Shown here: positions 1 through 64,000 of the stretch, one piece after another
Layout of the letters: each line of letters starts with the position of its first letter
Position numbering within the stretch: the stretch's first letter is position 1
NCBI RefSeq assembly: GCF_029227915.1
Contig: NC_079883.1
Location: 24,800,001-24,864,000, forward strand
DNA length: 64,000 nucleotides
Source: Hydractinia symbiolongicarpus
Lineage: Eukaryota; Cnidaria; Hydrozoa; Anthoathecata; Hydractiniidae
Direction: 5' to 3'
Position numbers and translations under genes: made by a program
The notes under the pieces: generated by a model
Seen by the model: only the letters and a program-made list of their open reading frames with translations
What the model was told of the DNA's origin: nothing
Databases searched by the model: none

Positions 1-1787
1 TGATTCGATAACGGTTCAAATTGATAACGCTTCAAATCTTGATTGTTGAAAATGGGTGGTCCCATGTATTACATGCATCAATGAAAGCATACATTTGACG
101 TGTAAACATTCGAGTTAGTGGTCTGATGGCTATCTAAACTTTAGAAACCTCTGTAGCTGAAGAGATATTTCTTTTATATAAATTTTGAAGTAACATAAAC
201 AAAGTTTCGATTTTTTCTTGAGATACAGAAAACTCTGTGGTGGTTATATTAAAGCCAAGCTATAAATCGCCTGTTTTGGAATAAAGCTCGATTTCTTTAA
301 GTTGATTGTTAGTTCAGCTTTTCTTAAATCGTTCTTCACAAAATCCGCGTGTAGTTTTACCAGGTAGAAACTTTTTGCTGACTGAATTCCGTCATCTAAG
401 TACATATATTCTTTATGCCCTGTTTCCTCCATTTTTTTGTGATAGAGGTTTGATAAGTTTAATGAAAGCGTAGGAGCAGCTAAGTTAAAAGGTAAAACTT
501 TAAATTGAAAAAATCTTGTTGTGCCAGCCTCATATGTCCATGCAAATCCCAAGTTTTCTTTTGTCTTCGTCATAAATAGAAACATGGTGACAATTAGTAA
601 AGTAGTATTCTCTTTCCAGATGGTGTCTAGCAATTTTAAATCCTCATATTTAAACTTTGGAAAATTTAGATATTCGTTGACATGCCTCAAATCTATGACT
701 AATCTCCACTTTTGTCCTTCAGCAACTATCAAAGGATTGCAGCAAAATTGCATGCTTTAACCTCTTCTATGCAACCTTGATGGAAAAGCTTGTTTAGGCT
801 GGTCTCGACGAAATGGCTGTGTCTTAGACTAGACGCGTTGTTTTTCGCGCAGAAAAAAGGGATTTGTCTTGAAGAAAAAAGTATTCTATATCCATGTTTA
901 ACCATGCCTAAAGCGAAAGGCGATGCTTCGAGGTCGCTTCGCCAGAATTCGTAACTTTTCGATAGCTTTTCGATAGTTTTGCGACAACGCTTTCTGTAGC
1001 CTCCTGTTCTCCCACTTAATCCCTAATATGAAAGGCGACTTGCTCGTTTTAGATTATATATGTCTAAATTTCACCGCATATGTAAGCCACAAAAACTACA
1101 AAAACATATAAAGTATTAGTTAACTTTTATATGTCTTGGTTAAAGAAGCTGGATGTCTGAAGGAACTTGAACTGCTTGGGTTTCTGTTGAATTGGTATTG
1201 CAAATATAAATGTCCTGTCTCACCACAACCCCAACAACTTTGCTCAGAATAACCTTTGTACTTTCACTTAAATTGATGATACGCATTGGTCTCATCAAAG
1301 CTTTTCTTATCACTTCTGGATTTCTTTCTCTTTTCCATTTTCGCGTTGGCTGATCTAATTGCCCTGTTTATCCCTATCTCGACGTGCGAGTTTGAGGCCA
1401 TATCGTCGCTTAGTAATATTTAACTGTAGCCCAATTTTCTCTATCAGCCAGTCTAATCAGTTTAACACGTTTGCCTATCAACTTTTCAAATTTATCCAGG
1501 TTTTCTTTAGTTAATTCGAGGTTCCTGGTTTCTGTTTCCTGATCTTAATTAGGGGAAAATTAAGTTGCCGACAAAACTCGAATTGTTATCTGTTGCCTTT
1601 ACTTTTTAAATCCACAGCACGAGTCTTCAGTTCGATGTCATCGTGGAGGGCTTCGTTGTCTTTCCTCTGTTTGTCGAAGAAGTCGCTGGCAATCTTCTCA
1701 GCTACTTTGGAAACAGCCGTCAGTGTTTGTTCTTGATATTTTGAGAGGGCATTGTATGCTTTGAATCTTGTCCTTAATATCTTCCAT
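1..1787 (-). pseudogene. DIRS/Ngaro-type retrotransposon relic (gag + RT/RNase H)
   Basis: Decayed tyrosine-recombinase-type retrotransposon read on the minus strand. A Gag-like frame starts with ATG at 1787 and soon breaks. A CxxC-x4-H zinc-knuckle remnant (CWGCGETGH) lies near 1190-1250, with the last Cys lost. A 510-nt open stretch at 753-244 is reverse transcriptase: a NPL...DLRHVN segment, a FKVLPF segment, and the catalytic box as YLDDG, the form usual for DIRS-like RTs rather than the YxDD of Gypsy. Similarity continues in other frames to position 1, through a connection-like segment and an RNase-H-side motif (TRQMYAFIDACNTW). The order gag then RT fits one element. Stops and frameshifts make it inactive. 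No recombinase is visible; it would lie outside the window. The family assignment rests on motif recognition only. Confidence 0.7.
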
Positions 1788-2038
1788 GTCGATTCCAGTT
1801 AACGAGAATAACTTATTGCGAGAGAGAACGAACAGTATTAAACTGTTAAATATATATATATTAGACGCGCTTCAAATAGCGCATACGCGCTTGTAATTAT
1901 TGAATTTCCGCGCCCGAAGGCGTAGGAAATTCTTTAAAACCGTCGTTTTTTTCTTCTGGAGCATTTTTTGAGAAAATATCGACCCTGGGATTTCACGTTG
2001 ACGGACACAGATGTAAACTTCGTACCCAAGCTCCTTAA

Positions 2039-2783
2039 CCCTATTCGGTCCGGGGTTTGTCGAACATATTATGACCGGGGGGGGGGGCGCATTCCGCACC
2101 CCCTCAATAAGTTTTCATAGGATTGTTCAAATTAAATCAAACTTGGCACACTTATAGTACGTCAAAAAGGAACAAAATGGCGGTAATAAATTTTTGCTTG
2201 CGTCAGCACATTTTTTGTGACGTCATCAGAAGCTTGAAAATTGTTAAAAATGCCACTATCTGCTTAAAATATAATTACTTTTGTTCTAGAGTGAATTTTT
2301 ACATTCTGTTTGAAGTTTCTGAAAGCTAAATAAATTTTTTTAACATATCTTCCGGTTTTTACATGGATCGGTTAAAAAATTGCCAAAAATTGCCCGAAAA
2401 TCCGTTTTTCCCCATTTTCGGGTAAAATCCGACAAAATCGGGAAATCGGATTAGTCACGTGTCGAAATTATTCAAAATGATTCTTCTTGATGAAACAAAG
2501 TTGTGTTGCAAGTTTCAAATTCTAAGGATAATCGTAACAGGAGTTATTATATTCTTCCCATTATAAGGATTTCATAGAGATTTTAGGGGTAGTTTCGAGT
2601 AATGGCCAATATCAAAGCCTCTGAAGGGTATGGGACCTAAAAATTTAGCATGCAGGTGTCTAATAGATAAATGTTGAAACTCAGTAAGTATTATAGCCAT
2701 ATAGGAAAGCAATCAGGAGTTATTAAAAAGAAACCGTCAGGGGGGGGGCGGAATCCGCCCCCCCCCCCGTGGACCGAATAGGG
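2039..2783. mobile_element. piggyBac-like MITE, copy 1 (TTAA target duplication)
   Basis: A 745-bp element without coding capacity. It is bounded by inverted termini CCCTATTCGGTCC / GGACCGAATAGGG and flanked on both sides by TTAA (2035-2038 and 2784-2787). TTAA duplication with CCC...GGG ends is the piggyBac signature. Just inside the termini are G/C homopolymer runs around short GC-rich palindromes (GCGGATTCCGC-like). A second copy in opposite orientation lies at 17803-18535, which defines the boundaries independently. Confidence 0.8.
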
Positions 2784-2817
2784 TTAACTACTGGGAAGTT
2801 TAGTATTGACGCTTCAG

Positions 2818-3310
2818 GCCAAAATTGGTATTTGTTTTCGACAAAATTTGGCACAGTTAACAAAAAAAGTATGCTGAACATAATGGTGACATAATAATTT
2901 TGATTTTTGTCACCTAAATGTCATTTTAGGCCAAAATTGGTCCAAAAATTAGAACTACTTTATTTTCAACAAAATTTGAAACAGTTAACAAATAAAGTAT
3001 GCTGAACATGATGGTGACATCAAAATTTTGATTTCTTCTTACCTAAATGTCATTTCAGGCCAAAATTGGTCCAAAAATTAAAACTACTTTATTTTTAACA
3101 AAATTTGGCACAGTAAACAAATAAAGTATGCTGAACATGATGGTGACATCAAAATATTGTTTTTTGCCACCTAAATGTCATTTCAGGTAAAAATTTATAT
3201 AAAAATTAAAATGCTTTATTTTCGACAAAAATTGACACAGTTAATAAAAAAAGTAATTTAAAATTTTGAAAGTTAGTCAAAATTTTGATTTTTTGTTAAC
3301 TAATGCCGTT
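2818..3310. repeat. Tandem repeat, about 128-bp period, 4 copies
   Basis: The segment GGCCAAAATTGG recurs at about 2818, 2929 and 3058, and in degenerate form at 3186. Each is followed by a similar AT-rich unit (…CTTTATTTTCAACAAAATTTG…, …AGTATGCTGAACATGATGG…, …CCTAAATGTCATTTCAGG). The first unit is about 111 bp, the next two about 128 bp. Units diverge progressively to the right. It has no coding potential; it is a short minisatellite/satellite fragment. Confidence 0.75.
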
Positions 3311-4249
3311 TAAGACCATAAACGTTTCAATCGCAAGACTCTCAACCATGAATGATAGGCTGTATTTTTTGTTAGCAATCTCTTTTAAAATGTGAGATTA
3401 TTATGACACGTTTCGTTTTGTTTGCGTTTGTTGTAAGATATAATGTCACTGGTGTGCTTTATCTTCGGAGGTTCATGCACCAAACCCCTTCGAATGTTTG
3501 GCACAATAACACAACGAATTAGCAGGTTTTCATCAAATATTTTGGTAGCGCGCGGAAATTCTTAGAGCCCCCAGGGCTTCTTGTTAATTTTTACCACAAG
3601 TAAAAATAAATTTGTTTAGCAATAATTTGTACTTGAGTGGCTAAAAAATTTAACGTAACGTAATATACTTTATGATGTATACATACCTTAAAAGTAACAT
3701 AGAGAGATATGCAGGTTAAAATGTTCTGACATGATAATGTGATAATGCGAGTATACAAGTTTTGAGATTCTGTTGGCTTTACTCGACTTACGCCATACTG
3801 CATACCTGTACTATAGCGCTTCACCAGGATGTGTGAAACAATTTGCAGCTCTCATTAAGTGTTCCACTGGACGTTTAATGCTGCGTCACACAGTTACTTA
3901 CTTCACTTTTACTTAGCCGTTTTGTGGAAGGGATGTTTTGAGCATAAAGGCCAATCCCAATAACTTTCCTTGTTTTGGTTTTAAGTCATAAAACTTAGTA
4001 CAAATGACGTATGTTACATGACAGTCAGCATTATTTTTTGCTGATGTCAGCTTGTTTTTAATTTTCCGCTTGGTTTAGCTTCCTAAAACAACTTAACTTC
4101 TGTTTTAAAAATCATTAAAAAGAAATATTTTTTTCTAACTTTAGTAGCATTTTACCTATTTTTGCCAAATTCATGCATTTTTAAGGCGCCAAAGTAACAA
4201 GAATATCACTATTTGAAATCATGTTACTATTGAGTTTATTGCTCGTTTT
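3311..4249. other. No recognised feature
   Basis: AT-rich sequence with only short unconvincing open frames on either strand. I see no splice-bounded coding exon, repeat boundary or RNA gene here. It lies just outside the segmental duplication that begins near 4250. Confidence 0.5.
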
Positions 4250-5590
4250 TTTTATATTTTATATGAGATTGATGTTCGCCTTTGTTTAGCTACAGCTGTT
4301 AGGTAGATAATGTTGGGGGTTTAGACTTCGAACAACAAAAATATGATGACTATAACAAAATATTAAAGATTTAGTGTAAAAAAGGGCGTAAATGGGCGTG
4401 TGTAAGTAAAAAAAACAACGACCACAGGCGTAAAGGGGTAGAAGGGCGAAGTAAACAAGCTTCGTGAAGCATCTTAAATATATAAATATAAAAGTAAACA
4501 GTATTTACCAAACTGTTAAAAAAACAATAGAACAATGTCTTTCAAACAGAGCGTTGCACAACACCACCTCCTGCAAACTTTTTTAATTATATGTTTTCAT
4601 ATATTTTATTTAAAATGATAAAAACTCAACTAGTAGGGCGCGTGTTATGGATAGAATCGACGTTCTTGATTGCTTGTCGTTACGCTCTTTGAAATTTTGC
4701 TGTCTTTTCCACAAAATTATATCCGGTGTGTTGTATTCATTTCTTTATTTTCACCTATATACGATAACTTTGAAGTATTTGGCGCGTTTGTTTACAAAAG
4801 CGGATATATAGGTGCATCTGCAACAACAACACATGATTTTTTATATGTACACAAGCTTCGGGGAACTTTTTCGGGAGAAAAACAAAAATTCTTACAAGTT
4901 ATGGGAATTTTCATAAAAAAGAACAAAATGAAGTTAAATTCTGAAGTTGCGTCTTTACCAGTCAAGAGTCAATTAAGAACAAATCATTCTAAAAATTAAA
5001 TTTTATTGTGGCTGGAAAGGGCTAAACAATAAGAACAAAATAAAAATAATAACTGCTAATATTTTATCATTTTTCTGTAAAGGACTTTTAGTAGTATTAA
5101 CTAAAAAGTTAAAAGTAAAATGCCTTGTTTTTACAAATGGATTTAAAAGTTAAATAAAGTATTCCAAAAAAGAAACTGCTGAATTTTAGGAATATATTTT
5201 ATAACCTCGTGCAACTATTGTACATTTTATATCTAGTAGAAAAATGCACTACTGGATAAATAAAAGAAAAATCACAAATATCACGGTTTAATGGGACATC
5301 AAAATTACCATAAGACATTAAGACTCGCCTGAGCGTCGTTAAAAGTTCAGTTGCATAATCCCGAATGTCTCATTAAAAATTGGCAGCTGTTGTTACTAAT
5401 TTTTATTGGTAATATTTTTGTAATAATAAGATTGTAAAATACTTGGATTTAAAAGTGTTTCTTCTTCTAACCGACTTTTTTTTAACTCGTGTGCATCTAT
5501 ATTCATCGAATTTAACGAAAAGTATTCAATCAAACAGGAATGTTATTTGTCTATTTAGTTTGAAGAGAACTTCATCATTCACAAAAACAA

Positions 5591-11110
<5,520 letters not shown>

Positions 11111-12660
11111 TGCACTTCTTACGTTCTTACCCAATATAAAGAAAAGCTTTTCACAATGAAGACTATCTTTAGAACAGAAACTATTTTCAAAAAGAAGTAA
11201 TCAAAAATTTAAAGTTTTTGGCTGACCGCAATTAACTATTTATGTTTCTTATTACGTGTTAGATCATGAATTTCATTTGTTCGTGTGTTTTTTGCTTAAA
11301 TTAGCACGATAATAGTAAGCAATTTCGTTACAAGAAATTTTTTCTATAAAAGTGATTGTTTTTATCCACATACGTTTTTGCTTACATATGTTACGCAGGT
11401 AACGTATATCAATTAACGCAAATCGGGTTTTAATAAAGCGGCAGTGTTAATAAGCAACATCTTAAAAATGCAAAATGTTAAAAAATATATGAATAAAAAC
11501 ACAACAACCTGGATCAAAATTACAAATTCAGATAGGCAAATCTCTGTTGAATTTTTTTTCAATTATATTACTACATGTGTGATAGAAGAAAATTGTTCGG
11601 ATGATTTTAAATTCATTTATCTTGTGAGAGTTGTCATTTTGTTTTGTACCGATGATCTGGAACCTAACATCAATACTGACGCAGCTGTACTCATAAATAA
11701 AAAAACTACTTTAGGCATATTGACAAAAAGTATACACGCAAATTATACATGCAATTTTGCTATTACATTTATTATTTCTTCAATGAATCATTTCTAGTTT
11801 TAAATGCTGTTACTCATACCATGGATTTATATTTATTATGAGCAACACTAGCGACAAGATAAACTCAAAACTATGTTGCAAATCCATGCAACCAAACTGA
11901 ATGACACTGAAGTAATTCAGGGGAAGGTAAGGCAAGGCAATTAAGCAAAAAATTATTATCGTTCTGAAAATTTATTTTCTTGCATGTATACAAACAAGTG
12001 CGGGGACCACCAGGCAACTTTTCCTTGGTTTAAATAGAATGCGTTATTATGTCCATTATTAGCAATCACGCGCGTGGACCTTCCCCACTGTGTTACTTTC
12101 GCCGATACAAATTAGTCACCATCGTCGAGAACTCGTCTACGTAGCGACTGGTGGAGATATTTATCTTAAACAAAAATGGTTGAGTGAGTAAAAATGATCT
12201 TCCTAATCCAAAAGAGCTCCGTCGTTATGACCTCGCAAAAACTATACATAAGATGGTACCTAATATGCGAACCAAAATTCAACTCCATACAGAAAACAGA
12301 ATAATGTCAAGAAAAATATCGCGCCCTAACTGACTGATGACGGACCGGCCTCAGGCGATCAATAACTATACATTGTTTTCTTTTGATGTTTGTTTACTGA
12401 TTATTATGTTTTCAACTTTTTGAAACTTGTCTTTTTACCACAACGAGACAAACTTATTCCTGCCCCGTGTTTGAACGCGCCATTGATCTCACGTTCAGAA
12501 TACTTGCGTACGAGCAAAAAAAATATTTAAAAAATGGGTTTTCGACAGCATGTCGGGTACATGTTGTAAGAAAATATCAAAAAACTTTTTGGGGGGTTAA
12601 CTTCCCCTCTAAAAATCAATTTATGAATTATTTACGATTCAAAATATCGATTTCTTAAAA
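11111..12660. other. 5' flank of gene A, no further gene seen
   Basis: Upstream region of gene A, AT-rich. Much of it is shared with the flank of gene B (39631-41330). At 11258-11265 the sequence GTTAGATC is the intact target site that is duplicated around the TIR element at 39786-40542 in copy B. A 118-codon open stretch at 11444-11797 is not preserved in copy B and is probably chance. Confidence 0.55.
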
Positions 12661-13454
12661 AACACAAAGGTTAAACAAAAAAATTCGTTTCCAGACAGAA
12701 TGATTGCTTTAGCGTAATTTATTTTTGCAGACCTCAGTAGCTATCTAGCTATGGTGAAGCGGTTAGAAACCATTACCTAATTTGATGGTGTTTGACAACG
12801 TTGTATGTTTTTTCTTCTCAGTTTGTTTCTATGTTCTGCTACTTCTACAGGTGTTAAAACATTATACTTCCTGCACATAAAAAGTACTTTAACTCTAGTA
12901 GAAATGTGCCTGGTGGTTTCACCCACATAGCTAGCATTACAACTAGCACAAACAAATTTATAGACAAGTCCAGATTTAAAAGATTCAGGAACTCTGTCCT
13001 TGCAAGAAAAATAATCTTTAATTTTACACGACTTAAAAATATAAATAAAAAGTAATAATTTGTCGAAAATCCCCCCCCCCCCCTACCCTCCAGAAAATTA
13101 GTTAGTGTAACGTATTAAGTTCAAAACCTAAGAGAACGTAACAAGCCCTGGCTACGAGGTGTTGCGTCATTCACTGTTTTTCTGGTCTACCCCAGTTCCT
13201 CTTATTTGCGCGTTCTTTTCGTTCTTGTCAGTGACATTTACAAAACAATCACGAGAACACGTGTAAAGTCGGTAAACAAAAATATAGATTAAAACCACGA
13301 ATTCCGCATATTTTTTGCTTTATTCTGGTAGTAAACATAATATTTGGAGCACTCGAAGAGATATTAGTACTTTATGTGCAATTTAGTGTTGGTTGATTGT
13401 CGTATTAAGTAATCCATCGCACGTTTACTTGCTTTCAAAAATTTAACAAAGATC

Positions 13455-13995
13455 ATGGAGAGCGTTGTAAGCAAAACAAAAAAAAAACCTCTTATACTTA
13501 TACTAAACTTATAGAGAGCACTTTCCGAAAAGCAGAGGTATCAATAGATAAATTTGGAAGTGAATCATTGGAGTACAAAAATGTAATTACTTTTTGTGAT
13601 ATCTTAGTAGAAAAATTTGATTATTTCATTTCATTTCATTACACACATTATGGCTTTACTGTTTGAAAAAGGCAGTAATGAAATAGACAGGGAAATAGAT
13701 TTAGCTACAGAATATGCGCTTGCATTAAAGAGACGGATTTTGAACATTAATGAATTGGCAGACGAAGACAAGCAAGAAACTGCGTCCGTTATCACCACAC
13801 CGAGTACGAGTAATTACATAGTCAGACTTCAAAGATTAGAAATAAAACCCTTTGGGACAGCAACAAAACTGGTAGTGTTTTATTGATAGCTTTGGGTGTG
13901 CTGTAGACAGAAATGAAAATTTAGCCTATACACAGAAGATGACTTATTTAAAAAATCTTGTCGAAGGACATGCAGCTGCTGTTATTGAAAAATAA
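13455..13995 (+). pseudogene. BEL/Pao-type Gag relic, copy D1
   Basis: Translated similarity runs across frame changes. An N-terminal Gag-like segment (LIESTFRKAEVSIDKFG) is followed by DLATEYALALKRRILNINEL, then a P-rich VITTPSTSNY stretch and the start of the DUF1759-like region. That region is frameshifted near 13855 relative to the better copy at 45910. DUF1759 is the typical Gag domain of BEL/Pao retrotransposons. No protease, RT or integrase follows, so this is an isolated fragment that predates the duplication. Confidence 0.6.
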
Positions 13996-14158
13996 AAGCA
14001 ATTGAAAAAGATAATTTTCAAAAAGCATCAGTTGTGAAGACATTAGTTTTTGAAAAAACATCGACCTCATGTAACCTCCATCAAGTTCAGCCGCGTTTCT
14101 TTTTGTAATTGCTTCTTGCCTTTTCTCTGTTAGTCCAAGTGAACATGATTTAACTTGC

Positions 14159-14453
14159 ATAGGTGAATATTTATCATTGCACATCCGTATTTCATTCTCA
14201 ACAGAGAATGCTTCACCCCAATCAGACCTCTTATCATGACGGGCGAGTATAATGCGTGTAAGTCATATTGTAGAAGAACTACTTTGTTCATTACTGACAT
14301 ACTGCCTGGTAGTGAGCGGGATTCAATCCGCGGTCCCCTACAATATGACTTACACGCATTATACTCGCCCGTCATGATCAGAGGTCTGATCGGGGTGAAG
14401 CATTCTCTGTTGAGAATGAGATACGGATGTGCAATGATAAATATTTACCTATG
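14159..14453. repeat. Imperfect inverted repeat with 114-bp arms
   Basis: The left arm 14159-14272 and right arm 14339-14453 are near-perfect reverse complements, separated by a 66-bp loop. The loop contains the 3' part of the tRNA-like SINE found intact at 14500-14620, in reverse orientation. This looks like an inverted duplication around a SINE fragment; the transcript would form a long hairpin. Confidence 0.8.
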
Positions 14454-14499
14454 TATACACACCATCCGGATAAACTATCTGAGTTCATCAGTAAGATAT

Positions 14500-14620
14500 G
14501 GTCGCACGTAGTGTAGTGGGTTCGTCTGCGGCTTCCAGTTCTGGGGACCGCGGATCGAATCCCGCTCACTGCCAGGCAGTATGTTAGTAATGAACAAAGT
14601 AGTTCTTCTACAATATGATT
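14500..14620 (+). mobile_element. tRNA-derived SINE
   Basis: The head at 14500-14573 resembles a tRNA: a box-A-like GTAGTGTAGTGGG and a box-B-like GGATCGAATCC at near-normal spacing, total about 74 nt. The T-stem pairs only partly, so it is not a functional tRNA. A short tail (GGCAGTATGTTAGTAATGAAC…TACAATATGA) follows. The same head-tail junction occurs in reverse in the loop at 14273-14338, which shows it is a repeated unit. Confidence 0.5.
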
Positions 14621-15710
14621 TAACTTTATGATTAAAAACATGACCAAACTCAGGTATTTTATTAGCTAGTCCTTTTCCTACTTCATTGCCCATTCCTGAC
14701 AATTCTGCATATCCTATGTCATGTTCTGCATCTCCATATTTTAAAACAGAATTAACTTCAGCGGTGTCACTGCATGTGAATTGCTTCTAGATGTGTCTCT
14801 GTGAGTACACGTGAACCTGTTTCCACTTCCTGATTCAAAACATAACCAAGCTAAAGTATGTTATTAGTGCGACTTTTTTCTACTTTGTTGTCCATTCCAG
14901 GCAATTTTGCAGATCCTACATTATCTTTTTCACCTCCATTTTTCGAAACAGAATGAAGTTTAACTGTGTTACTGCTTGCAATTGTTTCTAGACGTATCTC
15001 TGTTAGCCCAAGTAGACCTGCTTTAACTTCATGATTCAAAACAAGACCAAGCTCAGGTATTTCATCAGACAGACCTTTTTCTTCTTCGTTGTTCATTCCC
15101 AGCAATTCTGCAGATCCTACGTCATCTTCCGCCCCCTTTATTTTTCGAAAACAATCAAGTTCATTCGTGTTACTGGTTGGGCATTCTTCAATATTTTTAT
15201 TTCTTAGTTTAGGTGACAATCCTACAACTTTCTTCTCTAAAATACGATTGAACTCGTTACAATTTCCGGTGCTTTGTGTACTGGTCATGATAGAACTGTT
15301 TTCAATGTCTGTTCGTCACTGAAAATAGGACCATGTTTAGGTACTTTACTATTTTCACTTTCATCAACATCCTTTTGTCCTAGACCTGAAAAGGATAACA
15401 ACGTAAATATGAAAGGCATAAAATTGGCTATGCTTTTTAACAGTTTAACAATCTATACTACATTCTCAAGACAATACCATTGTTGCTATAGGGCTTAAGC
15501 AAGCAGGCAAGCAAGTAACAGAAGTTTGATGTCCATGGGGCATATCAATCTTTATGGTTTGCTCTTTATCCCCTTCAATGCCTGTCTCACAAGCCCACAT
15601 GCAAGAAAATTGAAATAATGAACAAAAGCATATATTGGAGAAAAACTTAAAAATAATGAAGTGCAAATCTGGTGTTATTAGGGATATTCTTGCGCGAGAG
15701 TTATCCATAC

Positions 15711-15843
15711 CTGTTGCATTGACACATTCATAGCAACGCACTGCACGGCTGGTTATGTTTCTGTAGTGTGGTTGTGTATCTGTTATATAGCTTGTAAGTG
15801 ACATGTGTGGTGTAATAGTCGTTTTAAGCCTATTAACCATTTG
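15711..15843 (-). other. Candidate exon conserved in both duplicates (hypothetical)
   Basis: The minus-strand frame MVNRLKTTITPHMSLTSYITD…SRAVRCYECVNATG ends at a consensus donor (CAG|GTATGG, last exon base 15711). A paralogue lies at 47326-47535. It may be an upstream exon of the repeat-protein relic that follows on the same strand. The open stretch continues upstream to 15888, but the sister copy supports mainly the part up to the MVNR start. I recognise no domain. The copies are recent enough that nucleotide similarity alone could explain the conservation. Confidence 0.3.
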
Positions 15844-16594
15844 GAAGTACTCAGCATTTTCCTTTCTTTTCCTTGACACTTGTTTCACATATGAAAATGA
15901 TACACGCAGTTTTAATGACGGGTTTTTGCTTTCATCCAGAATGTCAACTACTATTGTTTATAAATGAACCTTGTCCAAACGTTTTAGAGATACATACCAT
16001 TCTTTTTCTGATCATCAATTTCTGTAACATCATCTAAATAATTGCAATTCTCAAGCTATAACATGCAGTACTTCGCCAAAAAATTAAGTTGTTTGATGGC
16101 CAAAGTGATTGTTAAATATTATCCCACACAAAATTAAATTACACACTTCATCGCATCAATGATGCTAAACAACAATTACATGAAAACGTTTTACAGCATG
16201 ACAATAAAAGCATACCTTTCTAAGGTATTGTTGACTTTGACAAATTTACTTAAAAATCAACATTAGCTGGCGAAAACAAAAGTGTCAGGTGCAGTGGAAG
16301 CAGATATTTATGCTAGAAGTCAGATGCAAAATTATTAGGGAGTAATTTGCTTGAAAATCAACTGTTATATAAACGCCTCATTTTAGAATTAGATCTCCAC
16401 AACACTTCGTCTCAATAATCATAGGTAATTTCCTCATGCTACTGAATTTTACCTGTATCAATGTATGGCCCATTCTAGTTGTCTTAGTTAAATCAATGCT
16501 AATATGAAAGTATACTGCAGTAGTAATAACTTTTACCAGCAGTAGAAAATTACAACATTAAATTACAGGATTAATGTTTTTCGAGATGGTGCCA

Positions 16595-16804
16595 CTAGAA
16601 CAAGGGGAAGCTGTAAAAATGCAGATCTGTCACTGTATTTTCATCTATATTTGGTTTTGAGGAAAACACAACAATACACATATAATATTTATCAACATAA
16701 TATACATCAATTGTAGTAAGTATGATAGATATAATCTGCCTCCGTGCCTCACTCTCGTCACATAACACCTCCCACACATTAAAATTATAAAATAAAATAC
16801 ACAT
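16595..16804 (-). other. Conserved block with open frame (hypothetical exon), copy D1
   Basis: A 69-codon minus-strand open stretch containing NFNVWEVLCDESEARRQI and FSSKPNIDENTVTDLHF. The sister block (about 48300-48510) is highly similar but carries a stop in the middle. I do not recognise it. It could be a diverged exon or 3' end of the same minus-strand gene relic, or simply non-coding sequence that happens to be open. Confidence 0.25.
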
Positions 16805-17802
16805 CTACCACTGCTTTCCACAAAAGTATAAAAAAATTCCCAGGTTCTCCCTTTCCCATTTAATGTCTCTCCTTTGTGCCTCTTTGAATGCTATACTCGA
16901 CAATGAAATTACTTTCTTCAAGTTCTGCAGTAGTAAAAACATCATACTCTAAAAATAAACACAGCAACCACAAATTTAATCTTTTCAATTTTATCAATAC
17001 TAAAAAGTGATATCTAAACGGTACTTTTGAAGGTAAATACTTACTGCCAACTTTTTCGCGAGCAACAAGACTTGGAATGTTGACAGTTACTCTTTACTCC
17101 AAATTCTAGCTTTTGTATAATCATGTGAGCATGGGCAAGTAATTATAAAATGGATTCGAATTACGTATTCATCGATTTCAGTACAGTGTAACTTGAGGGC
17201 ATCTATAGCACAGGCGCATCAAATGTGACGCCAGGAAACACTTTAACATTTTGCATTTTATTGCTACTAATTTTCGTGCATTTTTGTTAGTGTGCAAAAA
17301 TTAGTAAAGAAATTCTGCGCAAAACGTTTTACGCAAAAATATACTTTTTTTAAGACACAATAGAAACGCATTTATACTTTTTCTAAAGCCCTAAATTTTA
17401 CTATTTTTTCCTTCTTATTTGTGGGTAGTTTCAACTTGCGCAAAACATTAATATGCGGGAAAATTAATAAGAATAACACAATTTTCGGTGAACTTTGCAG
17501 AACCTCTAGCTGGCTTCATAGAAACCGTTGCAATAGAAACTCACCAATATCTTTCCCAATAAATTACCTTCTCAAGAAATCCGGATCTGAATCTATATAA
17601 CAATAAATATTTGCTATGTCAATTGGATTTGATTTTTTTCTGCGTAAAGGTAGCATATCTTCTTATCTCAGTTACCTTATTTCTGAAGTCATAAATCATA
17701 TACATTGATTTAAACACACAGTTTATTTTCTGTGATAAAGTGCAAACAGTAGACAACAATGGCTATCACTTCACAAAAAATCTTGGACATCTTCTCTCTT
17801 AA

Positions 17803-18535
17803 CCCTATTCGGTCCGGGGGGGGGGGGGGGGGGCGGATTCCGCCCCCCCCTGACGGTTTTTTTTTAATAACTCCTGATTGCTTTCTTATATGGCTATGAT
17901 ACTTACTGAGTTTCAACATTTATCTATTAGACACCTGCATGCTAAATTTTTAGGTGCCATACCTTTCAGAGGCGTTGATTATGGCCATTACTCGAAACTA
18001 CCCCTAAAAATCTTTATGAAATCCTTATAATGGGGAAAATATAATAACTCCTGTTAGGATTATCCTTAGAACTTGAAACTTGCAACACAACTTTGTTTCA
18101 TCAAGAAGAATCATTTTGAATAATTTTGACACGTGACTATTCCGATTTCCCGATTTTGTCGGATTTCACCCGAAAGTCGGAAAAAAACTTTTTTTCGGGC
18201 AATTTTTGGCAATTTTTTATTCGATCCATGTAAAAACCGGAAGAATTTTATTTAGCTTTCAGAAACTTCCAACAGAATGTAAAAATTCGCTCTAGAACAA
18301 AAGTAATTATATTTTAAGCAGATAGTGGCATTTTTAACAATTTTCAAGCTTCTGAGGACGTCACAGAAAATGTGCTGACGCAAGCAAAAATTTATTGCCA
18401 CCATTTTGTTCCTTTTATGACGTACTATAAGTGTGCCAAGTTAGATTCAATTTGAACAATCCTATAAAAAGTTATTGAGGGCGGATTCCCCCCCCCCGGT
18501 CATAGTATGTTCGAAAAACCCCGGACCGAATAGGG
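17803..18535. mobile_element. piggyBac-like MITE, copy 2 (reverse of copy 1)
   Basis: A 733-bp copy of the element at 2039-2783 in inverted orientation. It has the same CCCTATTCGGTCC termini and TTAA at 17799-17802 and 18536-18539. The paralogous position in block D2 (about 49556-49580) reads straight through without it (…CATCTTCTCTCCTAAAAACAAC…), so it inserted after the segmental duplication or was lost cleanly from D2. G runs of more than 10 flank a GCGGATTCCGC palindrome. Confidence 0.85.
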
Positions 18536-19260
18536 TTAATTCAACTTCTGTTCGTTTATTGGAGTATGCAATTGCAAAACAAAATATAAATTTGCGACGT
18601 AAAACACAGGTTTGGAGATGAGAAACAAGCAAATGGCATTTAGTGTTGGCAGTTTTTTGCCGACATGAACTAAATTAAATAGCCTACAAAGATGACTTTT
18701 ACAGTGACTTATTTGTTTACATAGTCTGTTGAAAACGGTTAGCGGTGAATGACGGCAGGCAAAAATGCACATGCTTAGCTAGAGACGGGCCCATCTTAAA
18801 TTTTATTTCGGGACTAAAGCATCGCCTTATCTTAATATTCACATGAAGTTTAGATTTCTTGGAGATCAGGAAATATAATAATTTGGTTTGGAGACACAAT
18901 TTTTTAGACTATTGGAAACTTTCTACAGAATTGATGATGAAGTGACAAAATAGCTAGCTGCAAAGATAATACTTGAGAAACAAAAGTAGTATATAGAGAT
19001 GCAACCCTCTAAAGTATCTGCGCTTATGAAAAATCTCCCTTATTACAAGGATTTTTGTTAAATGACAATAGCACATCAAAATTATTGACAAAATACAAAA
19101 CAATGAAAAAAAATAGATAGAAATAAAACACAATAAGCAAATAAGCAATCCAACCGGAATAAAATAAATAAAACAATGTAAATTTGAAAGTCATTTAGTC
19201 AGTTGGGACAAAACACAATAAGCAAATAAGCAATTCAACCCGAAAAAATGGGGACACATT

Positions 19261-19530
19261 TCCTTTAATAATACAAATGTTAAGTTTTCTGACGTTTCGG
19301 TGCGACGTCAATAACACTACTTTAACTGCAATATCTTAACTTAAATTAATGAAACCATTACAGTGCACTTGAATCTTTCAGGCCAAATAACTTGGGGACC
19401 ACCTAGGATCAATATGGGTATATTTTCTAAACCTGACTCGCCGAATCTGTTTCGGAATAAACGGGTTGATAACGTCATCAAAATACCTTCAAACCCAATA
19501 TCTCTGCAACCGCTTGACGTGCATAGGACT
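19261..19530 (+). mobile_element. Truncated Helitron, 5' portion
   Basis: Starts with TC…TTTAATAATAC and then matches the body of the tandem Helitrons at 30181-32239: ATTACAGTGCACTT, AATAACTTGG, CGTTTCGG, AACGTCATC, ATCTCTGCAACCG. Similarity fades near 19530. The left flank equals that of the microsatellite-bearing Helitron at 55070 in block D2, so this is the same ancestral insertion. Confidence 0.7.
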
Positions 19531-20068
19531 TCCACACACTTTAACGGTTTGATTTATATGTTTATGACGTGAAGAAAGATAATGTTCTTTAAGTTACAAG
19601 ACAAATTTAGTCAAGTCCAGAATTAAGTATATTTTGCTGAGAAAGAAAGATAATAATTTTCTCAGTCATTATTTCAGGAACTTGCCATAAAGAGTTGAGA
19701 ACAAAGAATACAATTCTATACACAAAAGTATTCGAAAGTATCACTGAAAATTCATTGACAGATATAAGTCCCTTCGTAATCCAAGTGAAATTAATTTCAA
19801 CGTAGAAAATCATTTTATTGCAATTTGTGAAATGAGGAATTGTTGCAAATAAAAGCTCGCCTGTAACAGATGTTATTTAGTCAAGTACTCCAAAATATCA
19901 AAATTTCAGTATTGATTTGGCTTATATCAATATCGTGTACCATCAATCACTGTACAGCCACACTGGTTTCTTCGCATGACTTCACAATTCATCATTTGTT
20001 AATATCAATGTTTGCTACAATTGCCCGGCAAATTTTGATGCACCTTATGGAAAGCAACGCACCTCACA

Positions 20069-21740
20069 TTGTATCATTCAATTTATAACAATAAAACCTC
20101 TCGTTCAGGATCCTTAATGCTTGCCCTGTTAATCTTGGTGCAAGGAATGTACGGACCGGAGCGTGCAACCGCAATAATATGCAGTGAAATTGATGCAGCT
20201 GGTATTATTATATGTGCTTTCAGTGAAGTACGTCATCCAGGTACGTGCAATATGATTGAAAAAATTCACACAATCTTCTGGGGCGGTGGTGAAGATAAAC
20301 AAGCTGGTGTTGGTTTTGCAATCAGTAATAGGCTTCTCGCTCAAACTGAAATGCCGAACCCTGTCAATGACAGAATAAAGACATCACGTATACAGCCTGT
20401 CAGTGTTTTTTTTCTTACACTCATCAGCGTTTATGGACCTACTATGCAAATACTACAGGAAGAGAAAGAACCGTTTTATGAGACCCTCGAAGACTGTTTA
20501 GATAAAGCGAAAGATGACAACATTATTATTCTCGATGACCTAAACGCACGTGTTGGGAATGATTGTTCCTCTTGGTCCACAGTTCTTGGTAAACATGGAG
20601 TCGAAAATATGAACTGGAACGGTCTCATCTTACTTGAATTCTGTTCCAGATATCAATTGACTGTTATGGGAACAATGTTTCAGTTGAAAAAACATTCTCA
20701 AGAACACTTGGCAACACTTACGCTCAAAACACTGGCACCACATTGAACACATACTATCCAACAGGATTGCAAAGCAAAATATCACAGTTACTAAAGTATG
20801 TCCTACAGCTCATTGTTTCACTGACCACAAACTTCTAATCTGTAAAAATTAATTTCACAATAAGCAAAATGAAAGAAGGTATAAAGGCACCAAAGAAGTT
20901 AGATACCCATATGTCTAATGAGAAGATACAAATGCTAAACCAATTCCTTGATGAAAAACTGCCAGAATGCACATTGAATTGGGAAGAATTTAAAACTCTC
21001 CTCCAAGACGCTGCGAAACATACTTTTGGTAAAAAAATGAAGAAATCTGATGACTGGTTTGATGACCACGACGATGAATTATGGCAACTTCTGAAAAACA
21101 AGAGACTTCATCGGAATGAACTCAGAGCTCGTATCAGGATGTTAAAAAATCAATAATTTCAGAAAAAAGCTAATAAAGCTGAGCACTTTGTCGAAGTGCA
21201 AAACCACCGTGAGTTCTATGCAAGTATCAATAATTGATCCCTTCGAATACAACAGCGGTATAAAGCAGGGTTGTAAGTTAGCTCCGACACTTTATAGAAT
21301 ATACGCTGCCCTATTACTTCTGCTTGCTTAAAAAAACATTGGTCATTCGTAAAGTATTAAAATACGATTTCTGTATGATGTTCGATCTAAAGAGACTTAA
21401 AACCAAATCAAAATGCTATCTTGACTTTATCAGAGAAACACAATATGCAGATGATATAGCTATTTTCAGCAATTCATCCTTTTGTTTGCAGGCTCTTTTG
21501 ACAGTTTACAACGAAATGTCGAAAAAGATGGGTCTTTCAATTAACATCAGTAAGACCGAAACCATGTTTAAAAATACGAAAAAACCTACCATGTTGTCAA
21601 TATTTAATTTCGATATTCAAAATCAATTAAAATATTTCTGTCCTCTGGTTGGTCTAAGGGTAGTTTCTAAAGCAGTGATGAAGAAATTTTTGTTTATATG
21701 CTTTATGTTGTCTGCAGCCTAAACCTTCATCGTTGCTGCA
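20069..21740 (+). pseudogene. Non-LTR retrotransposon (LINE) relic: APE endonuclease + RT
   Basis: Decayed LINE on the plus strand. The first open segment (20069-20746) is an AP-endonuclease-like domain: GIIICAFSEVR, GVGFAISNRL, SVYGPT and the DDLNARVGND motif that corresponds to D-x-N near the C-terminus of the domain. A frameshift near 20700 leads to a linker (20869-21156) ending KNKRLHRNELRARI. RT follows after a deletion: SGIKQGCKLAP near 21250, then the catalytic YADDIAIFSN box at about 21445-21475 and the downstream MGLSINISKTETM segment. Stops, frameshifts and an internal deletion make it inactive. The clade is not determined; craniofacial-development-protein-2-like endonucleases of animal LINEs are the nearest type I recognise. 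Confidence 0.7.
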
Positions 21741-21744
21741 GCCA

Positions 21745-24140
21745 TGTGTCATTACAGTGGAAAAAGAAGACTTTAATGGTGGAGTAACCGTTTCTTGCTT
21801 CGATGATCTCTATGTTACATTCAAGTGGTTGTGATCGGCTATACAATTTTAAGAACGCTCTTTCTTCAGCTAATGAGTTGTCAGAAGGTAGCAGACGCGC
21901 AAGTTTTGTTTGTAAACGGAGATGTTGTATGTCATACTTAGTGGCAAGAAATTAACATTCCATTCTTTACTCTTTGGGTACTAGTTTTATCGTTGGCGTT
22001 TTTACATCTGTGTGAAATCTGAAGAAGAATGAAATTAACATAAGTAGTTCTTTGCTGTTATTCCACTCTTGACTCCTATTTACTTTGTAACTTCATATTG
22101 TAAATGCAAGACGGATACAAAAAGCGATTCTGCAATAACACAATATACCATATCGTCAAAAAAAAAATCAGCAAAAAATTAGTGGGCAAAAATATAAAGT
22201 CGGCAACAATATTAGTCACTTGGACAAAAGTTAGTCACTTTTTGCCGACTAAATTTTTAAATTTAGTTACTTTTTGCCGACCAAAAAATGATCAAAACAG
22301 TTTAGATTTTGAAGGTTTTTTTTTAAAATAAAACAACAACAACAAAAATTGTTATAAGTATATAAAAAGTTTAGTCAATTTGAAGAATAATTGCATGAAA
22401 CTGATGAAAACATTAGTCATCTAGCCAAAATTTAGTCACTTCTTGCCGACTTTTTTTACCGATAAGCCATGAAAATGTTTTTATTTTGCGATACATTGAG
22501 ACTCTAGCAGAAGTTAATAGTTGCCATATTCTCCCCTTTATAACCAATCCAATTTAACGTCTTTGCTTCATTCTAGTCGTTTGAGACTAAGTATAGTGTT
22601 AAAAAGCTCTCCGCCTAATGTCAGCCTAAAGTTTTTATTAAACTATAGCTTCAACTAAAAACAAAAACATGTAGTTTTTATTACTTCAGTGCCCTTACGT
22701 ATATCTTTTTAGGGGCGTATGATAACCTTAAGAGATTTCATACCAGGTGAAAAAAAGATTCAAAAAATATCGATGCAATAAATGTATGACCGGTGAATTG
22801 GCATGGATATCACAGGCTATTGACTGTTTGTAAACGTTTTGACCACCCACAAAAAATGGCCTCCCTAGCACGGGGACGAGAAACCTGTCGGTGCTTCGCT
22901 GTTGAAAGGGGGAGTATTCGCTAAAATAATGGAAATATCAGGAGGGGGTTTTCAGATAAATAACCAATTGGGAACTAAAGATCTTTTAATTTACATTCGA
23001 TTCCTTAAAAGTAGGTTGAAATTTGGCAAAAGGATTAAAGCACCTCAGTGCTGGAAAAGTGAAAGCTTCTCAACTGTTTTCTTCATTCTTTTGTTTTGCA
23101 ATACTTCTAAGATTACTATTCGCATTTTACCAAGATTACAGTTTTGTATACTACTTTCCACGCATTTTTTTTAGTTTTTTGTTTTGTTTACCTAAAAGAC
23201 AATCTATAGCTAGCTACCCAGCCACCTAAATTCTCTGTTATTTATATATTTTTACACGTTAAGATTAATATATTGTCATGTTTTCTAGCCTCATATCAAT
23301 CTTAGACAAACCAGTTCGAAGATTTTGACTACAAGATTATAAAGGAGCCTTATTTATTTCTGTTCTTTTATAGTTTTTACTTAATTTAGTATATTACTAT
23401 TTGTTTGTATTTAGGAGTTGTGGTTATCTACCTATCTACCTTTTCCACTCAAAGAAAATATTTCAGCGGAACAAAACGGAATAGAACAAAAAAGCTTCTG
23501 AGTATACGTACTTAAATTGCTTACATTACGTGGAGGAAAACTTTTTTAACAAAGGTGGAACTTTCGTACATTCAGTTAGAGAGCTTGTTAAAAATTTTTT
23601 TAAAAAAGATTAAAATTTTTATGTAACGCTACTTTTTTGAATTCATTATCTTTTGTCAAACCTGACATAATCCCGATAATCTGAGCAGCAAACACCAAAA
23701 AAAGTATTTGTATTTTCTTGAAGCGTCACAAATATTTTAACAACACTATCCTTTATCAAGTCGAGTCATTTTACCAGCCCCTTTACCAATATGACCTGGT
23801 TAAAACTGAGTTTTATGAAAAAAGTAGAGACACTTCGAACATCTGATAACTGCGTTAGCTTTTTGGTCGTTCGGATGCTCGAATTATCAGGACCAACTTT
23901 CACATTCCAAAGTTTTATAGCTTATATTTAAAATGCTTAGGTTGGGTGATAAAAGTCAAATTAACATGTTAAACTTGGTTGATTCGTTGGCTCAATTATT
24001 ATTTAGGAAACATTATATGATAACATACAGTCACACCTCCGTTAGGGTTAGATTGTTGATGCAGGATCTACATTCTGTGTTATTTCATTAACAAGACATT
24101 TGTCAACTCGATTATTGAAATGAATAATAACAATAATAAT
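21745..24140. other. No recognised gene; AT-rich with short repeats
   Basis: Around 22190-22450 the phrases TTAGTCACTT and TTTTTGCCGAC recur several times in both orders, suggesting a decayed small repeat. Open stretches such as 22902-23174 are short and show no domain or splice context. I see nothing else to support. Confidence 0.45.
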
Positions 24141-24145
24141 ACTAA

Positions 24146-25600
24146 CTAGCCGAATTCCCGTGGAAGAATCCACTAATCTTTCATTAAACCGATGTAAGAG
24201 ATACCAAACAAAAACATACAACACAGTAATTTGAATTTTCAAAACTCACATTTCAACCTCGACTCCGGGCTCTTTGTCTCTTTTATAACGGGATGGCAAA
24301 AAGAGAAAAAGCCCTGGGATCGAGGTTGCTCACAATCTGCATTATTATATATTTATAAACGCTGAAACAAAACATCTAAAAATATAAGATTGTGCAACAA
24401 AAAAAAGTTATAAAAAAAATTATGAAGAAAAAATGGAAAATGTCCAAAAAAATCAAAGGCGTCTAACAACCGTTAAGTAAAAAGCGAAATACGCTAAAAC
24501 TATATACTTGCTTGGCCAGGAAGAAAAAGGATACCAAACATTAAAAAATAATCCAACATTTTTCGTTAAGTCATACAAAATCAGCTATTCAGTCTATTGC
24601 ATACGGCAAGCCTTCCAAAGTTATACTCAAAATATAAGAAATTAATAGTTAAAAACACATAAAAGAGAAATATAAAAACTTGAATCATTTGGTATATTGT
24701 ATATCTACTGAAATATTTCAATCCAAAATATTAAAAGAACAGTTTGCTTTAACAGACCCAAACGCTGTTTTTATAAGAATAGTGGGTTTTAGTTTCAGCC
24801 TCGATGTTCTTAACTTTTTTGACAAATGCTATCCTCATTATTCTCAATATGCTCTTAGAATGACTATGGCGTGAAAATACCTTTAATGCCTCAATAAAAT
24901 AAAGCATGCTGTAAGTTACTATAGCTAGCTAATTGCCATTGCATGGACACAAAAAAGTTCAGTTAGTTTGATATACAATAAAAAAAGTAACCATTAATCA
25001 ATTTTGTGCGTCATACAAATGTTCATATTTAAACTATCATGCTTAGACATATTCTTAGGACATTCTAAACTTCTGGTCTATTTTTCAGAGTATATTCTTT
25101 ACAAAATAAGTTCTTCAAGAAAATATTTTCCGGCTCAAGACAAAACAACAAACTTAATATTTAAGGAAAAATTTAGCTCTGAAGGAAACGGTTAAAATAT
25201 CGTTATACACCAAGATTCATTTTTCTATCAAATAATTTAAACAAAACACCTGCTTTTCGTTCGCTTTCTCAGTTAGGTCGCTAGCTAGGGTTCTTTGAAT
25301 AAAAGTTTAATCATTTTTTTACTTCGATTACTATATTTCGCTTCATCCCAAAGGGAACGAATTGAAAATGTATAGCTACAATTGTCTGATGCATTTCCAG
25401 TAAATTCTTTTTGTGATATCATATCATCGTATGTCTTTCTTCATTTTAAAAAATATTTCCACAACACCAGTTTGTTTTTTACATTTAAGATTCGAATTAC
25501 ATTCATATTCGAATGCGATACAACCTCGGTCCCAGACCACAAAAATGGAAAATAGAAAAACATATAAGCTTTAATCTAACCTACCAATGAGTAAACTTTA
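24146..25600 (-). mobile_element. Helitron-ended repeat, inverted relative to 58505-60755
   Basis: The 3' end on the minus strand is a hairpin (GTGGATTCTTCCAC), ten bases, CTAG at 24146-24149, then a host T. The body matches in reverse the region 58700-60755: the CATCGGTTTAATG segment, the CCTCGAC/GGGATGGCA segment, and TATAGCTAGC near 24920. The 5' boundary near 25600 is uncertain. No Rep/helicase frame is present, so it is non-autonomous. Confidence 0.55.
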
Positions 25601-25805
25601 TTTGAAATAACTTTTTTCAGGATTAATTTGAAAAACAGACAACCTTCTTCACATCGGTTTTCTTTTGTCAGTTGATAAACAACTTGTTTCCATGAGATAC
25701 TGTGCGCACATGGTAAACCGGGGGTAAAATTAGATTATTTTAACCGTAACGGCCGAAAACGGCGCTGTAGCATACCTTACTTGTATTTGGATTGGAGTCG
25801 TACTA

Positions 25806-25889
25806 TTTTTCACTCAGTTTTAAATTCGCGCAACTTAAATTCGCGCATCCTAAGGTGGAGATATTCGCTCAGTTTTATATTCGCGCACC
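25806..25889. repeat. Left subterminal repeats of the pogo-like element
   Basis: Three TTCGCGC motifs (25825, 25840, 25880) and two copies of a block TTTTTCACTCAGTTTTAAAT / GATATTCGCTCAGTTTTATA. These are candidate transposase binding sites in addition to the very short TIR. Confidence 0.6.
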
Positions 25890-26095
25890 CCAAAATGTCT
25901 ACTCTCGTTAAAAACTCTGCATATTGTTCTAAAACGATGGTCGAAATGTCTTTCAATTGAAATTTATTCGTCAAACTAAAGCAAACGTTGCAAATCAAAG
26001 GAGATTTTAAAAGCTATTAATTACAGTACAGTTTGGTAGATCTTTTCTTTTTCTTCAAACAGTTCTTTTCAACAGCATAAAAAATAATACAAAAA

Positions 26096-27508
26096 TTATT
26101 CGAAAGGGTCCTCTTTGTGAACTTGCTCTCTAAGTGCATCGACGATTCCCGATCTGCGCCAACCGTTTATTATGATTTCTTTTCTTGTACGAATATGATC
26201 ATAGTATTTGGTGACCCATTTAGCATGTAGAGGCTTGAGAATGCTGATTTTCAAGTCGACAGAAACATTTTCTGGTGCAATTCCATTAGCGATCTGGGCT
26301 TGCACTTGTTCAGCATACCACGTCTGTGCTTGGTCACGTAAAAATGATTTACATGATCGATTGACAGTAAGGTCAAGTGGTTGGAAGTAATTTGTCATAT
26401 TATGAGGAACTGGAACCATCTTTCCATGATGTTTTTCGACTAGATCTTTGACCTTGTCAGTCCATTGTGCTTTGAATACATCTGCAATCAATAGCCATTT
26501 CTTTGATGAACGAAAACCAAGCTCTTTTTTCTTCTTTTGGACGTAAGGTACGAGAACCTTGTTGATGAGCTCAATTGATTTTTCTTCGTTTGACCAATGA
26601 TTAATGCTATGTGTGATATTGAACTCTTCGGGAAAGTCGAATGTAGGATGGCAGCGGGCTGTTTTACCCTGGTAGATTATTTGCATCGGTAGGAAAACTC
26701 CAGAGAGACTGATTGAGAAAGTCCCTGTTACTTGACGATAATCAGCAGAGTTAGCTATCGGTACTAGCTTTTCGTTTTTCTTATCCATTGTATACTTGCT
26801 GAGTAAAATAAATGGCAATGGTGTCTGGTCAATGTTTATCACTAGATCGTCAGGTATATCGTGAGCATCAACGAGTTCTTTAATAGAACGATGAAAAGAA
26901 AATCCCATCTCTTCCAAAAAACCGGGAGACACGGGTTGTTTTGCTGTTGTTGCACGTCGCTTTGTAAAACCAATCCGTCGGAAAATTGATTGACACCAAG
27001 AAAAATCCAAGTTTATTTGACCTCCATTTTTCTTCAACAGCGAACGGTCATTTGCCAAGACAATCCCTTTTCCAATGGCTATAGCAATATTGTAATTCAC
27101 TGCGCATCCAGCTTTTCTCATGTTTTTGATCATCTCAAGAACTTTTTCATCGATTTCGGCTGGAAGAAGGGGTTTAGCACCACGATGCTTTCTTGGCAGT
27201 TCTCTCAATTCCCCTTGATCTGTTTTGGCTTCTTTGTAGCTTTTGACGATACCTTGAACCGTAGATTCAGGGACTCCAAACTTTCTTGCAGCAGGTCGTA
27301 TGCCATAAACTATAGCCCATTTCCCAATCTCTGCACGCTGCAGCTTGTCATAATCGCTATATTTTTGCCTTTTCTTTTTTGGTTGGGGCTCGCTGATCAT
27401 CTGCAACTGTTTTTGAACCTCATTTTGTTCAGAATCTCCTAGACCACTAGCTTGTGCACTCTCTGAGACAGTATCTTCAATTTTCTTAAAATACTTAAAA
27501 AGTGCCAT
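26096..27508 (-). CDS. Pogo-like (CENP-B/Tigger-type) DDE transposase, DD35D
   Basis: 470 aa from the ATG at 27508 (MALFKYFKK), preferred over an upstream non-ATG extension. It would cut and join the transposon ends in the nucleus. Residues about 45-105 are basic and then form a helix-turn-helix of CENP-B/psq type (YDKLQRAEIGKWA…AARKFGVPESTVQGIV). A second DNA-binding-like region precedes the catalytic core. Core acidic residues: D227 in NIDQTPLPF, D343 in LLIADVFKAQW and D379 in NYFQPLDLTVNR, with 35 residues between the last two. GTFSISLSG and IYQGKT are typical of the core of invertebrate pogo-like transposases. The third residue is D rather than E, as in pogo/Tigger relatives. The frame is intact, of normal family length. 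It is divergent from the HIRAN gene, with 166 bp between start codons. Confidence 0.88.
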   Translation of the reverse strand: MALFKYFKKIEDTVSESAQASGLGDSEQNEVQKQLQMISEPQPKKKRQKYSDYDKLQRAEIGKWAIVYGIRPAARKFGVPESTVQGIVKSYKEAKTDQGELRELPRKHRGAKPLLPAEIDEKVLEMIKNMRKAGCAVNYNIAIAIGKGIVLANDRSLLKKNGGQINLDFSWCQSIFRRIGFTKRRATTAKQPVSPGFLEEMGFSFHRSIKELVDAHDIPDDLVINIDQTPLPFILLSKYTMDKKNEKLVPIANSADYRQVTGTFSISLSGVFLPMQIIYQGKTARCHPTFDFPEEFNITHSINHWSNEEKSIELINKVLVPYVQKKKKELGFRSSKKWLLIADVFKAQWTDKVKDLVEKHHGKMVPVPHNMTNYFQPLDLTVNRSCKSFLRDQAQTWYAEQVQAQIANGIAPENVSVDLKISILKPLHAKWVTKYYDHIRTRKEIIINGWRRSGIVDALREQVHKEDPFE

Positions 27509-27674
27509 GATTACATTTTCAACGGAGATCTGTTTTAGAAAGACAAAACCATAACACAAACATATCAATGCAATGACATCTTACGTTCGAAAAGAAATTT
27601 TCGTTCGATTTTGCAATGCAATTGCATCCTCGGATGAAAACAATCACGTTGCATTTTGACAAGTGATTTTAAAA
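27509..27674. promoter_or_regulatory. Divergent promoter region between transposase and HIRAN gene
   Basis: The 166 bp separating the two start codons must hold both promoters unless the transcripts begin in other exons. It contains CGTTCGAAAAG / TTTTCGTTCG elements and a repeated GCAATGCAATTGCAT-type motif near 27613. No clear TATA box stands out. Shared control of both genes is inferred from this arrangement. Confidence 0.4.
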
Positions 27675-28430
27675 ATGGCTGAGGGAAACTGCGTCGGTTG
27701 TCAAGCTATGACAAAATATCTCTGCTTAAAGTGTGGTGACTTTGCCTGTAACAGAAGTTTAAATTGTTCTGTGCCAACATCTGAAAGTTACCCTGGGTGG
27801 ACAGAATGCAAAGTCGCACTGTGCATGAAATGTGAGAAAGAAGAACATGCCTCTTTTTATCAGGATCACCATCTTGAAGATGGAAAAGATTACAATAAAA
27901 GCGAGGCTCAAGACCAAAGTGAAGTTGAAGGAGCACAGGAACTCGAAGACTTACATTTGACTTCAGATGATCATGATCTTGTTATTGATTGTGCTTCCAG
28001 AGGATTTCACGAGTACCGAAAGATTTGGTTACCAAAGTTAGGACAAAGGCTTACCGTGAAACGGGATAAAGCTAACCTTTTTGACCCATATTCCATAGGA
28101 CTATACTATCAAATCAAAGGAAAGATCGAGAAACTTTCAATTGTAGGGCATCTTCCACGAGAAATTTCCCGCTTTTGCAAATTCTACCTTGAATACAACG
28201 GTGTGATCAATGCAACAGTACGAATGACAAAGTTCCGCAGAAGTCCTTTGCCTCAAGGGGGCTTGGAAATACCAATTAAATTATGTGTTGGAAAAGGAGA
28301 TTCAAGTAACGAAGTCTTCCGAAAAATGAAAGGGTTCATGCTCGAAAATTACCTTGAGCCAGAGAAAATCCCGCTGGAGATAAAGGTCGAGGAGGAAGAC
28401 GAAGACGAAGAAGAAGAGGTTTCATTGTAA
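27675..28430 (+). CDS. HIRAN-domain protein with N-terminal Cys cluster, second gene of the pogo-like element
   Basis: 251 aa, ATG at 27675 (MAEGNCVGC); the frame upstream has only a GTG. Residues 6-58 hold C6-x2-C9, C17-x2-C20, C25, C31, C45, C50-x2-C53 and H58, a probable zinc-binding module of B-box/treble-clef look. An acidic linker (about 62-98) follows. Residues about 100-205 match the HIRAN fold: RGFHEYR, GQRLTVKRDKANLFDPYSIGLYY, and IVGHLPREISRF with the following beta region. The C-terminus is acidic (EEEDEDEEEEV). HIRAN domains of HLTF and Rad5-type proteins bind DNA 3' ends. Here the domain stands alone, without helicase or RING. A role at transposon ends, in repair after excision, or in regulating transposition is inference. 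It lies inside the TIRs and has no intron. Confidence 0.8.
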   Translation: MAEGNCVGCQAMTKYLCLKCGDFACNRSLNCSVPTSESYPGWTECKVALCMKCEKEEHASFYQDHHLEDGKDYNKSEAQDQSEVEGAQELEDLHLTSDDHDLVIDCASRGFHEYRKIWLPKLGQRLTVKRDKANLFDPYSIGLYYQIKGKIEKLSIVGHLPREISRFCKFYLEYNGVINATVRMTKFRRSPLPQGGLEIPIKLCVGKGDSSNEVFRKMKGFMLENYLEPEKIPLEIKVEEEDEDEEEEVSL

Positions 28431-28571
28431 TTTTAATTTTATTTAAAACAGAAAAGAAGTCACTATACCAGCTGAAAACTATCTCAAATTTTTACTTACA
28501 AAAACTGTTACTAAATTACATATCAATTTACGGTTTCTTAAGCGACTTCCAAGTTTGTGATAGGAAAGCTA

Positions 28572-28645
28572 TTCGCGCGGATTATTTTTCGCTCAGTCTT
28601 AATTTCGCGCACCTTACGTCTGCGCGAATTCTAGTACAGCGCGAA
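28572..28645. repeat. Right subterminal repeats of the pogo-like element
   Basis: Four TTCGCGC motifs: two direct (28572, 28604) and two reversed (28622, 28639). It includes a block ATTTTTCGCTCAGTCTTAAT that repeats the left-end blocks in the same orientation. Confidence 0.6.
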
Positions 28646-28659
28646 TTTTAATACAAGTA

Positions 28660-30180
28660 AAGTAAATGACAAATGGACCCCCTGTTTTCTCATTTGGCGG
28701 CTTACTTATTTTTTTAGTAAATTTTAGCGTACGGCCACGTCATAAGAATGTGACCCGTGATTTCCGTGTCGTGGACTCACAGTTTTACTCACGCAAGGGA
28801 ATTAATATATAAGATAAAGTAAGTTTACTTTTTTTATGTTTTCTGCTTCCACAACACAGCTACAATCGCGTGCACCAGTCAAATTACCAATTCTATTATT
28901 TTTATATTTATTATCAGATTTGTTAACGCATAAAGATGTTATATAAAAAAAAAAGACACAACGTGATAATTTTTTAATCAAAGCCCTATTGTTTAAACAA
29001 AAAATGCGGAGGAGGCGTGTCACTGGCTTCCAGTTATTTTTGAGCGTTTCTCGTAAAACGAGTAATTACCGATTCCTTCAGTATAGAATCCTGACAATTT
29101 TTCTTGGAAAAGATTAAGAAACTAATTACGTTTTCCACTGAATTCCGCTAAAGTTTATTATTTAAATAGCTATTAGGGGTTTATCCCCACCTTCTAAATA
29201 ATTTATCGGCATAATTTTCAAAAGAATCAGCTAGCTAGCTAGCTAGCTTGCTATACCTTGAGGAGGACTAACCACATAGAATTGCTAGACATTTAGAAAA
29301 TTTCTCCTCACAGCTATCAGTTTTGACTTGTTAGTATTTAGACCACATTCTAGTGATGTAAGCTCTGAACTCTACTTCTTCGGATCAGATAAGTAAAATA
29401 TGCACAGACAAATAATTAATTTCACACAATTTATTTAGAACACGCGATTTAAAACAAACTGTAGCAATATTAGAAAACCAATCAGCATTACCAGGAACCT
29501 TGTATTGAAGTGTCGAACCACGATGTATTTAAAACGAACATGTATGTATATGCGAACCAAGTTACTGATAAACAAAATAAATTCCACAAGTCGTGCCAGA
29601 TGAAAATATCGATGCACTGTGCATTTACTCATCGATACACGCCAGTCATATTGAATTTTATTATGTTTTGGACAAAAGTATTGTCTTGAAAATCCATTTT
29701 GAGTAGTAATAACTTAATCGAGCTCTACAAACATTTTCAAGATATATGCAAAATACCACACTTAAACAGTTATAAATTGACATTGAAATGGATTTACAAT
29801 ATTTCATTGAAACAAAATGAACAGTGTGACATTCAGGAAATTTAGGAAATTGGTTGGTAATATTTGGTAACCATGTCAACAATAAGAATATGTACATACC
29901 TTTAATATTTTATTCTTATGAAAATGTTATTAGTATGTACTGTATCAAAGCTTGGTATACACTTTTCCGATCAGAACCATGGACATTCGGCTTTTTTTAC
30001 ATGATCAGCCTGAAATGTTCTTTTTTTTTTATATTTTCAGTGTTTTAAATTTTTTTTAAATTTATATTCTTGTACGCACATCACAAATATTTGTAATGTA
30101 ATATCATTCTTACAAGTATATAAGCCTATTGATTCGATAAAGCATTTTGGGCGTGTGTGTGTTTGTGCTTGTTTTCAGGA
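28660..30180. other. No recognised gene
   Basis: AT-rich intergenic sequence. A short AGCT run lies near 29230-29248. Open frames are short and lack domains. It ends where the Helitron array begins. Confidence 0.5.
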
Positions 30181-32239
30181 TCTATATAATAATACGCCAG
30201 TTCCGTGTGTCTGTCTGTCACTTTTGCAAAGTGGATTACATTCTTCAAAATTTTCTTTAACAAATTCTATAAAACATCGCCTATAAAATTGTTCTGTAAT
30301 TTACCAAACTTTACCGATAAAATAGTATTGACGTCAAAGAAAAGTTAATTAAGATTAGTAAAGACATTACAATGCACTTAAAACTTTGAGGCCTAATAAC
30401 TTGGAAACGAGGTGGTGACGTCAATGTTTTTTCACCGCGTGGGTAACTAGGGACAACCTGGGACCAATTTGGGTAAGTTTTCCAAACCTGGGTCCCCGAA
30501 TCCGTTTCGGAATGGACGGTTTGATGACGTCATCAAAAAACCTTTAAACCTTGATATCTCTGCAACCGTTTGTCAAAGATACATGATCATATACATTTTC
30601 TTGATCAGCATTTCAAGATATATACGATGAAGGCAACAGGTATACAAATTTCTAAAAAAATATATTTATTTTGTATTTGCACTGCTGACGTCAGCAAAAA
30701 AAACTAAAACAACCTATTTTTCCATTGTCCTTCTGCCTAAGTGGATTACTCCGCGGGATTTATGGACTAGTCTCTATAATAATACGCTAGGTGTGTCTGT
30801 CTGTGTGTCTGTGACAGGCAAAGTGGATGTCTTCATTTTCCTTTGATGTTGCCGAAAAATGCATGTCTAATATGTTAAAATTTCTGACGTTACGACGCGA
30901 CGAAAATAACACTACTTTAACGTCAATAACCTATATTAAATTAATGAAGCCATTACAGTGCACTTAAAACTTTGAGGCCAAATAACTTGGAAACGAGGTG
31001 GTGACGTCAATGATTTTTCACCGCGTGGGTAACTAGGGACCAACTAGGACCAATTTGGGTAATTTTCCCAAACCTGGGTCGCCAAATCCGTTTCGGAATG
31101 GACGGGTTGACGACGTCATCGAAAAACCTTCAAATCCTAATATCTCTGCAACCGTTTGTCAAAAATACGCGATCCTATACATTTTCTTGATAAGCGTTTC
31201 GAGACCTATACAATGAAGGCAGCAGGTATACAAATTTCTAAAAAAAAAATTTGGGGGGTTTGACTGGCCATTGCTGACATCAGCAAAATGTTAAAACCCT
31301 TATGTCTCATTAACTGCTTATCAAAAAGATATGATCATATACATTTTCTTGGTCAGCGTTTTAACATCTGCATAGTACAGGCAACGAATAAACTAAATTT
31401 TGCCAAATATTTTTGTAATTGCACTGCTGACGTCAGCAAAAAATCTAAAACAACCTACTTTTCCATTGTCCTTCTGCCTAAGTGGATTTTTCCACGGGCC
31501 TTATCGACTAGTCTGTATAATAATACGCCAGTTCCGTGTGTCTGTGACAGGCAAAGTTGATGTGTTCATTTTTCTTTGATGTTGCCGAAAAATACATGTC
31601 TATTACGTCAAATTTTCTGACGTTACAGCGCGACGTCAATAGTACTACTTTAACGTCAATATCCTATATTAAAATAATGAAGCCATTACAGTGCATCTAA
31701 AACTTTGTGGGGAAATAACTTGGAAACGAGGTGGTGACGTCAATGATTATTCACCGCGTGGGTAACTAGGGACCACCTAGGACCAATTTGGGTAATTTTC
31801 ACAAACCTGGGTCCCCGGATCCGTTTTAGAATGGACGGGTTAATTACGTCATCAAAAATCTTCAAACCCTAATATCTCTGCAACCGTTTACCAAAAGTAC
31901 ATGATCCTATACATTTTCTTAATCAGTGCTTCAAGGTCTATACGATGAAGGGAACAGGTATACGAATTTCTTAAAAAAATTTTGGGTTTTGACAGTTCAT
32001 TGGTGACGTCAGCAAAATTTTTAAAACCTTATATCTCCTTAGGCGTTTGTCGAAAACATATGATCCTATACATTATTTTGATCAGCGTTTTAACCTCTAC
32101 ACATTGCAGGCAACGAATAAACTAAACTTCGCCAATTTTTTTTGTACCTGCACTGCCGACGTCAGCAAAAAATCTAAAAAAAACTATTTTCCATTGTCCC
32201 TCTGCCTAAGTGGATTACTCCACGGGCCTTATCGACTAG
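30181..32239 (+). mobile_element. Three head-to-tail non-autonomous Helitrons
   Basis: Units are 30181-30770, 30771-31511 and 31512-32239 (590, 741, 728 bp). Each begins TC followed by TATAATAATACGC and a short GTGTGTCTGTCTG run. Each ends in a hairpin (GTGGATTACTCC(A/G)C-type), then about 12 bases and CTAG. The first is preceded by A and the last followed by T, the classic Helitron A|T insertion. Internal landmarks shared by all three are ATTACA(A/G)TGCA, AACGAGGTGGTGACGTCAATG, CCGCGTGGGTAACTAGGGAC and ATCTCTGCAACCGTTT. Units 2 and 3 have an extra internal segment of about 150 bp (a second …CTGACGTCAGCAAAA… module) missing from unit 1. No Rep or helicase is encoded. Confidence 0.82.
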
Positions 32240-34080
32240 TAAAAAATAATAGCAGTAAAATTTTAGCCTTTTCATCTTCTTATTTTGTTCTCATTTTTCA
32301 GCTATCCCCACCTAATTGTTTTTAATTTTTAAGTATATTTGGCATAGGAGAGTCTGGAGATTTTAATCTCAGTCAGGGAAAATGAAAATTGACCGGACAC
32401 TCACTATACAAAATGCTTAAATTCTATTTGTTTTATGTTACTTTTGTTGCAGATTTGTTTCTAGCTTTTTGTGTAAAACAGTTTAATGAGCACATTTTAT
32501 CAGCTTATACTCAATGTTATACTCAATGTCCTTACCTAATAGCTATTTTCAACCAGTTAATACAAGAAATCCGTAGCGCTGATTGAATTAAAAGGCTTAA
32601 CGACGGGCTTTATAGAGCACGGTTTAACTTTTAACCTCTTAGAAACCAAAATGGTAGCTATAAGTATGAACAAATAACATTGCCAGAGAATCGTGAAACC
32701 ATAGCTAAATACAAGTCTTGAAATTTTACTTTAAAACTATATTTTTACAAAACAGCTTTTTTTAAGGCTACAAAAAACAACAACATGATTGATTCAAGTA
32801 TCATTGAAGAACTGGAATTGAGTTTATTTCATCCTAATCCTTGACGTCAGTTTTCACAATCGACGATAAAATCGACGATTTTTTGGTTACAAGTAAATCT
32901 AATAGAACGACATATCAAAATTTATCAAGATAAGCACATGTCAGACCTAATCAGTTTGAATTTATTTTAGCTGTTGTTCCAGCCCAGCACGTTAAAAAGA
33001 ATGTTTGGTATTTGGAGCGACCTTTGGGTAAACATTTATCGGGAAAATTTCCCTCTGATGCTTCTGATTTATTAAAGAATCAAAAATCAAGTTGTAGTTA
33101 ATCCAAAATCTCGAATCGTTCCGCCAGAAAAACAGCTATTTCAACTCTTCTTAACAACGACGTCCATCCAATTCACGTTTCTCAATTAAGTGATCACAAA
33201 AACATCAAAAAGTTTAAAATCATACCACACGGCTTCAAGTGAACAGCAAGACCACATGTCAGGCCTAATCAGTTTGAACAAAAAACGTCCTTTGCAAAAA
33301 ATCACTAACACTACATCCATCTCATCATCAAGAAATGTTGATAATTTTAAATCCATGTTCGATGGTGCACACATAAATAACTGCGTTTTTAGTATAAACA
33401 TTCATCAGCACAATGAGCAACAAGCAAAAAGACGTCGAATTTTGTGTGATTGTGATTTGTGACTCTTCTTCTGACGAAAAACAAACTTTGATTCAAAAAA
33501 AGTTTAAAAAAGTTCTACATATATTTATTCGAATGTTTTGTTTTCCCTTTGTACATGTATTTGAAAAATTGAAACAATGAAATTCTAACCTTGTCACAAG
33601 TAGATCTTTAGAAAATAATCCTGGTTTCTACAAACATTTGGAAAATAGCATCTGTTAATAAATACATTATAAATTGTTTTTGTCTATCTATTCCGAGAAA
33701 TATTACCCCCAGTCACCGTATCGACCTCTCAAGCTTGGTCTATACTTTTGACCTCGGGTAATATTTATCGGTATAGATAGACAAAACAGTTTACATGGTA
33801 TTATTGCCACTTAAAGATCACTTGGCTGTTCTTGGATAAGGGTGAGCTTAGTGTTATATTTATCAAAATCTTTGGGCTTATTTAGTACTGCTAATATATT
33901 TATATTTTATGTGGTAAAATTCGTTTCAACCTATGACTCAAGATAAAAATTTTATTGACATTTGTTTATATTTTTCTTTCAGGGCCTTGCTATCAACTGA
34001 AAAAATCGTTTAAACAAGTCTAAATTATGCTAACACGTGCAGTTAATTATTACAAAATATCTAAGTTGTGGGAACATTTG
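32240..34080. repeat. Segmental duplication, block E1 (paralogous to 56085-56760)
   Basis: The segment right of the Helitron array (AAAAAATAATAGCAGTAAAA, then TTTGGCATAGG…GACACTCACTATAC) reappears at 56085-56360. The segment 33790-34080 (TATTTATCAAAATCT…CCTTGCTATCAACTG) reappears at 56465-56700. About 1.3 kb between them is missing in the second copy. A short internal duplication near 32940 and 33255 (CACATGTCAG.CCTAATCAGTTTG) is visible. There is no convincing gene. Confidence 0.7.
33677..33787. repeat. Short inverted repeat (about 31-bp arms)
   Basis: The left arm 33677-33708 and right arm 33757-33787 are complementary (GTCTATCTATTCCGAGAAAT against ATTTATCGGTATAGATAGAC), with a 48-bp spacer. 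This could be a small MITE or a structured transcript. No clear target duplication was found. Confidence 0.6.
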
Positions 34081-35768
34081 TGAACCCTGATTGAACGAAA
34101 TAAAAATCAAAATATTTTCTTTGACATGATTGGATCAGAGCAACAATCCAGCTTTGGAAACTTTAAATTTTTATGGATGCACCATCTGCATAAAGGACGC
34201 TCCTCAGTACAATAGCATGAATTGCAGTTGTGTCTTTCTCTTTTATTATATCTCTATGTTTAACCTGTTGCGTAATTTCATTAAGTAATTTTCCATTCTT
34301 TAACATCGAAATTAAATACATGGCCTATTTTGTGGACTTAACAATCACCTTATCGATAGAACTCTGCTGTTCAGTGTAGCAGTACTGCAGCCTTAAACAA
34401 TATCGACATTGCTGCAGAATTATCAAAAGTTTTGCTACTTTATCTAAGTCAAAGTTCGCTAAAAATGTATAACAAAGGCTCAGTTAACTTGATTGAATAG
34501 TGTGCTATATTATATTTACTTTTTCAGGCGCTTTGATCTCACCTAAAACACTGTCTATTTGTAAAAGATTTGCAAAACATTAATAAACCAATGATCTATC
34601 TTTTATACCTCCAATTGTTAAAAAACAATAAAACAATATTTTTTAAACAGAGAATGACATACCACCACCAGTTTCAAAAATTTTAAATTATACTTTTTTT
34701 CATATTTTTAATACAAATGAGCTACTAGGGCGCATGTTATAGAATTGCATGTTGTTACGATATTTAAAATTTCGCTGTCTTTTTCACTAAATTATGTCCG
34801 GTTTGTTGTGTTCGTTTCTTTTTATCCACCTATGTACAATAACTTTAAAATAGCGCGTTTGATTACAAAAGCGCATATATAGGTGGATCTTCAACAACAA
34901 AACTCGATTTGTCATATAAACACTAGCATCGGGCTACCTTTTCGGAAAAAAAAAAAAAACTTTTTTTAGGAACAAGAGGAATTTCCATAAATAAAACAAA
35001 ATGAAGTTCAATTCTGGAGTTGCGTCTTTACCATTCGCTAAGAGCCAATTAAGAGCAAATCATTGTAAAAGTTCTAATTTATTAAGGCGGGAAATGGCTA
35101 TACATTAACAACAAAGTAAGAACAATAACGTCTAAAATTTTGTTATTTTTCTGTGAAAAACATTTAATAGTGCTAACTAAAAAGTTAGAAGTAAAAAGCC
35201 TTTTTTAATACTCTTTAAATAAATTTAAAAGTTAAATAAGGTATTTCTAAAGTCATTAAAAAAACTCCTGAATTTATGGAATATATTTTATAACCTCGTG
35301 CAACTATTGTGCATGTTATCTCTAGTAGAAATATGTACTATTAAATAAATAAAAAAAAACAAAGATAAAACAACAAAATAACCACTGCTCGGACCGAGAA
35401 CAACTTTCCGGCTTCTTTTATTGCGCGGTTTAATGAGACATTGAAATTAACATAAGAAACTGAGACTTTCCTCAGCGTCGTTGAAGTTCAGCCGGATAAA
35501 TCTGAATATCGCATTAAATATTTGCAGCTGTTGTTACTAATTTTTAATATTTTTATAAAAATAGATTGTAACTAAAACACATGGCATTAAAAGTGATCTT
35601 TCTTTTAAGTAACTTCTTTCAATCTCGTGTGTATGTACATAGAAATTTAATATAAAATGTTTATCGTGAAAAGACTTTAAAATCAATTTCTTTCATTTAA
35701 AGTTTAAGAAGAACACTCATCGCATTTAACCAATACTTTTCCAACAAACAAGAAATTTATTTCTCTAT

Positions 35769-38700
35769 TTAGTTCAGACTGAAGAGAATTTTTTTATACA
35801 ATTTCGCGTAAATATCTGCACATGATTCACCATTGTTATTAGGCAGGTATCCGTCAGCGGTCCAAGCTTCACCATAATGCATTCTCAGCTCCTGTTCTTT
35901 GTAAACAGTGTGACTTGTTGCATTAAAGATGAGGTACGGAGAGTTGGCGTTGTATCCTGGTACGGTAAAGAACCCGAAACCTTCATGATATTCCATAGAT
36001 GGGTAAAGTAGGTTGTTTTGATCATCTGTAATGACAGCCGCAACATTTCCTACAACAAAGGGGCGCGTATACTGACATCCCCACTTTGTTAGCGGTGTGT
36101 CTTCTACGCACGTTACACCAGGTCCACCAACATGCACCAATTTTATGTCAGTCATTATTGCGTCATGTTGTATTTTAAATGTTCCAAACTCGTTTGCACG
36201 TGCTCCAAAGCAGACATTGCGTTTCAATAAAATCCATTCACCTAAGAAATATTTTTATACTACCAACGTCATCCTTTATTTTTATTTGTTTAAATGACTA
36301 TGAAAAGTTGATCCTGAACTGTCATTTTATTTTACATTATTTTATTTGTTCTTTTGTTGTTGTTTTTTGTGTTTATTTTTAGTTTCTCCATTCTTAAGAG
36401 AATAGGAAAGTGCTTGAAAGAAATTGAAAAACAATCCTGAAACTACAAACTGAATTCGCCAAATGCTCCTATATTATGGCACCCTTATGCATTTCTATAT
36501 ATTTTACACGCACAGGTCTCGCCATATTTCCTAAAACCTTATAAAATGCACGTATTCATATGAGAACCGAACCGGCCGTAAATAGAATATGAGCTCGCCG
36601 TCATTAACAGACCCAAATACAATATTAACTATTTCTTAAGACTGTATTAAAAATATTGCTTGAAATTAAAGTATTAATCCAGTATGCAAGGTCTTAACCA
36701 CCGAAGCGATAGTTATCGGTATGGACTGAATTAAATGTTCGAGACATGATGGGTAGATAAAATATTCTCTATACTAGGAATAATTTTAATGTCAGATATT
36801 GTTTCGAGCAGAATTTTTACATCTGATTCACCAATTAAATTATCGCGAAAAAGGTTTAAAAATAAATTCTTACGAAATCTATAAATTTTCTGGAATTTTT
36901 GAACGGAAACTCGAAAAGGTTGCTTCATAGGAGACTTACATAAGTAGCAGCAAATATCGACAAATATATGCTAAACGATGGAATTTAGCAAATAATTTTA
37001 TGGTCGGTTATCATTCGAGACATGATTTTTAATTGTCCTGTAAGAGATTAGGGTTAAACTAAGAAATTTAAAAGTAAAGCACCAAATTGATAAGTTATTG
37101 AAATCAAAAACACTGGAGACTTGCGACAAACATACCGGTTGTGACCAAATAGTGAACCTGTGAATATAAAGATCTTAAGAAATGATTCCGGTGTATAAAT
37201 TGAGGACCAGCCTAAAAATCATCTTTAAAACCAAGTGAGCGACAGCGTTATAACACCGATGGGGGAGAAGCACATTTTTCATCAAGCATTTAGTTTTCAA
37301 AAATCTGTTGTCAAATGTTTTTTCGAAAGGCACTTAACTTAATCAACTCGGAGTGTATTTCAACTCTAATTGTTTTTTCGTAGTTCTTACCCGAACAGGT
37401 AAATTCACATTTGTAGCCTTTATCATCACATGTATCCACACATTTCCCGAAGTTGCATGGTTTTCTTTCTTCACAAACAGGGCCGACCTAAATAAAAAAA
37501 ATAAATTTGCGTACCCCAGACATATTTTTACATTACTTAGTTACTAATTACATAAACTTATAAAAACCTTGTTTTATGGACATCTAGAGTGTGTTTTTCG
37601 CGCACCTAATTTAGAAACGTTTAAGACGGTTCATTTTGTTCTTTGCTTAGAAAGTTACAGATTTTGCCTCTTTAACACATTTGTTAAAATACTTCTTTGG
37701 TTCCGCTTGTAACCATTTTCTCATTTTTCAATCTTATAACATGTAGGTCTTGCTTATTCCATGTAAAATTAAAAATCTTTCAAATAAGATTTCCTAAAGC
37801 TATGGAAAAATCTTTTGTCTTGCCTCATCGTTACCATATATCATTTTTGTTCTTGATTTTTACAAAAAAACTCCCGTGCATGACAGATATATTTTTTTAG
37901 CAGGGCAAATGACTAGCATAAATATTTTCCAAAGCGTAGTAATTATAAATTATAAGCAGTCATATGACCAACGTGTGTCAAAACTTTATCACCGGTATTA
38001 CCTCATCTTAAAGCAAAATGCTCTGGGAACGAGGTTTGTTTTTGAAGTGGAAAGACCAAGCACTAAAAATTCAATTGGACGGCTCACAGGTATAAAACGT
38101 TAACAAGTGAATAGTTACGTGCTTTCTCTTCTTCTTATCATTAAAGTTTAATCAATCAGTTTTGAATTGACCGACGTTAAAAATTTCTCGTAAGTGTTTT
38201 TACAGAAATGCTGTGTGTACTTTTAGGTTCGGTAACCATATTTGCTATGTCATCACACCTCTTGCTATAGCGACTCATCAGTGCTCAAGAAAAAGATAGA
38301 AAATCTTATTTATTAATCAATGATTATTCCTTTATTTTTTATGAAGTTGAATATTGATATTTGAATATTGAATATTGATGTTTTTATGGAATTCTCCACG
38401 TCGCTTGATTATCATCTAGTGCATACAAGTTGTTTCTTTAAACAACGTTATACTTTTTTAACAAAAACTATTTTATGAGAACAATAAGGCTAGGAACTGC
38501 TAAACCAAACAACAACAAAAACTATGTCAAGTATGAAGTTTTTCTGAAAATGATTTTCAGGGCAGGATTTTTTGTGTGTTACAATTTTGTGAAATGTGTA
38601 TAAACCTAGATTCGAGATCAAAAAAATTAAAATGTGCTGTTAACTTGATGTTCAGAATATAAGAACACGCTTGGAATACTTGCAGCCTGAGTGGAATATG

Positions 38701-39630
38701 TATACAATTTAAGATCTTTAAATCACCGAGAAAAAAAAGCTCTTAATAGGAAGATATAGGAAGAAACCGAATAAAAAGTGAGAAAAGCGGAAAATAAGAT
38801 AAACCGTATAATTTCGATTATTTACTTTGTTTATTATATTTTTTTGGTACTTGAGACTACCCCCATAGGGTTAAGTTTAAGGGTTTGGGGATAGCTAAAA
38901 ATGCTAGAAGTTTTATAAATCATTTTCGATTTCCAAAATCTTTCGCTTTCGCCTTTACAATGATTTTGTCAATGACCTCGTTCCAAGCGCCTGTTGTTGC
39001 TTTTTTATGTCTGGTCGGCGAGACGAAAATGTCCGTCTCCTCATTCAGACATAAATGAGAAACAGCAGGCCCTCGAAAGCAGGTTGTATTGCTGCAACAT
39101 ATTTTTCTTAATAAGATGAAACTATGGATATTGAAATTTCGTAAATCAGTTTGTCTATCAGGTATATATAAAATTAAAGCAGTTTTTTACAAAATCTATG
39201 GTGCCCAGTGACTATATTTTTATCAAACGCATTACTTTCTTCCAAATGAACGAATAAGGCCTTAAAAGCAGTCTAAACGACTCACGTTCGTTGCATTCTC
39301 ATTGGTTTCATAGTGTGTCCATCCATTTTCCTTTTGTAAGTTACTTCCAGTGTCAGTTCTAGTGGAATGGTGTATTCGGCATTGTGAGTGATGAAACATG
39401 TAGCTAAATGATTTGCACTTTGGATATTGCATGCATATAATCAAACACTTTTTCAGTTCGACGTTTTTAACCAAAGAATATGTCGTATTTATCAGAAGAA
39501 AATTGTTGAATACAACATCAAAGACAGCATTAAACTTGTTGCATTCAGACAATCGTAATATATATCCCTTACTAATGCATACGATACATATCAACAGTGT
39601 TGAAAATAATAGCCCCATTTTTGATGCCAT
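35769..39630 (-). CDS. Secreted PAN/Apple + EGF-like protein, gene B (3 exons)
   Basis: Exons on the minus strand: 39630-39286, 37487-37391 and 36241-35769, predicted 304 aa. Splice sites and phases are the same as in gene A. The signal peptide (MASKMGLLFSTLLICIVCIS) and the PAN cysteines are kept, and exon 1 is nearly identical to gene A. The EGF-like module has all six cysteines (C-x5-C-x4-C-x3-C-x6-C-x3-C). The C-terminal domain is conserved (CFGARANEFG, TKWGC, VAAVITDDQNN, VPGYNANSPYLIF, SCADIYAKLY). The protein ends in KKILFSLN, seven residues beyond gene A, through a shifted stop. No disrupting mutation is seen, so this is probably functional and the best reference copy in the window. 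The function of the family is unknown to me. Confidence 0.82.
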
Positions 39631-39785
39631 TGCACTTCTTACGTTCTTACCCAATATGAAGAAAAGCTTTTCACAATGAAGACTGTCTTTAAAACAGAAA
39701 CTGTTTACAAAAAGAAGTAATCAAAAAATTAAAGTTTTTGGCTGAACGGAATTAACTATTTATGTTTCTTATTACGTGTTAGATC

Positions 39786-40542
39786 TTGGAGGAAAGAATA
39801 CGGAAGGAGAAACAACTCTTTTAAATCTATTGAAACACTGCGTGAGGTTCTAGCAGGTGTCTGTATAGAAACTTAATTTGAAATTTTGGCGGTTGTGTGA
39901 CTAAATTATTCGTGAATAACAATTTGCAACTATGATTGGTTATAAAAATAATTAGATAATTTGATGATGAATTTGATAATATTATCAAAACAAGAAGCCA
40001 TATTGAAATCGGTAAAATTTCTTTTGTTCTTATGTTAACATGCTCCACACTTTTGTAAACAAAACGAAAAAGTTTATATCTCGTTTTAAAACGACGTTCT
40101 GTTATAAGAAGTTATTTCTTTAGTTAGAATAAACATCAATCCAGCACACATTTTGTCGGCACACGTCCGGCGCATATCTATCTATATTATTTTTCATGAT
40201 CAAAGTGGTATACTCAAGCCTGCAAAAATAGGTTAATATCATGGTTAAACGCTTATTTCCAAACGTATTATTGAAGTTTTTAACAGCAATGTTTACCGAC
40301 TTATATTAGGCACACTTTCCATACCAATATCACGTCCCTGCAGCGTGTTACAGTCAAATATCAATAGAAAAAAGTTAGCTCCTATTAAAGGAGAACATGG
40401 AATTTAATCATTTTTTTGCGAAAAAGACTCGGTCGAGCACCTCACGCACTGATTCTTTTGAAATTAAAAACAATAGAAAATTCAATACATTTAAAGCGTA
40501 CAGAAATGAAGTTGTTTCTCCTTCCGTATTCTTTCCTCCAAG
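39786..40542. mobile_element. TIR DNA transposon (non-autonomous), 757 bp
   Basis: The ends are perfect inverted repeats of about 31 bp beginning TTGGAGGAAAGAATACGGAA and continue with weaker similarity to about 60 bp. GTTAGATC flanks both sides (39778-39785 and 40543-40550). The duplication may be 7 or 8 bp because the TIR could include the last C. Block A at 11258-11265 shows the uninterrupted site. An 8-bp duplication would suggest hAT-like, but the termini are not diagnostic. There is no transposase. A second copy starts at 63521. Confidence 0.8.
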
Positions 40543-42821
40543 GTTAGATCATGAATTTCATTTGTTCGTGTGTTTTTTGCTTAAATTAGCACGATAATAG
40601 TAAGCAGTTTCGTTAAAAGGGTTTGTTTCTATAAAAGTGATTTTTTACATCAACATACGGTTTTGTTTATATATGTTATTCAGGTAACGTATATCAACCA
40701 ACGTAAATAATTTTCAATATGGCAACACCAATAATAAGAACCATCTCTTAGCTCTTCACCGTCGTTGAAATTTTGCTATCATATTTATTATTTTTTCAAT
40801 GCATCATTGCTAGTTGTAAAGGCGGTTAGTCATACCATGGACATATATACAAGTTGATATGTATTTAATATGAACAACTCTAGCGACAAGAGTACCGCAT
40901 TTTTTGACCTCGCAAAAACTATATAAAAAGGGATACCTAAACTGCACACCGATATTCAACTTCATAAAAAATAACGGAATAATTTCTGGGGAAATATTGC
41001 TCCCTAATCAACTTATAACGGACCGCCCCCGGCCGATCCATAACTATATTTTCTTTTCCTTTTAATTTTGGTTACTGGCTAATATCTTTTTTAACTTTTT
41101 AAAGCAGGCTTGTATTTTTAACACAACAAGACAAACGTGCCCCGTGTTTGATCGCGCTATTGATCTCAAGTTCAGAATACTGGAGTACGAGAAAAAAAAA
41201 ATTTATAAAGGGATTCTTGACAGCATGTCGGGTAGAAGAAAATATCAAAAAACATTTTTGGGAGTTAACTCCCCCTCTTAGAATCACTTTATCAATTATT
41301 TAGGACTCAAAATATCAATTTTTTAAAGATAATTTTTTCCTACATATACTGAGGGTGGCACTCGAGGGCTAGAATATGCTAATATCAGCAGCAAAAATCT
41401 TAAAATCACAAGGGAGAATCACATTTTTGCAAAACCATCCAGGGTTTCTCAACGTTGTCTATTGTATTGATTAGCGCTGAAACTTGTTGGCTAGCTACTT
41501 TAACAATTTTTCAAGCATTTTTTCAATATGCCTATTGACATATCTGTTCCGGTTCCGTAAAATACAGAGGAATATCGATGCAGTAAACATAAAAACGAGG
41601 TTTATTATGAACATTTTATTTTTCACGGCGTGTTTTTGCTGAGAAGAAGACTTTACCACAATAATTTAACTTTATAGTCAAATTTTATTTCCATATTTTT
41701 TAAAATGATGGACGCAGATAAAATCAAAGAGGTTAATAGTAGTAAGGGTGAAAACAAAAATATTCTCGTGGTTTGCAGTGTACAACTTTTGTTCACACGC
41801 CTTTTATGTTTTCAACGATGACAAAAATGAGTATACAACAGCCCATGATCATTCGTATGCCAAGTTCCATTCAACACAAAATTCCTTGCTCAATATATGT
41901 ATACTTCAGGAGAAAATAAAAGATGACATCAAGGAACTTTCCAATAATATTGTTGTGCTAAAAATGGATCTTAACAAGGAAATCAATTCATACCACCAGA
42001 GCAAAGCATTGTCTTTAGAAGAAATAAAAAGTGATCCATAAGCAGTAAAATTTTACACTGGTTTTTGAAACTATGAGTCACTGTTATCAGTTTTGTCATG
42101 CTAGGAACCAAAATTACGTCATATCCACTATTGGTCTGGTTCAAAGTCTCTTGGTAAAAATCATGGTAATTTATTTTATCAAAACACTAATTAAAGTCTT
42201 TCCAAACCTGGTCGTAAACGATCACTGTCTTTATTGGATGAGTTTTTTATTGTCTTAGTACGTTTGCAGGTTAGTTTGTCTGTTGACCATATTGCTGATC
42301 GTTTTAATGGTCTTCTGGTCACATCTCAAGAATTTTTACCACTTGGATAAACTTTCTTTATTATGAACTTCTTCTGTTGTTTCTATTTCCTTCTCAACAA
42401 ATGGGTTAAAAATACATTCCTAAACAATTTTGAGAGTATCCCACCATACGTGATGGTACTGAAGTTTTCATACAAACCCCTTCTTCTATGATCTCACAGT
42501 TACAAACATGGTCACAGTATAACCATCATAACACTTGGAAAGCTTTGGTTATCCCCCAATGGAAGTATCACGTTTGTATCAAAGTTATGGGCTTGTCGAG
42601 TGAGTGACAAAGAACTAACGAATAAGAAGTCTGATTACCAGACGTTTAACGACGAGTAACACAGTTGCTTGTGACTTAACCAGACATTTCAACGTCAACA
42701 CTTGTCTACTTAGTTAATAAAAAAATTGAATTTTGATATCCACAAAAAAAGTAAAGTAGTCTATATGTGCTGTAAGTTCATAAACATATATACCTGTAAA
42801 AAATTTTTATATATATTTATA

Positions 42822-42887
42822 CCCTTTTGGTCTAATGGCTATGACACTCATGCAATTGAGAGATCCAGGTTTAAATTCTGGACAGGG
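42822..42887 (+). other. tRNA-like sequence (SINE head or tRNA pseudogene)
   Basis: Box A TGGTCTAATGGCTATG and box B GGTTTAAATTC are about 35 bases apart. The T-arm stem CCAGG/TCTGG pairs, and the acceptor ends CCC/GGG pair. The anticodon stem has a mismatch and an oversized loop, and box B deviates from GGTTCGAATCC. More likely a SINE head or pseudogene than a working tRNA. Confidence 0.4.
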
Positions 42888-44390
42888 CTAGAAAAAACAG
42901 AATTATCTTGCATCTACAACAACCAGGCAATAATGAGTATATGACAGCTAGCTATATATACATCTATTGTGAGGATAATTGGTATTTCTCGAATTGTAGG
43001 GGTAGTATTAAAAACATTTATTACTATCATTTATAGAGCACAATAATGCCTTGTCAAGAAAGGGTAGCTAAAATGTTTGCTTGCGAACCTAGGAGACCTT
43101 ATGACACTCTCCCGTATATAATACCATAAGTATCGGGAACACGCAACAATCCAAGTCTTCCAAACCATGAACTGTTTTAGTATGAGGAAATAGTGCCTGA
43201 AACTGATTGATGTTGTACTCAATTGCAGCCAAAAAAACAAAAATGTATAATTGTTAAGTAATTTGTGCGCTTACCCGCTACAATTTCAAATGGTTCATAA
43301 TAAATCTCGTTTTTATGTTGCGCTATTATTCTGAGCCGTCACGGTTAATTGTGAACATGTGATATGGAAAAGAGCTCATTAAATAAAGGTAGCTAGCTAT
43401 TTTCTTTTACTATCTTCCCATAACAGTGAACAGTCAAGACTTAAGTATATAGCTAGTAAAGTATGCAAGACTTTGTATGTTGATCAGATATGTTGTCACA
43501 AAAGAACAGAAACCTTCTTTTCATAAATAAATTTCTGTAGATTTTCAGGTTTCTTTTATGAAATAATGTTTTTTTGGAAACTATACAACATAACTTTCTC
43601 ACAACTTCATTTGTACGGCATAAAATTTAAATTGAATATTTGGTCCTAAACCTAGGACACATTTCATATATCAGACTTATTTTAATCCTGAGAATCACTT
43701 TTAATATTTTGTGTACATGTATCTTATCAAAATTGATATGCGAAAAAAGTTTTTCGGAGTCTCCAAGAATGGCCAATTTGAGGAACTTAGGAACTGCAAT
43801 ACCAGTGATTTTTTTTTAGACTTTTTTTGGTCATATTAGTCTCAAACATATAATACAAGTTTCAAGTCATTACTTCATTTCTTACTAAATTTAAAGGACT
43901 TTTACTTGTTACGAAAAGCATGTTTTTTAAGCCGCTGAAACCAAAATGGCTGCATGGACTAATTGGTTTAAAAAACTTTTAAAACAATTTGTTAAAAATC
44001 TTTTATTCTTTATGTGTTTTCAATTTCTTGAAGATAAGGAGTTGTTGCATAGCTTAGCGACAATAGGGTAAGAACGAAATATTTACACACTCTGTGGGGC
44101 ATTGGTTTTAAACCTAAAAAAATCTCAGCGCGAAAAATCATAAATTGCCAAAGGTTATCTTGGAAATTTTTAAATTATTCCGATGTTATTTTATAAGAAA
44201 ATCTTCCATTTTACCCATACTTGAGGAATAATGAATTTCCTGCAAGTGTTCTCAAATATGTGTAGCTAAAAGGCTAAAAACTGCAATTTAAAAAAAAAAT
44301 CTTAGTCTTGTTCTTTCACACTTAGTCTAGCTAGCTAGAGAGAAAAAGTTTAATATTTAAACTTGACCCATTTGACTAATTATTAACTAA

Positions 44391-44580
44391 CTAGCTGTTT
44401 CCCGTGGAAGAATCCATTGTATTCACATTTAATTTATGTAGCAGATATACGTCCATCAAAAAACAAACAATACAGCAGTGCAAATCTTACAATCTGCGTT
44501 ATTATATAAATGACCAAAAAAATTAAAGGTGCCCAACAACTGCAGTATATATGTGACATTTAAAATCTATATCTACTAAA
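44391..44580 (-). mobile_element. Helitron 3' end fragment
   Basis: On the minus strand an imperfect GTGGA-type hairpin is followed by a short spacer and CTAG (44391-44394), then a host T. The adjoining sequence matches the repeat at 24146 (AATCTGCGTTATTATATA…). The 5' part is missing or diverged. Confidence 0.5.
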
Positions 44581-45909
44581 ATTACTTCTCTGACCATCTG
44601 ACAAATGCGAAAATTACTCGGAAAGAAGTTTTCAAAAGCATTTCAACATACATCTCACCCATAAAATTTAAATCACTCAAAACGTCACATATATACAAAA
44701 AAAAGCTGATCAATCTCAAACACAAATCTCTCTGATTGTATATGTTAAAATCAGTTAGTTTATTGCAAACCCTGCCAAAGGTTGACACAAAATGTGAAAG
44801 ATAAACAATAAATTGTACCTAAGTAGAAATTCTTATCTAAGGTGTTAAAAAGGGATTGCAAGGAAAAATTATAATGCAATAAAACGTTTTTTTGATATAC
44901 TGCATACGGTCCTTCCTCACTAAACTTTAGAGAAAATGTCAACAAAAAAACGGTGTTTAAGCCTGAAATTAATAAAGTACTTTCAGCAACTTGGATGCTG
45001 TTTTACTATCAATAAAGTAAACAAAATTTCAAATCTCATATAGTATTTTGTCACAAATGTTTTCATAAAATATATATAAAAGTCATAATGAGTCATGTTA
45101 AACAACAGCAATCAATCTATAAGTTCACTTTATGTCAAATTTTGCACCAAATTTGCAACACAAAATACAAATTGTAAATAATACTAAAATCTCTTATTTT
45201 GGTCCATCGCATACCGACGGTCTCCCAAAAAAGTTTAATCAAAATGTAAAAAATGAGAGGTTACGACAAAATCGAATTATGCGAAATTTAATTATTTTGG
45301 TACATATATCAACTGCATATGCCCTCTAAAACAATGTTTTAACCCAAAATGCAAGGGAATTAATATTTTAGATAATTGCTAGTTTAATCCTAAATGTAGC
45401 TATAGGGAAGGTAAGCTACCTGTAAGAACAACATCAAACAACGTCGAGGTTAATCTCTTTTGTAAACATACCACTGGTTTTCCTGTATTAGTACTAAATT
45501 TTGTGTGTACATTCCTTGCCCATGTGAGTGTAATCAAAGTGTCCTGTAAATAGATCTGAAAGCTGTGCGCAATTGGCTCACTCTTTGCAAATGACGCCAC
45601 TTAACAAAGAAATTGCGTTTCACTATTTCCCGTGAACTTTACGAGATTTGGTTGCGATATATGTCGAAATTAATTGCCTTTAAACATTGCGAATGTTAAA
45701 CAAAAAAGTACGATTCGAGACAGAATGATTGCTTCAGCGTAATTTATTGACTTCACTAGCAATTGTAAAGCGGGTAGATACCATTATCTAATTTAATGTT
45801 TTTGAGAATTTGTGTGTTTTTCACTTAGGTTCGTTTTTTTGTCTGCTACTTCTACAGCCCTTAAAACAATATGCATTTGGCAAATAAAAAGTAATAATTA
45901 TTCGAAAAA

Positions 45910-46215
45910 TTGATAAAAAAAATAATAGACTTGCCTCCAGAATATGCAATCGCATTTAAGAGATGTTTCTTGAACATAAATGAATTTGTAGATAAAGAGA
46001 AACAAGAACCTCCTTCCGTTATCACCACACCGAGTACGAGTAAATACAGAGTCAAACTTCCAGGATTAAAAATAAAACTGTTTGACGGACAGCCACAAAA
46101 CTGGCAGTGTTTTATTGATATCTTTGAGAGGGGCATCGACAGAAATAAAGATTTAGCCGATGTACAGAAGATGACTTATTTAAAAAATCTGTTCGAAGGA
46201 AATGCAGCTGCTGTT
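45910..46215 (+). pseudogene. BEL/Pao-type Gag relic, copy D2
   Basis: About 100 codons remain open: PEYAIAFKRCFLNINEFVD, the VITTPSTSKY linker, then LPGLKIKLFDGQPQNWQCF and DVQKMTYLKNLFEGNAAAV. The latter is the conserved start of the DUF1759 Gag domain of BEL/Pao elements (the FxG.P..W..F and Q..YL...L.G.A patterns). It stops soon after. No pol genes follow. This is a better-preserved copy than the one at 13455. Confidence 0.65.
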
Positions 46216-46299
46216 AATAAATAAATAAAGCAATTGAAAAAGATAATTTTCGAAAAGCAGCAGTTGTGGAGACATTAGTTGTTGAAACAAAATCAACCT

Positions 46300-46971
46300 C
46301 ATGTTCTTCTCCATTAAGTTCGGCTACGTTACTGCTTGTAATTGCTTCTAGACATGTCTCTGTTAGCCCAAGTGCACTGGCTTTAACCTTATAATTTTAA
46401 ACATGACCCAGCTCAGGTATTTTATTACTCAGACTTTCTTCTACTTCATTGCCTATTTCATGCAATTCCGCATGTCCTATGTTTTTTTCCCTTCCTCAAT
46501 ATTTCGAAACAGAATCAATTTCAGCGGGGTGATCCCGCTGAAATTTGCTTGTAATTACTTCTTGACGTGCCAATGTTAGCCCAGGTGGACCTGCTTTAAG
46601 TTTATGATTTAAAAATGGCCAACTCAAGCACTTTAGTAATTAGAGTTTCTTCTACTTTGTCTCTCATTCCAGGCAATCCTGCGAATCCTACGTCATATTT
46701 CTTTGCTTCATTTTTGCGAAACAGAATCAAGCTCAGCCGTGTTACTGCTTGCGCATTCTTCAACATTTTCATTTCTCAGTTCAGGTGACAATTCTCCAAA
46801 CTCCCTATCTAAAACACCATCGAACTCTGGTATTTTACTCGTTACAATTTCTGGCACTTTATGTACTGGTTCTGATAAAACTGTTTTTAATGTATGTTCG
46901 TCTCTGAACATAGAGCCATGTTTTGATACTTTATTTTTTTCACTCTCATCAACCTTTTTTTTATTCCAGAA
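46300..46971 (-). pseudogene. Broken exon encoding tandem repeats, copy D2
   Basis: An acceptor (TTTTTTAG at 46972) opens a minus-strand frame. The part KVDESEKNKVSKHGSMFRDEHTLKTVLSEPVHKVPEI…SPELRNENVEECASSNTAELDSVSQK is open and then stops. Repeat-like segments continue near 46590 and 46380 in other frames. It aligns with 14060-15385 but is broken at a different codon. The protein family is unknown. Confidence 0.45.
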
Positions 46972-47325
46972 CTAAAAAAGATAACAAAGCAAATATGAAA
47001 TGCATGAAATTAGCTATGCTTTTTAAAAGTTGCTATGTGACCTTCTCAAGACATTACTATTGCAGCTATATGACCTAAACAAGCAAACACGCAAGTAATA
47101 GAAGCTTGGTGTTCTCAGGGCATATCCATCCTTATTGTTGCCTCTTCATTCCATCAAATTCCTGTCACACAAGTCCATATGCAAGATAATTGGGATGATT
47201 GGGATGAACGAGAGCATATATTGATGAAAAACAGGTTAATTAAGGTAAATTAAGTGCAACTCACATAGTATATACACTAGTACAACTTATAACTTATTAT
47301 TTTTAGTTGATTATGAAATTAGGAC

Positions 47326-47535
47326 TTATTTGGGATATTCTTGCATAAGAGTAGTACATACCTTTTTGTGTTTGGAAATCTCCACAACAGTTAATGCAAC
47401 AACAAACATTGCATTGACATATTCATGGCAACGAACTGCACGACTGGTGATGTCTCTATAGTCTAGTTGTATGTCTGTTATATAGCTTCGAAGTGAAATG
47501 TGTAGTGTAATAGTTGTTTTTACCCTATTAACCAT
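47326..47535 (-). other. Candidate exon, paralogue of 15711-15843
   Basis: The minus-strand frame MVNRVKTTITLHISLRSYITDIQLDYRDITSRAVRCHEYVNA is similar to the copy in D1, but the donor and the sequence after VNA differ. Evidence for coding is weak; see the D1 entry. Confidence 0.25.
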
Positions 47536-48299
47536 TTAGAACACGCAGTTTTAATGAAGTGTTTTTGCGTTCATCAAGACTGTCAACTACTAGTGTTTGT
47601 GAAAGAACCTTGTGCAAACGTTTCAGAGATATTTACCATTTATTAACGTTTTCTTTCTCATCATCAATTTCGATAACTTTATCTAAATAATTGCAATTCT
47701 TCAGCTATAACATACTAAAAATATAAGTTGTTTGATGGCCAAAGTGATTGTTTAATAATATCCCACACAAAATTAAATTGCACACTAAATCGCGTCAATG
47801 GCACTAAACAACGATTACATAAGAACAATTTACAGCATGAAAATAAAATTATACCTTTCTAAAGCATTGTTGCACTGACAAATTTACTTGAAGATCAACA
47901 TTAGACGGCGAAGGCAAGAGTGTCAGGTGTAGTGGATGCAGATATTTCTGCTAGAGGTCAGATGTCAAATGATTACGAAGAACTTTTCTTGAAAAACAGC
48001 TGTTATGCAGATTCTTAGAACACACCATTTTAGGATAAGATTTCCACCACACGGAATTTCATCATGCTGATCAATTTTAACTGTATCAAACAGGCACAAC
48101 TTTGTTTTCTTCTCAACATAAGGGCGGAGCATTTCGGTATTTGGTTTTGGGGAATCGCTGATAAACTACCCCATTTTAGTTGCATGAGTGCTAAAAGAAA
48201 AGTACACTGGTGTAGTAATAAACATTTCCAGCAATAGAAAATTAGAACATATTTTGATTATTATTTGCAATGATTAATGTTATTTGAGATGGTATTACT

Positions 48300-48510
48300 A
48301 GAACAGGGGGGAAGCTGTAAAAATGCATATCTGTCACCGTATTTTCATCTATATTTGGTTTCGAGGAAAACACAAAAATACACATATAATATCTATCAAC
48401 ATAATATACATCAATTTATTTAAATATGATGGCTTTAACCTGCTTCCGTGCCTCACTCTTGTCACATAACAGCTCCCACACATTAAAATTGTAAAATTAA
48501 ATACACGTTT
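48300..48510 (-). other. Conserved block, paralogue of 16595-16804
   Basis: The minus strand retains FNVWELLCDKSEARKQV and FVFSSKPNIDENTVTD, but there is a stop between them. It supports a shared ancestral sequence, not a current gene. Confidence 0.25.
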
Positions 48511-49684
48511 ATCACTGCTTTTCACAAAAGTATAAAAAACTTCCCAGTTTCTTCCTGTCGTATGTAATCTCTTACCTTTGTGCCTCTATGAATGCTATAC
48601 TCAATAATAAAAATCATCAGCTTCAAGTTCTGCAGTAATAAAAACACCAAAGCCTGAAAATAAACACAACAACCATGCAGAGCTATAACATTTGATCTTT
48701 TCCATTTCATCAATACTAAAAAGTAGTATCTAAAAGGTAATTTTGAAGGTACATGCCAACTGTCAACTTTTTCGCAATCATTAACCAAATTATGAAAAGA
48801 ACAAGATTTGGAATGTTGGCAGTTATTCTGCACTCCAAAATCTAGCTTTTACATAATCATGCAAGCATGTGCAAGTAAATATAAAATGGATCCGAATTAC
48901 TCATTTATCAATGTCAGCATTTTGTAACTTGGGGGTATCCATAGGTAGCACAGGGGCTTCAAATGTGACGCCAAGGTACACATATCTTATTGCTACTAAT
49001 TTTTGCACATTTTTGTTAGTGTGCAAAATTTAGTAAAGAAATTCTACACAAAAAGTTTCACGCAAAAATATACGTTTTGTCTAAAGCCCTAAATTTTACT
49101 ATTTTTTTCTTGTTATTATAGTTTCAACTTGCGCACAATATAATAGGGTAGAAATAGATTTTCTTCACTGCGCAAAAATTAAAATGCGTGAAAATTAGTA
49201 CGAATAAGGTAATTGTAACACGAGGGATATAGAGACTGGATCTTGGGTGAACTTTGTAAAACTTCTGGCTGACCTCATAGAAACCGTTACTACAAAACTC
49301 ACCAATATCTTTTCCAGTAACTTACTTTCTCAGGAAATCCGGATCTAAATCTTCATAACAATATATTTTTTCTATGTCAACTGAATTTGTGTTTTTTTTG
49401 CGTAAAGGTGGCATATTTTCTTATTTTAGTTAGTTTATTTCTGAAGTCATAAATCAAATACATTGATTTAAACACAGAGAATTTATTCTGTGATAAACTG
49501 CAAACAGTAGACAACAATTGCTGCCCTGTTACCACTTAACAAAAAATCTTGGACATCTTCTCTCCTAAAAACAACTTTTGTTCGTATATTGAAGTATGCA
49601 ATCGGAAAACAAAATATAAATTTGCAAAGTAAAACACCGGTTTGAAGACGAGAAGCAGGTAATTGGCATATTTTATGTTGGCAG

Positions 49685-49851
49685 TGTAGTAGTTATCTAT
49701 CATCAGATAAAAAGTATTCTTCTGATAAAAGGAGCTAATCACATATAAACATAAAGTCTGATATCAGATGCTGTGACACCATCTTGGATCGTGTTTAGAG
49801 AGCCAGGCGAAACTCACGGCATCCGATATATACCTAGTAAAATATATTACA
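49685..49851 (-). repeat. 3' LTR of the Gypsy element
   Basis: 167 bp, identical to the copy at 54402-54568. It is preceded on the minus strand by the polypurine tract at about 49852-49864. It is short for a Gypsy LTR. Confidence 0.95.
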
Positions 49852-50087
49852 ATCCCTCTTTTTCTCGAAGTTATTGTTGTTGATTTCTTGATTGTTTGTT
49901 TTATAACATGTTCACATATTTGCTTTTCAACTCAGTTCCTCTGCACGTACATAAAACGTTTTTGTTCTTCAGCTATACACATCGGTCTTTTACTATATAC
50001 ATCGTATCGTTCGTCTGCTATATATATACATCGTTTATCATTATCGTTCTTGTTATCATTATCTTGTTATCGTTCTTATTTTTTTCT

Positions 50088-53000
50088 CTAAGTCTTCTTC
50101 TTGCGCTTCGGATTGATGATGACGTAACGCTCTGTAGTTTTTCTTTGTCGTTTCGGGTAGGTTTTTGCACCGTTCTTGTGGTTTTTCTTTTCGTATAGAT
50201 CTTCTTCTTTGTTATGGCCATCATTCGGTTTAGATTGTTGGTTCTCATCAAAATTCGCATTGCTTGAGCAGGTACAAGGGTCTGCCCTGTTTCGCGCGTT
50301 AGAAACACTCGATTGCTTACCCTTCGCAGATCTATACAGTTTCGCGTGTCCGTTTGCTCGTAGAAACGTTTTTCCTTCCTTGTTTCGAACCATGATGCTT
50401 CGTTTGTATACTTTAATGATGGTGAAGACTTCCTTTAACCAGGGCGGTGAAAGTTTGTTTTTGTTGTCGGTAAGATTTTTCAACAATACCTTTTGTCCGA
50501 CTTCAAAAGTGACAGTTTTTGCCTTGCGGTTCTGGTCGGTGTTTTCCTTGGATTTCTGTTTGTGCTTTTCATCATTCTTGTTTACTTCTATATCCAATTC
50601 ACTGTTGCTTTTCACAAGTTGACTAACGTCAGGAAGATCATTCGTTAGCGGTCTACCGAACATCAGTGTTGCAGGTGGAACTTTAGTTACGGTATGAGGT
50701 GTGGTTCGGTAACTCAAAAGGAATGTGTCAAGAGTTTTACGCCAATCCTTTCCAGTGATGACAGCAGTTTGATTGTGTCGCTTCAATGTGCGGTTAAATC
50801 TCTCAACCTCACCATTAGCTTGTGGCCAGTATGGAGTTGTACGCCGGTGTTTTATACCATGTTGTTGAAGGTATCGGCTGAATTTGAAGGACGTGAATTG
50901 TGAACCGTTGTCAGTTACAATTGTTTTTGGATAACCAAAAATACTAAAGGTTTGCTTCATAACATTTATTATGTTTTGCACACCAGTGTTCTTGATAGAA
51001 GAAACTATTGGGTATCTGGATCTGTAATCAATCAAAACTAACAGGTTGTCACCAGAGGGATAAGGGCCTTGAATGTCCATTGCAATAGTGTTCCAAGGTT
51101 GTTTGGGAATTTCTGTTGGTTGTGACGGTTCATGCCTGGTGGTGGAGGGTGCAGTTACTTGGCAGGCATGACAGGTAAGTGTTAGATCTTCGATTTGTTT
51201 GTTCATCAGCGGCCACCAAACTTTTTCACGTAATAGTAGTTTAGTTTTGGTTGTTCCTTGATGCGTAGCATGTGCTATCTGCAACATTTTCTGTTGTAGA
51301 GTGCTTGGGATGACAATTCGTTGTCCTTTGAGTAAAATGTTATTCACAAAGGATAACTCATGCTTTGCATGTCTGTATGGATTCAAAGCAGAATCTTTTG
51401 GCCAGGCCTTCGAGTTAATGGCTTTGGTGACTTTTTGAAGAATGATGTCTTTTGCAGTTTCATCTTGTATCTCTTCGATATTGCAGCTTTTAGGTACTGC
51501 TTCTGCTGCTGTAAAGTTGATAAAGGATTCAATTGAGTCGTCAGTTTCTCCTTCACTGTCTGTACAAACAGGGTCTCTTGATAGTATGTCAGCAGCATTT
51601 TTGGCACCAGGAATGTATTTTAATTTGTAGTTATACCCTTGTATGCGAAGAAGCCATCTCTGGATCCTCGGTGGTGGAGATGTGGAAGTTGGTGACATTA
51701 CGTGCAAAAGACTCTTGTGATCAGTGGTGATATCGAAGTCACGGTCATATATGAAAAAGTGAAAGTGTGTGCAGCCAAAGGCAACTGCAAGAGCTTCTCG
51801 TTCTGTTTGTGAGTATCTCTGTTCAACAGGTGTTAATGCTCTACTTCCATATGCTACCGGCTTGAAGTTTCCATCTTTCTGTTTCTGTGTAAGTATGGCA
51901 CCAAGACCATACGGACTTGCATCAACAATTATGTCTGTTTCCGCCTCAGGATTGTAAAATGCCATAGTTTCAGAAGTGCAAAGTTTTTCTTTGAGTAAAT
52001 CAAATGATTTCTGTTCAAGATCTGTCCATATGAATGGTGTATTTTTCTTGGTGAGTTTCCTCAGTGGAGCTGATAATGTACTGTAGTCTTTGATGAACTG
52101 ACTGCAATAATTTACTAGACCAAGAAAGGATCTGACTTCTGTCGATGTTGTTGGTGTTTTGAATTTGTTGACTGCAGTGACTTTGGAAGGGTCTGGAGAT
52201 ATGCCATCTGTTGTGAGAGTATATCCACTAAATAAAATTTTATTCTTGCTAAACTCACATTTTTCTGGGTTGACACGCAGGCCATTCTCAGAAAGATTAC
52301 GAAGAACCTTATCGAGATTGCGGTCATGCTCTGCTTGTGTTTTTCCCCAGATAAAAATATCATCAGAGATGTTCTTTGCCCCTTCACAATCAGCAATTAC
52401 CATTTCAATATTTTTCTGAAAATGTTCAAAGGCACTTGAAATACCATATATGAGACGCTTGTATCTGAAAATTCCTTTATGGGTAATGAAGGCAGTAATG
52501 TTTCTGCTTTCTTCGGCTAACTCAATTTGATGGTAGCCTTCTCGCAGGTCAATTTTTGAGAAGACAGTGGCTCCATTTAATAATGGTAGGATTTCTTCCA
52601 GTTTTGGAATAGGATGCTTCTCTCTGATAATGGCAGTGTTTGCTCTGCGCATGTCCACACACAATCTAATTTTGCCATTTTTCTTAGGTACTGCGCCAAT
52701 TGGTGAAACCCACGAAGTTGGTCCATTAACTGGCTCAATGATATCTAATTTCAGCAGTCTATCGAGCTCTGCTTCAACTTTCTTTCTGGTGTGAAACGGC
52801 AGTCTCCTAGTTGGTTGCTGGATGGGGGTGACATCTGGATCAATATGGAGTTTCTGTTTGAAGTTGTTAAGTTTTCCCATTCCTTTGAATACCTTGTTGT
52901 TTTTGTTGAGGACTTGTTCTGTTGATACTGGTATGCCTTTTGACAGACTTCTGCTACCTAACTGGAATGTTCTATGGTTGATGGGTGTTGTAGCTGGTCC

Positions 53001-54188
53001 AATTCGTAATAGATCTAGCTGCTCAGCTGTTTTGTGACCAAGTAAATTGCCTCCTTGACCAGGTATTACGTAGAATTTTGCTAGTATTTTATGGTGATTT
53101 GCTGCAACTGTAGCTTTGAAGGTACCAGTGATTGGGAGCTTCTTAGTAGCATTGTATGGGTAGATTCGGGCATTGGATTTCTGAAGCTGGATGTTGCTGA
53201 ATAAGCGTTTATAGGTTCGAAAATCGATGATATTTGTTGTGCTTCCAGAATCAATGATAGCAGTCATTTCGCTATTGTTTACTAGAACGGGGAAGTTATT
53301 TGACTTCGTAGTGTTCATCTTGTATAGGTAGATATCCTCATCTTCGTCATCAGAGTTTTCATGGTTGGTTTGATGAACTTGCTGTTTATTTTTGGTGCGG
53401 CACATTTTTGCAAAATGTCCTTTAATACCACATTTGTTACATGTTTTATCTCTTGATCTCCGACATTCATGACTTTTGTGGTTCTTCATACCACAGCGAC
53501 CACATTCTGGTTTGTTGAATGATTTGGTTGGGTTGTTCCGATGTGGTGGTGCATTGTGTTTCCTATGGCTACGATGAGGTGGTCTACGCCCATGTAGTTT
53601 GTTGATTTGTTCAGAGCTTTCTTCTTCAGTGTCATGTTGTGTTTGTTTACCATTAGCTATTTCTTTGTTTTGGTGTTCTGCAGATTCAAAAAGTCGTCCA
53701 AGGTCCTGTGTTTTCTGGAGATTCAAATCAGTTTCCATAAGTAAACGTTTGCGGAATTTAATATTCGATGTTTTTGCTATGACCATGTCTCGGATTTCAT
53801 TGTCAGTTTCTGATCCATATTCACAATATAAGGAAAGTTGTCGTAGACGGGTAATGAATTGATCCGTACTTTCCCCTACTTGTTGTGAGGCTTGGTGAAA
53901 TTTATGCCTTTCGAAAGGTATGTTCTTTTTGACTGAAAAATGTTCATCAAATTTATGGAGGGCTTCTTCAAATGTTGTTCCAGGATCAGAGAAAGTTTCA
54001 AATATTTCCTGGCATTTAGGTCCAATCATGTGGAGTAAAATTGCCCTCTTTCTTTCATCATCCCTAACTCCACTTGCTAGTATGTAGTATTTAAGACTGG
54101 TCTGCCATTTCGTCCATCGTTGACCAACTGAAGTCGGTTCTCCATTTGGGTCAAAGGGTGGTATGGCTGGAAGTTGCAAAACGGACAT
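50088..54188 (-). CDS. Gypsy Gag-Pol polyprotein
   Basis: 1366 aa from the ATG at 54188 (MSVLQLPAIPPF); the frame runs a little further upstream without an ATG. Gag occupies about 1-280, with two CCHC knuckles (C229, C232, H237, C242 and C250, C253, H258, C263). Aspartic protease: IIDSGSTTN, D313, with DSG instead of DTG. RT: KIDLREGYHQI (D547) and a catalytic box ISDDIF (D609, D610), where Ile replaces the usual Tyr. RNase H: D756 in IIVDASPYG, and TTDHKSL. Integrase: zinc region H973, H976, C1006, C1009; core D1038, D1093, E1129 (DD35E; TDNGSQF, PQANGEVERF). A basic C-terminal tail (KRQRKTTERY…KRKKKT) follows. Gag and Pol are in one frame with no shift. It makes the virus-like particle and carries out reverse transcription and integration. 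There is no env. Confidence 0.95.
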   Translation of the reverse strand: MSVLQLPAIPPFDPNGEPTSVGQRWTKWQTSLKYYILASGVRDDERKRAILLHMIGPKCQEIFETFSDPGTTFEEALHKFDEHFSVKKNIPFERHKFHQASQQVGESTDQFITRLRQLSLYCEYGSETDNEIRDMVIAKTSNIKFRKRLLMETDLNLQKTQDLGRLFESAEHQNKEIANGKQTQHDTEEESSEQINKLHGRRPPHRSHRKHNAPPHRNNPTKSFNKPECGRCGMKNHKSHECRRSRDKTCNKCGIKGHFAKMCRTKNKQQVHQTNHENSDDEDEDIYLYKMNTTKSNNFPVLVNNSEMTAIIDSGSTTNIIDFRTYKRLFSNIQLQKSNARIYPYNATKKLPITGTFKATVAANHHKILAKFYVIPGQGGNLLGHKTAEQLDLLRIGPATTPINHRTFQLGSRSLSKGIPVSTEQVLNKNNKVFKGMGKLNNFKQKLHIDPDVTPIQQPTRRLPFHTRKKVEAELDRLLKLDIIEPVNGPTSWVSPIGAVPKKNGKIRLCVDMRRANTAIIREKHPIPKLEEILPLLNGATVFSKIDLREGYHQIELAEESRNITAFITHKGIFRYKRLIYGISSAFEHFQKNIEMVIADCEGAKNISDDIFIWGKTQAEHDRNLDKVLRNLSENGLRVNPEKCEFSKNKILFSGYTLTTDGISPDPSKVTAVNKFKTPTTSTEVRSFLGLVNYCSQFIKDYSTLSAPLRKLTKKNTPFIWTDLEQKSFDLLKEKLCTSETMAFYNPEAETDIIVDASPYGLGAILTQKQKDGNFKPVAYGSRALTPVEQRYSQTEREALAVAFGCTHFHFFIYDRDFDITTDHKSLLHVMSPTSTSPPPRIQRWLLRIQGYNYKLKYIPGAKNAADILSRDPVCTDSEGETDDSIESFINFTAAEAVPKSCNIEEIQDETAKDIILQKVTKAINSKAWPKDSALNPYRHAKHELSFVNNILLKGQRIVIPSTLQQKMLQIAHATHQGTTKTKLLLREKVWWPLMNKQIEDLTLTCHACQVTAPSTTRHEPSQPTEIPKQPWNTIAMDIQGPYPSGDNLLVLIDYRSRYPIVSSIKNTGVQNIINVMKQTFSIFGYPKTIVTDNGSQFTSFKFSRYLQQHGIKHRRTTPYWPQANGEVERFNRTLKRHNQTAVITGKDWRKTLDTFLLSYRTTPHTVTKVPPATLMFGRPLTNDLPDVSQLVKSNSELDIEVNKNDEKHKQKSKENTDQNRKAKTVTFEVGQKVLLKNLTDNKNKLSPPWLKEVFTIIKVYKRSIMVRNKEGKTFLRANGHAKLYRSAKGKQSSVSNARNRADPCTCSSNANFDENQQSKPNDGHNKEEDLYEKKNHKNGAKTYPKRQRKTTERYVIINPKRKKKT

Positions 54189-54380
54189 GCTAGCTGCACA
54201 GAAATGCTCAGAGCGCGCGCACAAGTATAACTATCGCTTGAAATTACAAAGGACAGCCTAGCAAAGTTTCCTTTCGCACAGTAAGAGTCAACAAAATTTG
54301 TTGTTTTGATTCGAAAATTCACACGTCTTGTTTCACGCGAGATTGCTTTGTAATTATGAAATATACCTCTCCATGAGTTC

Positions 54381-54398
54381 TTGGAATCCTCGTCGCCA
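54381..54398 (-). promoter_or_regulatory. Primer-binding site of the Gypsy element
   Basis: TGGCGACGAGGATTCC just inside the 5' LTR. It starts with TGG, complementary to the CCA end of a tRNA. The tRNA species is not determined. Confidence 0.7.
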
Positions 54399-54401
54399 AT
54401 T

Positions 54402-54568
54402 TGTAGTAGTTATCTATCATCAGATAAAAAGTATTCTTCTGATAAAAGGAGCTAATCACATATAAACATAAAGTCTGATATCAGATGCTGTGACACCATC
54501 TTGGATCGTGTTTAGAGAGCCAGGCGAAACTCACGGCATCCGATATATACCTAGTAAAATATATTACA
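54402..54568 (-). repeat. 5' LTR of the Gypsy element
   Basis: 167 bp, identical to the 3' LTR. It should contain the element promoter. TATATATCGG near the U3-side end is AT-rich, but no definite TATA position can be assigned. Confidence 0.95.
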
Positions 54569-55069
54569 GGCAGTTTTTGCCGACATGAACTATATTAAAT
54601 AGGCTGCAAAGATGAATTTTACAGTGACGTTGTTTGTTTTCATAGACTGCTGAAAGCAGACGGCAGGCCAAAATACACATGCTTAACTGGAAACAGGCCC
54701 ATTTTGAACTTTATTTCGAGAGTGAAGCATCGTTTTAATTTGATTTTCACATGCAGTTTAAATTTTGCGGACATTTGGAAATGTGTTAATTTGGCAGGGA
54801 GACACAATTTTTTAAACTACTGAACACTTTCCATAGAATTGATGATAAAGTGACAAAATAGCTAGCTGTAATGATAATACGGCAGTAGTGTGTAGAGGTG
54901 CAACCCTCTAAAGCATATGCACTTATGCAAAATCTCCCCCATTAATAGAATTTTTTTTAAATGCCCATAGCACAACAAAATTAATTGCACAATACAAAAC
55001 AATAATAAAAATAGATAGACACAAAGCACAGTAAGTAAATAAGCAATTCAACCCGGATAAATGTGCACA

Positions 55070-56075
<1,006 letters not shown>

Positions 56076-56084
56076 CGGGGCAAA

Positions 56085-56760
56085 AAATAACAGCAGTAAA
56101 TTTTTAGCCCTCTCCATGTTATTATGTTGTACTTATTTCTCAGCCATCTTAAGCCTAATTGTTTTTAATTTTTAAGTATATTTGGCATAGGCGAGTCAGG
56201 ACATTTTAATCTCAGCCAGGGAAAATAAAAATTGACTGGACACTCACTATACAAAATGCTTAAATTCTATTTGTTTTATGTTATTTTTGTTGCACATTTG
56301 CTTTTAGATTTTTGTAAAACAGTTTAATGAGCACATTTCATAAGCTTATACTCAATGCAGTATATTAGCATAGCTAAGTATCGTTTCTTTTAGCATTGCT
56401 GTTAATTACTCTTTGATGTTTTTTTATCATAGCTAAGTAAGATTTTTTGGTCCACGACAACAAGTCTACTATAGGTCACCTAGCTCTTCTTGGCTAAGGG
56501 GGAACTTAACGATATATTTATCAAAATCTGTTGGCTCATTAAGTACTGCTAGTATATTTATGTTTTATGTGGTAAAATCCTTTTCAACCTATGACTCTAA
56601 ATAGAATTTTTATTGACGTTTGTTTTTGTTTTTCTCTTTCAGGACCTTGCTATCAACTGGAAAAATGAATGAGTCTAAATTATGCTAACACGTGCAGTTA
56701 ATTACAAACTATCTAAGTTTTGCGAACATTTGTTAACACTGATTGGATTTTTGTTCAAAC
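56085..56760. repeat. Segmental duplication, block E2
   Basis: Matches 32245-32520 and 33790-34080 with the intervening part deleted. No gene is seen. Confidence 0.7.
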
Positions 56761-56764
56761 CTAG

Positions 56765-57475
56765 GTTAAATCGCATTTGAATATGAATGTAATTCGAATC
56801 TCAAATGTACAAAACAAAACTTTTGTTGCAGAGCGACTGTTGTTGTCGAGCGAGAATAAAAAGAGCTTATGTCGTGGTCGGAAATATTTGCTATAAAGAA
56901 GATAAACGTACGATGATATAACTTCAAATAGAAAACTGATTGGAAATCCATCAGACATTTTGTTACATTTTCACTTTGTTTTCTTTGAGATGAAGCGAAG
57001 TTTATTAATCGAAGGAAAAACTGATTGGACTTTTATCGAGAGAACGCTAGCTATAGCAGCCTACTGAGAAAGCGAAAGAGAAGCAGGTGTGTTGTTTCGA
57101 TTATCTGGTAGAGTAATGAAGTCAGGTGAACAACGTTTTTAAGTCATTTATACGCTTCCAGCTAAACTTTCCCCTAAATATGAAGTTAAATATGTTTTGT
57201 CTTCAGCCTGAACATATTTTGTTTTGTAAGAATATTACTTACGGTCAGTTAAGGATATCTTAAGAATATGTCCAACCTCGATTGTTACAAGCTCGTGAGC
57301 TTGTATTAAAACGCAAATGTGTCCTACAAGAATGGAAATTTTTGCCTCTCTGAGCACCGACACGGGAGTCGTCGTGTGTTCGAATATCATCTTGGTAACT
57401 ATTTTTACTTTTTTTTTCTTTTTTCTTTTTTAAAAAGATAAGACAAGTGTTCAAAACACTTGTTTAACTAACTAG
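56765..57475 (+). mobile_element. Helitron-ended repeat, partial
   Basis: The first about 320 bp (GAGCGACTGTTGTTGTCGAGC…CGTACGATGATATAAC) recurs directly at 58505-58800. The right end is a hairpin (ACAAGTGTT…AACACTTGT, 57443-57463), eight bases, then CTAG (57472-57475) and T, the Helitron 3' arrangement. A degenerate tRNA-like stretch lies near 57327-57390. Assigning both parts to one element is inference. Confidence 0.45.
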
Positions 57476-57476
57476 T

Positions 57477-58504
57477 AAATAGAGGTGTTTCCACCAAACT
57501 TTTTAAAGTGAATGTAGGCAGAATTAACTGAATTAATGAATTTCGCAAATTTTGGGGTTTGTGGGTTTGTGGTCTTTCTTCTTCCTGTCAGTCGGTTCAC
57601 CCAAGACGGACCCATCGAAAATTAAAAGTTCGAGGAATTTTCCGTTCAGGAAGGTCTCACAAATCAATTTTGAAAAATAAGTGTGTAACAAATATTATTG
57701 CGTATCTGAATAGTAAAATATGTCGTGTCTAACTTCGTAACAAAAATCCCAATTTGATAGACAGCTTTTTGTAAACTTTATTCGCGAGGTTGTTTGCGTA
57801 TATCATACGTCTTGTTTGTTCTAAGAAAGAATTTAAAATAGCTATTATTTAAATAGCTGTTTTTTAAATCAATGTTTACAACTGTTACGTTACCGTTTAA
57901 AATATCATTCGATTCTTAAGTTCGGCAACACTGCATTGTTATCATGCACGACACGTTTGCACATTGGGGGGGGGGGGGGGGGGGGGGGAGGTTGCTGTAC
58001 GCAATAGACTAAATAGCTAATTTGGTATGATGCATTAGAAACTATACATTGTGGAAATTTTGCAATAACATTTTTTGTATGACTTAACGATTTTTTCTAA
58101 TGTCTGGTATACAATTTTCCCTGGTGTACTTGGAAAGTAGTTATATAGTTTTAGCAGATTTAGATTTTTGCATAACAGTTGTTAGCCACCCTCGATTTTA
58201 TTAGACCTGTTGCATTTTTAGTTCTTGTTAGACCATCTTATAATTTTGAGCGTTCTGTTTCAGCGGGTATAAAGATAACGCAGATTGCAAGCAACCTCAA
58301 TCCCAGGTCTTTCTTTCCTTTGTTATTTTTTTTATTGCTGCACATGCTTGTTTTTTGGACGTTCTGTTTCAGCCGGTATAGATATAGAATAATGCAAATT
58401 GTGACTTTTAAAAATTTAAATTACTGTGTTCTATGTTTTTATTTGGCATCCATCATCTATCATTCTTGTTTTCTGGGACAACAAATTTTTTAAAAAAAAC
58501 TATC
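57477..58504. other. No gene; contains a 23-base G run
   Basis: AT-rich sequence with a poly-G tract at 57966-57988. Near 58180-58400 the phrases TTCTGTTTCAGC(G/C)GGTATA and GCAAC-CTC repeat the 60500-60660 region in part. No coding exon is recognised. Confidence 0.5.
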
Positions 58505-60755
58505 GAATTCGAATGGTAATTCGAATGTAAAATGTAAAAACAAAACTGTTGTCAGTTGTTCCAGAGCGACTGTTGTTGTCGAGCGAGAATAAAAAAAGTT
58601 AATGTTGTTGTCAGAAATATTTGTTATAAAGAAAAAAAACGTACGATGATATAACGTCAAATAGACAACTGTTTGGAAACGTATCAGACAATTGTAGCTA
58701 GCTATACATTTCCAATTTGTCTCCTTTCAGATGAAGCGAAGATTAGTAATTGAAGTAAAAAACCGATTGAACTAGTGAGAAAGCGAAAGTAGAGCAGGTG
58801 TGTACTGTAAATTATTTGATGGAGAATTGAATTTGGGTGTATAACAATTTTTTAGCCATTTCTTTCAGAACTTAATTTTTTCTTAAATATTAAGTTTGTT
58901 GTTGTGTCTTGAGTCGGAAAATATTCTTTTATGCACTTATTTTGTAAGAATATGCTCTGAAAAGTGGGTCAAAAGTTTATAATATCCTAAAAATATGTCT
59001 GAGCTTTATAGTTTAAATATGAACATTTGTATGACGCAAAAAATTGATTAAAAGTTTACTTTTTTTATTGTATAACTTTTTTGTGTTCAAGCAATGGGCC
59101 GTCACATGTAGTAGAATTGCCATTAGCCAGCTATAGTAACTTATAGCATGCTTTATTTTATTAAGGCATCATATATTTTCAGGTCATAGTCATGTTAAGA
59201 ACAGATTGAGAATAAAGAGAATAGCATTTTTCAAAAAAGTTAAAAACATGAAGCCTGAAACTAAAACACATTATTCTTATAAAAACAGCATGTATATCCT
59301 AGAAAATAATTTACATAAAGTATAAAAAGTAATTTTTCCGTTGTTACTGTTTTTAATACTACAGACTGTGTTGATGTCGTTATAAGAAACCTAAACCTAA
59401 AACCTAAACTTAAATCAATGTTTGCATTTGTTACATGTTACGATCGTTTGAAATATATTCGATTCTTAAAGTCGAAAATGCTGCATTGTTATGTTCTTTG
59501 ATTTTATGCGTGATTTTCTTAAATGAGGGGGAGAACATCGCGGGCACTGCTGCTGATAGAAAATTCATGATGCCAAAGTTAATTTCAAAGACTAGATACG
59601 CTTGTCTGGAATGTTCTGTAAAACATCTGTTCATAGGAGTTTGTTACAAAATACCATTTTTTTTCCTTCATCCATGAATGTGTGTTATTTTATAGTTCAG
59701 TATTTTTACACATTTGCCAAATTGGTGCTTATATTCAGAAACATATTAGATCATATTAGATCAAACTGTTTTATAATAATAAACTAGTTAAAGATCAGAA
59801 TAACAAGAATGTTAGTAGTTGAATAACACGACCAAAATATCTTTATTTTTATTACTGAACTAATTCATGAGTAAATATAAAGAAAATAAAGATTTGTAAA
59901 CAAAGCTGCAACCGTTGAACGTTCGATTTGTTGTTAAAAGTTTCCGGTCGATGTATTTATCGAATTTGGCACCATCTGATCACAATAAACTTCATCGTTG
60001 GAAGCTGGAAGTATTTTGTGAAAAAGTGAACCAAATTTCGAAAAGTTCCAAGAAATATTAACGAAGATTATAAAATGCTGAAACTACGATTGTATGTAAA
60101 ATATTTTGGGTTATTTTCAGTTAAAGATCTTATTTTTTATGTTTCTTGGTAAGTACATCTTAAAATTGCCTTTTCTGGCCACATACAGTCATGAAAACTT
60201 TGTAAAAATGTTGCTTGTAAGAAATATGGATATTCATTTATGAAACATAGTTATTTGTGTGTGGTTATAGTAGTTATTTTATCAGATTTTGAGATTCAGA
60301 CGTTCCTTAATCTTTGCTGATTTTGTATGACTTAACAAAAACTGTTGGATTTTCTTTAATGTTTGGTATCCTTTTTTCCTGGGGAATGGCAGAGCAAGTA
60401 TATAGTTTTAGCGTATTCCGTTTTTTACGTAACGGTTGATATACGCCTGTTTTTTTTGACATTTTCCATTTCTATTTCATAATTCTTTTATTATATTTTT
60501 TGTTGCACATACTTTTATTTTTAGGTTTTTTGTTTCAGCTTTTATAAACATAGAATAATGCAGAATCTGAGCAACCTTCGAGACCACGGCTTTTTTTCTT
60601 CATGCCATCCCGTTACAAAGGAGAAAAGGTGTCGGGGTCGAGGTTGAATTGTGAATTTTAAAAATTAAAATTACTGTCATGTATGTTTTTGTATAGTATG
60701 CCTTACATCGGTGTAATGAGAGATTCAGTGGATTCTTCCACGGTGATTCGGCTAG
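58505..60755 (+). mobile_element. Helitron-ended repeat (non-autonomous), about 2.2 kb
   Basis: Ends with a hairpin GTGGATTCTTCCAC, a short spacer, CTAG at 60752-60755 and T. The body is the inverted counterpart of 24146-25600 (shared segments near 59130-59170, 60590-60640 and 60700-60750). The 5' limit is approximate. There is no Rep/helicase. Its 3' end abuts segmental block C. Confidence 0.55.
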
Positions 60756-61103
60756 TAGGAATATATTTCATCACCTGGTGCAACTACTGTACATTTTATA
60801 TCTAGTAGAAATATTTACTACGGAATGATTAAATAATAAAAGTTCAAAAAGACAAAACAAAAAATAACTACTGCTGGAAACAAAGACAAATTTCCTGCTT
60901 CTTTTACTGCGTGGTTTAATGGGACATCGAAATTAGCATAAGACAATCAGAATCGGCTGAACGTCGCTAAAATTCGGCTGAATAATTTCGAATGTCTCAT
61001 TAAACATTGCAGCTGTTGCTATCAATTTTTATTAATAATAATTTTGTAATAATAAGATTTTAACTAAAGACATGGATTTAAAAGTAATTTTTATTCTAAC
61101 TAA

Positions 61104-61461
61104 GGGGCTGTTCATATGGGGCGGCTGGCTCGGTTGACCGGGCTGGCTCGGCTGAGCGGGATCTCGCTTTTCTTAAGAAACGCATAAAAAAATAAAAATG
61201 TATTCATATGGCAGGCGAGCCAGCCCGCCTAGGCGAGATGAAATTAACAACAGATTTAAAAAATTCTCATCAATTATTTAAAGTTCGAAATACATTCTTT
61301 TGTCTTCATTGTTTATGAATCTTTTGTGAAATGTAAACAACTTTTCCATCCCGGCTGGCCGAGATGTAAAAAAACTTTATATGAACACGAGATGAAAATG
61401 ACCCCGGCTAGCCGAGCCAGCCCGCCTAACCGAGCCAGCCCGCCTCCATATGAACAGCCCC
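61104..61461. mobile_element. Harbinger-like MITE, 358 bp
   Basis: Inverted ends GGGGCTGTTCATATGG / CCATATGAACAGCCCC extend with high similarity for about 45 bp (…GGCTGGCTCGG). TAA flanks both sides (61101-61103, 61462-61464). Blocks A (near 5490) and B (near 35610) lack it at the equivalent position, so it inserted into copy C after duplication. It is GC-rich compared with its surroundings and rich in GGCTGGC/GCCAGCC pairs. Confidence 0.75.
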
Positions 61462-61660
61462 TAAGTTCCTTCACCGTCGTGTGTATCTACATTGAAATTT
61501 GATATAAAATGTTCATCGTGAAAATTCTTTAAAATCAATTTCCTTTATTTAAAGTTTAAGAAGAAAATGCACAATATTTAACCAATACTTTGCAAACATA
61601 AAAAAAGTTATTTCTCTACTTAGTTCAGACTGAAGAAGATTGCATCAATCACAAAAAAAC

Positions 61661-63443
61661 TTATTTGTAACACAATTTCGCATAAATATCGGCACATGAT
61701 GTACCATTGTTATTAGCCGGTTGTCCAGTAGAGGCCCAAGCTTCACCATAATGGATTCTCAGCTCCTGTTCCTTGTGAACAGTGTAACTTGTTGCGTTAT
61801 AGATGAGGTACGAAGAGTTGGCATTGTATCCTGGAACATTGAAGAATCCGTGCCTTATATGATACTTCATAGATGGGTAAAGTGTGTTGTTTTGTTCATC
61901 TGTAATGACAGCCGCAACATTTTCTACAACAAAACCGTGGCCATAATCACATCCCCACTTTGTTGGCGGTGTGTCTTCAATGCACGTTAGACCAGGTCCA
62001 CCGACATGTACCAATTTTATGCCAGTCATTACTGCGTCATGTGTTAATTTAAATGTTCCAAACTGGTTTGCACGTGCTCCAAAGCAGACATTGCGTTTCA
62101 ATAAAATCCATTCACCTAAGAAATGTTTTCATACTAATAATGATTCCTCTTATAAAAAGTAGATCCTGAAGTGCCATTTCATTTTACATTATCTTGTTTG
62201 TTCTTTTGTCTTTAAAATTTGAATGAATATAAAAAACATTTCTGAAACTACAAACTGAATTCAACAAATGCTGCTATATAATATCCTTATACATTTCTAT
62301 ATATTTTGCAGTGGTCTCGCCATATTTCAGAGAACCCTAAAAAATGCATGTGTTTTTATAAGAACCGAGCAAGCCATAAATAAAATATTGGCTCGCCAAC
62401 ATTAACAGCCTCAAATGCATTATTAACTATTTCTTCAAACTGTATTAAAAAGTATTGAGATTAAAGTACTAACCCAGTATGCAAGGTCTGAACCACCCAG
62501 GGGATAGTTATCGGTATGGACTGAATAAAATGTTCAAGACATGATGGGTAGATAATTTTTTTTCTACACTAGAAATAATTTTATTGTCAGACAATGTTTC
62601 TAGCAGAATATTTACATCTCATTCACCAATTAAATTATCGCAGCAAAGGTTTAAAAATAAATTCTTGTAAAATCTCTAAAATTTCGGGAACTTTCAAACA
62701 GGAACTGGAAAAGAGTGTTTTCGCGTTCAGGTAATTAATTATCTTACGACAAAAAACATTTTTTCATAGGAGAATTATCTAACTTTCAAAAATATTCACT
62801 TTTAAATTTTTTTATTTCAGTGTTTAGGAAATATGGACAGTATTCTCATCTTGGGTAATAGGTGGTTCGTGTATTCTTATTTTAAATATTTCCAGGAAGC
62901 AAATATTGACAAAAAATATGCAGAACGAGGTAATTTAGCAAATATTATTGTGGTCGGTTTCCATTTGAGACATGATTTTTAATTGTCTTGTAAGAAATTA
63001 GGGTTAAATTAAGGAATTTAAAACTAAAACACCAAATTAATGAGCTTTTGAAATCAAAAACCACTGGAGATGACTTGCGACAAACATACCGGTTGTGTAC
63101 CAAATAGTGAAACCTGTGAAAATAAAAAACTTAAGAAATGATTCCGGTGTATAAATTGAGGACCAGCCTAAAAATCATCTTTAAAACCAAGTAAGCGACA
63201 GCGTTATAACACCGATGGGGGAGAAGCACATTTTTCATCAAGCATTTAGTTTTCAAAAATCTGTTGTCAAATGTTTTTTCGAAAGGCACTTAACTTAATC
63301 AACTCGGAGTGTATTTCAACTCTAATTGTTTTTTCGTAGTTCTTACCCGAACAGGTATATTCACATTTGTAGCCTTTATCATCACATGTATCCACACATT
63401 TCCCGAAGTTGCATGGCTTTCTTTCTTCACAAACAGGGCCGAC
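61661..63443 (-). CDS. Secreted PAN/Apple + EGF-like protein, gene C (5' exon outside window)
   Basis: Exon 2 (63443-63347, 97 nt) and exon 3 (62115-61661) have the same phase and splice signals as genes A and B. Exon 2 encodes the complete six-cysteine EGF-like module (VGPVCEERKPCNFGKC…CEYTCSG). Exon 3 encodes the conserved C-terminal domain (CFGARANQFG, TKWGC, VAAVITDEQNN, VPGYNANSSYLIY, SCADIYAKLCYK). The extra Cys in KLCYK near the end is peculiar to this copy. The PAN exon should lie to the right of 64000, displaced by a transposon starting at 63521. No stop or frameshift is seen in what is visible. Confidence 0.78.
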
Positions 63444-63520
63444 CTAAATAAAAAAAATAGAGTTGCGTACCCCAGACATATTTTTACATTACTTAGTTAC
63501 TGATTAGATAAAATTAACCC

Positions 63521-64000
63521 TTGGAGGAAAGAATACGAAAGGAGAAACAACTTCATTTCTGTATGCTTCAAATGTATTGAACTTTCTATTGTTTTTAATT
63601 TTAAAAGAATCAGTCGAAATCTGACTGTAACACGCCGCAGGCACCGGAATTTTGTATCAAAATGTGCCTTATATAAGTCAGTAAACATTGTTCGTAAAAC
63701 CTTCAACAATATGGTTTGAAATAAGCGTTTAACCGTGATATCAACCTACCTATAGTACCACTTTAATTATGAAAAAAAAATATTGATAGACGAATGCCGA
63801 CAAAATGTGTGGAAGATTAATTTTTATTTTAACTGATAAGATAAGCTCCGATACCGGAAAGTTGTTTTAAAACGAGATATCAACTTTCTTTTTTTGTTTA
63901 CAAAATGATATAGCACGTGCTTTCGTTGCTAATTATGCATTTGTAATAACATAATTACACATCACGAGATAAATTGCAAATCCGGTATATGTACTTACAA
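63521..64000. mobile_element. TIR DNA transposon, second copy (cut by window edge)
   Basis: Begins with TTGGAGGAAAGAATACG and follows the reverse complement of the right half of the element at 39786-40542, including the TTCATTTCTGTATGC and TTTTAAAACGAGATATC segments. It sits in intron 1 of gene C, in inverted orientation relative to copy B. Confidence 0.75.

Follow-up and report, generated by a model that had tools for sequence, protein, structure and literature searches.

In the 64,000-nucleotide stretch of the Hydractinia symbiolongicarpus genome analysed here (the window), a pogo-like transposase gene and a gene for a HIRAN protein lie head to head between transposon-like ends. We asked whether the two genes form one mobile unit and what a HIRAN protein would do in it.

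Two genes within one pair of terminal repeats

The preliminary description had reported two intact and divergent open reading frames separated by 166 bp; the frames and their spacing were found as claimed, and both frames are intronless. The features are:

25773..25774, no strand: left TA, presumed target-site duplication
25775..25787, plus: left terminal inverted repeat CCTTACTTGTATT
25825..25886, plus: left subterminal repeats TTCGCGC at 25825, 25840 and 25880
26096..27508, minus: transposase gene, 470 aa, DDE_1, DD35D (D227, D343, D379), Mos1-like fold
27488..27502, minus: N-terminal LFKYF of the transposase (aa 3-7), PIP-box-like without the Gln
27509..27674, no strand: 166-bp region between both start codons, presumably a bidirectional promoter
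27675..28430, plus: HIRAN partner gene, 251 aa
27690..27833, plus: N-terminal Cys-rich module, zf-HIT-like, with conserved C6, C9, C17, C20, C25, C31, C50 and C53
27963..28364, plus: HIRAN domain, about aa 97-230
28572..28645, no strand: right subterminal repeats TTCGCGC at 28572 (plus), 28604 (plus), 28622 (minus) and 28639 (minus)
28650..28662, minus: right terminal inverted repeat, one mismatch against the family (28661 A for G)
28663..28664, no strand: right TA, presumed target-site duplication

The two-gene element was delimited to 25775-28662, with TA at 25773-25774 and 28663-28664, because complete ends at both sides recur in 15 of the 23 loci scanned; the flanks of these loci differ, except for L017-L019, which have common flanks. 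A TA bordered the repeats on either side in each of the 15 complete copies, and likewise in 7 other transposase-HIRAN pairs. The TA flanks described earlier were retained, whereas TA-CTTGTATT was not the terminus but lies inside a repeat reaching 5 bases further outward, to (TA)CCTTACTTGTATT. The right end of the window element reads AATACAAGTAAAG, with its single mismatch. Across the window, TTCGCGCA was counted 8 times, including 5 occurrences inside the element, versus 0.7 expected for the whole window, and TTCGCGC was also seen near the ends of L024, L025 and L026. TA-flanked terminal repeats enclose one unit in which the transposase and the HIRAN protein are divergently encoded, and we read the element as a cut-and-paste transposon of pogo type that has two genes and looks autonomous.

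The window transposase matched DDE_1 of Pfam at 28.9 bits (cut-off 22). Among 49 aligned rows D227 and D379 were invariant and D343 was kept in at least 90%, with 35 residues separating D343 and D379, in agreement with the DD35D triad noted before. The best Foldseek matches were Mos1, SETMAR and Sleeping Beauty (E 2e-7 to 2e-4), and the catalytic fold is that of IS630-Tc1-mariner. The earlier label of a CENP-B/pogo-type enzyme held for DDE_1 and DD35D, but its CENP-B part is weak, as CENP-B_N scored 13.1 bits, below the cut-off of 21.2. The N-terminal region is helical with weak HTH matches; HTH_Tnp_Tc5 was matched in 4 of the 49 rows and reached 49.2 bits in L058.

Recurrence and joint divergence of the pair

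Copies of the element were searched for in the genome, as had been proposed. Seven cover its full length at 97.6-100% identity; in L005 and L006 the alignment has small internal gaps. All window-family copies with at least 80% of the transposase (L001-L009) carry HIRAN, which is internally deleted in L009. Identical ends without HIRAN, and HIRAN at unrelated loci, were looked for as contrary evidence; the opposite was found. Among the 85 best-scoring transposase loci (the best 90 of 931 candidates after merging, many of them near-identical copies), 67 had, within 3 kb, a HIRAN among the 150 that were scored out of 549 candidates, 67/67 of them head to head. The other 18 comprised 12 with stops and 6 matching only 173-327 residues. 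Moreover, among the best 90 of 931, 37 transposase matches span 400 residues or more without a stop, and HIRAN adjoins every one of them; 26 of the 37 fall in two near-identical families; judged by these 37 matches, some transposase families in the genome look young.

The reverse selection was also carried out. Fifteen loci were selected by HIRAN match alone, chosen to span score groups and not randomly; a transposase or its remnant lay alongside in 13, and in the stretch examined beside the HIRAN it was absent at L056 and L064. Seven other transposase-HIRAN pairs sit within their own near-perfect repeats. Confinement of HIRAN to the clade of the window transposase was ruled out by the HIRANs of L053, L054, L061-L063, L065 and L066, which adjoin transposases nearest other branches of the tree. 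One minus-strand transposase outside the window clade (L025) has no HIRAN, but this solo gene is uninformative on its branch because HIRAN is found beside transposases closest to other branches.

Searches were extended beyond this genome. In public contigs, 5 sizes were common to the HIRAN and transposase matches (120 listed each; 0.9 expected), and 2 size-matched contigs exceeded 10 kb versus 0.008 expected, a co-occurrence that is indirect, being read from equal size. No relatives were confirmed when viral contigs were scanned for HIRAN and transposase, or prokaryote genome contigs for HIRAN, and neither the window proteins nor the two profiles found a meaningful match among PDB sequences.

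The congruence of the two phylogenies, raised as a check in the preliminary description, was borne out at the level of divergence. Transposase and HIRAN divergences correlated with a Mantel r of 0.81 (10 elements) and 0.92 (14), some of the underlying identities being those of related elements and of broken copies, and 0 of 5000 shuffles reached the observed r in each test. P0017 and P0020 took differing positions in the two trees. The pN/pS values between the window and L022 were 0.186/0.642 for the transposase and 0.223/0.751 for HIRAN; purifying selection thus acted on both genes as the window family and the closest relative it has in this genome diverged. In young copies the pooled values were 0.013/0.024 for the transposase and 0.007/0.018 for HIRAN, and purifying selection there is weak. 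The transposase-HIRAN pair recurs and diverges jointly across deeply diverged element families.

The HIRAN protein and its proposed role

With Pfam, the window HIRAN protein alone gave no HIRAN match and nothing significant, and neither an SNF2 motor nor a RING was matched in its 251 aa. The structure comparison called for earlier gave a HIRAN fold, as in HLTF. Pfam HIRAN (PF08797) matched 36 of 99 aligned rows at E 0.01; against the cut-off of 24.7 bits, L053 scored 32.4, L054 26.1 and L062 20.3, and L058 and L063 had no match. The fold agrees with the stand-alone HIRAN protein first described, but "stand-alone" was incomplete, as the Cys-rich N-terminal module has to be added. This module was seen in only about 30 of the 99 HIRAN rows, some of which are fragments, and zf-HIT was matched in 7. 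For the L053 family, one computation gave an open frame of 272 aa, versus 222 aa stop-to-stop in L053.

Residues of HLTF and of the HIRAN rows were paired through sequence alignment. Of about 98 rows, 88 keep the equivalent of HLTF N91, 89 that of D94 and 95 that of H110; D94 and H110 we take to line the 3′-OH pocket of HLTF, beyond R71, N90 and N91. In the window protein the pocket positions are N134, D137 and H159. At the R71 place, 91 of 94 rows carry His. The N91 equivalent is Pro in L058, and the decayed L022 has Tyr at the D94 place and Gln at the H110 place; these replacements speak against binding of 3′-OH ends. According to the cited passages, the HIRAN of HLTF binds 3′-OH ends and its function is disrupted by N90A-N91A (PMC11237066), and changing R71 to E prevents 3′-OH end binding (PMC11366124). 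Handling of 3′ ends by the element protein would be compatible with the largely conserved pocket.

The recurrent head-to-head pairing and the correlated divergence support the dedicated HIRAN partner proposed in the preliminary description, and since the same head-to-head pair is found in many related elements, the HIRAN protein is probably part of transposition. We favor, with a probability of roughly 0.7, a two-gene pogo-type transposon whose HIRAN protein is a dedicated partner binding exposed 3′-OH DNA ends. The transposase would bind the element ends and the G/C-rich subterminal repeats, and cut and join the DNA; the HIRAN protein, as its dedicated partner, would bind the 3′-OH ends exposed in transposition and hold or steer them. 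Candidate 3′-OH ends are the element ends, the donor gap and, where forks have stalled or reversed, their nascent ends. Contacts with PCNA or SUMO might be made via the N-terminus of the transposase or the tail of the HIRAN protein.

Motifs of these two kinds were counted. Of the 13 HIRANs of this genome that were checked, those of L053 and L054 contain canonical PIP boxes and the other 11 do not; the window HIRAN has neither PIP nor SIM. SIM-like ends were found in 25 of 52 HIRAN tails versus 5.1 expected, and [LIVM]xx[FY]F within the first 30 aa in 21 of 41 long transposase rows versus 1.4 expected from shuffling. PCNA was found to interact with the Drosophila POGO transposase, and according to a 2017 review it is still unclear whether the PCNA motif of POGO matters functionally (PMC5371812). 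A wider reading is offered tentatively, at somewhat under even odds: an old and diverse pogo-like lineage may carry its own fork-recognition HIRAN factor that grips 3′ ends, with PCNA/SUMO-binding-like motifs in the HIRAN tail or transposase N-terminus coupling transposition to forks or donor-gap repair, mimicking HLTF/Rad5 end recognition.

The HIRAN protein could instead be a transposition partner that acts on the terminal or subterminal repeats as a sequence-binding or nuclear-import subunit, its fold serving protein or duplex contacts and not 3′ ends. The Cys-rich module could read DNA, the Myb-like protein of Harbinger is described as binding TIRs and transposase (PMC9179366), and His almost always replaces R71; however, the transposase has its own helical N-terminus with weak HTH matches, and the pocket residues are widely kept while the Cys module is limited to a minority of rows; we regard this role as unlikely. 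Similarly improbable is a host-cell accessory (repair choice, checkpoint or silencing) that is selected with the element and dispensable for the reaction itself: the PIP-like and SIM-like tails of relatives suggest recruitment to host replication or repair factors, but a HIRAN beside every one of the 37 long stop-free transposases, 26 of them from two near-identical families, exceeds the expectation for dispensable cargo. The reading that a HIRAN gene of the host lies next to a transposon by chance, whose only point was the missing Pfam match of the window protein and which has none remaining, is rejected as next to impossible in view of the multi-copy unit, the seven other repeat-bounded pairs and the 67 of 85 best-scoring loci with HIRAN within 3 kb, where about 0.2 were expected.

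If the HIRAN protein is the dedicated end-binding partner, a DNA-end-recognition protein would join the few accessory factors of transposons. A co-inherited HIRAN partner makes the pogo link to replication and repair testable through one gene, and the elements offer two proteins separable for testing. Among the papers listed in literature searches, judged by title or start of abstract and with Repbase and most subscription journals outside the scope, none was seen to describe a eukaryotic transposon with a HIRAN domain, nor were HIRAN, pogo and transposon found together as whole words.

Comparison with known systems

The window element resembles the pogo superfamily (IS630-Tc1-mariner), from whose transposases CENP-B, POGZ and other genes are described as derived, in DDE_1, DD35D, TA flanks and short terminal repeats, and its length falls within the 1.2-5.2 kb given for pogo elements (PMC7386202, PMC7325037). 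In contrast, pogo ORFs are said, in the passages cited, to encode transposases, and here a divergent HIRAN gene is added; the terminal sequence starting CCTTA in most families seen in this genome is a further difference. Harbinger and ISL2EU also combine a transposase with a second protein, and both phylogenies are reported congruent in Harbinger, but the transposase belongs to another superfamily and the second protein of Harbinger is Myb-like, not HIRAN (PMC9179366). The ciliate TBE and Tec elements are likewise of Tc1/mariner type with extra ORFs, including a zinc-finger protein in TBE; their transposases are DD34E, their extra genes are different ones, and the cited passages make no mention of HIRAN (PMC7325037). 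With HLTF/Rad5 the element protein has the HIRAN fold and the N91, D94 and H110 equivalents in common, and some relatives add motifs that resemble PCNA- and SUMO-binding ones. Unlike HLTF/Rad5, the element HIRAN is transposon-encoded, has no SNF2 motor or RING and carries His at the R71 place, and the HIRANs of the window clade have the extra Cys-rich module.

The element in the window and its copies

Both genes of the candidate transposon were borne out as predicted in the preliminary description, each forming one single open frame, with 166 bp between them:

26096-27508, − strand: transposase ORF, 470 aa
27675-28430, + strand: HIRAN candidate ORF, 251 aa

The ends proposed at 25780 and 28657 were 5 bp too far in, as copies keep agreeing outside TA-CTTGTATT. 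The element was therefore redefined as 25775-28662, with TA on each side. Element copies carry a perfect inverted repeat, with TACCTTACTTGTATT as its left and AATACAAGTAAGGTA as its right arm, beyond which the DNA differs; the right end of the window copy carries one mismatch. Seven TTCGCGC subterminal repeats are present in the window family (near copies of the window element).

The element DNA was searched against its own genome (G000, 480.9 Mb) and was present many times. Seven copies were end to end with 97.6-100% identity (small internal gaps in L005 and L006), while most others were internally deleted or truncated. The ends were scanned in loci L001-L023, comprising 22 window-family loci and L022. 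Both ends were complete in 15 of the 23; in the rest an end was missing, changed outside CTTGTATT, or too diverged. Common flanks indicate that L017-L019, and likewise L011 and L012, are duplicated loci. Judged by start-to-stop ORFs, the window copy is the only family member with both genes full length. L002 is nearly complete (open transposase frame, HIRAN of 240 aa); in L009 the transposase is full length and the HIRAN internally deleted. Many copies had both ends but lacked parts of one or both genes, a pattern expected of non-autonomous derivatives that are mobilised in trans. HIRAN sequence was found in every copy with at least 80% of the transposase (L001-L009).

For the CENP-B/pogo type first assigned to the transposase, Pfam DDE_1 scored above cut-off (28.9 bits) and CENP-B_N below it. 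Conservation across 49 aligned rows (D227 and D379 invariant, D343 nearly so) confirmed the suggested DD35D signature. The AlphaFold model (pLDDT 86) was nearest to Mos1 mariner, followed by SETMAR and Sleeping Beauty, and this predicted fold supports membership in the IS630-Tc1-mariner group. DDE_1, DD35D, TA flanks and the Mos1-like fold together support a pogo-type element, with the defining features of pogo as set out in part of PMC7386202.

Elsewhere in the window, the following features were observed:

5591-6055, 35769-36254 and 61661-62128, − strand: three similar ORFs, 154-161 aa (two scanned with Pfam, no match)
10727-11200 and 39262-39720, − strand: two very similar ORFs, with a PAN domain in 10727-11200
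50088-54230, − strand: LTR-retrotransposon-like element, a 1380-aa frame free of interruptions that encodes reverse transcriptase, RNase H and integrase domains
7900-8930 and 55050-56100: two long short-repeat arrays, with SVCL or DRQT in listed open frames

Both ORF sets together suggest a local duplication with a spacing of ~29-30 kb.

Recurrence of the transposase-HIRAN pair

Eight diverged loci were picked for DNA similarity to the element, all entries other than L022 being listed for transposase-part matches only. Both genes or remnants of both were found in seven; the remaining locus, L026, is a transposase in truncated form. A second set, of 15 loci not belonging to the window family, was picked by HIRAN match and spread by hand over score groups. 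A transposase or transposase remnant adjoins the HIRAN in 13 of these; L059, L060, L065 and L067 have short remnants only. No transposase was found beside the HIRAN at the other two, L056 and L064; L056 is in one family with L062, which does have a transposase.

The coordinates of two genome searches were also compared, using the best 90 of 931 transposase candidates (85 loci after merging) and the best 150 of 549 HIRAN candidates. Among the matches listed, a HIRAN lay within 3 kb of 67 of the 85 transposase loci, where chance would give ~0.0027 per locus or ~0.2 over all 85, and every one of these 67 pairs was head to head. By hand count, all 37 listed stop-free transposase matches with at least 400 residues aligned were among the paired loci, with 19 near-identical ones from one family (540-aa frame) and seven from another (551-aa frame). 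No HIRAN was listed for the remaining 18 loci, which either contain stops (12) or match over 173-327 residues (6).

One HIRAN family (G000:C1:5034651 and 21 other places) gave 22 equal-score, stop-free matches among those listed and, together with the 19 near-identical stop-free transposases listed, looks recently active. Its frame measured 269-272 aa by the search tool versus 222 aa by hand in L053.

Seven other pairs, from six families (L057 and L066 being one), each lie within near-perfect inverted repeats beginning with TA.

Inverted repeats and lengths of related pairs
L053: TACCTTAAGGGAACTTATTTTGGCGGG, 3481 bp
L054: TACCTTAAGGGAAGAAATTTTCGCGGGAA, 3259 bp
L055: TACTTTAATTGGAGAAA, 3230 bp
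L057: TACCTTAATCGGACAAATTTTCGCGCGGA, 3447 bp
L058: TACCGTCATTCTTCTAATTTAATCC, 2886 bp
L063: TACCTTATCGGTAAAAAAAAAGTCGG, 3075 bp
L066: one mismatch, 3395 bp

L024 and L025 both have TACCTTAATGCCATTAATTTTC at one end, with the opposite end off by one or two bases. Several relatives have G/C-rich repeats resembling TTCGCGC close to their ends. These sequences indicate that a CCTTA-type end is common in the group, the ends of L058 departing most from it. Pfam HIRAN was above cut-off in L053 and L054 and below it in L062, with no match in the L058 and L063 proteins; DDE_1 was above cut-off in all four related transposases scanned. The L058 pair is far more divergent (transposase and HIRAN each 23% identical to the window's, HTH_Tnp_Tc5, TACCGTC ends), and is either a more ancient offshoot of this pairing or a pairing that arose independently. 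A ubiquitin-hydrolase-like LGNTCY..SILQCF stretch, named by eye, was seen in ORFs of L060 (4971-6257) and L056 (4419-5141).

Co-inheritance and selection

Pairwise identities of transposase and HIRAN were correlated, with a Mantel r of 0.81 over 10 elements and 0.92 over 14 (0 of 5000 shuffles). Five of the 14 came from public contigs, for which the two proteins were joined via equal-sized contigs in both match lists; such coincidence is expected 0.9 times overall, and 0.008 times above 10 kb, where two were seen. The congruence of trees proposed as a check was found for the main groups but not for two elements, P0017 and P0020, which were placed differently. Transposases then known to be HIRAN-linked all fell in one 29-row clade with full support. 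Confinement of the pairing to that clade was ruled out, because later loci pair on other branches. Comparison of the window pair with L022 gave pN/pS values of 0.186/0.642 (transposase) and 0.223/0.751 (HIRAN), indicating that both genes were under purifying selection; the signal is weak among young copies.

Possible function and known two-gene transposons

Transposases of this type leave 3′-OH ends on the element and a donor gap with 3′ overhangs. The HIRAN domain, known from HLTF/Rad5, is made for gripping a free 3′ end and may do so here. As descriptive counts, since the rows are related to one another, [LIVM]xx[FY]F occurs within the first 30 residues of 21 of 41 transposases (1.4 expected), and a SUMO-binding-like (SIM-like) motif closes 25 of 52 HIRAN tails (5.1 expected). 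The former is present in the window transposase, and in L053-type elements the PCNA-binding motif (PIP) sits in the HIRAN. Among 13 own-genome HIRANs checked, canonical PIP boxes were seen in L053 (QKDIRNFF) and L054 (QKDIRSFF) and DIR-type variants in six more; on inspection, the window HIRAN has neither a PIP nor a SIM-like motif. The motifs accompanying the HIRAN domain point to replication as a possible functional setting. The POGO transposase is a PCNA interactor with a PIP box, according to part of PMC5371812.

A HIRAN partner of a transposon was not found in literature searches, and parts of two pogo surveys do not mention one. Harbinger is likewise a two-gene DNA transposon, whose second protein is Myb-like, whereas the partner here is a HIRAN; the Myb-like protein evolved congruently with its transposase, as described in part of PMC9179366. 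Two-gene DNA transposons are already known, and we rate the HIRAN as partner as what is new here.
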